Shown: piece by piece, positions 1-64,000 of the stretch
How the letters are laid out: every line of letters starts with the position of its first letter
How positions within the stretch are numbered: position 1 is the first letter of the stretch
Source: an uncultured bacterium
Lineage (GTDB): Bacteria; Verrucomicrobiota; Lentisphaeria; Victivallales; UBA1829
Length of the DNA: 64,000 bases
Assembly: GCA_949297765.1 (NCBI GenBank)
Contig: CASFTV010000015.1
Coordinates: 1 to 64,000, forward strand
Direction of reading: 5' to 3'
Notes under the pieces: generated by a model
Seen by the model: only the letters and a program-made list of their open reading frames with translations
The model's database searches: none
Told to the model about the DNA's origin: nothing
Position numbers and translations under genes: made by a program

Positions 1-842
1 AACAGTCCGAGATTCTCCTTCTGATCCTTGAATCGGGACGCTGCCTCGAACGACGCATACGAGCTTTTCCAGAGACGGTTCATCTCTTCCGGATTTTTAT
101 ATTTCTGTTTCAGATACCCGGCAAACAGTTTCCGGTTGTAGTCGGATGGATCGTTGTAACCCGCCTCATTGAAGAGTTCGTATGCGAGGATTTTTGTGCC
201 GTATTTCTTGGCGAACCGAACCGTTTCGGTCCACATTTTCCGATAGATTTCCCGTCCGGCGGGATGCATGAAGCTGTATGGCGCCCAGCGGTTGAAAGGT
301 GTTTTGTAACGGGTGTTGCGCGCCTCTTCCGGAATATCGCTCTGCTTGCACCCCATCCAGCCGTAAGCCAGACATCCCCTCATCCATTCAAAGCAGGTGA
401 TGTCGATATAAACCGGCAATCCGCTTTCCCAGACCTGTTTCTGTTCCGCACGGACAACTGGTGTATCTTTCAGCTGGTCAATGTTGACCGTTTTACTGTA
501 TTCCTTTAGAAAATACGGCGGGACGGAGGTCCCGATAAAGTCAAATCCGACCCGTTGAAGAGAATCATAATCCGGATATTTGTTGTACAACCATCCGAGA
601 GCTTCAGGCACACCCGGAACTTTCAGGGTGTTTGCCCAGGGATGAGCCATCGAAATCTGCGCAGAAAGAAAATAGTGGATTTTTCCATTGACTCGCAGCG
701 TTCCATCCGGAGCCACTTCCAGCTTGCTGTTCTTCTGATAGCGGATCAGCGGATCAATCTGGTCCGCCTCCGGGAACTGAACATTGCCGGCAAACGCTCC
801 GAAAGAGAGGAGCAGCAGCAGGGAAATCGAGGGTTTCAGCAT
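1..842 (-). CDS. Secreted glycoside hydrolase, clan A (GH42-like), 3' end beyond window
   Basis: Reading the minus strand from an ATG at 842 gives an open frame to the window edge, about 280 residues and still open. AGGAG lies 8 bases before the ATG. The N-terminus is a signal peptide (MLKPSISLLLLLSFGAFA), so the product is exported. The segment 'YELFNEAGYNDPSDYNRK' holds an Asn-Glu pair where clan A glycosidases carry the acid/base. It is followed by a 'GYLKQKY...MNRLWKSSYASFE' pattern typical of GH42-type beta-galactosidases. The nucleophile would lie beyond the edge. It follows a pseudopilin gene by 18 bases and a sugar-sensing regulator, so it is probably the enzyme of that cassette. The family is inferred; GH5 or another TIM-barrel family is possible. 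Confidence 0.75.
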   Translation of the reverse strand, partial: MLKPSISLLLLLSFGAFAGNVQFPEADQIDPLIRYQKNSKLEVAPDGTLRVNGKIHYFLSAQISMAHPWANTLKVPGVPEALGWLYNKYPDYDSLQRVGFDFIGTSVPPYFLKEYSKTVNIDQLKDTPVVRAEQKQVWESGLPVYIDITCFEWMRGCLAYGWMGCKQSDIPEEARNTRYKTPFNRWAPYSFMHPAGREIYRKMWTETVRFAKKYGTKILAYELFNEAGYNDPSDYNRKLFAGYLKQKYKNPEEMNRLWKSSYASFEAASRFKDQKENLGL

Positions 843-860
843 TGACTTTCTCCTAAATTT

Positions 861-1535
861 TTATTCTATATAAAACGCATAACTGTTCTGTCTCTGGCTC
901 CATTTATTGACCGGCGGACGCGCAAATCCCGTATGTCCGTCAAGGAACAGAAGATTGGCTGTTCCTGTATGAAGATAATGGAAGGTTCTCTTCATCGGAG
1001 CAATGGTCTGCGGGGCGACTTCCACCGGGGCGGAAATATAAAACTGTTGCGCATTATCCGCCTCAAGAAACACAAGCGATGGTGACTTGTAGGCGGAAAA
1101 ATATGTTTTCATCGGCTTGGCATCATTCACCCACATGTTTCCGGAAACCGCATAATTGGCTCCATAAAGGCTGAGAGAAGTCCACCCATCCGCAGGCAGC
1201 GGAGGTGCCGGGCACAACAACTTCCGAACTTCCTGTTTATTGTAATCAAAAAACGTGAGATTGGATTTGATCAAATACTTGAAGGTGAGATCCAACATGT
1301 GCCGTCCCCGGTTGTTGCAGTCCGAATTCCTCCATGGAACCATATCGCTGTTATCCCCCGCATACGAGGCGAACGCCAGCCCCCACTGCTTCAGATTGGA
1401 AACACAGTTTGCCCTCAACCCGGAAGCCCTTGCCTTCTGAAGTGCCGGAAGAAGAACAGCCACAAGGATCGCAATAATCGCAATAACAACAAGCAGTTCA
1501 ATCAAAGTAAACTTTTTCCTTTTGAAACAAAACAT
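861..1535 (-). CDS. Type II secretion/type IV pilin-like protein (pseudopilin)
   Basis: About 224 residues. The N-terminus [20 protein letters not shown] is a class III prepilin signal with the conserved Glu at position +5 and a long hydrophobic helix. The rest is a periplasmic domain ending in a '[17 protein letters not shown]' segment, the H-X9-DG motif of this pseudopilin family. I prefer the ATG at 1535 because GGAGGG sits directly upstream; an in-frame GTG at 1553 overlaps the regulator stop. The residue before the cleavage site is Lys, not the usual Gly. It lies between the regulator gene and the secreted hydrolase, all on the minus strand and probably one operon. Its exact role (secretion, cell-surface anchoring) is unknown. 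Confidence 0.88.
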
Positions 1536-1549
1536 GTTCACACCCTCCT

Positions 1550-2614
1550 TCACGGCTGTTTTACCGGACCGGTGGATTGACGGATCACCAGTTCCGGCAT
1601 AATTTTCTTATAAAACATCTCATTGGGTTTTCTGTTGGAAAACAGATAGGCGATCGCCTCCCGGATCAGCTCTTCCATTTTTCCGGAACAGGTCGTCAGC
1701 GGGACCGGGAAATCCGCGGAGTCGGCGATGTTGTCAAAACCAACCACCGAAACATCTTCCGGAATCCGGACTCCGTTGGCAAGGAGCAATTCTTCGACGC
1801 AAAGAGCAAGACAGTCATTGTTGCAGAGGATCGCGGTTTCATTCGTTCGGACCGCCAGCATTTCCCGAGCATGCGCCATGTCGAATCTTCGCGTTCTATC
1901 TACTTTCTCCCAGTTGCGCGGAACGATGCGGTATGCAGACGAATCCAGGCCGGCTTCTTCCAGGGCTCGCAGGAAGCCGGACATTCTCCGCATATCATCT
2001 GGGTTGATCAAAAGCAGAAATTTTCGGTGACCGAGCTCCAGCAGATGTCTGGTCAGCAAATAAACCCCTTCCGCCAGATCGGTTTCGACGGAAGGAAATT
2101 GAAAGCGGGTTGCGTCCCAGCGCAGACAGATCCGCTTTTTCCCGCACTTCGCCACCTGTTCACGAATCACCGGAGAGAAACTGCAGTCCATATCAACAAT
2201 CACCGCATCACACTCTTTCAGATGGGATTTCAGAACCGGGACATCAACATTCTCCTTGTCGACCATCAGTACGCTGGTCCGCAGTCTGCTCTGTCCGAGC
2301 CGGAACAGCAGTTCACGGAAAATCTCCTGCTGATACACCGGCATTGAGACATCATAGATCAGCAGAATCAAACTGTCCTCCTTCAGATCCGAGACCGGAT
2401 TCACCAGAGTCCCGATTCCCTGAACCGGACGCAGAATCTTTGCCTTTGTCAGCCCCAGAATCGCGCGGCGCAGCGTGTTGCGCGAAACATGATAGCGTGT
2501 CATCAGTTCCTTCTCGTTGGGCAGCGAAGTCAGATGTTCCGCTTCAATCTGCTCCAGAAGTTTTTTCCGCAGCTTTTCATACAGCGGTTCATATTCCAGA
2601 ACATCATCCTGCAT
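1550..2614 (-). CDS. GntR-type wHTH / LacI-type sugar-sensor transcriptional regulator
   Basis: 354 residues. Residues about 8-75 form a GntR-type winged helix ('[15 protein letters not shown]' recognition helix, 'GIGTLVNP' wing). The remainder is a LacI/PurR-type periplasmic-binding fold with '[17 protein letters not shown]' and '[13 protein letters not shown]', the effector and dimer signature. Such chimeras bind a sugar and control neighbouring catabolic genes. It is the first gene of a minus-strand run into a pseudopilin and a secreted hydrolase, which are its likely targets. A consensus promoter and two direct repeats lie just upstream, suggesting autoregulation. The effector sugar cannot be deduced. 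Confidence 0.9.
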
Positions 2615-2642
2615 CTCGTTTTTCTCCTGTGCATCATCTCAG

Positions 2643-2664
2643 TTATACCATTTAATTATACCAT
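2643..2664. promoter_or_regulatory. Direct repeat, candidate operator
   Basis: TTATACCAT occurs at 2643-2651 and again at 2656-2664, 13 bases apart. The pair covers the -10 element of the regulator promoter. This position suits an autoregulatory operator; binding is inferred. Confidence 0.4.
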
Positions 2665-2683
2665 ATTCCAACCATTTTATCAA
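2655..2683 (-). promoter_or_regulatory. Promoter of the GntR/LacI regulator
   Basis: On the minus strand there is TTGATA (2678-2683), a 17-base spacer, and TATAAT (2655-2660), a near-consensus sigma-70 promoter 40 bases from the regulator ATG. Confidence 0.7.
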
Positions 2684-2766
2684 GAGGGTATTTTTTGAAA
2701 ATCCGTGTTTTTCCGCATTTTTTCGGAGCAGAGGGTTCCGCCGCCGGGAAAAAAGACTCTTTTTGT

Positions 2767-2795
2767 TTGCTTTTTGCCCGGAATGATGGTATTTT
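2767..2795 (+). promoter_or_regulatory. Promoter of the chromosomal VOC gene
   Basis: TTGCTT (2767-2772), 17-base spacer, TATTTT (2790-2795), followed by AAAGGAG and the VOC ATG at 2824. Confidence 0.5.
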
Positions 2796-2823
2796 TAGAA
2801 AAAAGAACAAAGGAGATCGTCCG

Positions 2824-3201
2824 ATGAAATTCCGAATGGTTCATAACAATTTCAATGTTCTTGATCTGGAGAAGAGCCTGAAGTTCTACCATGACGCATT
2901 TGACATGCGCGAAGTCCGACGGATTGAGGCGAAGGACGGGAGCTTCATCATCGTCTATCTGGAGGACGGGAACAGCTCTCACCAGCTGGAACTGACATGG
3001 CTCCGGGATCGCAAGGAACCGTACAATCTCGGAGACAACGAATTTCATCTGGCCTTCAAGACCGATGATTATGAAGCCGCCCACGCCCGTCACGAAAAAA
3101 TGGGCTGCATCTGCTACGAGAATCCCGCGATGGGAATTTACTTCGTGAACGACCCCGAGGGCTGTGGGGTCATAAACAAATCATACCGTCGTGCGGCATA
3201 A
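2824..3201 (+). pseudogene. VOC (glyoxalase-fold) gene, 5' part, cut by the integrative element
   Basis: AAAGGAG precedes the ATG. Residues 1-111 are a VOC/lactoylglutathione-lyase-like domain. Candidate metal ligands are His7, the Glu of 'HQLELTW' and the His of 'NEFHLAF'. Host coding ends at the GA dinucleotide 3157-3158. The frame then runs into element DNA and adds a junk tail (GCGVINKSYRRAA) to a stop at 3199-3201. The missing C-terminus, which contains the fourth ligand Glu in 'YWVEI', lies 9.7 kb away at 12857-12893. The fused product is therefore probably inactive. Rejoining both parts gives 372 bases, 123 residues, exactly the length of the intact copy at 10887. The substrate is unknown. 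Confidence 0.9.
3136..3179. other. attL, left junction of the integrative element
   Basis: Host VOC sequence ends in GACCCC, then the GA core at 3157-3158, then the element arm 3159-3179 (GGGCTGTGGGGTCATAAACA and one more A). This arm is the inverted partner of 12834-12854 at the other end: 16 of 21 positions pair around the GA core. Confidence 0.85.
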
Positions 3202-3242
3202 CTTTTTTCTGATATAAATTTCTCCTCCTTTTGTCTGCGCTT

Positions 3243-3278
3243 CCCGACAGGGTAAATTCTCTGTCGGGGATTTTTTTT
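3243..3278 (+). terminator. Intrinsic terminator inside the left end of the element
   Basis: CCCGACAG (3243-3250) pairs with CTGTCGGG (3261-3268), followed by eight T residues. It would stop transcription from the interrupted VOC gene before it enters the recombinase gene. Confidence 0.8.
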
Positions 3279-3498
3279 GCAAAAAAAATAAAAATTTTCA
3301 TAACACATTATATACGAGGATAATATTATGTTCATCGACCTGTGTTTTCTTGTCTGAAAGCTCGAAAAATGGTAGAAAAAGCCCTGAAAAAATTCCGGAA
3401 AATTTCTTAACGCTTCATAAAAAGGTGGAACAGGCGCCCGGGGACAAACCATAGTGGTTCAGTTTCCTGCGCCGAAACACCAGAAAGGTTGTGAAGCG

Positions 3499-5424
3499 AT
3501 GAGCAAGGAAGTGAAGGCGATTATCTACGCTCGCCAGTCGTCGGGAGATGATGATGTCTCTGCAAGTGTGGAACAGCAGGTGAAAAATTGCCAGCAGTTG
3601 GCGAGGGAGTGCGGCTACTGCGTGGAGGGAATCTTTCGGGATTTGAATATATCCGGCAAATTCTACCCCGATACGCCAGGCGCAAACACCATTTGCAATT
3701 TTGATATGGCACTCCGTAACTGGGCGGCGTCCACCTCGTCGATGCAGATTCGCTTCCGGCAGGGATTGGGAGAGGCATTTGCCATGCTTAAGGAAATAGA
3801 TTTCATTCTTCTGGATGATTTCACCCGGCTGATGCGTCCTCTGCCGAACAGTTATCTGGAAGGATACATGAAGCAGGAATTGATCTGCAACAAAGTCAAG
3901 CTGCATTGTGTCAAGGGGGGAATCGCTGATCCGAATTCTTTTGGAGACAACATCGTCTCTTCTCTGATCTCCATGATCAACGCCAATCAGCTTGAGATCC
4001 AGCGGCAGAAAAGCAAGGCGGCATTGAAAAAACTCAAGGACGACGGTTACAGGCCTTCGGGCACTAACATGCGGGGGTATCGCAGGATTGGCAAGCATAA
4101 GTATGAAATCGTTCCGAAAGAGGCTGATTTCATCCGGGAGGCTTTTGCAATGGGAGTCGCCAACTTCTCCTATATGGCGATCTGCCGTAAACTCAGCAAG
4201 AAATACGGGATTCATGATCTGCACTATGACACCCTGATCCCGATCTACCAGCGCCCTGAATACGCAGGGTATTGCTATAACTCGGAAGGAGAATTGATCG
4301 AGTCAAAGTGCTTTGGTCCCATCCCGATTGTTACTCTCTCCCAATTTCTCCAGATGAAAGAGCGACTCCGGAATAAACGTATTCACAATCATGACCGAAA
4401 ACACATCTATGCTTTTACCGGATTGTGTTACTGTGGCTACTGTGGAGAGCGGATGCAGATTGTGTCCTGTAACGCAATGCCGCATTCGCTGGAAGCCGGA
4501 TGTCGGCTGTACTACTTTGGATGTGTCAGGAACATTTATCGAGAGTATTCCCGTGATTGCGGAAAAACGCGAATCCGTTACAGTTACCCGTTTCCTTTCG
4601 GCTGGCGAGTTCCACCGGAACGGTGGCCTGTAACGCAGAAAACATTGGACTCACCCAAGCCGCCTGTCCCTTCGGATTTGTACAATATCGGATTACGGGA
4701 ATCTCTGCTGGCGTTGATTGTAAAACCGTTGCTCGAAGAGCAGAAGCGGTTATTGTACGGCAGCAGTAATCTTGACGTTAAGATAAACCGTCTGGAACAG
4801 GAAAAAGAGCGTATCATGAGCCGTCAGAAAACGCTCGCGAATATGTTTCAGCGGGGTAGTATTCCGGACGAGCAATTTGAGCAGCTGTCAAGAGATCTGA
4901 AAAACTCGATGGAAAAGATCAGGAGTGAGCTCCTTGAACTGACCGCGACAGCCTGTGTTGGCCAGAAAAAAGTGCTGGAGGAACTGAAGTTGCAACTTCA
5001 TATGCTTCAGGCTGTCAAGAATGTTGAAGACAATCTGTATAAGAAACATGCGCAACAGCTGATCGAACGGATCAATATCTTTGCATATCACATTGAAATC
5101 TTTTTCCGGAACGGCAAGTCTTTTATTCTGGAACGGATTCCCAGATGGGGGGCAAGGATTATGCCGAACTGGAACTTGGTCATGCGGAGAAACAAGGCTT
5201 ACATCAAATACTACTATAAGAGCTTTTATCAAGGGGATGAGCGAGAACGGGTTCTCTATGATGACAAGACGATGAATATTGTTGCGGTAGGGTGTAATCC
5301 TCGTCCTAAAGCATGGGCAGATTCTCCGAGTCGCCGTTGGGACTGGCGCACGCAGGAGATAAGTGACACCTTCCCTCTTGAGAGCACCGGAGGCCAGTCG
5401 TTTGAGGATTCGCATACCGAATAA
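3499..5424 (+). CDS. Large serine recombinase (integrase)
   Basis: 641 residues from the ATG at 3499 (AGAAAGG upstream); an in-frame GTG at 3454 has no such signal. The N-terminal resolvase domain begins 'IIYARQSSGDDD', with the nucleophilic Ser after Arg, and contains 'ILLDDFTRLMR'. A recombinase domain follows (about residues 160-300, 'RGYRRIGKHKYEIVPKEADF'). Next come a zinc-ribbon (CxYCGYCGERM ... YYFGCVRN), a coiled coil around residues 430-500 and a C-terminal extension. This is the standard layout of integrases that join attP to attB across a 2-bp core. Its position beside attL fits. No recombination directionality factor is recognised; one of the small element proteins could be it. 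Confidence 0.95.
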   Translation: MSKEVKAIIYARQSSGDDDVSASVEQQVKNCQQLARECGYCVEGIFRDLNISGKFYPDTPGANTICNFDMALRNWAASTSSMQIRFRQGLGEAFAMLKEIDFILLDDFTRLMRPLPNSYLEGYMKQELICNKVKLHCVKGGIADPNSFGDNIVSSLISMINANQLEIQRQKSKAALKKLKDDGYRPSGTNMRGYRRIGKHKYEIVPKEADFIREAFAMGVANFSYMAICRKLSKKYGIHDLHYDTLIPIYQRPEYAGYCYNSEGELIESKCFGPIPIVTLSQFLQMKERLRNKRIHNHDRKHIYAFTGLCYCGYCGERMQIVSCNAMPHSLEAGCRLYYFGCVRNIYREYSRDCGKTRIRYSYPFPFGWRVPPERWPVTQKTLDSPKPPVPSDLYNIGLRESLLALIVKPLLEEQKRLLYGSSNLDVKINRLEQEKERIMSRQKTLANMFQRGSIPDEQFEQLSRDLKNSMEKIRSELLELTATACVGQKKVLEELKLQLHMLQAVKNVEDNLYKKHAQQLIERINIFAYHIEIFFRNGKSFILERIPRWGARIMPNWNLVMRRNKAYIKYYYKSFYQGDERERVLYDDKTMNIVAVGCNPRPKAWADSPSRRWDWRTQEISDTFPLESTGGQSFEDSHTE

Positions 5425-5546
5425 CATGGTTTCCCGCGTCGTAGAGGTGGTGTTTCCGTTTCTCTTGGGGAATTTAGGGGAACAGCCGTAAACGCGTGCA
5501 GAAGCCCTTTTCTGACGTTTTTTGAAAACTGGTAGAGGATCTGGAC

Positions 5547-5759
5547 TTGTCGAAGAAACGGCACCCTCTGGGGACGGACGAAAGCTCAAACAACTACGCC
5601 AAAACCCGCCGTCACGATGTGCAGGATTTCAATGTGATTCTTGCCGCTGCGGGAGGGCGGTACGACTGGATGACGCCCGGAGTTACTGATCTGAAAAATC
5701 CTCTGCTGGCAGACGAATCCGCCTTGCTCGCAACTCTTGAAGAGAAAGGTCAAATCTGA
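5547..5759 (+). CDS. Small hypothetical protein
   Basis: A TTG-started frame of 70 residues with GAGGAT 9 bases upstream, 122 bases after the recombinase. The sequence ('HDVQDFNVILAAAGGRYDW...') has ordinary protein composition but I do not recognise it. It could be a decayed remnant or a small accessory factor of the recombinase. A second tiny frame begins two bases after its stop. Confidence 0.35.
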   Translation: MSKKRHPLGTDESSNNYAKTRRHDVQDFNVILAAAGGRYDWMTPGVTDLKNPLLADESALLATLEEKGQI

Positions 5760-5761
5760 AA

Positions 5762-5920
5762 ATGGCAAGCTGGCAGGAAACGTTCCTCTCTCTTCCGATA
5801 GATGCCCGGAGGAGGTACGCTGAATTGTACTGTCGCAAAGGGATGCGGGCGAAGGTGGGACGGTGTCGGCAATCCCGGGGGCGGGGCAAAGCCCCGCCCC
5901 CGGGATTGAGAGAGCTTTAA
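5762..5920 (+). CDS. Tiny hypothetical ORF, C-terminus made of a palindromic repeat
   Basis: ATG at 5762 directly follows the previous stop; 52 residues (MASWQETFLSLPIDARRRYA...). The last 15 or so residues are encoded by the perfect palindrome at 5870-5908, so the original reading frame may have been cut by insertion of that repeat. No family is recognised. Low confidence as a functional gene. Confidence 0.25.
   Translation: MASWQETFLSLPIDARRRYAELYCRKGMRAKVGRCRQSRGRGKAPPPGLREL
5870..5908. repeat. Perfect 18-bp GC-rich hairpin
   Basis: CAATCCCGGGGGCGGGGC (5870-5887), loop AAA, and its exact reverse complement (5891-5908). There is no T-run after it, so it is not a classical terminator. It looks like an interspersed palindromic unit. 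A search for further genomic copies would decide this. Confidence 0.7.
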
Positions 5921-6064
5921 ATCAAGCGGTTCCAACAGAAGAGATCAGGAAACTTTTAGAAGATTTTTATTTGATTTTTTTGAAAATATGCTGTATTCTA
6001 CGTATAGTAAGAATTCACATAACCATGGAGGTTCACAACTTTATAGAGTTACAAAGTTTTAATT

Positions 6065-6213
6065 GCACAATTTTTCAGGCTACCCCTACAAACTACCACC
6101 TTGTAAATAGCCTGATCAATCAGATGCGGAGAAATTGTGCCGTGTTTTTTGCACGGTGCATTTCTTGGTCTGTATTCTGATTGATGCTGTGGTAGGCATG
6201 TAGGGGTGTATAG
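6065..6213. other. Highly structured non-coding segment (nested inverted repeats)
   Basis: Four stems nest in order: 6081-6090 with 6199-6208, CTACCAC 6093-6099 with GTGGTAG 6189-6195, ATCAATCAGA 6115-6124 with TCTGATTGAT 6176-6185, and GTGCCGTG with CACGGTGC flanking a T6 loop at 6145-6150. In addition GCACAATTT (6065-6073) is complementary to AAATTGTGC (6132-6140), an alternative pairing. No ORF covers it convincingly. It could be a structured RNA leader for the zinc-ribbon gene, or a cis site for replication or transfer of the element. Confidence 0.5.
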
Positions 6214-6248
6214 ATCAGAGATGCACCTCTTTTTTTGAGGTCTCTGAT
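6214..6248 (+). terminator. Hairpin upstream of the zinc-ribbon gene (attenuator/terminator-like)
   Basis: ATCAGAGA (6214-6221) pairs with TCTCTGAT (6241-6248), and CCTC (6226-6229) with GAGG (6237-6240) around a T-rich loop. It lies 47 bases before the next ATG. It lacks a trailing T-run, so termination is uncertain. Confidence 0.4.
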
Positions 6249-6294
6249 TTCAACGCTCCCAAAACTGACTGACAAACAAAATCAGGAGACTACC

Positions 6295-6687
6295 ATGGCA
6301 AATTTCACCTTTAACTGTCCCGAGTGTGGACAGCACCTTGAAGCTCAGGACGAATGGAGAGGGCAACAAACCCAGTGCCCATCTTGCGGAACCAATATAG
6401 AGATCCCCAAGATCATGCTCGTAAAACCTGTAAACATCGATCCCCAAGAACAAATAAAAAAGCTGAAAAATGCAGTTATATTCTTTATTGTTTGCTCGAT
6501 TGTCTTCTTTTTATGCCTTGTGGGCACTTTTTATAACATTGCTACGGGAAGCCATGTTCAACGTTCTCTTTCGCACGTCTTGATTCCTACTTTTGCCATA
6601 GGTATCTTTTTTTGTGGGTTTATTGTAATAGCTGTCCACAAAATAATCCGCAAACTTCAATCCCAAATCGACCAAAACGGACGCTAG
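6295..6687 (+). CDS. Zinc-ribbon membrane protein, unknown function
   Basis: 130 residues from ATG 6295, with AGGAG 7 bases upstream. The N-terminus has a CPECG ... CPSCG zinc ribbon (residues about 8-36). Two hydrophobic membrane helices follow ('AVIFFIVCSIVFFLCLVGTF' and 'LIPTFAIGIFFCGFIVIAV') and then a basic amphipathic tail. It is first after a long structured leader and ahead of the GIY-YIG nuclease gene. Soluble zinc ribbon plus two-helix anchors are common in small accessory proteins of this bacterial group; no function is assigned. It may work with the nuclease. Confidence 0.7.
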   Translation: MANFTFNCPECGQHLEAQDEWRGQQTQCPSCGTNIEIPKIMLVKPVNIDPQEQIKKLKNAVIFFIVCSIVFFLCLVGTFYNIATGSHVQRSLSHVLIPTFAIGIFFCGFIVIAVHKIIRKLQSQIDQNGR

Positions 6688-6747
6688 AAACAGCACCCAC
6701 AACCACGCAATGGAGTGTCATTGCCCAGCAAAGAGAAAGGTCTTTCT

Positions 6748-7611
6748 ATGCCTTCCAAAGAAGCAGCATTCAACTTGTCCGTTATCTTGGAACAGGCTGG
6801 ATTTGATGCGAAAGCTCGGAGACGCATCAAGCTCATCCGCCATCCGATTTCCAATAAGACTGTCAAAGCAATCTATGACAAAGGCTACATCGAAATTTAC
6901 CAGTGCGAGCAGTATCCCGAGACTTTCCGGAACTGTGACTACGTTTTCAGCTTTATCGGTGAAGGCGGCAGCTCGGCGAGGTTTATAGGGTGCTATAAAG
7001 TCGGAGCTTCTCGTCCAGCTTCGGAAATGCGGTCAAAGATTCCGGACGACTATCCCGATAAAGCATCTTTCCAGGACGACTCAAAAAGCGTTTATTTCGA
7101 TTTGCAGAAGACCGATATTCTGGAATCTCTTCAAAATCGCCTTGTCATCCGCTGGAATAACCCTATTTCCTGGCACCAGTGGGCTACCAATGATATGCCG
7201 GTAATCACAATCTCACCACGTATTCAATTTCCGGGATACGAATCAGTGTCCGTTACATTTCAAGAACTCAAAGAGATTATTGAAGAGCAAACTGCCGACT
7301 GGTTCAATCCTCTTTCCAAAGTCGGCGGCGTTTACCTTATCACCACGCCGGAAGGTCTCTATGTTGGATCAGCATACGGCAAAGAAGGTCTTTGGAATCG
7401 CTGGTCTGATTATGTTCAAAGCAAACACGGCGGGAACAAAGAACTGATTGACTTGATAGAGAAAAATCCCGGAATATACCATGAGTTCCGGTATTCCATC
7501 TTAAAAGTCGTTCCTAAAAAATCTATCGATGAGGATGTGATCGCATGGGAAAATTATTTCAAAGAAGTTCTTCAAACCAGAAATTCTTCCTGGGGGTTGA
7601 ATGAGAATTGA
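6748..7611 (+). CDS. GIY-YIG family nuclease with an N-terminal domain of unknown function
   Basis: 287 residues from ATG 6748 (AGAGAAAGG upstream, preferred over an earlier in-frame GTG at 6715). The C-terminal ~100 residues carry the GIY-YIG signature: 'GGVYLIT', 'LYVGSAYG', the catalytic Arg in 'LWNRWSDYV', and a late Glu in 'IAWENYFKE' that matches the metal-binding Glu. All key residues are present, so it should be active. Residues 1-185 ('YDKGYIEIYQCEQYPETF...') are a domain I do not recognise, perhaps target recognition. Its place as cargo on an integrative element suggests a restriction-like or element-maintenance role; this is inference. Confidence 0.85.
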   Translation: MPSKEAAFNLSVILEQAGFDAKARRRIKLIRHPISNKTVKAIYDKGYIEIYQCEQYPETFRNCDYVFSFIGEGGSSARFIGCYKVGASRPASEMRSKIPDDYPDKASFQDDSKSVYFDLQKTDILESLQNRLVIRWNNPISWHQWATNDMPVITISPRIQFPGYESVSVTFQELKEIIEEQTADWFNPLSKVGGVYLITTPEGLYVGSAYGKEGLWNRWSDYVQSKHGGNKELIDLIEKNPGIYHEFRYSILKVVPKKSIDEDVIAWENYFKEVLQTRNSSWGLNEN

Positions 7612-7742
7612 AGTAAGTTAAACTTGACTTGTTGCTTTCTTGTTTCATATTAAAGCGACAAAAAATATGAAAATTTCCATCCGCTTCATATCAATGCAGG
7701 GCGTCAATCAGGATGCCTGCAAACACATGAAGGGATGTTACT

Positions 7743-7919
7743 ATGAAGAAACGAAAACTGACTCCGGGGCCGTGGGGCATAAGAGTGTCTCAATTCGAAC
7801 AAATCAAGGATTTGCTGGTTCGTTGGATGAAATCAGCTCCGACAGACGACTTTATCGGGTGTGATGAGGCTCCCTGTCTGGAAGAAAAACATGTTACCTG
7901 CGCGGATTGCGTGAATTGA
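7743..7919 (+). CDS. Small cysteine-rich protein, 58 residues
   Basis: ATG at 7743 with GGGAT upstream encodes MKKRKLTPGPWGIRVSQFEQ and then a C-terminal half with four cysteines in the pattern CDEAPC ... CADC, a possible zinc site. The next frame begins inside its last codons. A longer frame over the same DNA in another phase (7640-7864) lacks a ribosome site and a sensible composition. Unknown function; possibly a DNA-binding or nuclease-partner peptide. Confidence 0.45.
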   Translation: MKKRKLTPGPWGIRVSQFEQIKDLLVRWMKSAPTDDFIGCDEAPCLEEKHVTCADCVN

Positions 7920-8329
7920 GCCATATCAGCGAGATTCCATATTACCTGTCTTTCGTGAATCATTGCGACCTCCCGGAACTGCTGGTAACCTTTCTCTGTT
8001 CAAAGACCGCGATGAAGAATGCCGGACTGGTTCAACCGTTGATTGATTACATTGACAATGATGAACACGCCATGCGAATCGCGTCCAATTACGAGGAACT
8101 GCTGCGTGGCGGTTTGGAGAAGCTCTACTGGTTCGATCCGTATTCTCATGAAAAGAAATCCGTGACAACGCTTTTCCAGCGTGTCAAACCGGAAGAACGG
8201 CTGCATAAAGTCGAATGCTATCATATGCTTGAACCCCTGTACAGTTTTAACTCGGATAAGCTGTTGCAGGAGAGAAACGGCAAAATCTCAAAAAAAGCGT
8301 TGTCGTTTCGAATGCTCAAGCAGAAATAA
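7907..8329 (+). CDS. Hypothetical protein
   Basis: 140 residues from a TTG at 7907 (another TTG in frame at 7916), overlapping the cysteine-rich ORF by 13 bases. This suggests translational coupling. The sequence ('CDLPELLVTFLCSKTAMKNAG', 'NYEELLRGGLEKLYWFDPYS') looks alpha-helical and soluble with no signal peptide. I do not recognise a family. The absence of an ATG start leaves open that it is the 3' part of a longer, decayed gene. A strong hairpin lies 94 bases after its stop. Confidence 0.5.
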   Translation: MRELSHISEIPYYLSFVNHCDLPELLVTFLCSKTAMKNAGLVQPLIDYIDNDEHAMRIASNYEELLRGGLEKLYWFDPYSHEKKSVTTLFQRVKPEERLHKVECYHMLEPLYSFNSDKLLQERNGKISKKALSFRMLKQK

Positions 8330-8422
8330 GCTGTTATTTCTTGTGACTATCATTCTGTGACGCAGTTTCGGATTATAAAGGGACGGCTTCCGTTTCTGCG
8401 AAAAAATTTTTGCTCCCAGCGA

Positions 8423-8465
8423 AATACAGGGCGGTTGATTCTTACGGGATCAACCGCTCTGTATT
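8423..8465. repeat. 17-bp hairpin after the hypothetical gene
   Basis: Bases 8423-8439 pair with 8449-8465 (AATACAG...CTGTATT, GCGGTTGAT...ATCAACCGC, one G-T pair), loop 9 bases. No T-run follows. It opens a gene-free stretch that reaches 9199. Confidence 0.6.
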
Positions 8466-8870
8466 ATTCGGCTCATTCCATCTAAGCTGTCTGGAATTTT
8501 CCTCCCGCAGACTTAATTCCACTGTCAGAGAGATCAAATTAGGGTGACAGACTTAGAATCAAAGCCTCTTCAAAATAAGATTTTCATACAAGGAGGTTGC
8601 ATTATATCAGCTGATGATGTATTTTAAAAAGGCAGTTTTCCTACCGTGGAATGCAATTTTCTTATTAAAATGTTTTGCAAAATCAGGAGACAGATAATTG
8701 GGGGTGACGTAAATTTGAATTCAGCCGGGAATCAGTAAAAACGCCATTTGCAGGAAGAGAGAGCGTGGTTGATATTAGACCTGTTATTTTTGTTAAGGCA
8801 ACAAGTAACGGCAATTCGGAAGTGGTTTCTGTTAACGAAAACGCCATTCTGAGGGCATACATAGCGATCT

Positions 8871-8938
8871 CACGTATGCGTATGTGATGTACATGCATAC
8901 GAGCGCGCGCATGCGCGTATACGCGTATAGATATATTA
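8871..8938. other. Alternating purine-pyrimidine tract followed by an AT-rich stretch
   Basis: Within the 870-base gene-free region, 8871-8930 is almost wholly alternating (GCGCGCGCATGCGCGTATAC is typical), with CGTATGC at 8873-8879 inverted at 8895-8901. It leads into an A/T-only segment (8930-8947). Such DNA can adopt Z-form or melt easily, as at replication origins; function is inferred. Confidence 0.5.
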
Positions 8939-8975
8939 TTATATTAATCAATCATTGAGGATTTGAACGAATCTT

Positions 8976-9100
8976 GAAAGTGAAATTTGAAGTAATCGTT
9001 CGTGAAGGCATTACAATAGCATTGCGGGAGTTACCCGCAGGGTGACTCCCGAGATATTGAGAAAGGATTTTGACGAATGATTACTTCGAATTTTGCTTTC
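8976..9100. repeat. Long imperfect inverted repeat with internal hairpin
   Basis: 8976-9007 and 9068-9100 are about 33-base inverted copies (core GAAGTAATC / GATTACTTC). Between them CGGGAGT (9025-9031) pairs with ACTCCCG (9045-9051). Together they form a cruciform-capable element of about 125 bases. Confidence 0.6.
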
Positions 9101-9119
9101 AGGACTTGTGAAGATCATC

Positions 9120-9178
9120 TCATGTGCAGAGATTGATGAGGGCTCCGTTAAGGAGCCACCTTCAATCTCTGCACATGA
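9120..9178. repeat. Perfect 17-bp hairpin before the 542-residue ORF
   Basis: TCATGTGCAGAGATTGA (9120-9136) and its exact reverse complement (9162-9178) enclose an inner GGCTCC/GGAGCC stem (9141-9157). It ends 21 bases before the ATG at 9200. It may control that gene's translation or be part of an origin. Confidence 0.65.
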
Positions 9179-9199
9179 TGAAATAAAAGAGAAAAAACA

Positions 9200-10828
9200 A
9201 TGAAATATTCTCGATCAATATGCATTCTTTTACTTGGAAGTGATCTTTTCTCACCCCAAATGATTTCAAGTCATCCTTTGAAGCATTGTTTTTATCTGAA
9301 TAAAAATTTAGATGTCTTTGAAACACTGTTATTCTTTTTCCTCTACGAAGAAAATTTTTCTTCCAGCAGATTTTTAGATTATTTCTGTGGAATGAAAAAG
9401 ATTTCTGATTTGAAAGAACGAAAACAGAGGTTTTTAGATGCTCTTTCTGTTGCTTTTGAAAAATTATCCCAAATAGAAATAGAGAGAACTCCATTTTTTG
9501 ATGAATGTTATCGAAAAAAGGATACATGGAAATATAAACTTTCTCCTGCTGCATTAAAGCTAAAATTGATTTTTTTCAGCGAGCTTGAATATGGAGCTTT
9601 CTGGATTGAAAATCAACGACGAGGGATTTCCGTTGCTTATCTGGGAGCATACATTTACCTTATGGGAATATGCGGTAAAGAAGAGATTGATCTTTCTTAC
9701 TGTGAGAAGCAGAAGATCATTCAAGACTTCAATTCAGGATATGCTCTCACTGGAATGCGTTCAACTATCCGGGAACTCGTTGTTAAGTTTTCACATGATA
9801 GAATTTTCTCGCATGGGAAACGTCTTGAAAATCTCAATGATCAAATTTTACATGTCCGACAAGAGAATTTGTCAGGAGTGTTTTATGTGGAAGACAAAAC
9901 AAGTAAAAGAAAAAATAAAGTCACGCGCTTTAAATACTGGAAGGAAAAAGAAAACGGTGTATGGAAAACCCGAAAGGTTGCTGAACCATACTATATAAAT
10001 TTCAGGCATGGGTATGATGAACTTAGTTCTCTTGTGACCTCCGTTAACTCCTTGGAAACGGATTTTCGATACAGGGGGATTCATCTTCGGAAACCCTATT
10101 ATTTTAAATATCATGCTGACACTTTAGATAAATTGCAAAATAGCCGAATGCCTTGTAACGGCATCGGCTATTCTGATCTTCACAGAATTACACATGGCTA
10201 CCAGGAAGAATGTTCTGTTATCACGATAGACTACCTCTATTCTCTTTATATGTACCGTCGCTTGGTATTGAACAGAGAAAATAAGTCGTTGAAACATCCC
10301 CTCGTTGATGGAAGATCGGAAACAACAAAAGCTCTTCTGGTTGAAAAAGCATGGCAGGTTATATTGGAGTTTACTCAAAATCCAGAACAGCAATGTAAGG
10401 TATTCAGAGATTATTTAATAAAATATACCGGGAGCAAGAAATTATATGAAGAAATAGAAAGTTTCTTTTATTATTTAACAAATGAGTACTTTAACCTGCA
10501 AGATAACCTGCGAAAAAAACAGCACATTCCGACAAAACAGAATTTTTTTAATGAGACTATCTCCATCTTTCTTCACGCCATGAAATCCAATGATAATCAG
10601 AGAATACCATCGATTGCGGGTAAATATTTTCTGATAGTACCAAGCCAAGAGGAGGTCTGTGCTCTGAAAAATTTAGCCAAATCCTACCAGTTGAAATGGG
10701 GAGACCCTCGTAGAGCAAGGTTTAAGATCACACAAGCCAATGGTCGAGAAAGTTATTACCATTGTCAGGGGGCTTACGAAATGAGACTGGTTGACCAGAA
10801 ATGGCTTCCTTCGTGTTTGAAATATTGA
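9200..10828 (+). CDS. AT-rich orphan protein, 542 residues
   Basis: ATG at 9200 with a weak AGAG upstream. The gene is markedly richer in A/T than the host, a sign of transfer. The protein has no signal peptide. It is Lys-, Tyr- and Phe-rich, with blocks such as 'ALKLKLIFFSELEYGAFWIE' and a basic linker 'TSKRKNKVTRFKYWKEKENG' around residues 235-254. I recognise no catalytic motif. It directly follows a string of long inverted repeats that could be an origin, so a replication-initiator role is conceivable. A defence or regulatory role is equally open. It ends 58 bases before the carried VOC gene. Confidence 0.6.
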   Translation: MKYSRSICILLLGSDLFSPQMISSHPLKHCFYLNKNLDVFETLLFFFLYEENFSSSRFLDYFCGMKKISDLKERKQRFLDALSVAFEKLSQIEIERTPFFDECYRKKDTWKYKLSPAALKLKLIFFSELEYGAFWIENQRRGISVAYLGAYIYLMGICGKEEIDLSYCEKQKIIQDFNSGYALTGMRSTIRELVVKFSHDRIFSHGKRLENLNDQILHVRQENLSGVFYVEDKTSKRKNKVTRFKYWKEKENGVWKTRKVAEPYYINFRHGYDELSSLVTSVNSLETDFRYRGIHLRKPYYFKYHADTLDKLQNSRMPCNGIGYSDLHRITHGYQEECSVITIDYLYSLYMYRRLVLNRENKSLKHPLVDGRSETTKALLVEKAWQVILEFTQNPEQQCKVFRDYLIKYTGSKKLYEEIESFFYYLTNEYFNLQDNLRKKQHIPTKQNFFNETISIFLHAMKSNDNQRIPSIAGKYFLIVPSQEEVCALKNLAKSYQLKWGDPRRARFKITQANGRESYYHCQGAYEMRLVDQKWLPSCLKY

Positions 10829-10886
10829 CAAAAAATGGTACATTACCTTCAGCAGATGTGGTGTTTATTGAACAGGAGGTATTGCG

Positions 10887-11258
10887 ATGAAATTCAGAAT
10901 GGTGCATAATAATTTCAATGTGCTCGACCTTGAAAAGAGCCTGAAATTCTACCGTGACGCCTTTGACATGCACGAAGTGCGGCGGCTCGAGGCGAAGGAC
11001 GGGAGCTTCATCATCGTCTATCTGGAGGACGGGAACAGTTCACATCAGCTGGAATTGACTTGGCTCCGGGGCCGCAAGGAGCCGTACAATCTCGGAGACA
11101 ACGAATTTCATCTGGCATTCAAGGTCGATGATTACGAAGCCGCTCACGCCCGCCATGAAAAGATGGGCTGCATCTGCTACGAAAATCCCGAGATGGGAAT
11201 TTATTTTTGCGAAGATCCTGATTCATACTGGGTCGAGGTTCTTCCTGAAAAACGGTAA
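10887..11258 (+). CDS. VOC (glyoxalase-fold) protein, intact copy carried by the element
   Basis: 123 residues, ATG preceded by AGGAGG. It has all four candidate VOC metal ligands: His7, Glu in 'HQLELTW', His in 'NEFHLAF', and Glu in 'YWVEVLPEKR'. By hand alignment it differs from the interrupted chromosomal copy at about 43 of 335 bases (roughly 87% identity) but at only 8-9 of 111 residues, so it has been under purifying selection. The rejoined chromosomal gene has the same length. Its GC is like the host and unlike the genes on either side. It sits 28 bases ahead of the KAP NTPase gene. It probably replaces the function destroyed by integration. Confidence 0.9.
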   Translation: MKFRMVHNNFNVLDLEKSLKFYRDAFDMHEVRRLEAKDGSFIIVYLEDGNSSHQLELTWLRGRKEPYNLGDNEFHLAFKVDDYEAAHARHEKMGCICYENPEMGIYFCEDPDSYWVEVLPEKR

Positions 11259-11286
11259 GCTTGCCGGAATTCTGGAGTTTTTACAA

Positions 11287-12780
11287 ATGCAAACACTGTC
11301 CATAAAACTTCCTGAATTGAAGGTTAATGAGCAAGACCCATGGAGTGATGATCAGCTTAATCGCAAAGAGTGTGCCGACAAGCTTACAAGGATTCTTGCC
11401 AATGAGTCGACTGCGTTAACCATTGCCTTAAACGGAGAATGGGGCAGTGGTAAAACTTTTATGTTGAAGCGTTGGCAACAGCAACTTAAAAATGAGGGCT
11501 ATACTGCGATATATTTCAATGCATGGGAAGATGACTTCCTTGATTTCCCATTGGTGGCAATCATTGGTCAACTTTGGAAAGAGCTAAAAGGTAGTCCTCT
11601 TGAAGAAATATGTCAAGCAGCTAAAGTCTCGGCGGTTCCACTTCTGAGAAAAGTTGGAATTGGGTTATTGAACAATGGCATTAAAAAAGTTACTGGAACT
11701 GATATTGCGGAACTGGCGGAAAGTGAATTGAAAACCGCTTCGGAATCCGCTTTTGATAATTATACCACATTAACGGAATGTCGGGAAGACCTAAAAAAAC
11801 GATTGCAACAGCTTTCAAATGAAGTGTATAATAATGCGATGCTCAATGAAGACAAAAATGAGCAAGAAACAACAAAGCGACCACTTATTTTTATTATTGA
11901 TGAACTAGATCGTTGCCGCCCGATTTTTGCGATTGAGGTATTGGAGCAAGTAAAGCATTTGTTCAATATTGACCATATGATTTTTGTTCTTGGAATAGAT
12001 CGGAAGCAGTTAGGGTTGTCGATACAGGCAGTATATGGAAATATTGATGTGGAGAATTACTTGCATCGTTTTGTGGACTTAGATTTCAAACTTCCTATGT
12101 TTTCACAGGCTGCTTTTATTAAAACTTTATGGAAACAATACAAGCTTGACGAATATTTGAATGAAAAATCACAAGAAGAACAAAGTGACATTAAGAAGGA
12201 AGAAGGGGCAGGATTTAAACAACGATTTATAGGACTTGCTCAATATCACAAGCTGACTCTTCGGGAAATTGAACAATGTTTCAAGATGTATTCTTTGCTT
12301 CAAAATGAAGCACCGCTGAGGAGTTTTACATGGCCAGATCTTGTAGTTACACTTTTAATATTGAAACTACGTTATAATCAATTATATCAAGATTACATCG
12401 AAGGGAAATGTTTTCCGGCTGACATCATCGATGCCATTTTGCCACGCCAAAGTTATTCCAAGCAATTTGATTATGATATTATTGAGGCCGCAATATATGC
12501 TTCATATATGAGCGACTATCCTAAAACAGATTTGGAGGAAGGACTTTCGACTCTTCTCCAAAATTTATCTGCTGGAAAACCGATAAAAGACATTCCGTGT
12601 GTATCGATACGCTTAAAGGAGCAGACTGACGAGAGGAAATTACTGCGAGTCGCGCAGCTAATAAGCTCTTGTAGAGACGATTTTGGACGCTCAAGTCGGT
12701 ATGGTCAGAATACAAAATTGTATCTGGGGAAAATGCTTGACATGTTGTCATTTGGACTTCCTGAGGACAGAAGGGAATGA
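11287..12780 (+). CDS. KAP family P-loop NTPase
   Basis: 497 residues from ATG 11287 (GGAG upstream). Walker A is 'LNGEWGSGKTF' near residue 50. Walker B is 'RPLIFIIDELDRCRP' near residue 200, followed by 'EVLEQVKHLFNIDHMIFVLG', the KAP family hallmark. The C-terminal half is helical. KAP NTPases are scattered on plasmids, prophages and defence islands; the plasmid protein PifA, which excludes phage T7, belongs to this family. No membrane helices are evident here. It is the last gene before attR and probably transcribed with the carried VOC gene. A defence role is inference. Confidence 0.85.
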   Translation: MQTLSIKLPELKVNEQDPWSDDQLNRKECADKLTRILANESTALTIALNGEWGSGKTFMLKRWQQQLKNEGYTAIYFNAWEDDFLDFPLVAIIGQLWKELKGSPLEEICQAAKVSAVPLLRKVGIGLLNNGIKKVTGTDIAELAESELKTASESAFDNYTTLTECREDLKKRLQQLSNEVYNNAMLNEDKNEQETTKRPLIFIIDELDRCRPIFAIEVLEQVKHLFNIDHMIFVLGIDRKQLGLSIQAVYGNIDVENYLHRFVDLDFKLPMFSQAAFIKTLWKQYKLDEYLNEKSQEEQSDIKKEEGAGFKQRFIGLAQYHKLTLREIEQCFKMYSLLQNEAPLRSFTWPDLVVTLLILKLRYNQLYQDYIEGKCFPADIIDAILPRQSYSKQFDYDIIEAAIYASYMSDYPKTDLEEGLSTLLQNLSAGKPIKDIPCVSIRLKEQTDERKLLRVAQLISSCRDDFGRSSRYGQNTKLYLGKMLDMLSFGLPEDRRE

Positions 12781-12833
12781 TGATTTCAAACAACGCTCCC
12801 AGAAATCTTGGTAGAATATTATCAGGGTAACAA

Positions 12834-12877
12834 TTGCTTATGACCCTGTTGCCCGACGGCTACTGGGTGGAAATCCT
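12834..12877. other. attR, right junction of the integrative element
   Basis: The element arm 12834-12854 (TTGCTTATGACCCTGTTGCC plus C) is followed by the GA core at 12855-12856. Host sequence CGGCTACTGGGTGGAA then resumes the VOC reading frame. Confidence 0.85.
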
Positions 12878-12893
12878 GCCGGAAAAGAAATAA
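12857..12893 (+). pseudogene. VOC gene, 3' remnant (last 12 codons)
   Basis: After the GA core the frame reads (D)GYWVEILPEKK and TAA at 12891-12893. It has no start or ribosome site of its own. Joined to 2824-3158 it completes the chromosomal VOC gene, including the last metal ligand Glu. Confidence 0.9.
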
Positions 12894-13120
12894 CATTCCC
12901 GTTGAACCGTCAGGCGCATGCCGGATATCCCGCGCATGCGCTTCTCAATCCTCAACCGCCCGAAACAAACTCAAATCTTCATTGCAAAAAACTATTTTAC
13001 ACGAACGGCGGCAAAAACGCAAATCCCGGACAGAATAAAAGAAACATCCCGGTCATGCAGCGCTGCATCGGAAAATCTTATCGCAAACAACTCCCGCCTG
13101 CGCAGGAATCCGTATGGAAT

Positions 13121-13891
13121 TTACCGGTTCGAATGCTCTTCCCGAAGCAGTTCCCGAAGTCGGGCGGCCAGCACGGAAGAATCTTCCCCGACGGCTTTCC
13201 ACTGCATCGGACGGTTTCGCCAGAAAGGACCCACACAAAAACCGCCCAGCCATACCCCATTATGAGTCGCCAGCGTCTCTTCACGGATGGTGTCAATGGC
13301 CTGAATAATCTCCGGATCATCCCACTGCCCCACCTTCCCGTACGAACTGGAAAGATCAAACGGCCCGATACAGATGGAGCCGATGCCCTCCACAGAAAGA
13401 ATCTCCTTCAGATGCTTCACCGCTTCCCGATGCTCAATCTGAAGAATCACATGCGGCGAAGTACGGGACTCCGATAAATATTGGGAGAGCGGGATTTTCC
13501 CGTAATCGTTACCGCGCCGGAGTGAATAACCGCGTTCTCCGCCAAACTCCGGATAACGGCAGTTGCGGACCGCTTCGCGGGCGTCCTCCGCCGTTTTTAT
13601 CATGGGAATGATGACTCCGGCCGGATGAAGATCAAGCACAGGCTTCAGCAGATGCGGAAGATTTCCGCCAACCCGGACAAACGGAGCGCAGCGGGTCCCC
13701 TTGACACTGAGAATATGATGAAAAATATCATGAATGGTCATGGGCGAATGTTCCCCGTCAATCCAGATAAAATCCATTCCGCAGGCGGCCGCCAGTTCGG
13801 AAACCGCCGGATCGGAGGAGGTGACGACCAGACCAAGAGGGGTCTCACCCCGACGGAGCTTCTCCAGAAAATACTGCAGATTGTTCTCCAT
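13121..13891 (-). CDS. HpcH/HpaI family class II aldolase
   Basis: 256 residues from the ATG at 13891 (GGGGAG 10 bases upstream); an earlier in-frame ATG at 13900 is too close to that site. Motifs of the metal-dependent 2-keto-3-deoxy acid aldolases are all visible: 'FIWIDGEHSP', 'APFVRV', 'VIIPMIKTAEDA', 'GERGYS', metal Glu in 'ILQIEH' and Asp in 'CIGPFDLSSSYG'. It cleaves 2-keto-3-deoxy sugar acids (KDG, rhamnonate) to pyruvate and an aldehyde. It overlaps or abuts the end of the upstream uronyl-hydrolase-like gene, so the two are co-translated. The pair fits catabolism of unsaturated uronate sugars. Confidence 0.88.
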   Translation of the reverse strand: MENNLQYFLEKLRRGETPLGLVVTSSDPAVSELAAACGMDFIWIDGEHSPMTIHDIFHHILSVKGTRCAPFVRVGGNLPHLLKPVLDLHPAGVIIPMIKTAEDAREAVRNCRYPEFGGERGYSLRRGNDYGKIPLSQYLSESRTSPHVILQIEHREAVKHLKEILSVEGIGSICIGPFDLSSSYGKVGQWDDPEIIQAIDTIREETLATHNGVWLGGFCVGPFWRNRPMQWKAVGEDSSVLAARLRELLREEHSNR

Positions 13892-13896
13892 TTGTA

Positions 13897-15336
13897 TCAT
13901 TCTCCCCTGTTTGAACGCAGACGGTCGCTTTCCAGCAAAGCCGGAGCGATCAGCGGCATCATATACATGTGAAGCGGCCGGCGCAGATAATACCCCAAAT
14001 CCGGAGACGGATACGATCCCCGGCAGTTTCCGGATCCGCGTCCGCGCCAGAATTTGCCTTTCAACGCATCCGCACTGCGCAGGACCATTTCCGCATAACG
14101 CTCCCGCGGGAACCAGCCGTGATTCACGGCATACGCATACATCCAGGTAAACAGCACACTGCAGCTGGTTTCTTCCGGCGTGTCTTCCCGGTCAATGACA
14201 TTCCTCCACAAGCCGCCGGCGGTCTGATACCGCAGCAGCCCGCGTCCGGTCTTGTCCAGAAATTCAAGCGCGAATGTACGGATCTCTTCCGGCAGTTCGG
14301 GAACCAGTTTCAGCATGTAAAACGCCCCCAGAAGAGCATGGGAGACGCCGCGGCCCCATTTCTCGCCAAGCGCCCGTCCATGCAGGCTGGCATGACGCAG
14401 CAAACCATCCTCCGGGTCGCGATGAACCGTGTCGATATGCCGCATCAGCGCAAGAGTCTCCTCAAGAAATCCGGGATTGCCGGAAACGGCGCTCAATCCG
14501 GGAAAGGCCGCACCGAAATAATGGAGCTGTTCGTTCAAATGCAGATTTCTCCGTCCGTTTGTCGACCGGGTCATCCCGAAAAACGGGGAGTCCCGATGCG
14601 CAAAGGAAAGCGGATCATCTTCCCGGCCGCCCATGCTGAGAAGCCCCAGATCCGAACGCGACCAGTGGTTCAATACCGTATCCGCCGCCGTCAGAACCTT
14701 CTCCAGCAGACGTCTGTTTCCGCATCGCCGGGCCGCCAGCGGTGCAAATGCCCACGCGGCGATTTCATCAATATCCGCCGGAAATGTGACCAGGCGTTCC
14801 AGGCCGTCCAGAACATTCGTGATCCGTTCGCTCCATCCGGCAGGAAGAACGCCCAGCGACTCCGCTTCCAGCAGAGACATGGTGCAATGCAGATGATACT
14901 CGTGCAGATGGCTGCTGCGGAGCGACGTGTCCAGATACTCCTCCATGACCCGGAGATATCCTTCCAGGATTTTTCCCGTTGCAAGACGCGGCATCCCGGG
15001 ACGCGATACTCCGGAACCGGCCGCCAGAATATGGAAATCCACCTCGGAACGAAAGTCGCACTCAAAAATGGAAAGCTTCGAATATTCCGCCGGAAGAATG
15101 TGGACAAAACCTTTTCGGACATACCCTTCCATCCGGATGCGCTCCGCCTCCGTGAGATTCCGAAACCGTTCGCTGTCGATAATCAGCGCTTCATAATTTT
15201 CCAGATCATCCGGCAATGCGCTGGAAAGTTTCTGCTCCTCCCATCCGGTGAAGGGAATCCTCAGCGAAATCAGCTGGTGAACGGCGGAACAGACACACGG
15301 AGAATCCTCCGGAAGACCGGTCACAAACGCAATCAT
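13897..15336 (-). CDS. GH105/GH88-like unsaturated glycuronyl hydrolase
   Basis: I choose the ATG at 15336 because GGGAGG lies 5 bases upstream. An in-frame ATG at 15408 has no ribosome site but would add 24 residues. Residues about 1-110 look like a small Rossmann-type domain. The rest is an all-helical (alpha/alpha)6-type domain with 'LGEKWGRGVSHALLGAFYML' and 'GLWRNVIDREDTPEETSCS', similar to YteR-type GH105 enzymes. No signal peptide, so cytoplasmic. These enzymes remove the unsaturated uronic acid left by polysaccharide lyases, and the product can feed the aldolase encoded next. The exact substrate is unknown. Confidence 0.75.
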   Translation of the reverse strand: MIAFVTGLPEDSPCVCSAVHQLISLRIPFTGWEEQKLSSALPDDLENYEALIIDSERFRNLTEAERIRMEGYVRKGFVHILPAEYSKLSIFECDFRSEVDFHILAAGSGVSRPGMPRLATGKILEGYLRVMEEYLDTSLRSSHLHEYHLHCTMSLLEAESLGVLPAGWSERITNVLDGLERLVTFPADIDEIAAWAFAPLAARRCGNRRLLEKVLTAADTVLNHWSRSDLGLLSMGGREDDPLSFAHRDSPFFGMTRSTNGRRNLHLNEQLHYFGAAFPGLSAVSGNPGFLEETLALMRHIDTVHRDPEDGLLRHASLHGRALGEKWGRGVSHALLGAFYMLKLVPELPEEIRTFALEFLDKTGRGLLRYQTAGGLWRNVIDREDTPEETSCSVLFTWMYAYAVNHGWFPRERYAEMVLRSADALKGKFWRGRGSGNCRGSYPSPDLGYYLRRPLHMYMMPLIAPALLESDRLRSNRGE

Positions 15337-15636
15337 CCTTGCCTCCCTTTCGTCATCTGTAAAAAGAAATCTGTTTTCCTCCGGAAAAACAGACTGTACA
15401 ATTCTCATGGTTCATAAATCAACTGTCTGCAGGAATAGGACGTCCTGACCCGCAAACCAACATAACACGGGAAAAAACATTTTCAAATCGGAATATTGGA
15501 ATCGTGAATGACATTCGGTCGTTTTCGCCATAAAAAACAGGAGAACGAGACTGGCGGCACAATCCGCCCGTCCGCCGGATTCCTTCCCGCAAATCCCCGT
15601 GAACACGGCATTTCCCCCTGTCCTGATTTTTCTGAC

Positions 15637-15679
15637 TTGAATTTTAAAACATCAGCATCTATATTATTTAGAATCTAAA
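15637..15679 (+). promoter_or_regulatory. Promoter and palindromic operator of the MarR-RND operon
   Basis: TTGAAT (15637-15642), 17-base spacer, TATATT (15660-15665). One base later lies the palindrome TTTAGAATCTAAA (15667-15679), perfect about its central base, at the likely transcription start and 33 bases before the marR ATG. This is the expected layout for MarR autorepression. The rest of the 376 bases between the divergent genes (15337-15712) holds nothing else I can name. Confidence 0.7.
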
Positions 15680-15712
15680 CTATCTGGCATCATAAATCAA
15701 AAAAGGTGACAC

Positions 15713-16144
15713 ATGGAAGACGAGGTTATATGGATTAAACTTCTCCAGGCCGTCGATGAAATCCGGGAGCTCCATCACCGGGAGTCTCTTCTGGAAAGGC
15801 CTCCGCTTCATACAACGATTGCAGAAGCAAAAGTCATGCATTGTGTTCTTTTCAGCCGGGAGAAATGTTCTGTGAAAGAAATTGCCGATCGTCTGGGAAT
15901 CACTCCTGGGGCGGCATCCCAGATCATTGAAAAAATGGTCCGGAAAGGTCCTCTGATCCGGGTTCCCGACGAAAACGACCGGCGATCCGTCCGAATCACG
16001 CTCTCTCCGGAAGGAGTGGAACGCCATAAACAGGTTTCCGCCTCCTTCAATGCCATCATGAAAAAACTGCTGGACGGTGTCCCGCCGGAAAAAATCCAGA
16101 TTTTTGAGGAAGTGCTGGACCACCTGATCAAAGCCGGACGATAA
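15713..16144 (+). CDS. MarR family transcriptional regulator
   Basis: 143 residues. The winged helix runs from about residue 35 to 110. The recognition helix is in 'SVKEIADRLGITPGAASQIIEKM' (residues ~54-76) and the wing is 'DENDRRSVRITLSPEG', the Asp-x-Arg signature of MarR proteins. MarR dimers usually repress their own operon until a small aromatic or toxic ligand binds. It is the first gene of an operon with an RND periplasmic adaptor and pump, and a palindrome overlaps its promoter. It therefore probably controls efflux induction. Confidence 0.92.
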   Translation: MEDEVIWIKLLQAVDEIRELHHRESLLERPPLHTTIAEAKVMHCVLFSREKCSVKEIADRLGITPGAASQIIEKMVRKGPLIRVPDENDRRSVRITLSPEGVERHKQVSASFNAIMKKLLDGVPPEKIQIFEEVLDHLIKAGR

Positions 16145-16174
16145 GAGTTCATAACGCTGTGGAGGAAAACAACC

Positions 16175-17281
16175 ATGAAGAAACAAAACCGGAAATTGTA
16201 TTCCGTCCTTTTCCTGACCTCTCTGACGCTCTCGCTGTATGCGGCCGCACCGCGGACCGGCGGCAAAGTTGTTGTCGGAGCGGAAAAAGTCACGGAGGCG
16301 GAAGATTATGAAATTCGTCATTACACCGGACAGGTCGTCTCCAAGTCGGTCGTCAACATCGTTGCCAGAGTCTCCGGAGAAATTCTGGAAATCGGATTCA
16401 AGGACGGCGATGTCGTCCGCAAAGGGCAGATGCTCTACAAACTCGATCCTGTTCAGTATGAAGCGGCTGTTAAAGGAGCGGAAGCCAGCATCGAAAAATG
16501 CAAAGCCGAACTCACTTACGCCCAGAGCAACTTCAACCGGATCAATCTGCTCTATCAGAAGCAGGCCTCAAGTCTGGATACCATGGAAAACGCCAAAGCC
16601 ACTCTCGGGGCCGCGAAAGCCGCTCTGCTCTCCGCGGAAGCGGAACTGATTACGGCAAAGGACAATCTGAAAAATACGGTCATCACGGCGCCGCAGGGCG
16701 GTCTTGTCGGCGTCACCGCCTTCACGCAGGGGAATTATATCACGCCGAATTCGGGAACGCTGCTCACCATTATTCAAGTTCAGCCGATCCGGGTGCGTTT
16801 TTCGATCAGTTCAGCAGATCTACTCGTCATGTTCGGCAGCCACAAGGATCTTGTAAAAAACGGACGAGTCGAACTCAAGCTCGCGGATGGGAGCCGCTTC
16901 CCGGAAAAGGGGGAAATCGAACTTTTGAACAACGAGGTCAACTCCAGGACCGACGCCATTCAGATCTATGCCAGCTTTCCAAACGCGGAACGGAAACTCA
17001 TTACAGGCAATACCCTGTCGGTAATGCTTTCCCGGAAGACCGGGAAACGTCTTCCGGCGATCTCTCCTTCGGCCCTGATGCACGACACGAACGGATCGTA
17101 CGTCTATGTTCTTGATTCCGCAAACAAAGTGGAAAAACGGTATGTGGCGCCGGGCAATGCGACCCCGAAACTTCAGCTGATCAAAGAAGGCCTGAAACCA
17201 GGGGAAACCGTCATTTCAAAAGGGACCCACAAAGCCCTTCCCGGAATAACGGTGGAAGCAAATTTTGAGCAGAAGAGGTAA
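16175..17281 (+). CDS. RND efflux periplasmic adaptor (membrane fusion protein)
   Basis: 368 residues, GGAGG upstream. The signal peptide is at 1-23 (SVLFLTSLTLSLYAAA). A lipoyl-like half-motif 'VARVSGEILEIGFKDGDVVR' is followed by an alpha-hairpin rich in Ala and Lys (about residues 95-165), the second lipoyl half 'NTVITAPQGGLVGVTAFTQG', and the beta-barrel and membrane-proximal domains. It bridges the inner-membrane pump encoded next to an outer-membrane channel. The pump gene starts 4 bases after its stop. No TolC-type channel gene lies nearby, so one must be shared from elsewhere. Confidence 0.93.
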   Translation: MKKQNRKLYSVLFLTSLTLSLYAAAPRTGGKVVVGAEKVTEAEDYEIRHYTGQVVSKSVVNIVARVSGEILEIGFKDGDVVRKGQMLYKLDPVQYEAAVKGAEASIEKCKAELTYAQSNFNRINLLYQKQASSLDTMENAKATLGAAKAALLSAEAELITAKDNLKNTVITAPQGGLVGVTAFTQGNYITPNSGTLLTIIQVQPIRVRFSISSADLLVMFGSHKDLVKNGRVELKLADGSRFPEKGEIELLNNEVNSRTDAIQIYASFPNAERKLITGNTLSVMLSRKTGKRLPAISPSALMHDTNGSYVYVLDSANKVEKRYVAPGNATPKLQLIKEGLKPGETVISKGTHKALPGITVEANFEQKR

Positions 17282-17285
17282 GATC

Positions 17286-20200
17286 ATGTTTTCGAAAATC
17301 TTCATTGAACGTCCGCGCCTGGCCATGGTCGTGAGTCTGGTTCTTGTGCTGACAGGAGTCATCTCCCTGTTCAAGCTGCCGGTTGCGGAATATCCGGAAA
17401 TCGCGCCGCCCACGCTCTATGTTTCGACGACCTATCCGGGAGCCAGCGCCGAAGTCATCGTCCAGACCGTCGCCATTCCTCTGGAAGACGAGATCAACGG
17501 CGTGGACGATCTTCTCTACTTCTCCTCCACAAGCGACAATTCCGGCAACTACTCCTGCCGGGTCACCTTCCAGAGCGGAACCGATACCGACATTGCGATG
17601 GTCAATCTGCAGAATGCGGTCAGCCGGGCGGAAGTGAATCTTCCCTCGGATGTGACCAAGAACGGAATTTCCGTGGAAAAGCGCGGCAGCGATCTGCTCG
17701 CCATGTTCGCGTTTCTGACCGACGGAAGCAAAATGGACCTCATGGAGCTGAACAACTATGTGGACTCCAACATCAAGGACGCCATCTGCCGGATTCCGGG
17801 AGTTTCCTCTGCGGAAATCATGGCATCCCGGGAATACTCCATGCGCATCTGGCTGAATCCGCTGCGCATGTCGGGACTCGGCATTTCCACGTCGGACATC
17901 ACCGCCGCCGTGGAGTCGCAGAATATTCAGGCGGCCGCGGGATCCATCGGGACGGAGCATTCCAATCAGTATGTATACTACAAACTCAATGTCAAGGGAC
18001 GCCTTGTAACGCCGGAAGAGTTCGGCAACATCGTCGTCCGCCACGATTCGGACGGCAGCATTGTCCGCCTGAAAGATATTGCAGCGGTGGAGATCGGCGC
18101 CAGTTCCTATGCGGGGAAAAGCCTGTTCAACGGGAAGGAATCGGTCGGACTGGGAGTTTACCGGACGCCCGACGCCAATGCGCTGGAAACGGTCAACCGC
18201 ATCAAAACCGAACTGGAAAGCTGGTCGAAGACGCTTCCGAAAGGAGTCAGCTGTGTGGTCGCCTATGACCCGACGGAATTCATCAAGGTGTCGATGTCGG
18301 AAATCGTCACGACCCTGGTCTCGGCGCTTCTGCTGGTGGTGCTGATCACCTGGCTCTTCCTTCAGGACTGGCGGGCCACCCTGATCCCCTCCATCGCGAT
18401 TCCGGTGGCCCTGCTCGGGACATTTCCTTTCCTGCTGGCGCTGAATTACAGCATCAATGTGCTGACGATGTTCGGACTGATCCTCGTCGTCGGCTCGCTC
18501 TGCGACGATGCGATCGTGGTGGTGGAGAACTGTCAGGCGCTGATGGAACGGGAAGGACTCCCGCCGAAGGAGGCCGCGCTCAAATGCATGAACCAGATCA
18601 CGGGAGCCATCATCGCAACAACTCTTGTGACGGTCGCCTGTTATGCGCCTCTGGCATTTTACGGAGGAATGGTCGGCAACATTTACATGCAGTTTGCCGT
18701 TTCCATGTGCATTGCGCTCTGTCTTTCGACTGTGGTCGCAATGACCCTGAGTCCCGCGCTGTGCGCCCTTCTCCTCCGGAAACCGGACGGACGGGTTCCG
18801 GTCTTTTTCCGTCCGTTCAACCGCGTTCTGGACGGCAGCCGGAAGATCTACTCCTTTTTTGTCTCATTTCTGGTCCGCCGGGCGGTGCTGACGCTGATTC
18901 TGCTTGCGACCGTCTGCGGAATCGTCTGGCTGCTCTACGGGAAGATCCACAGCTCTTTTCTCCCCCGGGAGGACAAAGGGGAAATCATGTGCGACATCGA
19001 ACTGCCGCGCGGCGCCTCCGTTTCTCGGACCGACGCCGTCCTGAATGAATTCCTTGACAAAACCGCCGATATCAAAGGGATTCGCTCCACAATGATTATT
19101 TCCGGGAAAAGCGTCATGTCCGGAACCGGAGAAAACGTTGCGCGCTGCATCGTCCGTCTGGACCCGTGGGATCAGCGGACAACGCCGGAGCTGAGTCTGG
19201 ACTCCATCATCACGCAGATTCAGGAGCGGACCCGGAACATTTCCGACGCCTCGGTCATCTCGTTCACGCCTCCGGCCATCATGGGTCTCGGCGCGGCAGG
19301 CGGAGCGAACTTCAACCTCTGCGGAATCGGCAATGTTGATCCGGCAGAACTGGCGGAACTTGCCCGCTCCTTCGCCGCGCAGCTTTCTGAAAAACCGGAA
19401 ACCCGTTCCGCAATGACCTCCTATAACGCCGACACGCCCCAGCTCTTTCTGGACATCAACCGCGAGAAGGCGGAAACGCTCGGAGTCGCGACGGGAACGA
19501 TCTTCTCGACCCTCCAGAGCAAACTTGCCTCGCTCTACATCAACGATTTCACGTTTCTCGGGCGCAATTACGAAGTCAAGATGCAGTCCACCGCGAACAA
19601 CCGCTCGACACTGGACCATATCCGGGAAATCCAGGTTCCCAACGATTCCGGCGAAATGGTTCCGCTCAGCTCTCTGGGAACGCTCAACTATATGATCGGG
19701 GCAAATCAGATCACCCGGTTCAATAAAATGAGCAGTGCGGAACTCAATGTGCAGGCGAACGCCGGCGTCAGCTCCCAGCGCATTTTCGAGCTGGTGGAAG
19801 GAACGGATCTTCCGTCCAACTACCGCGTTGAATGGACCGGTTTGAGTTATCAGGAAAAACAGAATCAGGGACAGATCGTCTATCTGATGGCGCTGGCATT
19901 GCTGTTCGCCTATCTGTTTCTGGTCGCCCAGTACGAAAGCTGGACGATTCCGGTTCCGGTGATGCTCGCCGTAACCTTTGCGCTTCTCGGAGCTCTGCTG
20001 GGTCTGCTGATCTCCGGGGAAACGCTGAGCATCTACGCACAGCTCGGCATGGTGATGCTGATCGGCCTTGCGGCGAAAAACGCCATTCTGATGGTGGAAT
20101 TCTCCAAACAGGAACGGGAAAGCGGCAAGAGCGTTTTTGAAGCGGCGCTGAACGGAGCGAATCTGCGTTACCGCGCGGTGCTGATGACCGCGTGGAGTTT

Positions 20201-20399
20201 TCTGTTCGGCGTGTTTCCGCTGGTGATCGCCACCGGGGCGGGTTCGGGAAGCCGGAGAGCCATCGGAATCACGACCTTCTCCGGAATGGTGGCCGCAACC
20301 CTGATCGGGATTGTTTTCACGCCGGCTCTCTATGCGGCATTCCAGCGCATCCGGGAGTATCTGAAATCCAGACTTCTCCGCTTCCGGAAGGCCCGCTAA
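17286..20399 (+). CDS. RND efflux pump, inner-membrane permease (AcrB/HAE1 type)
   Basis: 1,037 residues from ATG 17286 (AAGAGG upstream). The usual RND layout is seen: TM1 at residues 11-28, a large periplasmic loop, TM2-6 (about 330-490) with 'VGSLCDDAIVVVENC', the proton-relay Asp-Asp equivalent. A second loop follows, then TM8-12 with 'GMVMLIGLAAKNAILMVEFS'. Length matches the AcrB family (about 1,040). It exports drugs, solvents or toxic metabolites across both membranes with the adaptor encoded just upstream. Expression is probably controlled by the MarR protein at the head of the operon. The substrate cannot be predicted. Confidence 0.95.
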   Translation: MFSKIFIERPRLAMVVSLVLVLTGVISLFKLPVAEYPEIAPPTLYVSTTYPGASAEVIVQTVAIPLEDEINGVDDLLYFSSTSDNSGNYSCRVTFQSGTDTDIAMVNLQNAVSRAEVNLPSDVTKNGISVEKRGSDLLAMFAFLTDGSKMDLMELNNYVDSNIKDAICRIPGVSSAEIMASREYSMRIWLNPLRMSGLGISTSDITAAVESQNIQAAAGSIGTEHSNQYVYYKLNVKGRLVTPEEFGNIVVRHDSDGSIVRLKDIAAVEIGASSYAGKSLFNGKESVGLGVYRTPDANALETVNRIKTELESWSKTLPKGVSCVVAYDPTEFIKVSMSEIVTTLVSALLLVVLITWLFLQDWRATLIPSIAIPVALLGTFPFLLALNYSINVLTMFGLILVVGSLCDDAIVVVENCQALMEREGLPPKEAALKCMNQITGAIIATTLVTVACYAPLAFYGGMVGNIYMQFAVSMCIALCLSTVVAMTLSPALCALLLRKPDGRVPVFFRPFNRVLDGSRKIYSFFVSFLVRRAVLTLILLATVCGIVWLLYGKIHSSFLPREDKGEIMCDIELPRGASVSRTDAVLNEFLDKTADIKGIRSTMIISGKSVMSGTGENVARCIVRLDPWDQRTTPELSLDSIITQIQERTRNISDASVISFTPPAIMGLGAAGGANFNLCGIGNVDPAELAELARSFAAQLSEKPETRSAMTSYNADTPQLFLDINREKAETLGVATGTIFSTLQSKLASLYINDFTFLGRNYEVKMQSTANNRSTLDHIREIQVPNDSGEMVPLSSLGTLNYMIGANQITRFNKMSSAELNVQANAGVSSQRIFELVEGTDLPSNYRVEWTGLSYQEKQNQGQIVYLMALALLFAYLFLVAQYESWTIPVPVMLAVTFALLGALLGLLISGETLSIYAQLGMVMLIGLAAKNAILMVEFSKQERESGKSVFEAALNGANLRYRAVLMTAWSFLFGVFPLVIATGAGSGSRRAIGITTFSGMVAATLIGIVFTPALYAAFQRIREYLKSRLLRFRKAR

Positions 20400-20428
20400 C
20401 AAGCTGGACGAAAACGCGGGAAAGAGCT

Positions 20429-21388
20429 TCACTTTTCCGCAGCAAAGATTCCCTTTGCATAACAGAAGAGATTGTGGCCGTCGTACAGCAGAGGAACAAA
20501 CGCACTTCTGCCGTACCGCTCTTTTCCGCGATTTGTCCGCACCAGCATCAATTCAAAGACTTCTCCCCGGCAGGAAGTTTTCCGGCACCATTTTCCATGA
20601 AAAATTCCAAAGGGAATTCGCAGGGCAATCCGATAGCCGTCCTTGATTCTTCGAGCATGGCAGTGAACCGTTTCCGGATCCATATCCGCATCCGCGACGA
20701 CATTCCGTCCCCATCGATCCAGAGAGTGACGAAGCATCCAGAGCACGCCGTCGGGGTTGACCAGAAATTCAAAATACTCCTTTTTCCCGGGCTCCGGACG
20801 GATAAACACTTCAAGACTATCTCCTTCATAGAGATTTCCGCCGTTGTCGCAGTTTCTTCCATTTCGTGCCACGATCTCCGAATCCTGGAACTGTGCGCCG
20901 ATATAGAGGGCGTCTTCATGCCATCCGAGGAACCAGCGGGAGGAGAATGCGCTTTTTTCCGTCTGATTGAGAACATATTCCCCGGTCATCACCCTCGCAT
21001 CGCTCCAGCCTCCCCGCCGGAAATCCGCATCCAGAGACGGCGCACACGGCAATTCGGGAATCTGCAGGACTTCCCGTTTTACCTTCCAGTTTCGTCCGAG
21101 CTGCACATCATCGTAATATTCCGCCAGACGTCTCACAGCCTCCTCCTCTGTCAGGACCTTCTGTTTCAACAGAACTCTCCGTTCGTTCACCAGACGGAGA
21201 TAACGATTTGCAGCAAATTCAGCGGGCGTTCCTTTGGAATCATAATAAAACGCAGTCGATTCGGCGACCCGCATGGCCTTTTCCCGGTCAGACAGCGTTT
21301 TTCCCTCGTCCGCCGCACAGGAAACAGAGAGAAAAAGGCACAGGTGCACAAGGCCCCTCATTCCCTTCCACACCCCGCATTCTCTCAT
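20429..21388 (-). CDS. Secreted CBM9-like carbohydrate-binding protein
   Basis: 319 residues starting at the ATG inside an ATGA overlap with the stop of the hydrolase gene, so translation is coupled. The hydrophobic stretch 'GLVHLCLFLSVSCAA' (residues about 11-25) is an export signal. Residues 120-319 resemble the CBM9/DOMON sandwich: 'DADFRRGGWSDARVM', 'FLGWHEDALYIGAQFQDSEI', 'GDSLEVFIRPEPGKKEYFEF', 'YRIALRIPF'. Binding of sugar ends or heme-like ligands is known for this fold; here sugar binding is likely from context. It is the last gene of the second regulator-pseudopilin-hydrolase cassette. Confidence 0.75.
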   Translation of the reverse strand: MRECGVWKGMRGLVHLCLFLSVSCAADEGKTLSDREKAMRVAESTAFYYDSKGTPAEFAANRYLRLVNERRVLLKQKVLTEEEAVRRLAEYYDDVQLGRNWKVKREVLQIPELPCAPSLDADFRRGGWSDARVMTGEYVLNQTEKSAFSSRWFLGWHEDALYIGAQFQDSEIVARNGRNCDNGGNLYEGDSLEVFIRPEPGKKEYFEFLVNPDGVLWMLRHSLDRWGRNVVADADMDPETVHCHARRIKDGYRIALRIPFGIFHGKWCRKTSCRGEVFELMLVRTNRGKERYGRSAFVPLLYDGHNLFCYAKGIFAAEK

Positions 21389-24300
21389 GGGATTTTCTCC
21401 GTCTCCGCAGCGATTCCGCATTCGCCCTCCGTCCGGAAGGTCCGCAGAGAGTACGGCTCCAGGCGCAGGGAAAATCCAGATTCCGGAATGCGTCTTTTTA
21501 CCCCGGTGACAGTATCCGTAATCTCACATGTGTTCCCCGTACGGATCCGGACTCCGGCAGGACGGCCCGAAGAATTGACCGCATAAAACCAGGTCTTTCC
21601 TTTCCCTTTCCACGTCCGGACCCGAACCCCGCCGCCTCCAGACGGAACATCGCAAAACACTTCATTCGGCAAAGACCGCAGAGCATTGGAAAAAGGAACC
21701 AGATATTCTTCCATTCCATACGTTCCGATCAGGAAACCGCCCTTTGTAATCGTGGCGACGTCAAAATAACGGAACGGCACCAGATAATGACGCATGGCGT
21801 GAAATCCGGCCGGATTCAAGGTGCTGACCCTCCAGGACTGCTCCTTCAGCCAGTCGGCCTTCAACGGATCCGGCTTGTCGCTCCAGTGTTTCTTTTTTGT
21901 GGCGTCCCCGACAGCGGATTCCCAGTAGCGGTCGTGCATATGAACCCAGGGATGCACCGCGCCTTCCAGCTGGGCGTAGAATTCCCGTTGCTGATCAATG
22001 GTGCGGAGATGTTCGTAAACCCCTTTTCTCAAAGTCCGTCCGGCTCTCCAGCGATAGTCCGCCGGATACAGGGACTGCTGCAAAAGGATCGAAGGGGAAC
22101 GCAGCATTTCCCGGTCAATTCCGGCCTCCAGGACCCGGGATGCGACAAAATCCTTCCGGCAGTAATCCGGCGCCTCCACCTCTCCCATCGGAATAAGAGT
22201 ATTGATCACCAGTTTCAAATCGCTCCGTTCCGCAGTGATCTGTCCGGCCAGCTTCCGGTAGAATTTCGCGACCTCTCCGCAGCGCCATCGGATCCATTCC
22301 TTTTTGACCGGTCCGGTCAGAAAGCGGTAATACTCTTTCCCCCGCAGGGGATCGTTCCGGTCCGCGGGCTTTTTCAAACTGCTCGATCATAAAATCATTG
22401 TATCCGGCTTTCAAGTCGCCGAGAGAGAGCAGCGAATGACGTGTAATATGCAGAACAATCCCTTTGAACGACCGATGACGCTTTCCGACGGCAAGGATTT
22501 TTCTGACATTCTCCCGCACCTCTCTCTGCACCTCCGGATGAAGAATATTGAAATTCGGCGGAGTTCCGTGCCAGCCTCCGAAATTCGGTTTTCCCGTGTT
22601 CAGAATGGAAAGGGGAGTCCTGTGAAGGGCGCCGCTCACGACATTGGCCTCTGTCAGTTTCCGGTGATCGAAGGAAAGCAAATTGTTCTGATTGAGGGAC
22701 CCCATGAAAGAGAGGCCTTCCCGGTCGAATACCGTCAGCAAAGCGTCGAGAAAATCCGGAGCATGTCCCCTGGAGGAATCGTGGCTCCCAACCAGCCCGC
22801 TGTAAAAGCAGACCGGATAAATCAGAAGATTCTGCGCACTGAATTTCATGTATGCACACAAGCGCTGCAGCATCTGCTCCAGTCCCGGCATCATCCGGGG
22901 ATCGATGCCAAATCCGAGATTGAGCGCCGGATCCTCATAATAGATTCCCACATTCCGAGTCTCTGTTCTCCCGTTTCCGGGGATGTTCCGCAGACGATCG
23001 GGCAGACCGCCGGAAATTTGATGGATCCGGATCTCCGAAATGGCTGCCGGGGCATCCGCTCTTGCGGTCATCACCAGGATTGCATTGTCCTTTCCGGATG
23101 CGAAAAAGAGATTTCCGGATGTCAGGATTCTTCCGCTGTTTTCGTATTCATCGCCGGCACAGTATCCGCTCTGCAGTTCGTAGGAGTTTTTGCGGCAGTT
23201 CTGCACAAGGACCTCCGCGGTTCGCCGCCGGTCGTCCGGATAATCATATTCGATCCAGTACAGCCCTTCAGGGTCGGGCACGGAGAATCGGATGGCAAAA
23301 CGGTTGCATCGTCCGCTGCCGGCCTCCAGATAACGCCGCTTTCCCAGCCGTCCTTCCCGAAGATCCCCTTTTGCAGCAAAACGGTCCGGATTGGAACGGA
23401 TTTCCAAAGGATCAATGCGTTCCAGAAGAATCGTTTTCATGGGACCTTTTGCCAGATGGGGATTCGTTTCCCGAAGAATCCAGTATTCCTGGCGGACCGG
23501 AACTCCGGAGGTGCCTTTCGCCTCAAGAAAATAGCGCCCGGGAGAGAGGGAAAGAGTCCGTTCCACGCATCGTTCCTCGCCCGCCCCCAGAGAAACGGAG
23601 CCGTTCATGCCGGGAACGGGAGAACCATTCTCCGCAATCAGAGACCATTCTGCGGAAATCTCCGTTCCGCCTTCATTTTTCAGAAGGAAACGGAAGGGTC
23701 CCGGATAGCCGTAATGATGGGGAAGCTCCAGGGAGAGCGGCAGGACTTTCCGTTTCTCGGCCAGGATCTTCTCCTCGGGGAGGGGTTCGGAATGAATGGT
23801 CAGCTCATCAATCACTCCGTTCGCCCACTGTCCGTTGTAGGATCCGACAAAGAAGGAATGAATGCGGTCCGTTCGCTTTTCGGGATGCGGATCCCCGGAG
23901 ACGATCTTCAGCGGACAGATCGACGGAAGCATCTGCTCATGCCGTTTTCCATTCACATAAAGAGCCGAGCGGCCGTTTTCCCAGACAAGAACAAGATGAT
24001 ACCATCCGCCGGGGACGAGCTGAATTCCGTCGATGTAGGCATCCCGGTCATCGCTGATGTCCGCCCGCAGGAAATCGCCGTGACACCAGAGAAACACGGC
24101 TCCGGTTCCCAGACGCTTCGGCGGTCGGTTCACCGAAAAAAGGGTCCGCCATTGCCGGGGATCGGACGTTCTCACAAACGCCTTCCTCCACTCCGGTTTG
24201 TACCACAGGGAAAGACTCCCCCTCTCAAGATTCAGATTTCCCTTCAGGGAATATCGAAGACGTGTTCTGTTTCCGGAATGAATCCGAATGCCCGATCCAC

Positions 24301-24466
24301 GGATTCCGGCCGTATATTCCGGAGTTCCGTGAACGTCCACATTCCGATCCCCCATCGCCCGGTCCGGAAGAACGGAATGCTCAAACGGCAGAGAAAACAG
24401 CACATCCCCGAAAAGAGTCCATGAAGAACTGACAAGGAAAAGAAGCGGGAAAAGAACTCGGTTCAT
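21385..24466 (-). pseudogene. Large secreted LamG-domain TIM-barrel hydrolase, broken by a +1 frameshift
   Basis: ATG 24466 with AGGAGG upstream starts a signal peptide (MNRVLFPLLFLVSSSWTLFG). A LamG/concanavalin-like domain (about residues 25-230, 'GSLSLWYKPEW', 'HSFFVGSYNGQWANGVIDEL') follows, then a beta-rich middle and a TIM-barrel-like region. Around 22370-22374 the minus strand has five A residues. Before them the frame reads '...NDFMIEQFEKA', after them sensible protein continues one base out of phase as 'KPADRNDPLRGKEYYRFL' to 21385. Removing one A restores a protein of roughly 1,025 residues. It may be a true mutation or a sequencing error. Without repair, translation in the first frame stops at 22115. 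Confidence 0.8.
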
Positions 24467-24511
24467 GGTATATAGACCTCCTGTTTGTCTGTTTTTCACA
24501 GTCGCTCCGTT

Positions 24512-25198
24512 TTATGGAAAGAAGACCGGGCAAATGACAGAATTGAGATTGTATGCTGTTTCATGGAAATTCCGGGATCCGGCAGAGAGGTCAAGCATCA
24601 GCACATTGGTCCGGTTGTTGTGACGGCGGGAAACCGTCCGCCTCCCGGTGGAGGGATAACACGCAGGACAATCCTGATACCAGATGGTTTTCCGGTTTTC
24701 CGGATCCGCATTGTTCTCCGTGGAATCCATGAAGGTGAAGGTCCGGGAAGGCGAACGGAAACGGCTGAATCGTCTCATCGGTCCCGCCGATTCGGTCACG
24801 GGAGGAAAGACATGCTTCAGATTGCATCCGTAATCCCCGAGCCGGTGTTTCTCCTTTGCATCCCATCCCGGCACATCAGGACATCCTCCGAAAGGCGTTT
24901 TCAGCGTATCACGCACACTGGAAAGTTCGATTCCAAGCTGAGTCTCTGCCAGAGTCTCGGCAATAAACGGTGCCTTGAAGTTTCCATAGTAGGCCGGCGG
25001 CACGCAATCATCTGACGAGCCTGCGTACTGCGCCACCAGATATCCGATCTGCTTCAAAGCTCCTGTGCAGGATATGCTTCTGGCCTTCGCCCTCGCCCCG
25101 GAAAGGGCCGGAAGAAGAAGTGAAATCAGGACAGCAAGAATTGCTATAACTATCAGCAATTCTATCAGAGTAAAATAATTGTTTTTTGTTTTTCCCAT
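24512..25198 (-). CDS. Pseudopilin-like protein
   Basis: 228 residues. [20 protein letters not shown] gives the class III prepilin helix with Glu+5; the -1 residue is Tyr instead of Gly. Cys-containing periplasmic domain ('CPDVPGW', '[10 protein letters not shown]') and a late '[17 protein letters not shown]', a degenerate H-X9-DG motif. The start region is a 13-base tandem duplication: ATGGGAAAAACAA occurs at 25211-25199 and again from 25198. The first ATG is out of frame and closer to the purine-rich ribosome site, so translation may be reduced. It follows the regulator gene and precedes the large hydrolase. Confidence 0.85.
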
Positions 25199-25244
25199 TT
25201 GTTTTTCCCATTTTTTTTTCCTTTCTCCGCCGAAGCGGTTCTGT

Positions 25245-26297
25245 TTATCCTTTCATGCACGGAGCGATTGTCTGAATTGATTCACGAAGAGCAAGAGTCA
25301 TCGGAATTCTCCGGTTCAGCGGACCGCTTTCGCGACCGGAGATCAACGATTCCAGCAATGCCACAGTCTCTTCCGCAAGCACCCGTTTATCATAAGAAGC
25401 CGTTGTCAGAGGCGGATTGGAAAAGCGGGAACAGCGCATATCCTCCAGTCCGGCAATACTGACATCCTCCGGAATTCGGATTCCTCTTTCCTGCAGGAAA
25501 TGAAGAACTTCGATTCCCATAACGTCATTGGTCACAAAAAGCGCAGTGGGGGGCTGCTTTCCCTGGAACATCCGCTCCAGCTGTTTTTTCGCCGCAGAGG
25601 ATTCCGCAGACCATGGCAGCTCTTCCAGAGTCTCCAGCGAATGATCCGCCATTGCATCGGCATATCCTTTCGTGCGCATGGTAAAACTTCCCCGGTTGGC
25701 AGGATCCGCTGCAGAGACCAGTCCGATCCGCCTGTGCCCGCACGCGATCAGATATTCCGTCACGGCATAACTTCCCTGATAAAAGTCGGGCGAAACGGAA
25801 GAGAACGGCTCATCCGCGCTGATGCTGCTGCAGTAAACAACCGGAATCCGGTTTTTCCGGAACCAGGGCAGAAGAGGCGACTGATGAAACACAATGGCTC
25901 CCGCGGGATTGCACGCACTGCGGAGACATGTCTCGTCAAACCGCAGAGCAAGATCCAGATATCCGCGTCCACGGAGCAGAGACTGCAAATGGGTGTACAC
26001 CTCCAGCTGATATTCCTCCCGAGGATTCCTGGCCGGATCGGCAAATACAACTGCAACCTCCCGGGCATCCGAACGAAATTTGCTTTCCGCATTCCTCCGG
26101 ACAAAAATTCCAGTTCTGCCCCGGCTTTCCAGATATTGTTTCCGCTTCATATTCTGAATCGCCCGGAACACGATCACATAACTGGCATTGAGTTCGCAGC
26201 TCAGCTCCCGGATCGAAGGGATCTTCTCCCCGTCCCGATATTTGCCCGAAAGGACACGGTCTGTAAGAACCGCTTCCACGCTTTGCGTCACCGACAT
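25245..26297 (-). CDS. GntR-type wHTH / LacI-type sugar-sensor regulator
   Basis: 350 residues from ATG 26297 (AGGA 8 bases upstream); the frame is open further upstream but without a ribosome site. GntR helix: '[23 protein letters not shown]'-type pattern at residues 20-45 with wing '[10 protein letters not shown]'. LacI-type sensor: '[16 protein letters not shown]', '[18 protein letters not shown]', '[18 protein letters not shown]'. It heads the minus-strand cassette pseudopilin, LamG hydrolase and CBM9-like protein, and probably controls it in response to a sugar. A perfect 10-bp inverted repeat lies 11 bases upstream of the ATG. Confidence 0.9.
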
Positions 26298-26307
26298 GAT
26301 ATAATCC

Positions 26308-26340
26308 TGATATAATTTTATGTATATTATAATTATATCA
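26308..26340. promoter_or_regulatory. Inverted repeat, candidate operator of the regulator
   Basis: TGATATAATT (26308-26317), 13-base spacer, AATTATATCA (26331-26340): a perfect 10-bp inverted repeat in an AT-rich promoter region directly before the regulator gene. Confidence 0.5.
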
Positions 26341-26447
26341 CAAAGGCATTCATCTGTCAAGAGAGAAAACATTTTTTAAACCAAATTTTTGGAACGGTTC
26401 GTCTGAGGCCGCCAACGGGAAGCGGCACACCGGATGATTTTCCAATC

Positions 26448-26482
26448 CGATCGGGAGATTTTTACATGATTTCCCGATCGGC
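26448..26482. repeat. Inverted repeat between regulator and CBS gene
   Basis: CCGATCGGGA (26448-26457) and TCCCGATCGG (26473-26482) form a 10-bp stem with a 15-base loop. No T-run. Function unknown. Confidence 0.5.
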
Positions 26483-26560
26483 AGCCGCTATCCATGCTTG
26501 AAATTCGCGGATTGCGCGTTACATTCTTTTACAGGGAAACAATCCGGCAGGAGGCCTATC

Positions 26561-27025
26561 ATGAAATTACAGAAAGTTCTTGCAGAAAAGAAGGAAACCC
26601 AGCGTCTTTACACGATTGAATCGGGAGCATCTCTCCGCACGGCGGCAAAAAAGATGATCGGCATCGGGGCGGATTATCTGATGGTCCGGGAAAAAGATCA
26701 AAATCCCGCGGAGTTCCTCGGAATCCTCACCAAAGTGGATATCATCAAGTCGCTGTGCATGGAGCATTCCGATCCGGACAAGGATACCGTCGACGATTTC
26801 ATGACCCGCCGGATGATCGTTGCCAACGTCTGCGACGACGTGGAATATGTAATGAATGTGATGGTCCGCCACAACATCAGCCATCTTCCGATCATCGAAG
26901 GGAAGAACATTGCGGGCGTCATCAGCCGGAACGATATTCTCTCCGAACTCAACGTGGAACGGGATATCGAACTGCAGTGGCTGGCGGACTATTCCGGAAC
27001 ATCACCGAAAACAACCGTCTACTGA
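26561..27025 (+). CDS. CBS-domain protein
   Basis: 154 residues, CAGGAGG upstream. Two CBS motifs in tandem: residues about 14-70 ('TIESGASLRTAAKKMIGIGA ... GILTKVDIIKSL') and 78-135 ('MTRRMIVANVCDDVEYVMNV ... HLPIIEGKNIAGVISRNDIL'). Paired CBS motifs bind adenosine nucleotides and act as energy or ligand sensors. No catalytic domain is attached. The next gene (HdeD-like) starts 25 bases downstream and is probably co-transcribed. The partner protein is unknown. Confidence 0.88.
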   Translation: MKLQKVLAEKKETQRLYTIESGASLRTAAKKMIGIGADYLMVREKDQNPAEFLGILTKVDIIKSLCMEHSDPDKDTVDDFMTRRMIVANVCDDVEYVMNVMVRHNISHLPIIEGKNIAGVISRNDILSELNVERDIELQWLADYSGTSPKTTVY

Positions 27026-27050
27026 AACGGAAACGGGGGACTGCCTGAAC

Positions 27051-27620
27051 ATGAACAGCAGATTTTCGGCTTCCGTCTTTTTTGCGGGGATCTCCCGGAA
27101 CGCGTTTCTGTGCCGCGGGATCCTGGTTCTTGTCCTCGGACTTCTGATTGCCCTCAAGCCGCTGGTCACGCTGGAACTGATTTCCATGCTTCTCGGCTGG
27201 ATCTTTACTGCAGCCGGAATCTGGGCGGTTTTCAGCGGTGCGTTCAACGACCGGCAGCGCTTCTTCTGGGTATTCTACGGACTGATTATGATTCTCGGCG
27301 GAATGTTCATGATTTTCCAGCCGTTCAAAGTGGTGTTTCTGATCGCGTGGTTCATTGCGCTCTGGTTCATTGCCGGCGGGGTGGCGGGAATCTGGAATAC
27401 CGCGCAGATGTCCGTGGAGGGACGGTACAAAATTCTGCCCGTGATCTCGGGACTGGTCGGACTTTTCATCGGATTTCTCTTTCTGATCTGGCCGCTGACA
27501 AGCGTGGCGGGCATGTTCTGGATCGCCGGACTGATCCTGATTATCCGGGGAGCCATGCTGATCGCGTTTTCGCGCCTTCTCCCCGGAGAGAGCGGACCGG
27601 AAGGACCGCAGAACTCCTGA
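27051..27620 (+). CDS. HdeD/DUF308 family membrane protein
   Basis: 189 residues with six hydrophobic helices in three pairs ('GILVLVLGLLIALKPLVTLE', 'FYGLIMILGGMFMIFQPFKV', 'ISGLVGLFIGFLFLIWPLTS'), the internal repeat typical of HdeD. Members are inner-membrane proteins linked to acid resistance in enterobacteria; elsewhere the role is unknown. The ATG follows the CBS gene by 25 bases, without a strong ribosome site, consistent with coupling. Confidence 0.85.
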   Translation: MNSRFSASVFFAGISRNAFLCRGILVLVLGLLIALKPLVTLELISMLLGWIFTAAGIWAVFSGAFNDRQRFFWVFYGLIMILGGMFMIFQPFKVVFLIAWFIALWFIAGGVAGIWNTAQMSVEGRYKILPVISGLVGLFIGFLFLIWPLTSVAGMFWIAGLILIIRGAMLIAFSRLLPGESGPEGPQNS

Positions 27621-27661
27621 CAGACGGCATTCCGAATCCGCTCGCCGGAGGAAGAGTGTAC

Positions 27662-27689
27662 TTGCTTTTTCCGGGTCCTGTGCTATATT
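27662..27689 (+). promoter_or_regulatory. Promoter of efp
   Basis: TTGCTT (27662-27667), 16-base spacer, TATATT (27684-27689), 39 bases before the efp ATG with AGAGG in between. Confidence 0.6.
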
Positions 27690-27728
27690 ATAAGGTTTGA
27701 AATAGTCAACACTATCAAAGAGGTAACC

Positions 27729-28298
27729 ATGTACAGCGCATCTGATCTGAAAAAAGGACTCAAAATCGAAATCGACGGCATGCCGTGGGTCATCACGGAC
27801 TTTGACTTCTGCAAACCGGGCAAAGGAACGGCTCTCTACCGCTGCAAGCTCAAAAATCTGGTGACCGGCGCAGGAATGGACCGGACCTTCCGTCCTGTCG
27901 ACAAGGTCGGCAAACCCGATCTTGAAGAGCGTGAAATGCACTACATCTATCAGGAAGGCGAAAACTTCGTCTTCAGCGATTCCGAGACCTACGAGGAGAT
28001 CCGCATTCCCGGCGACAAACTCGGAAACAAGAGCAAATTCCTCGTGGAGGACGCTCTCTGCTCCGCCGTGTTCTTCAACGGCACTCCGATCGACATCACT
28101 CTGCCGACCTGGTACATCGCGGTGGTTTCCGAGACCGAACCCGGCGCCCGCGGCGACACCGCCTCCTCCAATGTCATGAAACCCGCCAAAATCGAAAACG
28201 GATATGAACTGATGGTTCCGCTGTTCATCAACACCGGAGACACCATTAAAATCGACACCCGTACAGGCGAGTATGCCGAGCGCGTCAATAAAGCCTGA
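27729..28298 (+). CDS. efp: Elongation factor P
   Basis: 189 residues, the standard EF-P length with three beta-barrel domains. The domain I loop reads 'CKPGKGTALYRCKLKN', with Lys at the tip position that is beta-lysylated in proteobacteria. The C-terminal OB domain ends 'GDTIKIDTRTGEYAERVNKA'. EF-P binds between P and E sites and rescues ribosomes stalled on poly-proline. The gene overlaps the next one by 26 bases. That gene encodes the enzyme that attaches lysine to this residue, so modification here is very likely. Confidence 0.97.
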   Translation: MYSASDLKKGLKIEIDGMPWVITDFDFCKPGKGTALYRCKLKNLVTGAGMDRTFRPVDKVGKPDLEEREMHYIYQEGENFVFSDSETYEEIRIPGDKLGNKSKFLVEDALCSAVFFNGTPIDITLPTWYIAVVSETEPGARGDTASSNVMKPAKIENGYELMVPLFINTGDTIKIDTRTGEYAERVNKA

Positions 28299-29205
28299 TT
28301 CCCTGGCTGATCTGTCGAACCGCATCAGGGCATTCGAGTTCCGCTCGAATGCCCTTTCCCTTGTCCGGGAGTTTTTCCGGCGCGGCGGATTTGTTGAAGT
28401 GGAGACCCCGACCGCCATCCGGGCGCCCGCGGCAGAGGAGTATATCGAAGCGCCGCGGCTGGAAAGCGGATTGTATCTGCGTTCCTCGCCGGAACTGGAG
28501 ATGAAGCGTCTTCTGGCGGCGGGAATGAAACGCATCTACGAACTGGGACCCTGTTTCCGGGCGGGGGAAAACGGACGGCTCCATCGCCAGGAGTTCACGA
28601 TGCTCGAATGGTATATGGCGGGGACGGACTACCGGGAGATGCTGAATTTCACCATGAATCTCATCCGCACGCTTGCGGAAGAGCTCCGTGTGCCGCGGGA
28701 AGTGTGCGACGTCGCCCGGGAATGGAAGATTCTCTCCGTCCGCGACGCATTCCGCGAGTTCGCCGGAGAGGACGCCGACCGCTGCGCGGAAGAGGAAGCA
28801 CGATTCGAAACCGTTCTTGTGGAACAAGTTGAGCCGAAACTTCCGAAAGACACTCCCTGCGTTCTGATGGATTATCCGATCCGGTTCGGTGCATTTGCCC
28901 GTCCGAAACCGGAGGATCCGACGCTTGCCGAACGGTGGGAAATCTACATTCACGGCGTCGAAATTGCGAACGCCTATGGAGAACTCATTGATCCGGTGGA
29001 GCAGGAGATCCGTTTCCGGCGCTGCAACCGGAAACGCGTGGAGAGCGGTCTTCCGGCGTATCCGGAAGCGACTGCGTTTCTTGAAGCGATCCGGTCCGGC
29101 ATTCCGGCATCTTCGGGCTGTGCGCTCGGATTCGACCGGATTGTCATGCTGCTGTTCGGAGCGAAAACGCTCGCAGACGTTTCATTTCCACTGGATCTGA
29201 ACTGA
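28273..29205 (+). CDS. epmA: EF-P--(R)-beta-lysine ligase (PoxA/GenX)
   Basis: 310 residues. A class II lysyl-tRNA-synthetase-like catalytic core without an anticodon domain: motif 2 'KRIYELGPCFRAGENGRLHR' and motif 3 'GCALGFDRIVMLLFGAKTLA' are clear. EpmA uses ATP to attach beta-lysine to the tip lysine of EF-P. The only plausible start, ATG 28273, lies inside the 3' end of efp, so the two are translationally coupled and form a substrate-enzyme pair. The lysine 2,3-aminomutase EpmB is not in this window. Without it, alpha-lysine could be used. Confidence 0.95.
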   Translation: MPSASIKPDSLADLSNRIRAFEFRSNALSLVREFFRRGGFVEVETPTAIRAPAAEEYIEAPRLESGLYLRSSPELEMKRLLAAGMKRIYELGPCFRAGENGRLHRQEFTMLEWYMAGTDYREMLNFTMNLIRTLAEELRVPREVCDVAREWKILSVRDAFREFAGEDADRCAEEEARFETVLVEQVEPKLPKDTPCVLMDYPIRFGAFARPKPEDPTLAERWEIYIHGVEIANAYGELIDPVEQEIRFRRCNRKRVESGLPAYPEATAFLEAIRSGIPASSGCALGFDRIVMLLFGAKTLADVSFPLDLN

Positions 29206-29218
29206 AAGGAGGGTTCCG

Positions 29219-30013
29219 ATGAACATTCAAGAGCTCATGAACGAACTGTTTCTCTGGTGCAGCGACGGAGGGCCCCACGATTACTCCAAAAGCTGCGACA
29301 CATTGAAGACCGGAAATCCGGAAACGGAACTTTCCAAAGTCGCGGTGACGATGATCGCGACGCCGGAAGTGATCCGCGAAGCCGCCGCGTGGGGCGCGGA
29401 GTTCCTGATCGTCCACGAACCCACCTTCTACGACCATTACGACCGGAAGCTGGAAGAGGATCCGGTCACCCGCGCGAAAGCCGAACTTCTCGCCTCCGCC
29501 GGACTGGCGGTCTGGCGCTATCACGATCATCCTCATGTCAAGTACAAAGACATGATCTGCGAAGGCCAGATTCACTTTTTCGGTCTGGAGGGAGAGTGGA
29601 TCAAAGGCCCGCGTCCGGCGGTCAACCGGTTCCGTCTGGCTCATCCGTCCACACCCCGCGAACTGGCAAAGCAGTTCATGGAAAAAGCAGATCTGCGCCA
29701 CATCCGTCTCTGCGGTGCGGCGGATCAGCCCTGCACGAATCTTTCTCTCTGTTTCGGAACGCCGGGAGGAGTTTTCGACGAACTCCGCAATCCTGACATT
29801 GATCTGGTCCTGACCGGAGAAGCGTGTGAATGGCAGCTTGGCGAATACGCCCGCGATGCGGCGCAGCTCGGATTCCGGAAAACGCTGATGATCCTCGGCC
29901 ACATTCCCTCCGAACGCGAAGGAATGCGTCTGCTCGCGGAATGGATGAAACAACGCTTCACCGAATTCGAAACCCGCTATTTCGAATGCGGTGAGGTCTA
30001 CGCCGCACCCTGA
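29219..30013 (+). CDS. NIF3-family dinuclear metal-centre protein
   Basis: 264 residues, AAAGGAGGG upstream, 13 bases after epmA. Metal-ligand motifs of the NIF3/YbgI family are visible: 'EFLIVHEPTFYDHYD', 'VWRYHDHPHVKY' and 'LTGEACEWQLGEYARDA', then 'ILGHIPSEREGM' near the end. Family members are hexameric, two-metal proteins, some implicated in GTP cyclohydrolase-like or metal-handling chemistry; the function is poorly known. Here it probably belongs to the efp-epmA operon by spacing. Confidence 0.85.
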   Translation: MNIQELMNELFLWCSDGGPHDYSKSCDTLKTGNPETELSKVAVTMIATPEVIREAAAWGAEFLIVHEPTFYDHYDRKLEEDPVTRAKAELLASAGLAVWRYHDHPHVKYKDMICEGQIHFFGLEGEWIKGPRPAVNRFRLAHPSTPRELAKQFMEKADLRHIRLCGAADQPCTNLSLCFGTPGGVFDELRNPDIDLVLTGEACEWQLGEYARDAAQLGFRKTLMILGHIPSEREGMRLLAEWMKQRFTEFETRYFECGEVYAAP

Positions 30014-30036
30014 GAACCGGATCGCGGAGCCGGACA

Positions 30037-30077
30037 GAAAAAAAGAGAGCCGGGCGGGGAAAATCCCGAACCCGGCT
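30037..30077 (-). terminator. Intrinsic terminator of aroD
   Basis: On the minus strand AGCCGGG (30077-30071) pairs with CCCGGCT (30054-30048), with an inner CGGGA/TCCCCG part, then CTCTTTTTTTCTG. It lies between the convergent NIF3 and aroD genes. Confidence 0.85.
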
Positions 30078-30092
30078 TGAAAATACGGATTC

Positions 30093-30881
30093 TTATTTCT
30101 GAACGTCGTCAATGTGCCATGGAAGATTCTGCAGAACGGTCTTCAGGGCGCGGATGGTCGGCTGCGTGTAAAGGAGACTCGGCGACTGGTAATCGTGCAC
30201 CGCGAATGCGATGGAGACTCCCAGTTTCGGTCCGATGAACCGGTGCAGACGACTGTAGGATCCGTTGCAGAGATGGATGAACGGCTTCTTCAGTTCACGG
30301 TTCAGAAGCATGGTGGTCCGAATGGCTTCGGTCAGCTGCTCCTCGTTGTTGACGCCGGTCACGATCTTCAGAATGTCCGCGCCGCGGGAGGACTGCTCCT
30401 GAAGGTGCTCAAGGACCTGCTCCGCTGTCCGGAAATCGCTGGACATGTGAGAGGACATGACCACTTTGGCGCCCCGCGCATGAATTTCTTCAATCAGCTT
30501 CTTCTGCTTTTCGACGGCTTCCGGCCTGCGCGTCAGCTCGAACGGGGAAGGATCGAACAGATCCCCCATCACGTCGATCACTTCGGCTCCGGCGTCCGCG
30601 GCGGCGAGGAGATATTTCTGACGCTCCTCGTCCTTGTCCTTGAGCCAGCGGTCGTTCCGGTACAGAATGAACATGAACGGGAGATGGACGGCGTCCATCA
30701 GACGGCGGAACGTCTCCTGTGTCCGCTGTTCCGGCGGGAGATCACAGAGTTCCACCGCGATCCCGTCAGCCCCTTCAAACTCTGCCGCGCGCGCACACGC
30801 GATCATCTCTTCCACAGATCCGCCCTTCATCAGAAGCGTAACAGCGGTCTGCTGACGGTTGAAAAACGATTTCTTCAGCAT
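30093..30881 (-). CDS. aroD: Type I 3-dehydroquinate dehydratase
   Basis: 262 residues from ATG 30881 (GGGAGG 7-8 bases upstream). AroD beta/alpha-barrel features: 'EFEGADGIAVELCDL', 'PFMFILYRND', 'VIDVMGDLFD', 'KVVMSSHMSSDFRTAE', and 'DILKIVTGVNNEEQ', whose Lys matches the Schiff-base lysine. It converts 3-dehydroquinate to 3-dehydroshikimate in aromatic amino acid synthesis, or the reverse in quinate use. It appears monocistronic and ends in a strong terminator. The VGVNN-like replacement of the usual MA-motif makes it a slightly divergent member. Confidence 0.8.
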   Translation of the reverse strand: MLKKSFFNRQQTAVTLLMKGGSVEEMIACARAAEFEGADGIAVELCDLPPEQRTQETFRRLMDAVHLPFMFILYRNDRWLKDKDEERQKYLLAAADAGAEVIDVMGDLFDPSPFELTRRPEAVEKQKKLIEEIHARGAKVVMSSHMSSDFRTAEQVLEHLQEQSSRGADILKIVTGVNNEEQLTEAIRTTMLLNRELKKPFIHLCNGSYSRLHRFIGPKLGVSIAFAVHDYQSPSLLYTQPTIRALKTVLQNLPWHIDDVQK

Positions 30882-31049
30882 GACAGAACCTCCCTTTCCC
30901 TGCTGCTTTTTCCACCGGGAAATACAATAGCACTCCGGAAGCCGGAGAGCAAGAACATCTCCGGCTTTCTTTCTGAAAAAGAGCACGCAAACAGCGGTCC
31001 GCTTGCAAAACAAACCCGGAAGGCGTGCAAATGAAGCAATCCGAAAGGA

Positions 31050-31775
31050 TCAGGCGCGGCTGATGATGCGTCCGGTCAGTCCGCGGACATGGACGTCGTC
31101 GCCGAGCGAGTGAGCGATCCGGACCAGTTCCGCATCCGTATAGGTGGGTTTGGCCGGAAGATCGTCGTCAATCACCTCCACCGGATTGAACTGCTGAAGC
31201 ACCCAGCTTTTTACGCCGAGCGAGCGGAGTTCCCGGTGCATTTCGGCAAGCATTTCGGGAGAGAGCAGATCGCGGTGAACGGTGGTCCGGACATCCAGAA
31301 ACCGACCGGATTCAACCGCCATTGCAATGGTCTGATGCACCCGTTCCACTATCGAGGAATCCCCGGTTCCTGTCAGACGGGCGTACTCGGAGACCGGTGC
31401 CTTGTAGTCGATCCCGAATGCATCCGGCAGCGAATCCTCCAGCAGTTCGCGCACCGTTTCAGGCCGGGTCCCGTTGGTGTCGAGTTTCACAAGGAATCCG
31501 TCCCGGCGGATTCTGGTCATCAGCTCATGCAGACCGCTCTGGAGCGTGGGTTCCCCTCCGGAGATCACCACCCCCTCCAGACGGTGACGGCGCGATTCCA
31601 GAAAATGAAAAAACTGCGGAACCGTAATCTGCGGCTGACTCGCAGGATCAAACACCAGACACGGATTGTGGCAGAAAGGACAGCGGAAATTGCATCCGCC
31701 GCAAAAAATAATACAACTGATTTTTCCCGGATAGTCCACCAGACTGAACGGGAACAGTCCTCGAATGTCCATCAT
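31050..31775 (-). CDS. nrdG: Anaerobic ribonucleotide reductase activating enzyme (radical SAM)
   Basis: 241 residues. The radical-SAM cluster motif is 'CNFRCPFC' (CxxxCxxC) near residue 28, with 'VVISGGEPTLQ' as the SAM-binding GGE motif. It resembles the NrdG/PFL-activase type found next to divergent NrdD enzymes. It makes the glycyl radical on NrdD from S-adenosylmethionine. It lies downstream of nrdD and its separate glycyl-radical gene on the same strand, but beyond an intrinsic terminator, so it may be expressed by readthrough or from its own promoter. Start: AGGA 9 bases before ATG 31775. Confidence 0.9.
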   Translation of the reverse strand: MMDIRGLFPFSLVDYPGKISCIIFCGGCNFRCPFCHNPCLVFDPASQPQITVPQFFHFLESRRHRLEGVVISGGEPTLQSGLHELMTRIRRDGFLVKLDTNGTRPETVRELLEDSLPDAFGIDYKAPVSEYARLTGTGDSSIVERVHQTIAMAVESGRFLDVRTTVHRDLLSPEMLAEMHRELRSLGVKSWVLQQFNPVEVIDDDLPAKPTYTDAELVRIAHSLGDDVHVRGLTGRIISRA

Positions 31776-31794
31776 TGTAACATGTCCTGAAAAG

Positions 31795-31829
31795 AAAAAA
31801 GGGAATGCCGGACGTGCTCCGACATTCCC
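31795..31829 (-). terminator. Intrinsic terminator after the glycyl-radical ORF
   Basis: GGGAATGTCGGA (31829-31818) pairs with TCCGGCATTCCC (31812-31801) on the minus strand, then six T residues. Confidence 0.88.
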
Positions 31830-31847
31830 GGGAAAACTGAAAAACCG

Positions 31848-32003
31848 TTATTTCTGCACAGAAGTCTTGCAGGAGCAGGAAGAAACTTCAAACGTCTTGC
31901 GATCCTTGAACTCCTCCTTCTTGCCCTTGTTCCAGTTGGACACCGGTCTGAAATAGCCGCACACTCTGGAATAGATTTCTGTTTTTGCTCCGCACTTTGC
32001 CAT
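31848..32003 (-). CDS. Separate glycyl-radical domain of class III ribonucleotide reductase
   Basis: 51 residues from ATG 32003, with AAGGGG upstream: MAKCGAKTEIYSRVCGYFRP followed by VSNWNKGKKEEFKDRKTFE. The 'RVCGYFRPVSNWN' segment matches the C-terminal glycyl-radical loop of NrdD, where the Gly before Tyr carries the radical. The NrdD gene just upstream stops before this part, so the enzyme is split into two polypeptides. The frame is the same as nrdD and contains no other stop in the 60 bases between. The tail 'SSCSCKTSVQK' is Cys-rich. It probably docks on NrdD as the autonomous radical subunit. Confidence 0.8.
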   Translation of the reverse strand: MAKCGAKTEIYSRVCGYFRPVSNWNKGKKEEFKDRKTFEVSSCSCKTSVQK

Positions 32004-32063
32004 GATGTTCCCCTTGTTGTTTTGTATTTGTTGGAATTGTTTCATCCGGCCATCCGGCCGGGG

Positions 32064-34043
32064 TTATGCATCCTTCTCCAGCGGACACGACGAGTGTTCG
32101 CCCGGAATGTATCCATGCACCGGACAGATGCTGAACGACGGCGTCAGCGTGAAATAAGGAATGCGGTAGTTTTCCGCAATCCGTTTCACCAGCGATGCCA
32201 CCAGCTCGGGATCCTCGATCCGCTCGCCGATGAACGCATGGAACACGGTTCCGCCGGTATAGAGCTGCTGCAGGGGGGCCTGCATATCCAGCGCCTCGAA
32301 CAGGTCGTTCGTATAACCGACCGGCAGCTGAGTCGAGTTGGTGTAGTAGGGATTGTCCTCGCCCGCGCAGATGATCTCCGGATAGAGCTTCCGGTCGATC
32401 TTCGCCAGACGGAAACTGGTTCCTTCCGCCGGCGTCGCCTCCAGATTGTAGATATGACCGGTGCTCTCCTGGAAATCCTTGATCTTCTCGGCCATGTGCT
32501 TGAGGACACGCACCGCGAAGTCCTGCCCTTCCTTGTCGCAGATCGACAATCCGAGGAAGTTGAGGCAGCACTCGTTCATACCGACCAGACCGATTGTGCT
32601 GAAATGATGTTCCAGTGTCCGCAGATAGATCTTCGTATACGGCAGCAGATTTCCGTCCAGATACTTCTGAACCACCTTCCGCTTGATCTCCAGAGAATCC
32701 TTTGCCATCACCATCAGATGATCGAGACGGGCGAAGAACTCCTTTTCGTCCTTTGCGACATAACCGATCCGCGGCATGTTGATGGTGACCACGCCGATGG
32801 ATCCGGTCTGCTCGCCGGCGCCGAAGAGACCGCCGGTCTTGTTCCGCAATTCGCGCATATCCATCTGAAGGCGGCAGCACATGGAGCGGACGTCGCCCGG
32901 TTTCAGATCGCTGTTGATGAAGTTCTGGAAATAGGGAAGTCCGTATTTCCCGGTCACTTCGAACAGCAGTTTTGCGTTTTTGCTGTCCCAGTTGAAATCC
33001 TTTGTGATATTGTAGGTCGGGATCGGGAAGGTGAAGATCCGTCCGTCGCGGTCGCCCTGCGCCATCACCTCAAGGAATGCGTGGTTGATCAGGTCCATTT
33101 CCTCCTGGTAGTCGCCGTAGACATCGCCTTCCTGCAGTTTCCCGCCGATGATGACCGGGTGGTTCCGCAGATCCTCCGGCACGACCCAGTCGAACGTGAG
33201 ATTTGTGAACGGAGTCTGCCCCCAGCGGCTTGCAATGTTGAGGCCGAACACAAACTGCTGAATTGCCTGCTTCACCTGCTTGTAGTTCAGCTGGTCGCGG
33301 CGGACAAACGGTGAAAGGAAGGTATCGAACGAACTGAATGCCTGTGCGCCGGCCCATTCCGTCTGCAGGGTCGAAAGGAAGTTGACGATCTGCCCGAGCG
33401 CGGTATCGAAATGTTTTGCGGGCGAGGCACTTGCGCGGCCGCCGCTGCCCTGGAATCCGCGTTCCAGCAGTTCGCGGAGGCTCCATCCGGCGCAGTACCC
33501 GACGATTCCGCACGAGAGGTCATGCAGATGGAAGTCGCCGTTCGAATGCGCGTCCGCAATCTCTTTCGGATACACGTTGGCGAGCGTATAGTTCGCGATG
33601 ACCGCTCCCGAAACGTGGTTCAGCAGACTTGCATAGGAGTATCCCGCGTTGGAATTCTCATTGACCCGCCAGTCCTCCTGTCCCAGATAGCTTGCCACGA
33701 GATCCTGCACATCCATCATCAGATGTTTGGCGTCGCGCATCTTTTCATGCTGGGAGCGGTAGAGAATATACAGTTTTGCAGCTTTGGAAAGTCCCTTCTT
33801 GATGAACGCGTGTTCCACAAGGTCCTGAATCAGTTCCACATCCGGGATGGACTCTTCCGAATCGTATCCGCGCACCTTGAGTTCCAGGATGACATCCTTC
33901 ACGATGTTCCGGGCGATCTTGTCATTGGCTGTTCCCGCGGCCTTGAGCGCTTTTCCCGCGGCGATCGCGATCCGCTCCGGCTCAAAGTCGACAATTCTGC
34001 CGTCGCGTTTCTTCATCCTGCGGATTTTGGTTGCAATCTCCAT
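32064..34043 (-). CDS. nrdD: Anaerobic (class III) ribonucleoside-triphosphate reductase, catalytic part without glycyl-radical tail
   Basis: 659 residues from ATG 34043. The N-terminal ATP-cone is at about 1-95 ('KKRDGRIVDFEPERIAIAAG'). The ten-stranded barrel has active-site cysteines around 'DVRSMCCRLQMDM', and 'GGLFGAGEQTGSIGVVTINM' is typical of NrdD. The C-terminus ends at 'FSICPVHGYIPGEHSSCP', half of the usual zinc site, then LEKDA and a TAA. The glycyl-radical motif is missing here and found in the small ORF 60 bases downstream. The enzyme reduces NTPs to dNTPs under anoxia. Two NrdR-box-like sequences cover its promoter. Confidence 0.93.
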   Translation of the reverse strand: MEIATKIRRMKKRDGRIVDFEPERIAIAAGKALKAAGTANDKIARNIVKDVILELKVRGYDSEESIPDVELIQDLVEHAFIKKGLSKAAKLYILYRSQHEKMRDAKHLMMDVQDLVASYLGQEDWRVNENSNAGYSYASLLNHVSGAVIANYTLANVYPKEIADAHSNGDFHLHDLSCGIVGYCAGWSLRELLERGFQGSGGRASASPAKHFDTALGQIVNFLSTLQTEWAGAQAFSSFDTFLSPFVRRDQLNYKQVKQAIQQFVFGLNIASRWGQTPFTNLTFDWVVPEDLRNHPVIIGGKLQEGDVYGDYQEEMDLINHAFLEVMAQGDRDGRIFTFPIPTYNITKDFNWDSKNAKLLFEVTGKYGLPYFQNFINSDLKPGDVRSMCCRLQMDMRELRNKTGGLFGAGEQTGSIGVVTINMPRIGYVAKDEKEFFARLDHLMVMAKDSLEIKRKVVQKYLDGNLLPYTKIYLRTLEHHFSTIGLVGMNECCLNFLGLSICDKEGQDFAVRVLKHMAEKIKDFQESTGHIYNLEATPAEGTSFRLAKIDRKLYPEIICAGEDNPYYTNSTQLPVGYTNDLFEALDMQAPLQQLYTGGTVFHAFIGERIEDPELVASLVKRIAENYRIPYFTLTPSFSICPVHGYIPGEHSSCPLEKDA

Positions 34044-34129
34044 TGTTCCGTCTCTGTCCTTTGCTGCATGGTTGAAATCAATAAAATCCGGCCGTTGAAT
34101 CCAAAACATGACCGGCTCTGCATTTTGTA

Positions 34130-34181
34130 ATTATAACACATTATATTGACATTGCAAATAAAAAAACACAATATCTTGTAT
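34130..34181 (-). promoter_or_regulatory. nrdD promoter with two NrdR-box-like operators
   Basis: Minus strand: TTGCAA (34157-34152), 16-base spacer, TATAAT (34135-34130). The spacer is itself ACACATTATATTGACA in plus orientation (34136-34151), and ACACAATATCTTGTAT lies at 34166-34181. Both resemble the NrdR consensus ACACWATATWTWGTGT. Their start-to-start distance of 30 bases (about three helical turns) suits cooperative NrdR binding and repression. Confidence 0.65.
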
Positions 34182-34309
34182 TTTTTAGAAATATTTTTTG
34201 TTTTGAGTTCAAACCCTTTTCCGGAAACGGAAGACGGCCTCCCATGCGGAGGAACGACGCGGGAAAAAGAGGGCACCCCTCCCCCCCCTCTCCGGACCGG
34301 AAAACAGAG

Positions 34310-35263
34310 TTATGCCGCGATCAGCCAGATGGTGTACCCGACATAAACAGCCAGAAGAAACGCCCCCTCTTTCCGGGAGATCGTGTTTCCCGTCCGCATC
34401 ATCGGATACAGAACCACCGCGCAGAACAGCATGATTCCAAGGTCCACCGGCGTAATGCGGTCCGCCTGCAGCGGTTTCAGCAGAGGAGCCGCCCCGAGAA
34501 TTGCAAGTACATTGAAAAGATTGGATCCGACCACGTTGCCGATGGCGATGTCGCGTTCCCCTTTCAGCGCGGCGACAACGGAGGTCGCCAGCTCCGGAAG
34601 ACTTGTCCCGACCGCCACGATCGTCAGTCCGATCACCGCCTGCGAAACGCCGAAAAGCTCCGCCAGACAGACCGCCGCCTCCACCAGCAGTTTCGCTCCC
34701 CCGACCAGCGCCGCAAGTCCGAGAATCACCAGACAGACCGACCATCCGAGAGAATGCCTCTCCTCTCCCTCTGCGATTCCGGACTCTTCCGGCGCGGCTT
34801 CTCCGCTCCGTTTCGCATGGAGAATGCTTCCCGTCGTATAGGCAATGATCCCCATCAGGAACAGCGCTCCTTCGATCCGGTTGATCCCGCCCGTCAGGAA
34901 GCAGAGCGCCGCGAACAGAATCGACGCACCGATCATCAGCGGCACATCCACCCGGAACAGTTTCGGATTCACCCGGAGCGGCGTAATCACAGCGCAGAGG
35001 CCGAGAATCAACGCGATGTTGCAGATGTTCGATCCGATCACATTTCCGAGCGCGATATCCCCGGCGCCCCGCAGCGCGGCGTCACAGCTGACCACCAGTT
35101 CCGGGGCGCTTGTGGCAAATGCAACCAGCGTCAGACCAATCACCAGCGGCGACACATGAAACCGTCTTGCAATCCGCACGCCTCCCAGCACGAGAAATTC
35201 CGCTCCGTAGTAGAGCAGCACCAGTCCGGCGGCTCCTCCGATGATCCGCAATGTTGTCTCCAT
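34310..35263 (-). CDS. Calcium/sodium antiporter (YrbG-type, CaCA family)
   Basis: 317 residues, about ten membrane helices in two inverted halves. The two alpha-repeats carry the ion-binding motifs 'FATSAPELVVSCDAAL' and 'VGTSLPELATSVVAAL', each followed by 'GNVIGSN' or 'GNVVGSN'. Between the halves is a short acidic loop around residues 155-170 ('GEAAPEESGIAEGEE'). It exchanges Ca2+ for Na+ or H+ at the inner membrane. It stands alone between nrdD and the divergent macroglobulin gene. Confidence 0.92.
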   Translation of the reverse strand: METTLRIIGGAAGLVLLYYGAEFLVLGGVRIARRFHVSPLVIGLTLVAFATSAPELVVSCDAALRGAGDIALGNVIGSNICNIALILGLCAVITPLRVNPKLFRVDVPLMIGASILFAALCFLTGGINRIEGALFLMGIIAYTTGSILHAKRSGEAAPEESGIAEGEERHSLGWSVCLVILGLAALVGGAKLLVEAAVCLAELFGVSQAVIGLTIVAVGTSLPELATSVVAALKGERDIAIGNVVGSNLFNVLAILGAAPLLKPLQADRITPVDLGIMLFCAVVLYPMMRTGNTISRKEGAFLLAVYVGYTIWLIAA

Positions 35264-35486
35264 TTCCGTTTTCCTGTCCGTTCCTGTTCATTTTCATCCT
35301 TTTATAAAAGGATAATGTAGCAGTCCGCTCTGTTTTTGTCAAGCGTTTCCGCCTTGAACCGCCCGGCGGGAGGGACGGGAAAATCCGCGGGGAACCCGTT
35401 TCATCTCCTTGCTTTTTCCGGAAAGCGTGATACGTTGAATCCGAAAGAGGTTTCACCATTCACGACCACCACCGGAAGGAGCATTC

Positions 35487-38400
35487 ATGAAAACAGCACT
35501 GCTGGGACTGCTTGTTCTGGGAGCCGCCGCGTCCGTACAGGCGCTGGAGACGCCGATGCCGGGAGGCTCCCCTGAACTTTCCCCCGCCCCGGAAAACGAC
35601 TATCCGCACTACCGGAAATTTCTGGAAAACCCGCCGGACGGCACCGCAGATTCCCGGATCGCCGACGCCTTCCTCTCTGCCATCCGTCTCCTCAGCACCA
35701 TGAATGAACCGCTGGAGTTCGATCGTCTTCTCCGGATCGCGGAAACAAAATACAGCACCAACCTTCCGCTGCTGACGGCCCTGTATGATTCCGCGCATCT
35801 CATTCCGTCCTACGGATACCGGATCGGCGAAGAGTTCATCCGCGGCCGGAACCGGGGAGGATACGGAATGCGCTTTTCCTGCTCGGAGCGGGACCGGGTG
35901 CTTCTGCTCCGACTGTTCGACGCCGCCTTCCGCCGGAATCCGGATGCGCTGCCCGGCTCTTTCTACGCCCGCTTTGCAGGTCTCTGGATCACGGGACGCG
36001 AGGGGGACTCCGCATGGAAACTCCGGGAAAAGACCGATCTGGCCGTCCTGCCGGAGTATGATACGGAAACCCGGAGCGTCTTTGCTCCGCCGCCGCTCGA
36101 CCGGGCAGGACTTCCGGTGTTCCACCGGACACCGGAACGCTGGGACGCCGCCGCAAATGACGGAGAACGTTTCCAGTTTCTCCGCCGGAAAGCCCGGGAA
36201 CAGAAAGAGACGTTTGCCGACGCCATCTATGCGGATTTTCTCTATCACCAGTTCGGACGCATCGGGTTGAACCGATGGAACATCTCCGGAGAGGAGCGCA
36301 GGCTTCTGGAATCGCTTTCCGACGAGGAGACTCTGGTCATTCTGCCGGACGGCCCTCTGCGCTTCCGGATGCCGGAAGGACACAACTTCATCACGCTTTA
36401 CCGCGAACTGGGAGAATGGGAGAAACTCGGTTCCATCTATCTCTCTCGCTTTCAGGCGGACCGCGCTCTGGAGGCGTTCCGGAAGAGCGGCAATCAGCTC
36501 ATGGTCAAGCAGCTTTCCGGAAATCTCGGCGTTCTGGAGCCGATCCAGATTCAGCCGGCGGGACGGCAGCCGGTTCTGAAATTCCTCTACCGCAACGCAA
36601 AAGAGGGACAGGTGACCATCCGCCGGATCGACGAAAAACCGTTGTTTGAAGCGCTTCTGGCCGCCCGTTCCAAAGCGGGAAACCACGGAGGGGATCTTTT
36701 CTATTCTCTTCCCGTTCAACAGCTTTTGAAGAAATATTCCAGCACCGTCGGTCCGGAAATCGCCACTTTTCCGCTGACGCTCACTCCGCGGCCGCGCCAC
36801 GCGGAAACGGAACAGGCGATTCCTCTGCCGCTGAAGGAGAGCGGAGCCTATCTGGTCGAGATCAAGCTCCGGGACGGGAACACGAACCGGATCATCGTTT
36901 ATCTGACGGAGGCGATGCTCTCCGTCAGCAGTGCCACCGGACAGCCGGTCCGGCTCTTCCTGAACCATGCGGAGACCGGCGCGCCCCTGGCGGGACAGCC
37001 GATCCGGGTCCGTTTCTTCCAGACTCACTTCGCACGGACGCCCGCGGAACTCCGGAAATCGGGACGGGTCCGGATTGAGACAAAGGAGATCTCCGGCGTT
37101 TCCGGTGCGGATGGATCGTTCCCTCTCCCCGCTCCGAAAGACAGTCTGCGGCACTTCTGGGCATGGACGTGGATCGACGGAAAACCGGTCTTCTGCTCCG
37201 GCTGGAACGAGCGTCCCTCTACCGAACAGCGTTTTCCCTCCCTCCTTCAGGCATTCATGATCACCGGCCGGCCGCTTTACAAGCCCGGCGACAAGGTGGA
37301 ATTTTCCGGGTTTCTCCGGCGCGCCTCGTATGACGGAAATTCGAAGGAAGATGCTCTTCCCGCATCGGTGAAAGTCAAGGTTCTCACGCCGCGGGGAAAG
37401 ACGCTCTTCCAGTCGGCCATGCCGGTCAGCCGGACCACCGGAGCGTTTGCGGGCGTGTTCCGTCTTCCGGAGGACGCGATGCTCGGAAACTACCGGATTG
37501 TCTGCGAACGCCACGGCTCCGTCGCATTCCGCACGGAAGAGTACCAGAAACCGGAATACGAACTGCGGATCACCCTTCCCGACGGGCCGGTCCGGACAGG
37601 AGAGACGGTGACCGCAACCCTGCGGGCGGACTATTATTTCGGAGCTCCGGTTCCGGAGGCGGATGTCTCCTGCCGGGTCTACCGGGAAGTCGCGGCGCGG
37701 CCGCGGCCGCTGTTCTCCCGCTTCGCATGGCTGTACAGAAAGGACGCCATATTTCCCGGATTCCGATCTCCCGCAGGCGGACGGGAACTGGTCGCCGAAT
37801 TCTCCGGGAAAACCGGAGACGACGGGACATTCCCTGTCCACTTCTCCACTGCCGTTCCGAAATCTCCGGAAGAGGAGAATTTCCGCTTCCGCATTGAAGC
37901 GCAGGTGTCCGACAGTTCCCGCAAAGTGATTTCCGCATCCGCCTCGCTGCTTGCGGCGTCGAAACCGTTCCGGGTGTATCTCGGGAGCGAGGGATTCTGC
38001 CGTGCGCCGGACGGGATCACCCGTCTCCGGATTGCGGCGCTTGATCCGGAAGGGAAAACCGTCGAGGGTGCGGGACTCATCCGGATTTACAGGACCGTCC
38101 TTTCGCCCGGATTCCGCTATGAGAACAGCGGAGAGGCGGTCCGGACCATCCGGTTCCGCTCCGGAGAGAATCCGTCCTTTGTCCTGAACAAGGCGGGCGT
38201 CTACCGCGCGGTCGCCGAGTTCAACGCCGGGGACCGCGGAAAAGGGACCGCGGAGTGCATCTTCCGCGTGCTGGAGTCGAACGGGGAGAGCGGAATGTTT
38301 TCCGAGCTCCCGATTGAGCTGAGTCTGGACAAGCCGTCCTACCGGCCGGGCGAGACCGCCCGGATTCTGATCTCGTCGAACCGTCCCGATGCCGACGTTT

Positions 38401-41225
38401 ATCTGTTTCTTGACGGAACGCTGAAACATCTGAAACTGGACGGATATTCCGCGCTCGTCTCCCGTCCCGTCGCAGAGAAGGACCAGCCGAACCGTTTTGT
38501 CGCGGCGCTGACCTTCCGGAACGGAACCGCCTTCCGGACGGAAACCCAGATCGAAGTGCCGCCCGGGCAGCGGATGCTGAAGGTGCGTCTGGATCTTCCG
38601 GAGAGAAAGGTGCGTCCGCGCAGCGTGGTGCCGGTCGATCTGACGGTGACCGGAGCGGACGGGAAACCCGTTGCCGGAGTCTTCGCCCTGACCGTCTACG
38701 ACAAAGCGGTCGAAGCGCTGGCCGGCAGCAACATTCCTCCGATCCGGAGCTTCTTCTGGAACTGGAAACGCTATTTCTATCTGAATGTCCGAAGCGGGAC
38801 GGACACCCTTTCCTTTCCCGAATACACGGAAGACATCATGATGCGCCCCGTCCCTCTGCTTCCGTTCGCGGCAGACGGGGTGAGGAAGGCCTCGGTCGGC
38901 AGGGCTCTCTTTGAAAGCAATGACGCGGCACTGCCGCAGAAATCGAAAAATCTTCCGAAGGACACCACCGTCCGCTCCGACTTCATGGACAGCATCTTCT
39001 GGATCGGACAGCGGAAACTGGATGCCGACGGCCGGGTCCGGATCCTTGTCCCCGTTCCCGACAATCTTACGACATGGGTTGTGCGCGCCTGGAGCATCGG
39101 GCCCGGAACCTCGGTCGGGGAAGGACGGGCGGAAATCATTGTCTCAAAGGAGATCACCGCGCGTCTTCAGCTTCCGCCGTTTCTGATTGCAGGCGACACC
39201 GTCGAAGTGCCGGCGATCGTCCACAACCACTCCGGGAAAACGATCCGCGCCGGCATCACGCTCACGCGGAAAGGCGACGCCGTCACCATCCGGGAAACCG
39301 CCGCGGACGCAACGCCGGAGATCCGTCCGGGAGAATCGGCAACGGTCCCCTTCCGCCTCCATGCGGAGCGGGCGGGAGAAACGGAACTTCTCCTGTCGGT
39401 CTCGGCGGAAGGCGCTGCCGCGGATGCGCTTTCGCTTCCACTCACCGTCCAGCCCCGCGGCATCCGGAAACACATTCCCGCCGCCGGACGGCTCCGGAAT
39501 CAGATCGCCCGGGTAAAATACGAAGTTCCGCAGAGCGGACGGGGAAATGCCGGAATCACCGTTTCCATTCAGCCCGGTGCCGGATCGGCAATCGCGGATC
39601 TTCTTCCGGTTCTTGCGGCGGAACCGTCCGCGGATCTGTTCGGGACGGTAACCCGCTTTCTTCCCGCGCTGAAGGCCATGCGGGCATTTGCCGAGCTGGG
39701 AGTGCCGATGGACACTCTCCTCCGCCCGCGCCGATCCGTCGAAGGGCCGCTGAAGGATTATCTGCGTTCCGGGAAAACCGTCCCTGCGACCGAAGCCGCC
39801 TTCCGGAAACAGATCTCCGATCATCTGCAGATGCTTCAGGGGATGGTCAACTCCGACGGCGGATGGGGATGGTTCAGCGGCTATGGGGAATCCTCTCATG
39901 ACGATACAACCGCCGTCGCCGTGGATGCCCTGCTGGACGCGAAGGAGATGAAACAGAACGTCGACGCGCGCATTCTCAAACGGGGCATCGACTGGCTTCT
40001 CCGCCGGGCGGACTCCCGGACCGGCGAGATCCGGAAGAACGGAGCCGTCACAAACGGAGATGCTCTTCTGCTCCGCACGCTGGCCAAAGCGGGATGCGCT
40101 CCGGAGGATTTGCGGACAGAGGCCTATCGGAACCGTCACCGTCTTTCCCCGTACGGGCTCGCTCTCCTCGGACTTGCGCTGAACGACGGATCGGACACGC
40201 AGAAAACCGTGATCCGGGAGCTGGACCGGCTTCTGAAACATGATCCGCAGTCCGGCACGGCCTGCCTGAATATTCCTCCCGAATGGAACTTCAGCTGGGC
40301 GGGCAGCGAAACCTCCGCCCAGGCGGCGTATCTGGAACTGCTCCTGCGGACGGAACCGGACAGCGAACGGACGGAGGCGGTGGCGCGATATCTGACGATC
40401 CATCTGCGCAACGCGCCGTCCCGGACGTCGCTCCGGGCGCTCGGCGAAGCGGTCGGAGTCCTCGCCCGCCGCATCCGCACCGTCGGGGAATCCGATCCGG
40501 AACTGGACGTGATGATCAAGCTGGATGAAGGGCACATCCGCTCGTTCCGGATCACAAAAGAGAACGTCTGGAACGGGCCGTTCACCGTGAGCATTCCGCC
40601 GGAGCTGCTCCCCCCGGGGAAACATGTTCTGGAGCTTTCCTGCGCGGGACGCGGAGCGATCTTCTATCAGACGATGCTGAGCTGTTTTGAGGAAGACGCA
40701 CGGATCGGAGCCTCCGGGCTTGAGCTGAAGCTCGACCGCCGTTATTTCCGCATCGACCGGATTCCGGAGAAGAGTTCCGCTCCGGATTCGCGGGGAACCC
40801 CACGGCCCGTCCGCACCGATTCGGAACGGAGAACCCCGCTGACGGATCATTCCGTCATCCGGCCGGGTGACATCGTGGAAGTGGAACTCATCCCGCGGAC
40901 CGCCGGCGACTACGACTATGTCGAGTTCCGCGACCGCATCCCCGCCGGCTTCGACTATGTGAAACCGCGGAGCGGCCGGATCTCCTGGAATCCGCTCATC
41001 TACGCGGAATTTGCGGAAGAGGGACCTCGCTTCCATCTGCGGAACCTGACCCGGGGCGATGCAAGCATCCGCTACCGCATCCGCGCCCGTTTCGGCGGGA
41101 TCTTCACCGCTCTTCCGGCGACGGGATCCGGGATCTATGCTCCCGCCCTGCGCGCAAACAGCGCCGACAGCCGTTTTGCCATACAGATCGACAACAAACA
41201 CTTCACCATTCTGGAGGACCGCTAA
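35487..41225 (+). CDS. Alpha-2-macroglobulin-like protein, giant, without thioester
   Basis: 1,912 residues, GGAAGGAG upstream, signal peptide MKTALLGLLVLGAAASVQA. MG2-type domain near residue 590 ('GRPLYKPGDKVEFSGFLRR'). The central A2M domain is at ~1165 ('SDFMDSIFWIGQRKLDADGR'). A helical thioester-type domain runs ~1360-1640 ('NSDGGWGWFSGYGESSHDDT'), with a C-terminal beta domain ('EFRDRIPAGFDYV'). At the place where thioester members have CxEQ, this protein reads 'AAEPSADLFGTVTRFLPAL', so no thioester can form. Bacterial A2Ms sit in the periplasm and trap proteases or guard the envelope. The flavin reductase gene begins at the base after its stop. Confidence 0.88.
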   Translation: MKTALLGLLVLGAAASVQALETPMPGGSPELSPAPENDYPHYRKFLENPPDGTADSRIADAFLSAIRLLSTMNEPLEFDRLLRIAETKYSTNLPLLTALYDSAHLIPSYGYRIGEEFIRGRNRGGYGMRFSCSERDRVLLLRLFDAAFRRNPDALPGSFYARFAGLWITGREGDSAWKLREKTDLAVLPEYDTETRSVFAPPPLDRAGLPVFHRTPERWDAAANDGERFQFLRRKAREQKETFADAIYADFLYHQFGRIGLNRWNISGEERRLLESLSDEETLVILPDGPLRFRMPEGHNFITLYRELGEWEKLGSIYLSRFQADRALEAFRKSGNQLMVKQLSGNLGVLEPIQIQPAGRQPVLKFLYRNAKEGQVTIRRIDEKPLFEALLAARSKAGNHGGDLFYSLPVQQLLKKYSSTVGPEIATFPLTLTPRPRHAETEQAIPLPLKESGAYLVEIKLRDGNTNRIIVYLTEAMLSVSSATGQPVRLFLNHAETGAPLAGQPIRVRFFQTHFARTPAELRKSGRVRIETKEISGVSGADGSFPLPAPKDSLRHFWAWTWIDGKPVFCSGWNERPSTEQRFPSLLQAFMITGRPLYKPGDKVEFSGFLRRASYDGNSKEDALPASVKVKVLTPRGKTLFQSAMPVSRTTGAFAGVFRLPEDAMLGNYRIVCERHGSVAFRTEEYQKPEYELRITLPDGPVRTGETVTATLRADYYFGAPVPEADVSCRVYREVAARPRPLFSRFAWLYRKDAIFPGFRSPAGGRELVAEFSGKTGDDGTFPVHFSTAVPKSPEEENFRFRIEAQVSDSSRKVISASASLLAASKPFRVYLGSEGFCRAPDGITRLRIAALDPEGKTVEGAGLIRIYRTVLSPGFRYENSGEAVRTIRFRSGENPSFVLNKAGVYRAVAEFNAGDRGKGTAECIFRVLESNGESGMFSELPIELSLDKPSYRPGETARILISSNRPDADVYLFLDGTLKHLKLDGYSALVSRPVAEKDQPNRFVAALTFRNGTAFRTETQIEVPPGQRMLKVRLDLPERKVRPRSVVPVDLTVTGADGKPVAGVFALTVYDKAVEALAGSNIPPIRSFFWNWKRYFYLNVRSGTDTLSFPEYTEDIMMRPVPLLPFAADGVRKASVGRALFESNDAALPQKSKNLPKDTTVRSDFMDSIFWIGQRKLDADGRVRILVPVPDNLTTWVVRAWSIGPGTSVGEGRAEIIVSKEITARLQLPPFLIAGDTVEVPAIVHNHSGKTIRAGITLTRKGDAVTIRETAADATPEIRPGESATVPFRLHAERAGETELLLSVSAEGAAADALSLPLTVQPRGIRKHIPAAGRLRNQIARVKYEVPQSGRGNAGITVSIQPGAGSAIADLLPVLAAEPSADLFGTVTRFLPALKAMRAFAELGVPMDTLLRPRRSVEGPLKDYLRSGKTVPATEAAFRKQISDHLQMLQGMVNSDGGWGWFSGYGESSHDDTTAVAVDALLDAKEMKQNVDARILKRGIDWLLRRADSRTGEIRKNGAVTNGDALLLRTLAKAGCAPEDLRTEAYRNRHRLSPYGLALLGLALNDGSDTQKTVIRELDRLLKHDPQSGTACLNIPPEWNFSWAGSETSAQAAYLELLLRTEPDSERTEAVARYLTIHLRNAPSRTSLRALGEAVGVLARRIRTVGESDPELDVMIKLDEGHIRSFRITKENVWNGPFTVSIPPELLPPGKHVLELSCAGRGAIFYQTMLSCFEEDARIGASGLELKLDRRYFRIDRIPEKSSAPDSRGTPRPVRTDSERRTPLTDHSVIRPGDIVEVELIPRTAGDYDYVEFRDRIPAGFDYVKPRSGRISWNPLIYAEFAEEGPRFHLRNLTRGDASIRYRIRARFGGIFTALPATGSGIYAPALRANSADSRFAIQIDNKHFTILEDR

Positions 41226-41756
41226 ATGAAACGCATTCCGATTCCGCACACGCAGCTGACCGCCAATTCGTTTGAACTCTTCAACTCCACCTGGTTCATT
41301 CTCTGCGGAGGGGACTTTGCGAAAGGCTCCTTCAACGGGATGACCGTCAGCTGGGGATCGCTCGGAACGATCTGGGGCCGGCCGTTTGCGATGGTCGTTG
41401 TCCGCCCGCAGCGCCACACCCTCCCCTTTCTGGAGTCCGGCGACAGTTTCACCCTGAGCGCCTTCTCTCCCGAATACAAAAACGCGCTGAATTTCTTCGG
41501 TTCGAAATCCGGCGCGGATTTTGACAAGTTCAAGGAAACGGGACTCACCCCGGAAGCCTCGCAGAAGGTCTCCGCCCCCTCCATCTCCGAAGCCGATCTT
41601 GTGATCGAGTGCCGGAAAACCTATACGGACTGGATGAAACCCGAATGTTTCCTCCGGGAACAGGACATCCGCGACTGGTATCCGGCAAAGGATTTCCACA
41701 AAATCTTTTTCGGCGAAGTTGTCGCCGTCTCCGCCGCGGAGCAGTACCGCGCCTGA
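41226..41756 (+). CDS. Flavin reductase-like FMN-binding protein
   Basis: 176 residues, directly after the macroglobulin stop. The split-barrel fold is suggested by 'NGMTVSWGSLGTIWGRPFAM' and 'FVVRPQRHT'-type residues in the FMN-binding region, and 'SGDSFTLSAFSPEYKNALNF'. Family members reduce flavins or bind FMN. No partner oxygenase is nearby. Zero spacing suggests co-expression with the upstream gene, but a functional link is not obvious. Confidence 0.82.
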   Translation: MKRIPIPHTQLTANSFELFNSTWFILCGGDFAKGSFNGMTVSWGSLGTIWGRPFAMVVVRPQRHTLPFLESGDSFTLSAFSPEYKNALNFFGSKSGADFDKFKETGLTPEASQKVSAPSISEADLVIECRKTYTDWMKPECFLREQDIRDWYPAKDFHKIFFGEVVAVSAAEQYRA

Positions 41757-41759
41757 GTT

Positions 41760-43970
41760 CTACCGGGTGGAAGCGGAAATTCCCAGCAGCACATGGCTGC
41801 CGTTCTGGAGGGGATGCGTGATGACGATGGATTCCACCATCCGCTCCGTTTCCAGCGGAAGCCGGAGAACGTACAGAGTTCTGCGGGAAACCGGATCCGC
41901 CCACGCAATCCGTGCGCTTTCCGATGTCCACGGCAGAGAATAGGTGTAATCGGTGTTTCCGATATCCCGGCCGAGAATCAGCGGATGCTCCACCGCCCCG
42001 CCGTCCGCATCTTCAATGCGGTAGCGGAGCCATTCGCCGCGGATCGGATAATCCGCCGCATGCAGGAAGTAGAACGTCTTCACGCGCCGGCCGACCGGAA
42101 TCCGCAGTTCCTGTTCCGCATCCGTTGTCCAGAAGGAGACCGCATCGGCGCCGATTTCAAACGGAACGCCGAGAAGAATCCGTTTTCCGCAAAGAGAAGC
42201 ATACGCTCCGTTCAGAATGCCGGAACCGGTCTCATGATTGTAGTTCAGCGACTCCTTCGCCGCCGCGCCGAGCGGAAGAGCCACGGCATCCGCCGCGTCT
42301 TCGAACGGAAGTCCGACCGGGGAAGGCCGCGTCAGGGAACCTTCGGGAGCCGGAAGAGAATCCCCTTCCCAGCCCGGGAAATCCAGGACAAGCGATGTTT
42401 CCGGCGGAAGGATCCGGGAACTTCCGTCAGGCAGGCGGAACTCCTGTTCCGCACCGGTCCAGTTGAACAGGCCGAGCCGCCCCGACGAACAGATCATTCC
42501 GGGGAAGTCTTCCGCTCCGCCGCGCCAGTAGTCGAGAATCCGGAAAGAGGGATTTTCGGAAGCTCCGGAAAGCGCATCGGCGACCAGTTTCCGGCGGTCT
42601 TCCGTCAGCAGGGAAAGTTTGTCGCCCGCAAGGACCGCGTTTCCGGTGAGGGAAACAAAATCCGTCCACATCTTTGCCTCGTTGAATTTCAGATTTCCGA
42701 GTTTGGTGGGTGAAGTCCGCTCCGCGTCGTTCATTCCATCTCCGCGCACGACCAGGTAATCCGGATCGCACTGATACCACTTCCGGTGGAGATGTGCGGA
42801 GGCCATGCAGCAGCGGGCGGATGTCTTCACACTGCGGAAATTGGGAGAGATGTCCGGTCCGACGCGCATTCCGTCCACATGACCGACGCAGGGTCCGAAC
42901 TCCGCCGAACAGCCCAGCAGATAGGTCTGTGCACCGGCCTCCTCCCGGATCGCGGAAAGCGCCCGGTGGAACCGTTCATAAGGCGTCATCGGCACTTTGG
43001 AACGCCCGTACAGTGTTCCGGCCAGCAGGAAGTCCAGCTTCAGATAAACAATCCCGGCCTCCATGAAAAAGCGCACGCAGCGCCGGATGTGGTCGACCAC
43101 TTCGTCCTGAGAATAATCCAGAATCACATGTCCGCCGTTTCCGTAAAACCGGAGCGAGCCGTCCTCCTTCCGCAGGAACCACCCGGGATGCTGTTTCACA
43201 ACATTGGCGGTATGGTGCGCGAGGAAAGGGGCGAACCAGATGCCGGTTTGAAGATTCCGTCCGGCGGCCTCGCGGACGACGGCGGTCAGACCGTCGGGAA
43301 AGACTTCCGGACGCATCTCCGTCCAGTCGCCCCAGACACTGTATCCGTCGTCGATCTGCAGAAGACTGGCGGACGCGGAGAGTTTTCCCAGTTCCTCCAG
43401 ATTTTCGCGGATGGAACGGTCGGAAAATTTTGCCGAATAGTAGTCCCACGTTCCCCAGCCCGCCCAGTGACGGAAATTGAGATTCCGGACAAGCCGTCCC
43501 GAGGTGAAATCGGCATAGGCGTCAAGCAGTTCCCGCTCGCTGTTTCCCCGCAGGAAAAACAGCTCCTCCAGAGGACAGGTTTCTCCGGATTTGAACGGCC
43601 GGCCGTCGCCGTAGAAACGAGCCGTCAGGCGGTCGCGTTCCACCAGGAGTTTCCCCGAAAAGATCCTCCAGGATGCGATCGCCGCCAGCAGGAAATCTCC
43701 TTTCCCGAGACGGAAAAGGACCAGTGTTCCCGCATTCAGAGGATCCCGGAAATCGGAAAGTGCAAATTTCTTCATGGCGTCGCCCATCTGGACGGCTCCG
43801 GTCAGCAGAACGGTCTGCGGAGTCAGCACGCCGGAAAGATCAAGCACAAGATCGACCCACGGGAATGTGGCGTTTTCTCCGGTCCGGACAATTTCCGGCT
43901 TGACAGAATTCAAGCTCCCCGACAGACGAACCGACCACCCTTCCGGCACCGTTCCCAAACGAAACTCCAT
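41760..43970 (-). CDS. GH36-like alpha-galactosidase
   Basis: 736 residues from ATG 43970 (GGAGAGTGGAGT upstream); no signal peptide, so cytoplasmic. N-terminal beta-sandwich (~1-200), then the (beta/alpha)8 barrel with 'WAGWGTWDYYSAKFSD', 'LLQIDDGYSVWGDW' and the nucleophile Asp in 'VYLKLDFLLAGTLYG'. The acid/base Asp falls in 'GHVDGMRVGPDISPNF'. A C-terminal beta domain follows. GH36 retaining enzymes release alpha-galactosyl groups from raffinose-type or galactomannan oligosaccharides; GH27/GH31 relatives are less likely. It converges with the flavin reductase gene (3 bases apart). Confidence 0.85.
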   Translation of the reverse strand: MEFRLGTVPEGWSVRLSGSLNSVKPEIVRTGENATFPWVDLVLDLSGVLTPQTVLLTGAVQMGDAMKKFALSDFRDPLNAGTLVLFRLGKGDFLLAAIASWRIFSGKLLVERDRLTARFYGDGRPFKSGETCPLEELFFLRGNSERELLDAYADFTSGRLVRNLNFRHWAGWGTWDYYSAKFSDRSIRENLEELGKLSASASLLQIDDGYSVWGDWTEMRPEVFPDGLTAVVREAAGRNLQTGIWFAPFLAHHTANVVKQHPGWFLRKEDGSLRFYGNGGHVILDYSQDEVVDHIRRCVRFFMEAGIVYLKLDFLLAGTLYGRSKVPMTPYERFHRALSAIREEAGAQTYLLGCSAEFGPCVGHVDGMRVGPDISPNFRSVKTSARCCMASAHLHRKWYQCDPDYLVVRGDGMNDAERTSPTKLGNLKFNEAKMWTDFVSLTGNAVLAGDKLSLLTEDRRKLVADALSGASENPSFRILDYWRGGAEDFPGMICSSGRLGLFNWTGAEQEFRLPDGSSRILPPETSLVLDFPGWEGDSLPAPEGSLTRPSPVGLPFEDAADAVALPLGAAAKESLNYNHETGSGILNGAYASLCGKRILLGVPFEIGADAVSFWTTDAEQELRIPVGRRVKTFYFLHAADYPIRGEWLRYRIEDADGGAVEHPLILGRDIGNTDYTYSLPWTSESARIAWADPVSRRTLYVLRLPLETERMVESIVITHPLQNGSHVLLGISASTR

Positions 43971-44046
43971 ACTCCACTCTCCTCTCCCGTTTTTCTGTTT
44001 CCGGATAATGTAGCATCCTCCCGGAGAAATACAATGGAATCCGGGC

Positions 44047-44077
44047 ATAAAAAAACCGGGATGCTGAGTCCCGGCAA
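44047..44077 (-). terminator. Intrinsic terminator of the ferredoxin gene
   Basis: Minus strand: GCCGGGA, seven-base loop, TCCCGG, then seven T residues, about 70 bases after the ferredoxin stop. Confidence 0.85.
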
Positions 44078-44143
44078 AAATCTGACAATCAGTTTTTTCG
44101 GAATAAGCAACCTTATTCCTTATCAAATCGGAACAGGAAAACC

Positions 44144-44317
44144 TTATTCCTGTGTGATGGCCTCCGCGGGGCAGGTTCCGACGCAGGCGCCGCAATCCAC
44201 GCAGGTTCCGGCATCGACAACCGCTTTGCCGTCATTCATGGAAATCGCTTCCACCGGGCAAGCTCCGACGCAGGATTCGCATCCGACACATTTTTCAGAA
44301 TCAACTTTTGCAGCCAT
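44144..44317 (-). CDS. 2[4Fe-4S] ferredoxin
   Basis: 57 residues from ATG 44317, AGGAGG upstream. Two cluster motifs: 'CVGCESCVGACP' and 'CVDCGACVGTCP', each CxxCxxCxxxCP, the clostridial-type arrangement. It carries low-potential electrons for anaerobic metabolism, and possibly for radical-SAM enzymes such as NrdG. It is a single gene with its own terminator. Confidence 0.96.
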   Translation of the reverse strand: MAAKVDSEKCVGCESCVGACPVEAISMNDGKAVVDAGTCVDCGACVGTCPAEAITQE

Positions 44318-44419
44318 TTTTTCCTCCTTACGGTTCATTACAGGTTGTTTTCGGGAGCCGCTCTTCAGAAACCGCGGCTTGTATAATGTACATGAAAAAG
44401 TGGAAATGTCAAATCCTTC

Positions 44420-45262
44420 TCATTTTTTCAGAAGGAAATCCAGCAGAAACGGTCCGGCGAAAAGCCAGGCCACCGCTCCTGCGGCAAGAAACGGACCGAA
44501 GGCGAATTTCCGCCGCATGCGTCCGCGTTTCCACGCGTCGAACACGAGCCAGAGCAGCGCCAGAACGCTTCCGGAAAACATCGCAAACAACGCACCGGGA
44601 AGACTCGTGAGTCCCGCAACGGCCATCAGATATTTGACATCCCCCCATCCGAGCGCATCGCGCTTGAACAGCAGTTTTCCGCCGATCGCCGCCGAAGCGC
44701 CGAACGCTCCCACCGCGCAGATCTGTCCGCCGGTCCAGAGAAGCGAAAGCGGAACCTCTGTCCGTCCGGGAACCAGCACGCTCCAGAGAAGAGCCAGCAC
44801 CATCCCGGAAATTGTGAATTTATCCGGGATGATCCGCAGTTCGCAGTCCGTGCAGGTGCATCCGACCGAAAGAACGATCAGCGTCCACATCGGGAGCACC
44901 GCAAGCGGCACACCGTTCCGGAGAGCCAGGCCCGCCGTGAGCGTGAACAGCACGGCCGTCACCACTTCGATCACCAGATACCGCGGTGAAATAGGCAGTC
45001 CGCAACCCCGGCATTTTCCCCGCAGAAGGATCCAGCCGAAAATCGGAATATTCTCCATCGGCCCGAGCCGGTGACCGCATTTCGGACAGCGGCTCGGCGG
45101 CCAGACAATGGAAATTCCCCGCGGAATCCGCCAGACACACGCCGTTGTGAAACTTCCGAAGCATCCGCCCAGGATAAACGCATAAACATACCACAGCACA
45201 AGTGCCGGCGTTCCGTAGAGCGCCAGCCATTCAAGCACAGCTCCATTCAACGGAGAGAGCAT
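44420..45262 (-). CDS. Prepilin peptidase (type IV prepilin/pseudopilin leader peptidase)
   Basis: 280 residues with about eight membrane helices. N-terminal 'GGCFGSFTTACVWRIPRG' and zinc-type cysteines 'CPKCGHRLG ... CRGCGLPISPRY' mark the methyltransferase domain. The aspartyl protease residues are in 'CELRIIPDKF' and 'LGWGDVKYLMAVAG', both present. It cuts prepilins after the short leader and methylates the new N-terminus. It is the likely processor of the three pseudopilins in this window, although those lack Gly at -1. It is upstream of the ferredoxin gene on the same strand. Confidence 0.93.
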   Translation of the reverse strand: MLSPLNGAVLEWLALYGTPALVLWYVYAFILGGCFGSFTTACVWRIPRGISIVWPPSRCPKCGHRLGPMENIPIFGWILLRGKCRGCGLPISPRYLVIEVVTAVLFTLTAGLALRNGVPLAVLPMWTLIVLSVGCTCTDCELRIIPDKFTISGMVLALLWSVLVPGRTEVPLSLLWTGGQICAVGAFGASAAIGGKLLFKRDALGWGDVKYLMAVAGLTSLPGALFAMFSGSVLALLWLVFDAWKRGRMRRKFAFGPFLAAGAVAWLFAGPFLLDFLLKK

Positions 45263-45288
45263 CGGATTTCCAGCCTTTCAGAAAACAA

Positions 45289-45316
45289 AAAGACCTCCGC
45301 CGTTTGCGCGGAGGTC
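45289..45316 (-). terminator. Intrinsic terminator of the F5/8C gene group
   Basis: Minus strand: ACCTCCGC, loop, GCGGAGGT, then CTTTTTGTTTT, just after the last of three F5/8C genes. Confidence 0.88.
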
Positions 45317-45329
45317 CCGAGTCAGATTC

Positions 45330-45776
45330 TTATTTCGAGTAGACTTCCAGTTCCCAGAGGGAATTCCCGAACTGGGTTCCGCGTTTGTCGCACTGAATGC
45401 GGACAAATTTCGCATCTTTCGCGGGGAAGGAGATGGTTTCGGTCTTTCCTTTTCCATCCTTCTTTTCCGCAACGGTGGTGAAGTTGGTTCCGTCGCCGGA
45501 GATCTGGACCTTGTATTCCTTGGCGAATGCGGCCTCCCATGTCAGGACGACTTTCCCGACCTTCTGGACGGAGCCGAGATCCACCATGATCCACTGATTG
45601 TCGGCAAACGAGGATCCCCAGCGGGTGTTCTTCTTGCCGTCCACGGCGTTTTTCGCCTCCATGGCATTTCCCTGAACGGAGCTTGCCGTCACCTTTTTGT
45701 TCAGAGCAAGATTGGCCTCCGCAGCACTCAGTCCGACAGCGGCCGCAAGCATCATCACAACCATTCCAGTTTTCAT
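45330..45776 (-). CDS. Secreted single-domain F5/8C (CBM32-like) protein, third of three
   Basis: 148 residues: signal peptide MKTGMVVMMLAAAVGLSAAEA and then one discoidin/F5-8C jelly-roll: 'NLALNKKVTASSVQGN', 'AVDGKKNTRWGSSF', 'QWIMVDLGSVQKVGKVVLTW', 'KFVRIQCDKRGTQFGNSLWE'. No catalytic or anchoring domain. Such domains bind galactose-like sugars. It is closely similar in layout to the two genes upstream. A terminator follows. Confidence 0.88.
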   Translation of the reverse strand: MKTGMVVMMLAAAVGLSAAEANLALNKKVTASSVQGNAMEAKNAVDGKKNTRWGSSFADNQWIMVDLGSVQKVGKVVLTWEAAFAKEYKVQISGDGTNFTTVAEKKDGKGKTETISFPAKDAKFVRIQCDKRGTQFGNSLWELEVYSK

Positions 45777-45810
45777 GATCTTTTTCCTTTCCTTTGTTTG
45801 TCAAATCCGG

Positions 45811-46266
45811 TCATTCGGAATAGACTTCGAATTCAAAGATGGAGTATCCACCCCTGGTTTTGCGTTTTTCTCCGAGCATTCTCACATAGCGGGCCTTTGC
45901 GGGAGGGAATTTAAGCTCCTCGACACCGCCCGCGCCATCGGTTTTCACCGCGGCGTCCGTCCATGTTTTTCCATCTCCGGAAAGCTGGATGCGATAGTGT
46001 TCCGCTGCGGCGCGGTCCCATGAAATCAGGACCCGCCCCACCGTCTTCTCCGCGCCGAGATCCACCATCAGCCACTGCGGATCGGAAAAGCGGGATGCCC
46101 ACCGCGTCCGCGATTTTCCGTCGCACGCCCAATGAGAATCAACTCCGAGATACTGGATGGAACTGGCCGTTGTCTTCCGGTTGAGCGCAAGATTCTCCTC
46201 CGCTCCACCGCGGATTCCCAGCACCGCGCAGCAGACCGGAAGAAGAAAACGGAGTATGCGCCTCAT
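45811..46266 (-). CDS. Secreted single-domain F5/8C protein, second of three
   Basis: 151 residues. Signal peptide MRRILRFLLPVCCAVLGIRG, then the same jelly-roll: 'NLALNRKTTASSIQYLG', 'ACDGKSRTRWASRF', 'QWLMVDLGAEKTVGRVLISW', 'ARYVRMLGEKRKTRGGYSI'. Its start overlaps the stop of the preceding paralogue (ATGA), so translation is coupled. Only the binding domain is present. Confidence 0.88.
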   Translation of the reverse strand: MRRILRFLLPVCCAVLGIRGGAEENLALNRKTTASSIQYLGVDSHWACDGKSRTRWASRFSDPQWLMVDLGAEKTVGRVLISWDRAAAEHYRIQLSGDGKTWTDAAVKTDGAGGVEELKFPPAKARYVRMLGEKRKTRGGYSIFEFEVYSE

Positions 46267-46712
46267 TGTTCAAAAACCTGAAATTCCCAGAAGGAATATC
46301 CGTATGCGTTGGGAACCGGGAACTGCCCGGTAAACCGGACGAATCTTGCCTCTCTCTGCGGGAATGTGAGCGTGTCGGTTCCGCCTTTTCCATCTTTTTT
46401 CCACACGACATCGGTCCACGCCTTTCCGTCGGTGGAGAGCTGGATTTTGTAGTCTTTTGCGGCGTAGCGTTCCCAGAGGATCACCACCTTCCCGACTTTT
46501 TTCACGGAACCGAGATCCACGCAGAACCACTGCGGACTGTTTCTCTGCCGGGAAGACCACCGGGACTTCTTGTTGCCGTCCACGGCAAATTCCGGTTTCA
46601 CGCGCTGATTTTCAACTGAGCTGGCTTTTACGCTTTTACCAAGCGCCAGATTCTCCTGGGCCGCGGCGGCAAGAGCAGCAGCCGCAAGAAATGCGGACAA
46701 CAGCAGTTTCAT
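46263..46712 (-). CDS. Secreted single-domain F5/8C protein, first of three
   Basis: 149 residues, AGGACC upstream. Signal peptide MKLLLSAFLAAAALAAAAQ, then 'NLALGKSVKASSVENQR', 'AVDGNKKSRWSSRQ', 'QWFCVDLGSVKKVGKVVILW', 'ARFVRFTGQFPVPNAYGYSF'. It is the first gene of a tandem group of three paralogues. Together with the GH36 gene downstream it may serve sugar capture at the cell surface, but no anchor is visible. Confidence 0.88.
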   Translation of the reverse strand: MKLLLSAFLAAAALAAAAQENLALGKSVKASSVENQRVKPEFAVDGNKKSRWSSRQRNSPQWFCVDLGSVKKVGKVVILWERYAAKDYKIQLSTDGKAWTDVVWKKDGKGGTDTLTFPQREARFVRFTGQFPVPNAYGYSFWEFQVFEQ

Positions 46713-46827
46713 AAAACAAGGTCCTCCCGAATTAGAAGCGGTCTTTTTTACAAATTTTCATTCTCTGGTTAGAATACCACAACTTCATTATTTTACAAAC
46801 ACCGGGACGGAAAAAATTTGAAATATT

Positions 46828-46867
46828 GCGCATTTCTTTTGATTTTTCGAAAATGCGCGGTTATACT
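46828..46867 (+). promoter_or_regulatory. Promoter of the CNNM/CorC gene with inverted repeat
   Basis: TTGATT (46839-46844), 17-base spacer, TATACT (46862-46867). GCGCATTT (46828-46835) is inverted as AAATGCGC (46851-46858) across the promoter and may be an operator. Confidence 0.6.
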
Positions 46868-46909
46868 ATCCGGACGGGAGACCATTGATCTACGGAAAGG
46901 AGGGTTCTC

Positions 46910-48247
46910 GTGAACGAGGAGAATGTCTGGATTCAACTTCTTTTTCTGCTGCTCCTGATCGGTCTGAATGCGTTTTTCGCCTCATCCGAAGTGGCGCTGA
47001 TCTCTCTGAAACCGACCGTGAAACGGCGTCTGCTTTCCGAAGGCGGAATCCGGGCGAAAGCGCTGAAGGCACTCACGGACGATTCCGGACGCTTTCTGGC
47101 CACCGTCCAGATCGGCGTGACTCTTGCCGGATTTCTCGCAAGCGCATTTGCGGCGAACTCCTTTTCCGATCCCCTGACCGATCTGCTGGAAAACGCCGGA
47201 TTCACTCTTTTCCGCCACGGAACACTGGACAAAATCGTCGTGGTCTGCATCACGGTTCTGCTTTCGTATTTTTCTCTGGTTTTCGGGGAGCTGATCCCCA
47301 AGCAGATCGGACTGCGCTATACGGAGTTCATGGCATACAATGTGGCTGTGCCGATTCATCTTCTGGCGATTCTCGCACGTCCGTTCGTCTCGCTTTTGAA
47401 CGTTTCGGTGGAAGCGGGGATGCGGCTGTTCGGAAGCCGGACTCCCCCCGCCGACGGAGTCACCGAAGAGGAGATCCGCGCCCTGCTGGATATCGGACGG
47501 GAACAGGGCGTCATTTCCAAGGAGAAAAAGGAACTGCTGGAAAACGTTTTCGCCTTCAGCAGACGCACCGCCGCGGAAATCATGACCCACCGGACGGAAA
47601 TCACCGCGGTCGGCATCGACGACTCCCCGGAAACGATTGAACGCATCTTCCTGAACGCCCGCCACTCCCGCATTCCGGTCTACCGCGGAGACATGGATGA
47701 CATCATCGGCGTGGTTCATCTGCGCGACTACTTCACGCTCCGCGATAAAACCGGAGCTCCTCCAGCGCTGAAAACGATTCTGAAACCGGTCTGTCTGGTC
47801 CCCGAAACCATCCGCGCGGACCGTCTCTTCCGCGACATGAAAAACAGGAAAAACGGCATGGCGGTCCTTCTGGATGAATTCGGCGGAACGGCGGGAATCG
47901 TCACGGACGGCGATCTTGTCGCGGAAATTGTCGGCTCTTTCGGAGATGATCCCCGCCTCCGGACGGAACTGGAACCCCTTCCGGACTCCTCGTGGCGCGC
48001 CGACGCCTCCATCCGGCTTGCGCGCCTCCGCCGCGAACTGCGCATCTCCCTTCCGGAAACCACCCGCTACGACACGCTCGGAGGTTTTCTGATGACCCGT
48101 TTCGGAACGGTTCCCGAACCCGGCAGCGTCCTGGATCTTCCCGAGCAGCACATCACCGTGCAGATTGAAAGCATCCGCGGTCATCACATCGGCGAAGTGA
48201 TCCTCCGCCGTTCCGGAGAAGCGGAATCACCAGAGCATCACGAGTGA
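46910..48247 (+). CDS. CNNM/CorC (hemolysin C-like) membrane protein
   Basis: 445 residues from GTG 46910, AAAGGAGGG upstream. DUF21/CNNM membrane domain (about 1-190: 'IGLNAFFASSEVALISLKPT', 'VFGELIPKQIGLRYTE'), tandem CBS domains (~205-330: 'MTHRTEITAVGIDDSPETIE', 'FGGTAGIVTDGDLVAEIVG') and a CorC/HlyC C-terminal domain (~345-440). CNNM proteins handle Mg2+ or Co2+ export; hemolysis is not a general property. The 3' end overlaps the convergent EamA gene by 21 bases. Confidence 0.92.
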   Translation: MNEENVWIQLLFLLLLIGLNAFFASSEVALISLKPTVKRRLLSEGGIRAKALKALTDDSGRFLATVQIGVTLAGFLASAFAANSFSDPLTDLLENAGFTLFRHGTLDKIVVVCITVLLSYFSLVFGELIPKQIGLRYTEFMAYNVAVPIHLLAILARPFVSLLNVSVEAGMRLFGSRTPPADGVTEEEIRALLDIGREQGVISKEKKELLENVFAFSRRTAAEIMTHRTEITAVGIDDSPETIERIFLNARHSRIPVYRGDMDDIIGVVHLRDYFTLRDKTGAPPALKTILKPVCLVPETIRADRLFRDMKNRKNGMAVLLDEFGGTAGIVTDGDLVAEIVGSFGDDPRLRTELEPLPDSSWRADASIRLARLRRELRISLPETTRYDTLGGFLMTRFGTVPEPGSVLDLPEQHITVQIESIRGHHIGEVILRRSGEAESPEHHE

Positions 48248-48640
48248 GCCGAACAGGATCAGAGTGCCCCCCGCAAGCACTTTCCAGTCCACCGTCTCGT
48301 GAAGGAACAGAAAGGAAAGCACGATCACAAACACCACGCTCAGCTTGTCGACCGGCGCAACCCGGGAAACCTCTCCCAGCGCCAGAGCCTTGAAATAGCA
48401 GAGCCACGACAACCCCGTCGCCACTCCGGAGAGCACCAGGAACAGAAGATTCCGCCCCGTCAGCGCCGCGAACGCCCCTCCCGCTCCGGACGCAAAAACG
48501 ATCCCCCATGAAAGCAGCAGCACCACGCTCGTCCGCACCGCGGTTGCAAGATTGGAATCCACTCCGGAGACACCGGCTTTTGCAAGAAGCGCGGTCAGCG
48601 CCGCGAAAAAAGCCGAAAGCAGAGCGTACAGCTTCCACAT
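48227..48640 (-). CDS. EamA-family half-size transporter
   Basis: 137 residues and about five membrane helices, one EamA repeat instead of two: 'LYALLSAFFAALTALLAKAG', 'LLFLVLSGVATGLSWLCYFK', 'APVDKLSVVFVIVLSFLFLH', 'GGTLILFGSLVMLW'. Half-size members probably work as dimers and move small metabolites. It lies 6 bases downstream of panD on the same strand, so probably one operon. Substrate unknown. Confidence 0.88.
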   Translation of the reverse strand: MWKLYALLSAFFAALTALLAKAGVSGVDSNLATAVRTSVVLLLSWGIVFASGAGGAFAALTGRNLLFLVLSGVATGLSWLCYFKALALGEVSRVAPVDKLSVVFVIVLSFLFLHETVDWKVLAGGTLILFGSLVMLW

Positions 48641-48646
48641 CGGCGG

Positions 48647-49027
48647 TCACTCCGCAATCGGAGTTCTCCCCCGGCGGACAGCCGTAACGCGGTTGTTCTC
48701 GTCCAGGACAATGATCTTCGGCTGGAACGTGCGGGCCTCCTCCTCGTCGAGAATGCCGAACGCCATGATCGTGACGATATCCCCGACATTTCCCTTGTGC
48801 GCGGCCGCTCCGTTCAGACGGAACACCTTCGATCCCGCCTCGCCGGGAATCGCATAGGTTTCCAGACGCTCCCCGTTGGTCGCGTTGACCACAAGGATTT
48901 TCTCATACGGAAGAATTTCCGCCTGTTTCAGATACTCGACGTCAATCTCAAGACTGCCCTCATAATCCAGATCGCAGTGAGTCAGTCTTGCCCGGTGGAT
49001 TTTTCCTTTGATCAGTTGCAGCTGCAT
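48647..49027 (-). CDS. panD: Aspartate 1-decarboxylase
   Basis: 126 residues from ATG 49027 (GAAGAGG upstream; an in-frame ATG at 49042 is less well placed). It is made as a proenzyme that cuts itself between Gly and Ser in 'LDYEGSLEID', leaving a pyruvoyl group. Other PanD marks are 'VNATNGERLETYAI', 'RLNGAAAHKGNVGDIV' and 'IMAFGILDEEEA'. It makes beta-alanine for pantothenate and CoA. Panthothenate partners panB/panC are not in this window. Confidence 0.95.
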   Translation of the reverse strand: MQLQLIKGKIHRARLTHCDLDYEGSLEIDVEYLKQAEILPYEKILVVNATNGERLETYAIPGEAGSKVFRLNGAAAHKGNVGDIVTIMAFGILDEEEARTFQPKIIVLDENNRVTAVRRGRTPIAE

Positions 49028-49115
49028 AGCCCTCTTCTCCATAAAAATTGCTCGCGGAATAATATATCACGGAAACCGGAATAATCAATAGCGGGAGCGT
49101 GAAGCGCGCTTCTGT

Positions 49116-49985
49116 TCACATTTCGGAGGTGCTTCCCCGTCCGGTGCGGAAGGCGCTGGGGGTAACGCCTGTCTTTTCCCGGAAGAGACGGGAGAAATAG
49201 TGGGAATCCCCCCATCCGCAGCGGTCGGCGATCTCCTTCTGGCTGAGCGGCGTTGTGCACAGCAGCCGCCGGGCTTTCAGAAGACGAGCCTCGATCACGT
49301 CCGCATGCGGCGTTGTATGAAAGAAGCTCCGGTACAGCACGGCGAACCGCTCTGCGCTCAGATGAACCCGCGCCGCAAGCTCCCGCACGGAAACGTTCCG
49401 CTCCGGGGCGCTCAGAAGATTCTCGCGAAGACGGAGAAACGCCGCATGAAAGGCGCGCTGCGAAGGAGACATTTCTTTCTCTCTTCGCAGGAAATCCTCT
49501 GTTTTCCGGAAAAGTTCCGCGAGCATGGCGAACACGGTGTTTTCCTGAATTCGAGCGGAGAAGCCATCGTTCCGTCCGAATTCCGCCCGGACCGTGCGCA
49601 GGAACGGCGCCAGGAGTTCCGCCTCCCCCGTCCGGAGCAGACGATTCCGGGGAAGAGGAATCCCGCAGAGAAGCCGTTCCGTCCCTTTCCGTTCCAGATA
49701 GACCCAGTCATTGCGCAGACCGCCGGAAAAGCCGGGCCATGCGGCATGGAACAGGGGAAATCCGGGAGAGTGGAGGATTCCGTCGCCGGGTTCCGCCCGT
49801 TCGAGTCCCTTCTCCGTCCGGATCCGGGCAGGTGTGCGGAAACACATCAGGAGGAACGAACCGTCTCCTTCCGGGCGGTCGAACCGGAAATCTGCGGAAT
49901 GGCGCGTATCGACATCAATCAGATGCGGGAGAATCAGCGGGGATATCACAACGGTTTTCTCCACTTCTATAACGGTTTCCTCCAT
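49116..49985 (-). CDS. AraC family transcriptional regulator
   Basis: 289 residues. N-terminal cupin-like sensing domain (~1-150). The C-terminal double HTH has 'SVRELAARVHLSAERFAVLY', 'TTPLSQKEIADRCGWGDSHY' and 'FSRLFREKTGVTPSAFR'. The ATG at 49985 has no ribosome site; in-frame GTG codons a few residues later follow GGAG and may be the true start. It is divergent from a dehydrogenase pair with only 60 bases between, so it probably activates them in response to a sugar. Confidence 0.9.
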   Translation of the reverse strand: MEETVIEVEKTVVISPLILPHLIDVDTRHSADFRFDRPEGDGSFLLMCFRTPARIRTEKGLERAEPGDGILHSPGFPLFHAAWPGFSGGLRNDWVYLERKGTERLLCGIPLPRNRLLRTGEAELLAPFLRTVRAEFGRNDGFSARIQENTVFAMLAELFRKTEDFLRREKEMSPSQRAFHAAFLRLRENLLSAPERNVSVRELAARVHLSAERFAVLYRSFFHTTPHADVIEARLLKARRLLCTTPLSQKEIADRCGWGDSHYFSRLFREKTGVTPSAFRTGRGSTSEM

Positions 49986-50013
49986 TTACAATGAGTACTA
50001 TATCGTGTATAAT
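49985..50013 (+). promoter_or_regulatory. Promoter of the Gfo/Idh operon
   Basis: TTTACA (49985-49990), 17-base spacer, TATAAT (50008-50013), 33 bases before the ATG. Lies in the short gap shared with the divergent AraC gene. Confidence 0.65.
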
Positions 50014-50045
50014 AATAAAAATCAACAACAGAAAGGGATACCATT

Positions 50046-51074
50046 ATGAAAAATCTCAACATCTGTTTCATCGGCTGCGGGGATCATGCGAACCGGTTTG
50101 TTTATCCGAGTCTTGCGAACTGTCCTTCGGTCACGCTGCGCGCGGTCTGCTCGCTCGACGGGGCGGAGGCGGAGGAGAACCGGAAACGGCATGGAGCAGC
50201 AAAGGCATACACCGACTTCCGGGAGATGATTCTTTCGGAGAAGCCCGATGCAGTCCTCATCGTCGGGCCGCCGCGTCTTCATTACGAGGCGGGACTGTTC
50301 TGCGCCGGACGGAAAATCCCCTTCTACATGGAAAAACCCTGCGGGGAGAATGTGCATCAGGCGGAGGAACTCTGCCGGGCGGCGGCGGAGAACGGGGTCT
50401 TCGGGCAGGTCGGCTTCATGATGCGGCACAGCGCCGTTGTCCGGGAGATCGGCCGTCTGGAGGCGGAGAATGATCTCGGGACCCCCTTCTGCGGAAATGT
50501 CAAGTACTTCACCAGCGGTCCCTACCGTTCCGACGAAATTTACGGAATGCCGGGACGCGATGATCTCTCGTTTCTCCGGCGGTATCTGATGGTTCAGGCG
50601 GTCCATCCGGTGAATCTGGCGGCGGCATTTCTCGGAGAGCTGGCAAAGATTGAGTCGGAGATCCGCTTTTCCGGGGAAAACATCCTTGTGGAGATCCGTC
50701 TGACCGATACGGAACAGCGGAGAATGAATGCGCTTCTGCATACATTTGTCGCCCCCGGCTACGGCAATCTCCGGTTTGAAACGGAGCTTTTCTACAAAGA
50801 CCGTTCCATGATCCGCACCGATGCCTTCCAGTCGCTGGATTACGATCCCTGCACGCCCAGCGAAAACGGCAACACCCGTCACTGGCAGTTTGCCCATTTC
50901 GGAGCGAACAACGTCAAGATGGGCTATGAGACCGAGCTGAAATATTTCTTCGACTGCGTTCGGGAAGGATGCCAGAAACCCGGCCTGACCACCCTCGAAG
51001 ACGGCCTGAAAACCATGCGGATCCTCGATGCCGTGCAGACACAGGGCGCAGAACAGATTCAGACAAAGGAGTAA
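50046..51074 (+). CDS. Gfo/Idh/MocA family oxidoreductase
   Basis: 342 residues, AAAGGGA upstream. Rossmann NAD(P) site at the N-terminus ('NICFIGCGDHANRFV'), 'VLIVGPPRLHYEAGLFCAGR', and the family motif 'MEKPCGEN' (EKP). The C-terminal alpha/beta domain is about 125-342. These enzymes oxidise or epimerise sugars and inositols. It is co-transcribed with an MDR dehydrogenase gene 4 bases downstream and divergent from an AraC regulator. Substrate unknown. Confidence 0.92.
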   Translation: MKNLNICFIGCGDHANRFVYPSLANCPSVTLRAVCSLDGAEAEENRKRHGAAKAYTDFREMILSEKPDAVLIVGPPRLHYEAGLFCAGRKIPFYMEKPCGENVHQAEELCRAAAENGVFGQVGFMMRHSAVVREIGRLEAENDLGTPFCGNVKYFTSGPYRSDEIYGMPGRDDLSFLRRYLMVQAVHPVNLAAAFLGELAKIESEIRFSGENILVEIRLTDTEQRRMNALLHTFVAPGYGNLRFETELFYKDRSMIRTDAFQSLDYDPCTPSENGNTRHWQFAHFGANNVKMGYETELKYFFDCVREGCQKPGLTTLEDGLKTMRILDAVQTQGAEQIQTKE

Positions 51075-51077
51075 CCC

Positions 51078-52001
51078 ATGATTCAGAAAACACTGACCTT
51101 CAACGGATTCGACAACATCCGATTCACTGAAACCGGATTCACCCTTCCTCCGGCGTTCCGGCGCGTAACGATGGAATACACGACCGTCAGCCCGGGAACA
51201 GAACTTTTCTGCATCCGCGAGGGCGGTGAACGGAAGCCCGGCTACATCATGGTCGGACGCACGGACGACGGAAAACGGGTCTTTGTCTTCCCGAGTCTTT
51301 CGGAAAGCGACGGCGCCCACTGCAATGTCCGCGCCCTGAGTCCGGAGTCGCTTCTCGTTCCGCTGCCGGAGAGCGTTCCCGGAGAACTCGCGGGGTTTCT
51401 GCGCTTCATCAACATCGGGATGCATCCGTTCAACGATGTGGAACATCTTCCGGAGCGGGTCGCGGTGATCGGTCTCGGTCCGGTCGGCAATCTGGCGGCG
51501 CAGACCGCGCGGAACTTCGGCTGCCGGGTTCTCGGAATTGATCCCTCCGAAGCGCGGCGGAAGCTGGCAAACCAATGCCGGATCCCCGAAACAGGATCCC
51601 CCGAAGAGTTCGCCGGAATCCGAAACGAATTCGATCTTGTGATCGACACCGTGTCGGCCCCGTCGACCCTCTCCGCCGCGGGACAGGCGCTGAAAAACGG
51701 CGGACTCTGCAGCATGGTCGGCATTCTCAAACCGGGAACGCTGGATTGTCCGGCGTTTCTGAATCTTGCCTGGCAGCGCGGCATCCGTTTTCTTTCCGGC
51801 TGGGAAATGCTCCATCCGATGTTCCTGACGGAGCGCAATCTGCTCCGCGGAATCAACTGGATTTCCGACGGACGCTACGAACTCCAGCCGCTCCTCACCG
51901 GCATTCTCAGACCGGATCTGAAGGAGATCGGTGCCGCCTACCGGAATCTTGCCGGAGATCCCGCACACCACATCTGTTACGTCATCGACTGGCGTTCCTG
52001 A
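51078..52001 (+). CDS. MDR (zinc-type alcohol dehydrogenase-like) oxidoreductase
   Basis: 307 residues, AAAGGAG upstream. Short MDR protein: GroES-like part with 'EYTTVSPGTELFCIREGG' and a Rossmann part with 'VAVIGLGPVGNLAAQTARNF' and Asp after the next strand ('LGIDPSEA'), pointing to NAD. The usual structural-zinc cysteine cluster is absent. Proteins of this branch act with Gfo/Idh partners in sugar dehydrogenation. Ends before a clear terminator. Confidence 0.87.
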   Translation: MIQKTLTFNGFDNIRFTETGFTLPPAFRRVTMEYTTVSPGTELFCIREGGERKPGYIMVGRTDDGKRVFVFPSLSESDGAHCNVRALSPESLLVPLPESVPGELAGFLRFINIGMHPFNDVEHLPERVAVIGLGPVGNLAAQTARNFGCRVLGIDPSEARRKLANQCRIPETGSPEEFAGIRNEFDLVIDTVSAPSTLSAAGQALKNGGLCSMVGILKPGTLDCPAFLNLAWQRGIRFLSGWEMLHPMFLTERNLLRGINWISDGRYELQPLLTGILRPDLKEIGAAYRNLAGDPAHHICYVIDWRS

Positions 52002-52034
52002 CCCGGAACACAGGGGAAGGCCCTCTTTTTCCAG

Positions 52035-52072
52035 CGGACGAAAGCGCTCTCCGGCTTTCGTCCGTTTTTTTT
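52035..52072 (+). terminator. Intrinsic terminator of the dehydrogenase operon
   Basis: CGGACGAAAG (52035-52044) pairs with CTTTCGTCCG (52055-52064), followed by eight T residues. Confidence 0.93.
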
Positions 52073-52084
52073 GCAGAAAACTTC

Positions 52085-52132
52085 TTGACAAATCAAAAAG
52101 TTCTCCTATATTATCCTAGAACCTTCTAGAAC
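52085..52132 (+). promoter_or_regulatory. Promoter and repeat-type operator of cassette 3
   Basis: TTGACA (52085-52090) and TATATT (52107-52112). GTTCT at 52100-52104 is inverted as AGAAC at 52118-52122 and AGAAC repeats at 52128-52132 (CTAGAACCTTCTAGAACC). The repeats flank the -10 and suggest autoregulation by the regulator encoded next. Confidence 0.55.
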
Positions 52133-52152
52133 CACCTGAAAAGGAAGAGGCG

Positions 52153-53217
52153 ATGGACGATCTGGAAAAACAGGGAACGAACGGCAGCGTTTTAAGCATC
52201 CGTCATCATATTTACAACATCATCCGGAAAGGCGGGAAAAGTTCTGTGAAAATTCCGTCCAGCTACGAGCTGGCGAAGATGTTCGGAACGACCCGGCGGG
52301 TGGCGCAGCGGGAGCTGGAGCGCCTGATCTTTTCCGGAGTTCTGATCGGCAAGCCGCGGATCGGAACGTTTACGAATCCGAAACCGCTGGAGCATCCGCT
52401 GTTCGGAGTCACGGTCGGCAACGGGGATCATTTCATCTGGGGCGAGTTCGAGCTGATGGTGCTTTCGGAACTTTACCGGGAGCTGGCGCAGCGGCCCTGC
52501 GTTGTCCACGATCTGCGGGTCGTCGGGAAGACATGCGGAGCCTGCATCAATGAACTTGTCTCGCTGGATCTGGACGGAATTTTCTGGATCGGCCCAATCG
52601 ACTGGGCGGAAAATCACGGCGAAGAGTTTTACGCGGAACTGGCGCGCCGGAAACTGCCGTTCGTCACCTGCGCGATCCCTCATCGGCCGGGACTTTCCGG
52701 GATAGATTTTTCCTATCGGAACGCGCTGGCGGAACTGGCGGAGCTCTTTGCCGCGGAGAAACGCGGAACGATCCGGGCCTTTCTCGCGATGCCGTTTGTC
52801 TATGAAGCGTTCCGTTCGGTCTGCCGGGAATATTTTCCTGCGGGAAACTTTGATTTTTCGCTGGGGAGCTGTATCCGGAACAATCAATTTTCCTCCGAAC
52901 TGGCTTCGTTTCTGAAGTCGGAAAAACCGGATGCGCTTCTGGTGTCCTCCGGAAATCTGAAGGAAGCGGCGGAATTTCTGCAAAGCCGTTCGCTCGCAGA
53001 CTCCTGCCGTCTGGTCTCTCTCGGGCCGACAATGGAAGCGGGAAAGGACATCCCGTATCTGTTCTGTGACAATCCATACCGGGAAACCGCCGTTCTCGCG
53101 GCGGATCTTCTTTTCGCTCTTCAGAAGGATCCCGGACAAGTGCTGCAGCCGTTTGTGGAAAAACGCCTCTGCGCCCATGCGTTGAACGGATTCCGAAACG
53201 CGGAACCGACAACATAA
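52153..53217 (+). CDS. GntR-type wHTH / substrate-sensor regulator
   Basis: 354 residues, AAAAGGAAGAGG upstream. Residues 15-80 form a GntR winged helix ('SSYELAKMFGTTRRVAQREL', 'GKPRIGTFTNP'). The rest is a degenerate LacI-type sensor with little sequence conservation ('GIDFSYRNALAELAELFAAE', 'KPDALLVSSGNLKEAAEFL'). It heads the plus-strand cassette of a carbohydrate-binding protein, a pseudopilin and GH5, and probably controls it. Repeats over its promoter fit autoregulation. Confidence 0.85.
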   Translation: MDDLEKQGTNGSVLSIRHHIYNIIRKGGKSSVKIPSSYELAKMFGTTRRVAQRELERLIFSGVLIGKPRIGTFTNPKPLEHPLFGVTVGNGDHFIWGEFELMVLSELYRELAQRPCVVHDLRVVGKTCGACINELVSLDLDGIFWIGPIDWAENHGEEFYAELARRKLPFVTCAIPHRPGLSGIDFSYRNALAELAELFAAEKRGTIRAFLAMPFVYEAFRSVCREYFPAGNFDFSLGSCIRNNQFSSELASFLKSEKPDALLVSSGNLKEAAEFLQSRSLADSCRLVSLGPTMEAGKDIPYLFCDNPYRETAVLAADLLFALQKDPGQVLQPFVEKRLCAHALNGFRNAEPTT

Positions 53218-53241
53218 TCCATCAGAAGAAGGAGAAGGATC

Positions 53242-53739
53242 ATGAACGGAAAAACTCGAACAGCGATGCTGCTGTTCTGCGCGGCCGCAGGCGCACTCGT
53301 TGCGGCGCCGATTGCGGAAAAGGATCTGAAGGTTTCGGCGTGTCAGTATGCGAAGATGCAGCAGGGAGTTCTCTCGCTCGACGTCCCGGCGGGAAAAGAG
53401 ACCCACACCGACCGGACAAAAGTGTACATGACGCTGGATTTTGCCAAACTCAAGGCCAACGGAAAAAAGCTGGTGCTCTCCGGGGAAATGAAAATGACCG
53501 GCGTCACAAAACCGAAAGACGTCTGGAACGGAGCCAAAGTGATGCTGACGTACACCACGAACGGGAAAAAAGTCTATCCCTCGTTCCTGACCGGAAAGAC
53601 CTTCGGAACGGCCGACTGGACAAAATTCCGGAAAGCGGTTTCAATTCCGGCGGATGCAAAAACAGGCATCGTCTGCTTCGGTCTGCAGGATTCGTCGGGA
53701 AAAATTCAGTTCCGGAACCTGGATCTCTCCGTGGAATAA
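53242..53739 (+). CDS. Secreted stand-alone carbohydrate-binding-like protein
   Basis: 165 residues, AGAAGGAGAAGG upstream. Signal peptide MNGKTRTAMLLFCAAAGALVAA. The body parallels the N-terminal domain of the GH5 protein two genes downstream: 'VWNGAKVMLTYTTNGKKVYP' against 'SWNGVKFMLSFRSPEGQMFY', and 'VCFGLQDSSGKIQFRNLDLS' against 'LSLGLQNSSGKVRFDLASL'. It is therefore probably a free-standing copy of that beta-sandwich sugar-binding domain. It is 24 bases after the regulator gene and 40 bases before the pseudopilin gene, in one operon. Confidence 0.75.
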   Translation: MNGKTRTAMLLFCAAAGALVAAPIAEKDLKVSACQYAKMQQGVLSLDVPAGKETHTDRTKVYMTLDFAKLKANGKKLVLSGEMKMTGVTKPKDVWNGAKVMLTYTTNGKKVYPSFLTGKTFGTADWTKFRKAVSIPADAKTGIVCFGLQDSSGKIQFRNLDLSVE

Positions 53740-53778
53740 ACCATCGCAGGAGACCGGAAACGGAGGGAGGTTCTGCCA

Positions 53779-54672
53779 ATGCCCACTACAGAATCGGATG
53801 AATGGAAAAAAGAACAGATGGCGGAAGGAAGGAAAAAGAGATTTTTTACTCTTGTAGAGCTTCTTATTGTTGTATCGGTTCTTGTCATTCTTCTTTCTCT
53901 TCTGCTTCCAGCATTGAGGCAGAGCATTGAGAAAGGACGTTCGGTCTCCTGCATTGGAAATCTGCGGCAGGTGGGAGCCGGCGTACTGCAGTATGCGGAA
54001 AGTTGGAACGGATATTTCACGAACAGGGATTCCTCCGCCCGCTGGGCAAACCGGGGAGCCTACTGGTCGAAAATTTCCGAAGCGCTCGGAGGGCCGACCA
54101 GCGAAGAACTCGCAAATCTCTCTGCCAGACCGGAACGGATCGAACGGATTCCAAAAGTGTTTTTCTGTCCATCCGCCCTCTACGACCGGAGCACGTCGGA
54201 GGATGCAAACAATGCGATTGTCAGGACGGAGTATATTTATCCGTTTGTGTTTTCCGAACAGAACGGCGGGACAATGCGGCTCCTGGAACCGGTTTATCAG
54301 GATGTTTCCGTTTTCCCGCATCGGAAATGCCCGCCCTCCGCGGCGGCGATCGGTGCCGACGGGGAAGCGGCAAATCATCGGAACGGACTCGCGGCCAATT
54401 CCGCAAACTGTCTGCGGAATGAAGGCAATCAGATGCAGCACGGGTATCTGTTCCCGCGGCATCTCGGAAGAAGCAATCTGGTCTTCGCAGACGGGCATGT
54501 CGAAAGTTGGAAAGGGAAAACGTTTCCCGCCCGCCAGATTCTCCGCTGGAGCGGCGTTCGCGATTCCGAAGGAAAGCCGAAGTATGATAATGCGGTCATT
54601 GTGAACGTCACAACATGGTTCGATGCCAACCGGAATTTCTTCGTCAATGGAAATTTGCAGGGAGAGGGATAA
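53779..54672 (+). CDS. Pseudopilin-like protein
   Basis: 297 residues, GGAGGGAGG upstream. Prepilin-type helix 'FFTLVELLIVVSVLVILLSL' with Glu+5 after a 22-residue leader; the -1 residue is Phe (or Arg if cut one earlier), not Gly. The periplasmic domain has paired Cys ('FFCPSALYDR', 'HRKCPPSAAA') and the family motif 'HLGRSNLVFADGHVESWKG' (H-X9-DG). It sits between the carbohydrate-binding protein and GH5 genes. The long leader is unusual for this family. Confidence 0.9.
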   Translation: MPTTESDEWKKEQMAEGRKKRFFTLVELLIVVSVLVILLSLLLPALRQSIEKGRSVSCIGNLRQVGAGVLQYAESWNGYFTNRDSSARWANRGAYWSKISEALGGPTSEELANLSARPERIERIPKVFFCPSALYDRSTSEDANNAIVRTEYIYPFVFSEQNGGTMRLLEPVYQDVSVFPHRKCPPSAAAIGADGEAANHRNGLAANSANCLRNEGNQMQHGYLFPRHLGRSNLVFADGHVESWKGKTFPARQILRWSGVRDSEGKPKYDNAVIVNVTTWFDANRNFFVNGNLQGEG

Positions 54673-54741
54673 TCCCGCTGGAATATGGAGTGAAGGGGGA
54701 TTATATTGGAGAGAGAGATGAAGGGGATTTCGTGGGGATTT

Positions 54742-54831
54742 CGTGCTTTGCACGACCAGCGTCTCGCCGCTGGACCGCGACAAGGGCAGCGGCCCTTGAC
54801 CCGGGAAAAATGCCGGCCGGCATTTTTCCCG
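54742..54831. repeat. Array of four consecutive palindromes
   Basis: CGTGC/GCACG (54742-54754), CCAGCG/CGCTGG (54756-54773), CAAGGGC/GCCCTTG (54781-54798), and a perfect 30-base palindrome CGGGAAAAATGCCGG plus its complement (54802-54831). They fill the 201 bases between the pseudopilin and GH5 genes. The arrangement looks like an interspersed repeat unit. The last could slow or stop transcription. Confidence 0.8.
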
Positions 54832-54873
54832 TTCCGGACAGGGGATTTTGATTGCAAGGGAAGGAAAGGTTGT

Positions 54874-56397
54874 ATGAAGAGTTGTTGGAAAACGGTTGTC
54901 ATGAGTGTTTTCTGTCTGTGCTTTCTGGCCGGGGCGGAAGAGAGGATCGGGGGACCGTTCACCTGGACGGCCGGAGATTTCTGTGAGAGGAAAGGGGATA
55001 CGGTTCTGATCGATGTTCCGAAAGACAAGGCCCCCGGACAGCATGTTCTGTCGACACCGTTCGATCTCCGGAAAGTCGGCGGGAAGATGCTGGTTTTTCA
55101 GATTTATGCGGAAGCGGAAAATGTCAGTGTTCCGCCGGAATCATGGAACGGAGTGAAGTTCATGCTCTCCTTCCGTTCGCCGGAAGGGCAGATGTTTTAC
55201 AAGCATCCGGTTCAGCTCTGGGGGAGTTTCCGGAGAGAGCTGTTTTTCTCCGTGGAGATTCCGGAAGGGGCTTCGGACGGAAAACTGAGTCTGGGACTTC
55301 AGAACAGTTCCGGGAAAGTCCGGTTTGATCTGGCATCGCTCCGGATTCGTGACGGGAAACGGATTTTTGTCAAAGTCAACAAGGACTGGATTGCGGAATA
55401 CAGCGATGCCGTCCGGAACCGTCCCGTCCGCCGCGGCGTCATGCTCGGCAACAATCTGACGGAGCAGGATTACAGGGATCTTGCGGCATGGGGCGCCAAT
55501 CTCGGCCGGGCTCAGCTGGTCCGTGCCTGGGGAAAGGTCAACACCGATCTGGATCTGGAGGAGTATGACCGCTGGCTCAACAGCCGTCTGGACCGTCTGG
55601 AACAGGAATTCGAATGGGCGGACAAATACGGAATCCGGATTGTGATTGACCTGCATTCTCCGCCGGGAGGGCGCGACGAACTCAAGGAGCTGCGGCTGCA
55701 GAGCGACAAAAAGTATCTGGATCATTTTCTGGAAGTCTGGCGCCGCATTGTCCAGCGTTTTCAGGGAAAGAAGGCGCTCTGGGGGTACAATCTGGTCAAC
55801 GAACCGAACCAGACTCGCGCCGTGAAGTACGACTACTGGACCGTTCAGCGCATGGCGGCCGAGGAGATCCGGAAACTGGATCCGGAAACGCCGATCTATG
55901 TGGAATCGAATCTCTGGAGCGCGCCGATGACATTCCGCTATTTTTCCCCGATCAAACTGAAAAACATCATCTATCAGTTTCACATGTATCAGCCGGGACA
56001 GTACACCCACCAGTTTGTCGGCGGCAACTTCGGGGAGAAAGGCGCACAGGAACTCCTGACCTATCCGGGCATCATCGCCGGACAGCAATGGAACAAGGAG
56101 ATGCTGCGGAAAACCCTCGCACCCGTCCGGGAGTTTCAGCTGAAACACAAGGCCAGAATTTTCTGCGGAGAGTTCTCCGCGATCATCTGGGCACCCGGAG
56201 CGGAACACTATCTGAGCGACTGCATTGATCTTTTCGAGGAATACGGCTGGGAGTGGACCTATCACGCCTACCGCGAATGGAACGGCTGGAGCGTGGAACA
56301 CCAGATGGACTGGAAAACCAGGACCGTCATTCCTTCTCCGGACAACGCCCGGAAAAAAGCCCTCCTGCAGGGACTCTCCCGAAACCGGATCCAATAA
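54874..56397 (+). CDS. Secreted GH5 glycoside hydrolase with N-terminal binding domain
   Basis: 507 residues from ATG 54874 (AAGGAAAGG upstream). The signal peptide MKSCWKTVVMSVFCLCFLAG is followed by a beta-sandwich domain (~25-165) and a GH5 TIM barrel (~185-507). Barrel motifs: 'RRGVMLGNNLTEQDYRDLAA', 'GIRIVIDLHSPPGG', acid/base Glu in 'WGYNLVNEPNQT', 'YQFHMYQPGQYTHQ', nucleophile Glu in 'RIFCGEFSAIIW', and 'EWTYHAYREWNGWS'. GH5 covers endoglucanases, mannanases and others; the subfamily is not clear. It is the last gene of cassette 3. Confidence 0.93.
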   Translation: MKSCWKTVVMSVFCLCFLAGAEERIGGPFTWTAGDFCERKGDTVLIDVPKDKAPGQHVLSTPFDLRKVGGKMLVFQIYAEAENVSVPPESWNGVKFMLSFRSPEGQMFYKHPVQLWGSFRRELFFSVEIPEGASDGKLSLGLQNSSGKVRFDLASLRIRDGKRIFVKVNKDWIAEYSDAVRNRPVRRGVMLGNNLTEQDYRDLAAWGANLGRAQLVRAWGKVNTDLDLEEYDRWLNSRLDRLEQEFEWADKYGIRIVIDLHSPPGGRDELKELRLQSDKKYLDHFLEVWRRIVQRFQGKKALWGYNLVNEPNQTRAVKYDYWTVQRMAAEEIRKLDPETPIYVESNLWSAPMTFRYFSPIKLKNIIYQFHMYQPGQYTHQFVGGNFGEKGAQELLTYPGIIAGQQWNKEMLRKTLAPVREFQLKHKARIFCGEFSAIIWAPGAEHYLSDCIDLFEEYGWEWTYHAYREWNGWSVEHQMDWKTRTVIPSPDNARKKALLQGLSRNRIQ

Positions 56398-56465
56398 ACC
56401 GCCCTTTTCCCACCTGACCTGCCAGGAGGAAAAAAGGACCCGAAAAGGTTTGGAAAAAGAAGAGC

Positions 56466-56509
56466 GCGAGAAGGAAAGAACCTTTCCTCAAAAGGTTTTT
56501 CCTTCTCGC
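56466..56509. terminator. Bidirectional hairpin between GH5 and mfd
   Basis: GCGAGAAGGAAA...AACCTTT (56466-56485) pairs with AAAGGTT...TTCCTTCTCGC (56491-56509) with one bulged base, loop CCTCA. It sits between convergent genes and has T-rich arms in both directions. Confidence 0.7.
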
Positions 56510-56528
56510 ATCCAGCCAATAAAAAAAC

Positions 56529-59500
56529 CTACCCGCCGAACTGCTTTCTGAATCCATCCATCGCCGAGGATCTCTTCTCCCGGAGCTGGGCGGCGACACA
56601 TTCGACCAGCCCGAGCAGACCTTCCAGTTTCTTTTCCGGACTCCATTGCGGATTCAGCTTCGGCAGCATTCCGCCCGGACGGTAAAGAGAGCCATCCTTC
56701 TCCAGATAAATTTTCCCGTCGCGGCAGGAAATGGAATGGAATCCACACTCTGAACCGAGAATCCGGAGACGAACGGTTGCGAGCATGGCTTCGGCATCCG
56801 ATGGAAGTTTTCCATATTTATCCCGCAGTTCCTCCCGGTAGTCGTCAAGCTCTTCCAGATTTGAAAGGGCCGCAAGACGCCGGTAGGCCTCCAGGCGCAG
56901 CCGCTCCTCTTCAATGTAGGTCGGCGGAATGCAGGCCGCGACATGCTTCCGGTCCGTCCCGAGCGCGTACTCCAGAAAATCCAGATTGAGATCGCAGGCG
57001 ACCCGGAGCGGATTGCTGACTCCGCGCAAAGTATTTGCCGCCTCGCGGAGAAGCTGGCAGTAAAGATGAAAACCGATCGCGTCGACATGACCGCTCTGCT
57101 CGGCGCCGATGATGTTTCCCGCTCCGCGGATCTCAAGATCGCGGATGGCAAGCTGAAATCCCGATCCGAGATGGGTGTAGCGGCGGATTGCCTGCATCCG
57201 CCGGCGGGCATCGCCGGTCATCACCCCGGAGGGAGGGAGAAGCAGATACGCATACGCCTGCCGGTTCCACCGCCCGACACGGCCGCGCAGCTGATGCAGT
57301 TCCGCAAGTCCGAACATGTCGGCCCGCTCGATAATCATGGTGTTCGCGTTCGGGATGTCAATGCCGGATTCGATGATGGTCGTACAGACAAGGATGTCGA
57401 TGGTCCCGTCAATAAACTTTTCCATAATCATTTCGAGTTCATTTCCGCGCATCTGGCCGTGGGCGACAGCGACTTTTGCCCCCGGAGCCAGCAGACGAAC
57501 CTTCTCCGCGGCAGCCTCAATGGAATGAACCCGGTTGTGAATATAGAAAACCTGTCCGCCGCGTCCGAGTTCCCGGGCAAGCGCCGCGGCGACAAGCGCA
57601 TCCTCCTTCTGCGCGACCACCGTGTGGACCGGAAGCCGCCGGACCGGCGCCGTGGTGATCGCGCTCAGATCCCGGAGGCCCGTCATCGACATGTGAAGCG
57701 TGCGGGGAATCGGGGTCGCGGTCATGGTCAGCACGTCGACCGTCGAACGGACCGCCTTGAGCTTTTCCTTGTGTTCGACGCCGAACCGCTGTTCCTCGTC
57801 AATGATGACCAGTCCGAGATCGCGGAACTTGACGTCGGCCCCGATCAGGGCATGAGTCCCGATGACAATGTCGATTGACCCATCTGCAAGGCGCTCCAGA
57901 ATGCGCTTGCGTTCTTTCCCCATCTTATGACGGGTCAGCGTTTCGATCACGATCGGGAACTCCGCAAAGCGCTCCGTAAAACTGAGAAAATGCTGCTGGG
58001 CAAGCACGGTGGTCGGCACCAGAAGCGCCACCTGTTTGCCGGAGACCGCGCATTTGAACGCGGCCCGCATCGCGACCTCGGTTTTCCCGTATCCGACATC
58101 GCCGCAGAGCAGGCGGTCCATCGGGCGGGAGGATTCCATGTCGGCCTTGATCTCCTCCGCCGCCTTCTTCTGGCCATCGGTTTCGTCGTAGGGGAAAGAA
58201 TCCTCGAAGAGCTTCTGATCGTATCCGTCCCTCGGGAACGGAACCCCCGGTGAAGATTTCCGGATAGCCTGCATCCGGAGCATCTCACAGGCAAGTCCCT
58301 TTGCGGAACTTGCGGCCTCCTCCCGCGCCTTCGCCCAGCGGGAAGACCCCAGCTTCGAAAGCTGCGCGCCCTTCAGATGCGAGCCGACATACCGGGAAAC
58401 CAGATGCGCCTGCCAGACCGGAACATAGACAATTTTTTCTTCGGCGAATTCCAGTTCAAGCGACTCAATCGCGCTGCCCGCCGACTGGACGGTCCGGATT
58501 CCCCGGTAGCGGCAGAGACCGTAATTGAGATGAACCGTCAGATCGCCGACCTCGATATCCGCCATATTTTCCAGTTCGGAACGCGACGCCTTGACCAGAT
58601 CTTCCTCGATTTCATCGCTTTTCCGTACGCGGTCCTTTCCGCGCAGACACGCCGGAAAAAGTTCCCGCTCCGTCAGGAACAGGATTTTCTCCCCGGGAAA
58701 CATCACGCCGCAGGGGATGTGGAGCGGTTCGACACTCAGGCGCGACGATTCAGCCAGGCCGTTCTCGCGCAGCCATTCGGAAATGTGATCGGCATCGGAA
58801 GGTTTGTGCGTTGTCAGCACAACAGTCATTCCGTCGGAGAGCGCGCGGTTAACGAAATCGGCGGAAAGCCGGCGTGAGAGCTCCGTCACCGTGTCGCGTT
58901 CGTCTCCGGCATCGGCACGGAGCGCGGGAGAAACACCGAAACACTCGCGGTCGGCGGGAAGCCCCTGCTCAATACAGGCAAGCTCCGACTGCAGAAGATG
59001 GTGCGGCTTGAATTTGCGGAGAAAGGCCTCCCAGTGCGCTTCCGCATGGGTGGCGCCGTATTTCCGGATGGTCTCCAGACAGGCATCCGGCGTATCGATG
59101 ATAAGGAAACGGTCGGAGGCATAGGCGGAAAAATCGAAATACTCGTCCACGCCCTCCACCTGTTCGCATCCGGAGCGGGCGATGATCTTGCAGGAATCGA
59201 CCTCGCGGATGGATCGGCCGTTGTCGGGCGAATACTCCCGCAGCGATTCGATCTCGTCGCCGAAATATTCGAGCCGGACCGGATACTTCATGCCGGGAGA
59301 ATAGATGTCGAGAATGCCGCCGCGGCGGGAAAATTCCCCCATCGCAACCGCCTGAGGTTCATCATCGTATCCGAGCGCAGCAAGATGAGCGGTCAGCCTG
59401 GAAAGCGGGAAATTCTCTCCGCGGCGGAGGATCAGTTCCGCGCTCCGGAACTCCTTCGGGTCCGGGGTCGGCGAGAGAAACGCAAGGACGGAACCGATCA

Positions 59501-59861
59501 CAATGTCCGGCGGATTCTTCCCGTTCATCTGTTCAAGGAGTTCCGCGCGTGCGGATTCGCTGTCAAGGGTCACGGTGTTCCGCCACGAACCTTCCGGGAG
59601 AAGAGCGGCCGTCACCGGAACTTCCGCCGCCTCCGCCCAGATCCGGAATTCATGCGCGATCTGTTCGGCGATTCCATAAGAGGGAGCCGCAAGCAGAGCT
59701 TTTCTGCCTTCCGGAGCCGTCCGGCAGAGACGCAGAGCCTCCAGCGCAGCGGTATCCTCATCCACGGGAATACAGGAATCTCCGGAGGTTTTCCGGGTTT
59801 TCAGAAAGGCGGAAAAAATGTTTTTAAATTTATTCCCGTTCCGCACTTGACTTTTTTTCAT
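56529..59861 (-). CDS. mfd: Transcription-repair coupling factor
   Basis: 1,110 residues, the family's usual length. UvrB-homology part (~1-330, '[20 protein letters not shown]'), RNA polymerase-interaction domain ('[20 protein letters not shown]', ~430-500), and helicase/translocase with Walker A '[19 protein letters not shown]' and '[18 protein letters not shown]'. The TRG region is '[16 protein letters not shown]', followed by the C-terminal regulatory domain. Mfd removes stalled RNA polymerase and recruits UvrA. The first ATG has no ribosome site, so the true start may be a few codons in. It diverges from rpoD. Confidence 0.96.
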
Positions 59862-59874
59862 TTTATGCTATACT
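59847..59874 (+). promoter_or_regulatory. Promoter of rpoD
   Basis: TTGACT (59847-59852), 16-base spacer, TATACT (59869-59874). The -35 lies inside the first codons of the divergent mfd gene, so the two genes may interfere. Confidence 0.7.
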
Positions 59875-59945
59875 TTCCAACTGCGTCTGTTCGTAGCAAC
59901 TGCCGGTCTTTGTGTCCGGCAACAACCAACAACAAAAGCAAAATC

Positions 59946-61748
59946 ATGTCAGGGACAAATAGAAAAGACAAAAGCCCAAAAGTCAAGGGCAAAATTGAAA
60001 AGTCTTCAGTAAAAATTGCTGAAAAATCTGTTTCCCCAGTCAGAAAAGGCGTCAAGACCGACGCAAAAGCTGCACCGTCCGTAAAAAAGAGCAGCAAAAC
60101 ACCGGACCGTTCGGAAAAAAAATCGTCACCGACGGAAAAAAAATTGACGAAACCCGCCGCCATTGAGAAATCTTCGAAAAAAAGCGCGGAACAGGCTCCT
60201 TCGCAGAAAAAAGATCTCTCCCGGAAACCCTCTCCGAAAACCGGAGAGAAGAAAGCCATCCCCGTCCAGACCGCGGCCGCAGAGAAAAAAGCCGCAGCCG
60301 GGACCGTTAAGATGACCGGAGAGAAGAAAGCCATCCCCGTCCAGACCGCGGCCGCAGAGAAAAAAGCCGCAGCCGGGACCGTTAAGATGACCGGAGAGAA
60401 AAAAGCCATCAGAAAACCGGCCCCCGAACCAGCTCCGTCCAAACAGACCGCGGAGAAAAAAACCGGGAAAACAGCAAAGGCCGAAAAGCAGAATACGGAA
60501 AAACAGCCGCTAAAAGAAAAACCGGCAGCGGAAGAATCCGCAGCAGCAAAGCGGAAAACCGAAAAGAAACTGCCGAAAGAAGAAAAAAGCGAAACGCCGG
60601 CGCCCCCCGCCCGGAAACGGAAACCGGAGAAAAAAGCCGGGCAGACGGAAGAGGCGGAACCCCGGCCTCCCGCAAAAGCGATGGAACAGGAACCGGCAGT
60701 TACCCCGTCTCCCGCCCCCGCGGCAGAGTTCACGGAGCTGCCGCCCTATGAGGAAGAACCGGAACCGCCCGCAGATGACGCCCTCCCCGAGGATATCGAC
60801 GATCAGGAAGCCTACAAAAACGAGGAGGAAATCGATCTGGACGAGGAGAAAAAGGAAAACGACAGCGACGAGGAACGGAAAAAGAACTCGAAGCTGGCGC
60901 CGATCTCCGCATCCAAGAACGATACGATGAAGGTCTATATGCAGGACATCGGGCAGATCTCCCTTGTTTCCAAGGCGGAGGAGGTTGACCTCGCCGCAAA
61001 GATCCACGGAAGAGACACCGGTGAACATGACGAAGCACGCGCGACCCTGATTCAGGCCAATCTGCGCCTTGTGGTGAAAATCGCCCACGACTTCAAAGGA
61101 CTCGGACTTCCGCTGCTCGACCTGATTTCCGAAGGGAATATCGGGCTGATGCGCGCAGTGGAGAAATTTGATCCGGCGAAGGGAGCGAAATTCAGTTCCT
61201 ATGCGGCATGGTGGATCAAACAGTCGATGCGGCGGGCGCTGGCCAACCAGAGCCGGACCATCCGGATCCCCGTGCAGTCCGCGGGAAAGATCAACAAGAT
61301 CAAGTCCGTGCGGATGAAGCTGGCGGAAAAACTCGGACGGGAGCCGACCGATGCGGAAATCGCCGCGAATCTCGATTTCAGCGAACGGACCGTGGCGGGC
61401 CTGCGTCTGGCAGATCTGAAAACGTTCTCGCTGCACGACCCGATTCAGCAGGGGGAGGATGGAGAGTTTCAGGACATCATCCCGGACCGCGGAGCAATGA
61501 CCCCCGACCGGATTCTCGGCGACGTGGAGTCGATCAAACGTCTGGTGGAACTGCTGCGGGACCTCGACGAACGGGAACGCATGATACTCAAAATGCGGTT
61601 CGGTCTGGACAACAACCGTCCCCGGACTCTGGAAGAGGTCAGCCAGGAGATCGGCAGGACCCGCGAACGGGTGCGCCAGATCCAGAACCAGGCGCTGAGC
61701 AAACTCAAATCCATGCTCGCGGATGAAGCAGATTTCACAAACGATTAA
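59946..61748 (+). CDS. rpoD: Primary sigma-70 factor with long Lys/Ala/Pro-rich N-terminal extension
   Basis: 600 residues from ATG 59946; no clear Shine-Dalgarno. Residues 1-315 are low-complexity, very basic then acidic ('PPYEEEPEPPADDALPEDID'), with no recognisable region 1.1. From about 320 the classical sigma-70 regions follow: 1.2 ('NDTMKVYMQDIGQISLVSKA'), 2 ('LLDLISEGNIGLMRAVEKFD', 'YAAWWIKQSMRRALANQSRT'), 3, and 4 ('LEEVSQEIGRTRERVRQIQN'). rpsU follows directly. A 75-bp exact tandem repeat lies in the extension. Confidence 0.95.
   Translation: MSGTNRKDKSPKVKGKIEKSSVKIAEKSVSPVRKGVKTDAKAAPSVKKSSKTPDRSEKKSSPTEKKLTKPAAIEKSSKKSAEQAPSQKKDLSRKPSPKTGEKKAIPVQTAAAEKKAAAGTVKMTGEKKAIPVQTAAAEKKAAAGTVKMTGEKKAIRKPAPEPAPSKQTAEKKTGKTAKAEKQNTEKQPLKEKPAAEESAAAKRKTEKKLPKEEKSETPAPPARKRKPEKKAGQTEEAEPRPPAKAMEQEPAVTPSPAPAAEFTELPPYEEEPEPPADDALPEDIDDQEAYKNEEEIDLDEEKKENDSDEERKKNSKLAPISASKNDTMKVYMQDIGQISLVSKAEEVDLAAKIHGRDTGEHDEARATLIQANLRLVVKIAHDFKGLGLPLLDLISEGNIGLMRAVEKFDPAKGAKFSSYAAWWIKQSMRRALANQSRTIRIPVQSAGKINKIKSVRMKLAEKLGREPTDAEIAANLDFSERTVAGLRLADLKTFSLHDPIQQGEDGEFQDIIPDRGAMTPDRILGDVESIKRLVELLRDLDERERMILKMRFGLDNNRPRTLEEVSQEIGRTRERVRQIQNQALSKLKSMLADEADFTND
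60241..60390 (+). repeat. Exact 75-bp tandem duplication inside rpoD
   Basis: 60241-60315 and 60316-60390 are identical and in frame (25 residues each, beginning TGEKKAIPVQTAAAEKK). A third, truncated and slightly changed start of the unit follows at 60391. The tract can expand or contract without breaking the frame. Confidence 0.92.
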
Positions 61749-61795
61749 CAGACAATGAACTCTCAACATCAACAGACGAAGGGGGGTGAAACCAG

Positions 61796-61963
61796 ATGGA
61801 AGCAACAGAAGTCAGACTGAAAAAAGGAGAGCCGATTGACCGCGCACTCCGCAAACTGAAAAAGAAGCTCGATAAAGAAGGCACCCTCAAGGAACTTCGC
61901 AACAGAAGACACTTCGAAAAGCCGAGCGAAAAGAAACGCCGCACCCAGCGCCGCAGAGGCTGA
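61796..61963 (+). CDS. rpsU: Small ribosomal subunit protein bS21
   Basis: 55 residues, preceded by GGGGGGTGA. '[20 protein letters not shown]' and '[19 protein letters not shown]' match bS21: a helical, very basic protein that joins the platform of the 30S subunit near the 16S 3' end and supports initiation. It lies 47 bases after rpoD; rpsU and rpoD are linked in many bacteria, though in the other order with dnaG. A terminator follows. Confidence 0.97.
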
Positions 61964-61983
61964 CGGGAGATGCGTTCTCCTTT

Positions 61984-62032
61984 GCCGCAGGACGGTTTTT
62001 TTCTGAAAATCCGTCTTGCGGCTTGTTTTTTT
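61984..62032 (+). terminator. Intrinsic terminator of the rpoD-rpsU operon
   Basis: GCCGCAGGACGG (61984-61995) pairs with CCGTCTTGCGGC (62011-62022; one G-T), followed by TTGTTTTTTT. Confidence 0.9.
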
Positions 62033-62088
62033 CCCTTCGAGAGAGTATCTTATTCGGAATGGACAATCATGAATAAAGCGATGCAGTC

Positions 62089-63252
62089 ATGGCACAGGAT
62101 GAACGGACTTTACTGAAAACAATCAACAAGGGCAGAACGTTTTTCTGGCTGCCGATTCTGGATTTTTATATCCTGCGGGAGTTTCTGATTCCGTTTTCGG
62201 TGCTCTGCTTCACCTTCACGCTGCTGTTCCTGATCGGAGATGTGTTCAACGATCTTTCGGATTTTCTGGAATACAAGGCATCGCCGCTGCTTGCGGCGAA
62301 ATATTTTATTCTGAAGATGCCGGGGAACATCCGTTTTGTACTGCCGATTTCGGTGCTTCTTTCGTGCATGTACAGCATAGCGAATCTCGGGCGGACAAGG
62401 GAAATCACCGCGATGCGCGCGTCGGGCCTCTCAATGCTCCGTTGCGGAGGAGCGATCTACCTTGCGGCGCTCTGCGTGACATTTGTGAATTTCTGGTTCA
62501 ATGAACAGCTGGTGCCGGACTGCGACATGAAGGCAAAAATCCTGATCAAGACCCTCGGCAACGAACAGTACGAGGAACGGATGTATTCCATGCTCCAGTA
62601 CCGGAGTTCCGACAAAACGCGCGACTGGCTCTTCACGGACTTCGACAAAAGCGGCATCCAGAAAAAAGTGATTCTCAAACAGTATAAAGTGGATCCGAAG
62701 GGGAAACGTTATCTGGCATGGGATCTCCATGCGGACGAGGCGGAATACACGCCTGCAGGATGGGTGTTCCGCGGCGTGAAACGGACCCCCTACAGCGAAC
62801 TGATTCACGTTCCTGGAGCCGAAGAACGCTTCCAGGAACTTCGCTTCACACCGGAGGAAATCCCGGAAAACACCGACAACATCCGCAACGCAATCCGTCC
62901 GCCGGACGAGCTTTCCTCCGTGGCGATCTATGCGATTCTGAAGGACAATCCGACAATGGTGCAGTCGCTGAAAAACGTCTATCAGACCATTCTGTATTAC
63001 CGGCTGGCCTTTCCGTGGGTCTGTTTTCTGTGCGTGTTTCTCGGACTTCCGCTTGCCGCGAAAAACGAGCGGGCGGGCATCTTCCTTTCCATTGTGACGG
63101 CGGTCGCTGCAATTGTGGTGTTCCAGATGATGACGGAAATCTTTCTGGTTCTCGGCAAGCAGGGCTATGTGCCTCCGTTCATCGGAGGAGTCGGACCGAC
63201 GCTCGCCTTCCTGTGTTACAGCTACTTCTTTGTCATCCGCAAATCGACCTGA
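62089..63252 (+). CDS. LptF/LptG family lipopolysaccharide export permease
   Basis: 387 residues. Six membrane helices, three at each end ('LIPFSVLCFTFTLLFLIGDV', 'FVLPISVLLSCMYSIANLGR', then 'LAFPWVCFLCVFLGLPLAAK', 'LSIVTAVAAIVVFQMMTEIF', 'PPFIGGVGPTLAFLCYSYFF'), with a periplasmic beta-jellyroll between them ('LVPDCDMKAKILIKTL ... PEEIPENTDNIRNAIRPPDE'). 'NLGRTREITAMRASG' is the coupling-helix motif that meets the LptB ATPase. It pulls LPS out of the inner membrane toward LptC and LptA. Whether it is F or G cannot be told here. Confidence 0.9.
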   Translation: MAQDERTLLKTINKGRTFFWLPILDFYILREFLIPFSVLCFTFTLLFLIGDVFNDLSDFLEYKASPLLAAKYFILKMPGNIRFVLPISVLLSCMYSIANLGRTREITAMRASGLSMLRCGGAIYLAALCVTFVNFWFNEQLVPDCDMKAKILIKTLGNEQYEERMYSMLQYRSSDKTRDWLFTDFDKSGIQKKVILKQYKVDPKGKRYLAWDLHADEAEYTPAGWVFRGVKRTPYSELIHVPGAEERFQELRFTPEEIPENTDNIRNAIRPPDELSSVAIYAILKDNPTMVQSLKNVYQTILYYRLAFPWVCFLCVFLGLPLAAKNERAGIFLSIVTAVAAIVVFQMMTEIFLVLGKQGYVPPFIGGVGPTLAFLCYSYFFVIRKST

Positions 63253-63399
63253 TCCGTTCCGGATGGTCACGAACTGTATCGAAAGAATCACATTTTGTAT
63301 ACATGTTCCTGCTTGAATGAATCCTGTGCAAGGATATATTGAATTCAGAAGCGATCGGCAATGAATTTCAAAATCCAACACAAAAAGGACAGGAGAGAA

Positions 63400-64000
63400 A
63401 TGAAGAACATCCGGATCGGCACAATGGTTCAGGCAAATGCTGGCGCGGGCGACTACATCCGTCAGATCATCCCCTACGGGTTTGAATGTTTTGCGCTGAC
63501 GTATCCCAACGGCAACTTCAAAGGAGTTTCTCCGGAAGAAGTGGCGGAAAAGGTCATGCCGGAGATCAAGGGAAAAGATATTGAAATTTCCAGCATCAGC
63601 GTCTTCGGCAATCCGCTGGAGGAGAGCGAAGAAGGCGCGCTGACTCTGAAGTGCTTCAAGCACGCGATCGAAACGGCACATCTGTTCCGGACCGGTCTGG
63701 TGACCGGATTCACGGGAGCTCTCCGCGGAAAACCGGTGACGGAATCCATGGAACGTTTCAAGGCAGTCTGGACGCCGATGGCGGAATTCGCGGCGGAAAA
63801 AGGAGTCCGGATCGCATTCGAAAACTGCAACATGGGCGGATCGTGGAAAAGCGCCACATGCAACCTTGCAATGAATCCGGCCTGCTGGGAACTGATGTTT
63901 GAAGCGGTTCCGGCGGAAAACTTCGGACTGGAATGGGAACCCTGTCATCAGATGGTGCAGTTGATTGATCCGCTTCCCCAGATCCGCGACTGGGCGCCGC
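63400..64000 (+). CDS. Sugar phosphate isomerase/epimerase-like protein, 3' end beyond window
   Basis: ATG at 63400 with AGGAGAG upstream; open to the right edge (about 200 residues). TIM-barrel AP-endonuclease-2-type protein: 'NIRIGTMVQANAGAGDYIRQ', 'YGFECFALTYPNGNF', 'ISSISVFGNPLEE', 'GVRIAFENCNMGG' and 'FGLEWEPCHQMVQ'. Glu in 'FEN' and 'EWEP' would be metal ligands. Family members isomerise or epimerise sugars; the exact reaction is unknown. The 147 bases before it hold no recognisable gene. Confidence 0.85.
   Translation, partial: MKNIRIGTMVQANAGAGDYIRQIIPYGFECFALTYPNGNFKGVSPEEVAEKVMPEIKGKDIEISSISVFGNPLEESEEGALTLKCFKHAIETAHLFRTGLVTGFTGALRGKPVTESMERFKAVWTPMAEFAAEKGVRIAFENCNMGGSWKSATCNLAMNPACWELMFEAVPAENFGLEWEPCHQMVQLIDPLPQIRDWAP

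Follow-up and report, generated by a model that had tools for sequence, protein, structure and literature searches.

Leader attenuators of the purine, SAM, T-box and protein-dependent kinds work through alternative pairings that compete for a shared strand, with an intrinsic terminator lying just before the start codon. Type III toxin-antitoxin loci such as ToxIN are laid out in a related order, with a promoter, a structured RNA, a terminator and then a protein gene. To our knowledge, restriction-modification and similar accessory genes have few RNA regulators, and the control of such genes is largely open. A phage defence island is the setting in which PMC12255303 describes RptR, which represses restriction-modification systems of diverse bacteria. 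Here we analysed an element at positions 6065-6248 of a 64,000-nucleotide stretch of DNA (the window). We read it, with a probability of about 0.83, as the 5' leader RNA of a zinc-ribbon operon, a transcription attenuator that can adopt either of two nested folds, referred to as fold A and fold B, which exclude each other. The features of the locus are as follows (z-scores and counts out of 2000 are from the permutation tests described below).

5980-6008, plus strand: sigma-70-like promoter, TTGAAA-17 nt-TATAGT, a sequence match that the first-pass annotation had missed
6065-6073, plus strand: 5' strand of P0, the anti-antiterminator; pairs with 6132-6140 and covaries (z -13.4, 0/2000)
6076-6082, plus strand: 5' strand of P1 (fold B); pairs with 6108-6114 and covaries (z -13.7, 0/2000)
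6082-6090, plus strand: 5' strand of the outer stem PK1 (fold A); pairs with 6199-6207, each column holding several kinds of standard pair (z -14.7)
6093-6099, plus strand: 5' strand of the second stem PK2, CYACCAC (fold A); pairs with 6189-6195
6115-6124, plus strand: 5' strand of P3 (fold A); pairs with 6176-6185 (z -13.6, 0/2000)
6132-6144, plus strand: UP strand, whose partner is P0 (fold B, z -13.4) or T5 as P4/antiterminator (fold A, z -10.2)
6137-6144/6152-6159, plus strand: inner stem of fold A, all pairs standard
6155-6166, plus strand: T5 strand, the 3' side of P4/antiterminator (fold A) or the 5' side of the terminator (fold B)
6155-6165/6217-6227, plus strand: terminator stem, followed by U7 at 6230-6236; also missed at first pass
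6184-6199, plus strand: P5 hairpin ATGC-TGTGGTAG-GCAT (fold B), stem 6184-6187/6196-6199 (z -12.2)
6199-6207, plus strand: 3' strand of PK1 (fold A), from covariation and a check of the pairs
6216-6227 and 6230-6236, plus strand: T3 strand and U-run, predicted to form an intrinsic terminator with T5
6214-6248, plus strand: 3' hairpin P6, which covaries (z -5.1) and is missing from some homologues
6295-6687, plus strand: zinc-ribbon gene of 130 aa (Zn_ribbon_3 above the Pfam cut-off), the putative regulated gene
6715-7611, plus strand: next ORF, 27 nt past the zinc-ribbon gene, no Pfam match

The window's own copy is strongly structured. The minimum free energy of 6065-6248 is -78.3 kcal/mol, where shuffles average -46.6 (sd 4.2; z -7.6), and the predicted fold beats all 200 shuffles, none of which equalled it; the minus strand gives a weaker signal than the plus strand (z -5.5). 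The first-pass annotation had described four concentric stems, all of which are present with every pair standard, and a 9-base alternative between 6065-6073 and 6132-6140, which indeed consists of nine Watson-Crick pairs and occupies the 5' strand of the inner stem. The separate 3' hairpin that it placed at 6214-6248 is likewise there, and hairpins 6076-6082/6108-6114 and 6184-6187/6196-6199 are additional to its list. The loop of P5 is complementary to 6093-6099, the 5' strand of PK2. It had also held that no coding explanation fits; the ORF that crosses into the element (5863-6180) has no Pfam match and homologues vary by compensating base pairs, so there is no sign that the element is coding.

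Downstream, ORF 6715-7611 and the zinc-ribbon gene probably form one operon, and from a motif we take the C-terminal part of the former to be GIY-YIG nuclease-like. Upstream of the leader lies a large serine recombinase (3454-5424; Resolvase domain above cut-off), with a similar ORF in the same place at locus L009, and between the recombinase region and the leader there is a GC-rich inverted repeat, perfect over 18 bp around a 3-nt loop (5870-5908), probably a terminator or a repeat element.

On sequence evidence, the element is a structured RNA family. There is one copy in the window's own genome, and blastn found copies in nine of 61 genomes including that one, 70-87% identical over the matched parts, with several genomes holding more than one. 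A pattern search gave 45 stretches in named genomes, 33 of them from Lentisphaeria/Lentisphaerae and many of these from the rumen, cecum or colon of herbivores; the 12 from other groups reached no more than 17.7 bits when scored with the model, and we discarded them as chance matches. A first covariance model (R1) matched in 16 of the 36 genomes from the family; in the class, taken to be Lentisphaeria, it matched in 54 of 197, a single genome holding as many as 12 matches. A second (R2) matched in 69 of 387 genomes from the phylum, Verrucomicrobiota, 23 of these outside the class. We examined the regions of 80 + 40 of the model matches listed. The weakest of 43 aligned divergent matches scored 30.0 bits, and the best score in 12 genomes of other phyla, picked for a chance pattern match, was 20.5 bits (E 0.06). 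Beyond the phylum, R2 found a full-length match of 44.6 bits in one of 148 genomes of the phylum of L041, a Pontibacter contig, and nothing in 149 genomes of the phylum of L039, a search that had no positive control. A lone copy outside the phylum lies at L239 1501-1648/L240 3208-4259, where the next clear same-strand genes are presumably helix-turn-helix and Fic-like. Nothing was found by blastn of the element in phages and plasmids, or of L239 in plasmids. Three patterns had no match in viral contigs, where exact patterns would miss diverged copies; with no such match, a phage origin was set aside as without support. Many copies sit close to contig ends, as expected for repeats that break assemblies, and at the contig starts of L014 and L046 there are tandem partial RNA copies without a gene.

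The compensatory changes proposed as a check of the structure are abundant. Across fold A, 97.4% of 2448 alignment cells are paired and 25 of 26 pairs have changed on both sides. The alignment of 99 matches (98 distinct) holds 553 double changes compared to 142 in shuffles (0/500), and pairing falls to 29-46% when the partner is slid by 1 to 3 columns, all in an alignment that was fitted to the covariance model and hence leans towards the structure. P3 is not in the model, and an unfitted test gave energies of -12.8 within sequences vs -7.0 across them (z -13.6, 0/2000, 36 sequences), with anchors misplaced in a few rows. In the 43 divergent matches, 97.3% of 997 cells are paired, with most of P4 missing from some copies (L219, L229). 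Stem by stem, PK2 is paired in 99.0% of cells with both sides changed in 7/7 pairs, P5 in 90% with 3/3, and the terminator stem in 98.2% with 7/10. Left out were L014:75-315 and L034 (partial) from one alignment, and L026 and L044 from another. Counted on the plus strand, G-U outnumbers A-C by 213 to 11, 137 to 12 and 100 to 4 (about 11 to 25-fold), and it is therefore the sense RNA that carries the conserved structure.

The competing pairing that the first-pass annotation had seen in a single sequence, P0 with UP, is conserved by covariation (z -13.4, 0/2000, 99 sequences), as are P1 (z -13.7) and P5 (z -12.2; 99 sequences and 0/2000 for each). T5 covaries with two partners, UP upstream (z -10.2) and T3 downstream (z -11.5), and the control pairing of UP with T3 does not (z +1.4). 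Where T5 varies from GGTGCAT to GGCACAT, T3 follows: columns 150-232 are C-G in 47 and U-A in 45, and columns 151-231 of the terminator stem are G-C in 45 and A-U in 42. All six tested pairings hold (0/2000 each), both among 26 representatives sharing at most 60% identity and in the divergent set (as 43 sequences and as 30 representatives), whose sequences were not used in defining fold B, in permutation tests that leave the relatedness of sequences in place. Non-partner controls were not all flat, at z -2.6 for P0:T5 and -2.5 for P5a:P1b with 99 sequences, and from -2.2 (P0:T3) to +4.8 (P0:T5) in the representative and divergent test, but the negative values are far weaker than those of true pairs. 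P0, P1, P5 and the terminator stem thus make one nested fold (B) and PK1, PK2, P3 and P4 another (A), and because UP, T5 and neighbouring bases are common to both, the two are mutually exclusive. Covariation across the aligned copies shows both predicted folds and their sharing of strands; a conserved terminator and a conserved antiterminator compete for a common strand, and do so again in the divergent set.

The placement of the copies is that of a 5' leader that tends to have its own promoter and to face a co-directional gene. In 96 of 99 copies, an ORF of 40 aa or more begins within 250 nt past the match (within 60 nt in 67 and 120 nt in 88), the median distance from the U-run being 36.5 nt, and in L029, L053 and L060 a ribosome-binding site lies directly 3' of the U-run. 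A close gene is missing at a few copies: at L198, at the second of the L014 copies, at an L137 copy on a contig end, and at L239 outside the phylum. Promoter-like sequences (at least 10/12 matches) occur in 40 of 138 upstream regions vs about 3.2 in shuffles; they cluster about 80 nt 5' of the core, with a strong match in only those 40 of 138 copies, and most units of leader plus SNase gene (SNase units) carry a TTGAAA-17-TATATT promoter. U-runs are interrupted in some copies.

With a promoter and a terminator of its own, the element could in principle be released as a discrete 200-nt RNA that acts in trans, the downstream gene being incidental, and the copies that stand alone or in tandem and lack an intact gene (L014, L142) and L239, which has no same-strand ORF longer than 114 aa close by, would suit such a small RNA. 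We consider this improbable, since only the next downstream gene is mostly co-directional (nearest ORF 93/113 downstream, compared to 66/124 upstream; 142 matches, ORFs of at least 100 aa within 1 kb) and starts at that short median distance, and since a conserved antiterminator pairing is useless where only a terminator is needed. 6S RNA was rejected as an identity: the number of matches varies from 0 to 12 between genomes, 143 of the 197 class genomes have none (E 0.001), and there is no Rfam match. Attenuation by a leader peptide, with a ribosome stalling on a short ORF to select the fold, deserves the least credence of the alternatives. A purine-rich AACAGGAAAGG is conserved after the promoter in most SNase units and might be taken for part of such a leader, but only 49 of 138 copies have an ATG (GTG and TTG not being counted) in the interval 80 to 20 nt upstream of the core, and the SNase-unit leaders examined have no conserved start codon there.

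For the attenuator that we favour, the strands suggest a simple mechanism. Transcription would start near 6015, to judge by the position of the promoter. Formation of the concentric stems in fold A would lock T5 (6155-6166) with UP (6132-6144), so that the terminator is blocked and polymerase enters the gene; once polymerase has passed the U-run, P6 may hide T3. In fold B, 6065-6073 would capture UP, leaving T5 free to pair with T3 (6216-6227) beside the seven U's, and transcription would end about 60 nt before the start codon. From what is known of intrinsic terminators we infer termination by fold B and read-through by fold A; the choice between them is presumably regulated. Up to 6236, before P6 appears, the computed energies are close (-73.5 kcal/mol for fold A and -68.4 for fold B), and with P6 included they are -86.4 and -70.7. 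Fold A being more stable in silico, fold B has to gain its advantage from kinetics or from a factor; a metabolite, a protein, an RNA or the speed of transcription might tip the balance. Between the riboswitch, attenuator and antisense-controlled replication readings originally offered, the riboswitch/attenuator side fits, and gains in specificity from the terminator and from the co-directional gene directly downstream; the replication reading finds neither an Rfam match nor a replication gene in the downstream families scanned.

The genes behind the leaders are strikingly mixed. Among 80 of 91 downstream proteins scanned with Pfam (11 short, cut or doubtful ones being left out), there were SNase (15), EcoRI_methylase (8), N6_Mtase (5), Sel1 (4), ankyrin (3), GmrSD_N (2) and M48 (2), together with the overlapping zinc-ribbon families Zn_ribbon_3 (9), DZR (8) and DUF7560 (8); zinc-ribbon genes follow several copies besides the window's. 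Copies also face EcoRI-type methylases with DUF262/GmrSD, type IIG or III restriction-modification genes and SNF2 helicases. Within the order there is a type III methylase with its restriction subunit (L226, G059). Outside the class we found an Eco57I/IIG methylase with a T5orf172 helicase (L230), a similar methylase (L225), a type I/IIG-like enzyme (L217), PLD+SNF2-like proteins (L214, L233) and methylase genes sharing an N-terminus with the EcoRI-type ones (L207, L218, L220), that of L220 being followed by a DUF262-type REase_II. At E 1e-10, a defence library in which the SNase and ankyrin models are candidates only matched 95 families, among them MTase_II (7) and REase_MTase_IIG (3), in the nearest ORFs downstream of 108; in the nearest upstream ORFs of 119 of 121, two at a neighbouring copy being left out, it matched six families with one member each. 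Many downstream genes are not defence genes.

Several smaller families recur as well. A family of about 150 aa (L134 2685-3128, also L136, L140, L053 and L060) starts 13-17 nt past the U-run, without a 3' hairpin between the U-run and the gene. Another of about 110-130 aa lies behind several group-2 leaders (L173, L174, L176, L184, L190, L194), with a motif like CRxMExECRxxWxxAMxxSPxLAxYC. Pfam returned nothing convincing for the 148-aa and 122-aa downstream families. At L120 3109-3962, one leader is followed by an SNase gene and then directly by the start of an EcoRI-type methylase gene.

Leader and gene appear to travel as a unit. Between contigs, leader+SNase units are 66-93% identical, most pairs aligning from -180..-10 to about +480..+540, just past the gene, and leader+methylase+DUF262 units are 67-76% identical up to about +2150, the end of the second gene. 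Most of the 12 SNase units compared have unrelated flanks (L120 and L138 have theirs in common), and there are tandem copies that retain remnants of the gene start. These findings suggest that leader and gene have been transferred together. Could the element itself then be the mobile part, a DNA recombination or transposition site that folds as a single strand and carries variable genes? Units that look alike in unrelated contexts, with most alignments ending near the promoter and past the stop codon, the tandem copies with gene remnants, and the serine recombinase adjoining the window copy, with its counterpart at L009, are what such a cassette would leave. Yet the 213:11 excess of G-U over A-C on the sense strand speaks of RNA, the borders of the 12 SNase units have no common end sequence, a recombinase-like ORF was noted by eye (not systematically) beside only two of 15 listed copies, and a DNA site needs neither two alternative folds nor a U-run. 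We therefore regard a mobile cassette site as very improbable, and an attC-like single-strand recombination site in particular was ruled out by the 213 G-U vs 11 A-C and the lack of common borders in the 12 SNase units.

Our reading is instead of an attenuator that serves mobile accessory and defence-type operons. Given that restriction-modification, nuclease and zinc-ribbon genes stand behind relatives of the leader, the switch probably governs the timing of expression of accessory and defence-type genes of this sort. More speculatively, and on balance doubtful, the family may be a new riboswitch-like class, spread across Verrucomicrobiota, that would respond to a sign of infection or of DNA entering the cell, or to a nucleotide produced at that time, and would turn restriction-modification and other defence operons on or off by transcription antitermination. 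If true, one RNA sensor would be common to many unrelated defence systems. One leader class with an explicit two-state mechanism stands before type II, IIG and III restriction-modification, SNF2/PLD helicase, exported nuclease and zinc-ribbon genes, and the strands named here for mutation offer a direct handle on the control of these genes. A ligand, if found, would reveal the signal controlling accessory and defence genes in these bacteria.

The covariance-model search proposed at the outset assigned the element to no known RNA family. At gathering score, Rfam gave no match in the whole window, the element included, and only chance matches in 5750-6700 at E up to 10; Rfam 15 at its gathering cut-off gave none for the elements of 13 + 20 + 20 homologous loci, where the only matches lay elsewhere in the loci (Acido-Lenti-1 in L019, and tRNAs in one 20-locus set). 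In the accessible text of PMC2864571, Acido-Lenti-1 is the only Lentisphaerae entry found. Within the text covered by full-text literature searches the RNA is not described; a 2017 set of 224 candidate RNAs lies outside that scope, and a non-Rfam match there is possible.

Set beside the systems described at the outset, the element resembles riboswitches and factor-dependent attenuators in having its own promoter, strand-sharing alternatives, a terminator before the start codon, strong covariation and many unrelated genes under one leader type. It differs from them in that its terminator and antiterminator folds each rebuild the whole RNA, and in its genes, which are restriction-modification, nuclease, zinc-ribbon and repeat proteins rather than a metabolic pathway; unlike known attenuator families, it is without an Rfam match at gathering score. 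With ToxIN it has in common the succession of promoter, structured RNA, terminator and protein gene. A type III toxin-antitoxin was nevertheless rejected, as the window element shows no repeat array of the short tandem RNA kind and the downstream genes come from many unrelated families and not from one endoribonuclease toxin. As with RptR, the regulation is common to restriction-modification systems in diverse bacteria; RptR is a repressor, taken to be a protein, whereas the regulator proposed here is a cis-acting RNA.
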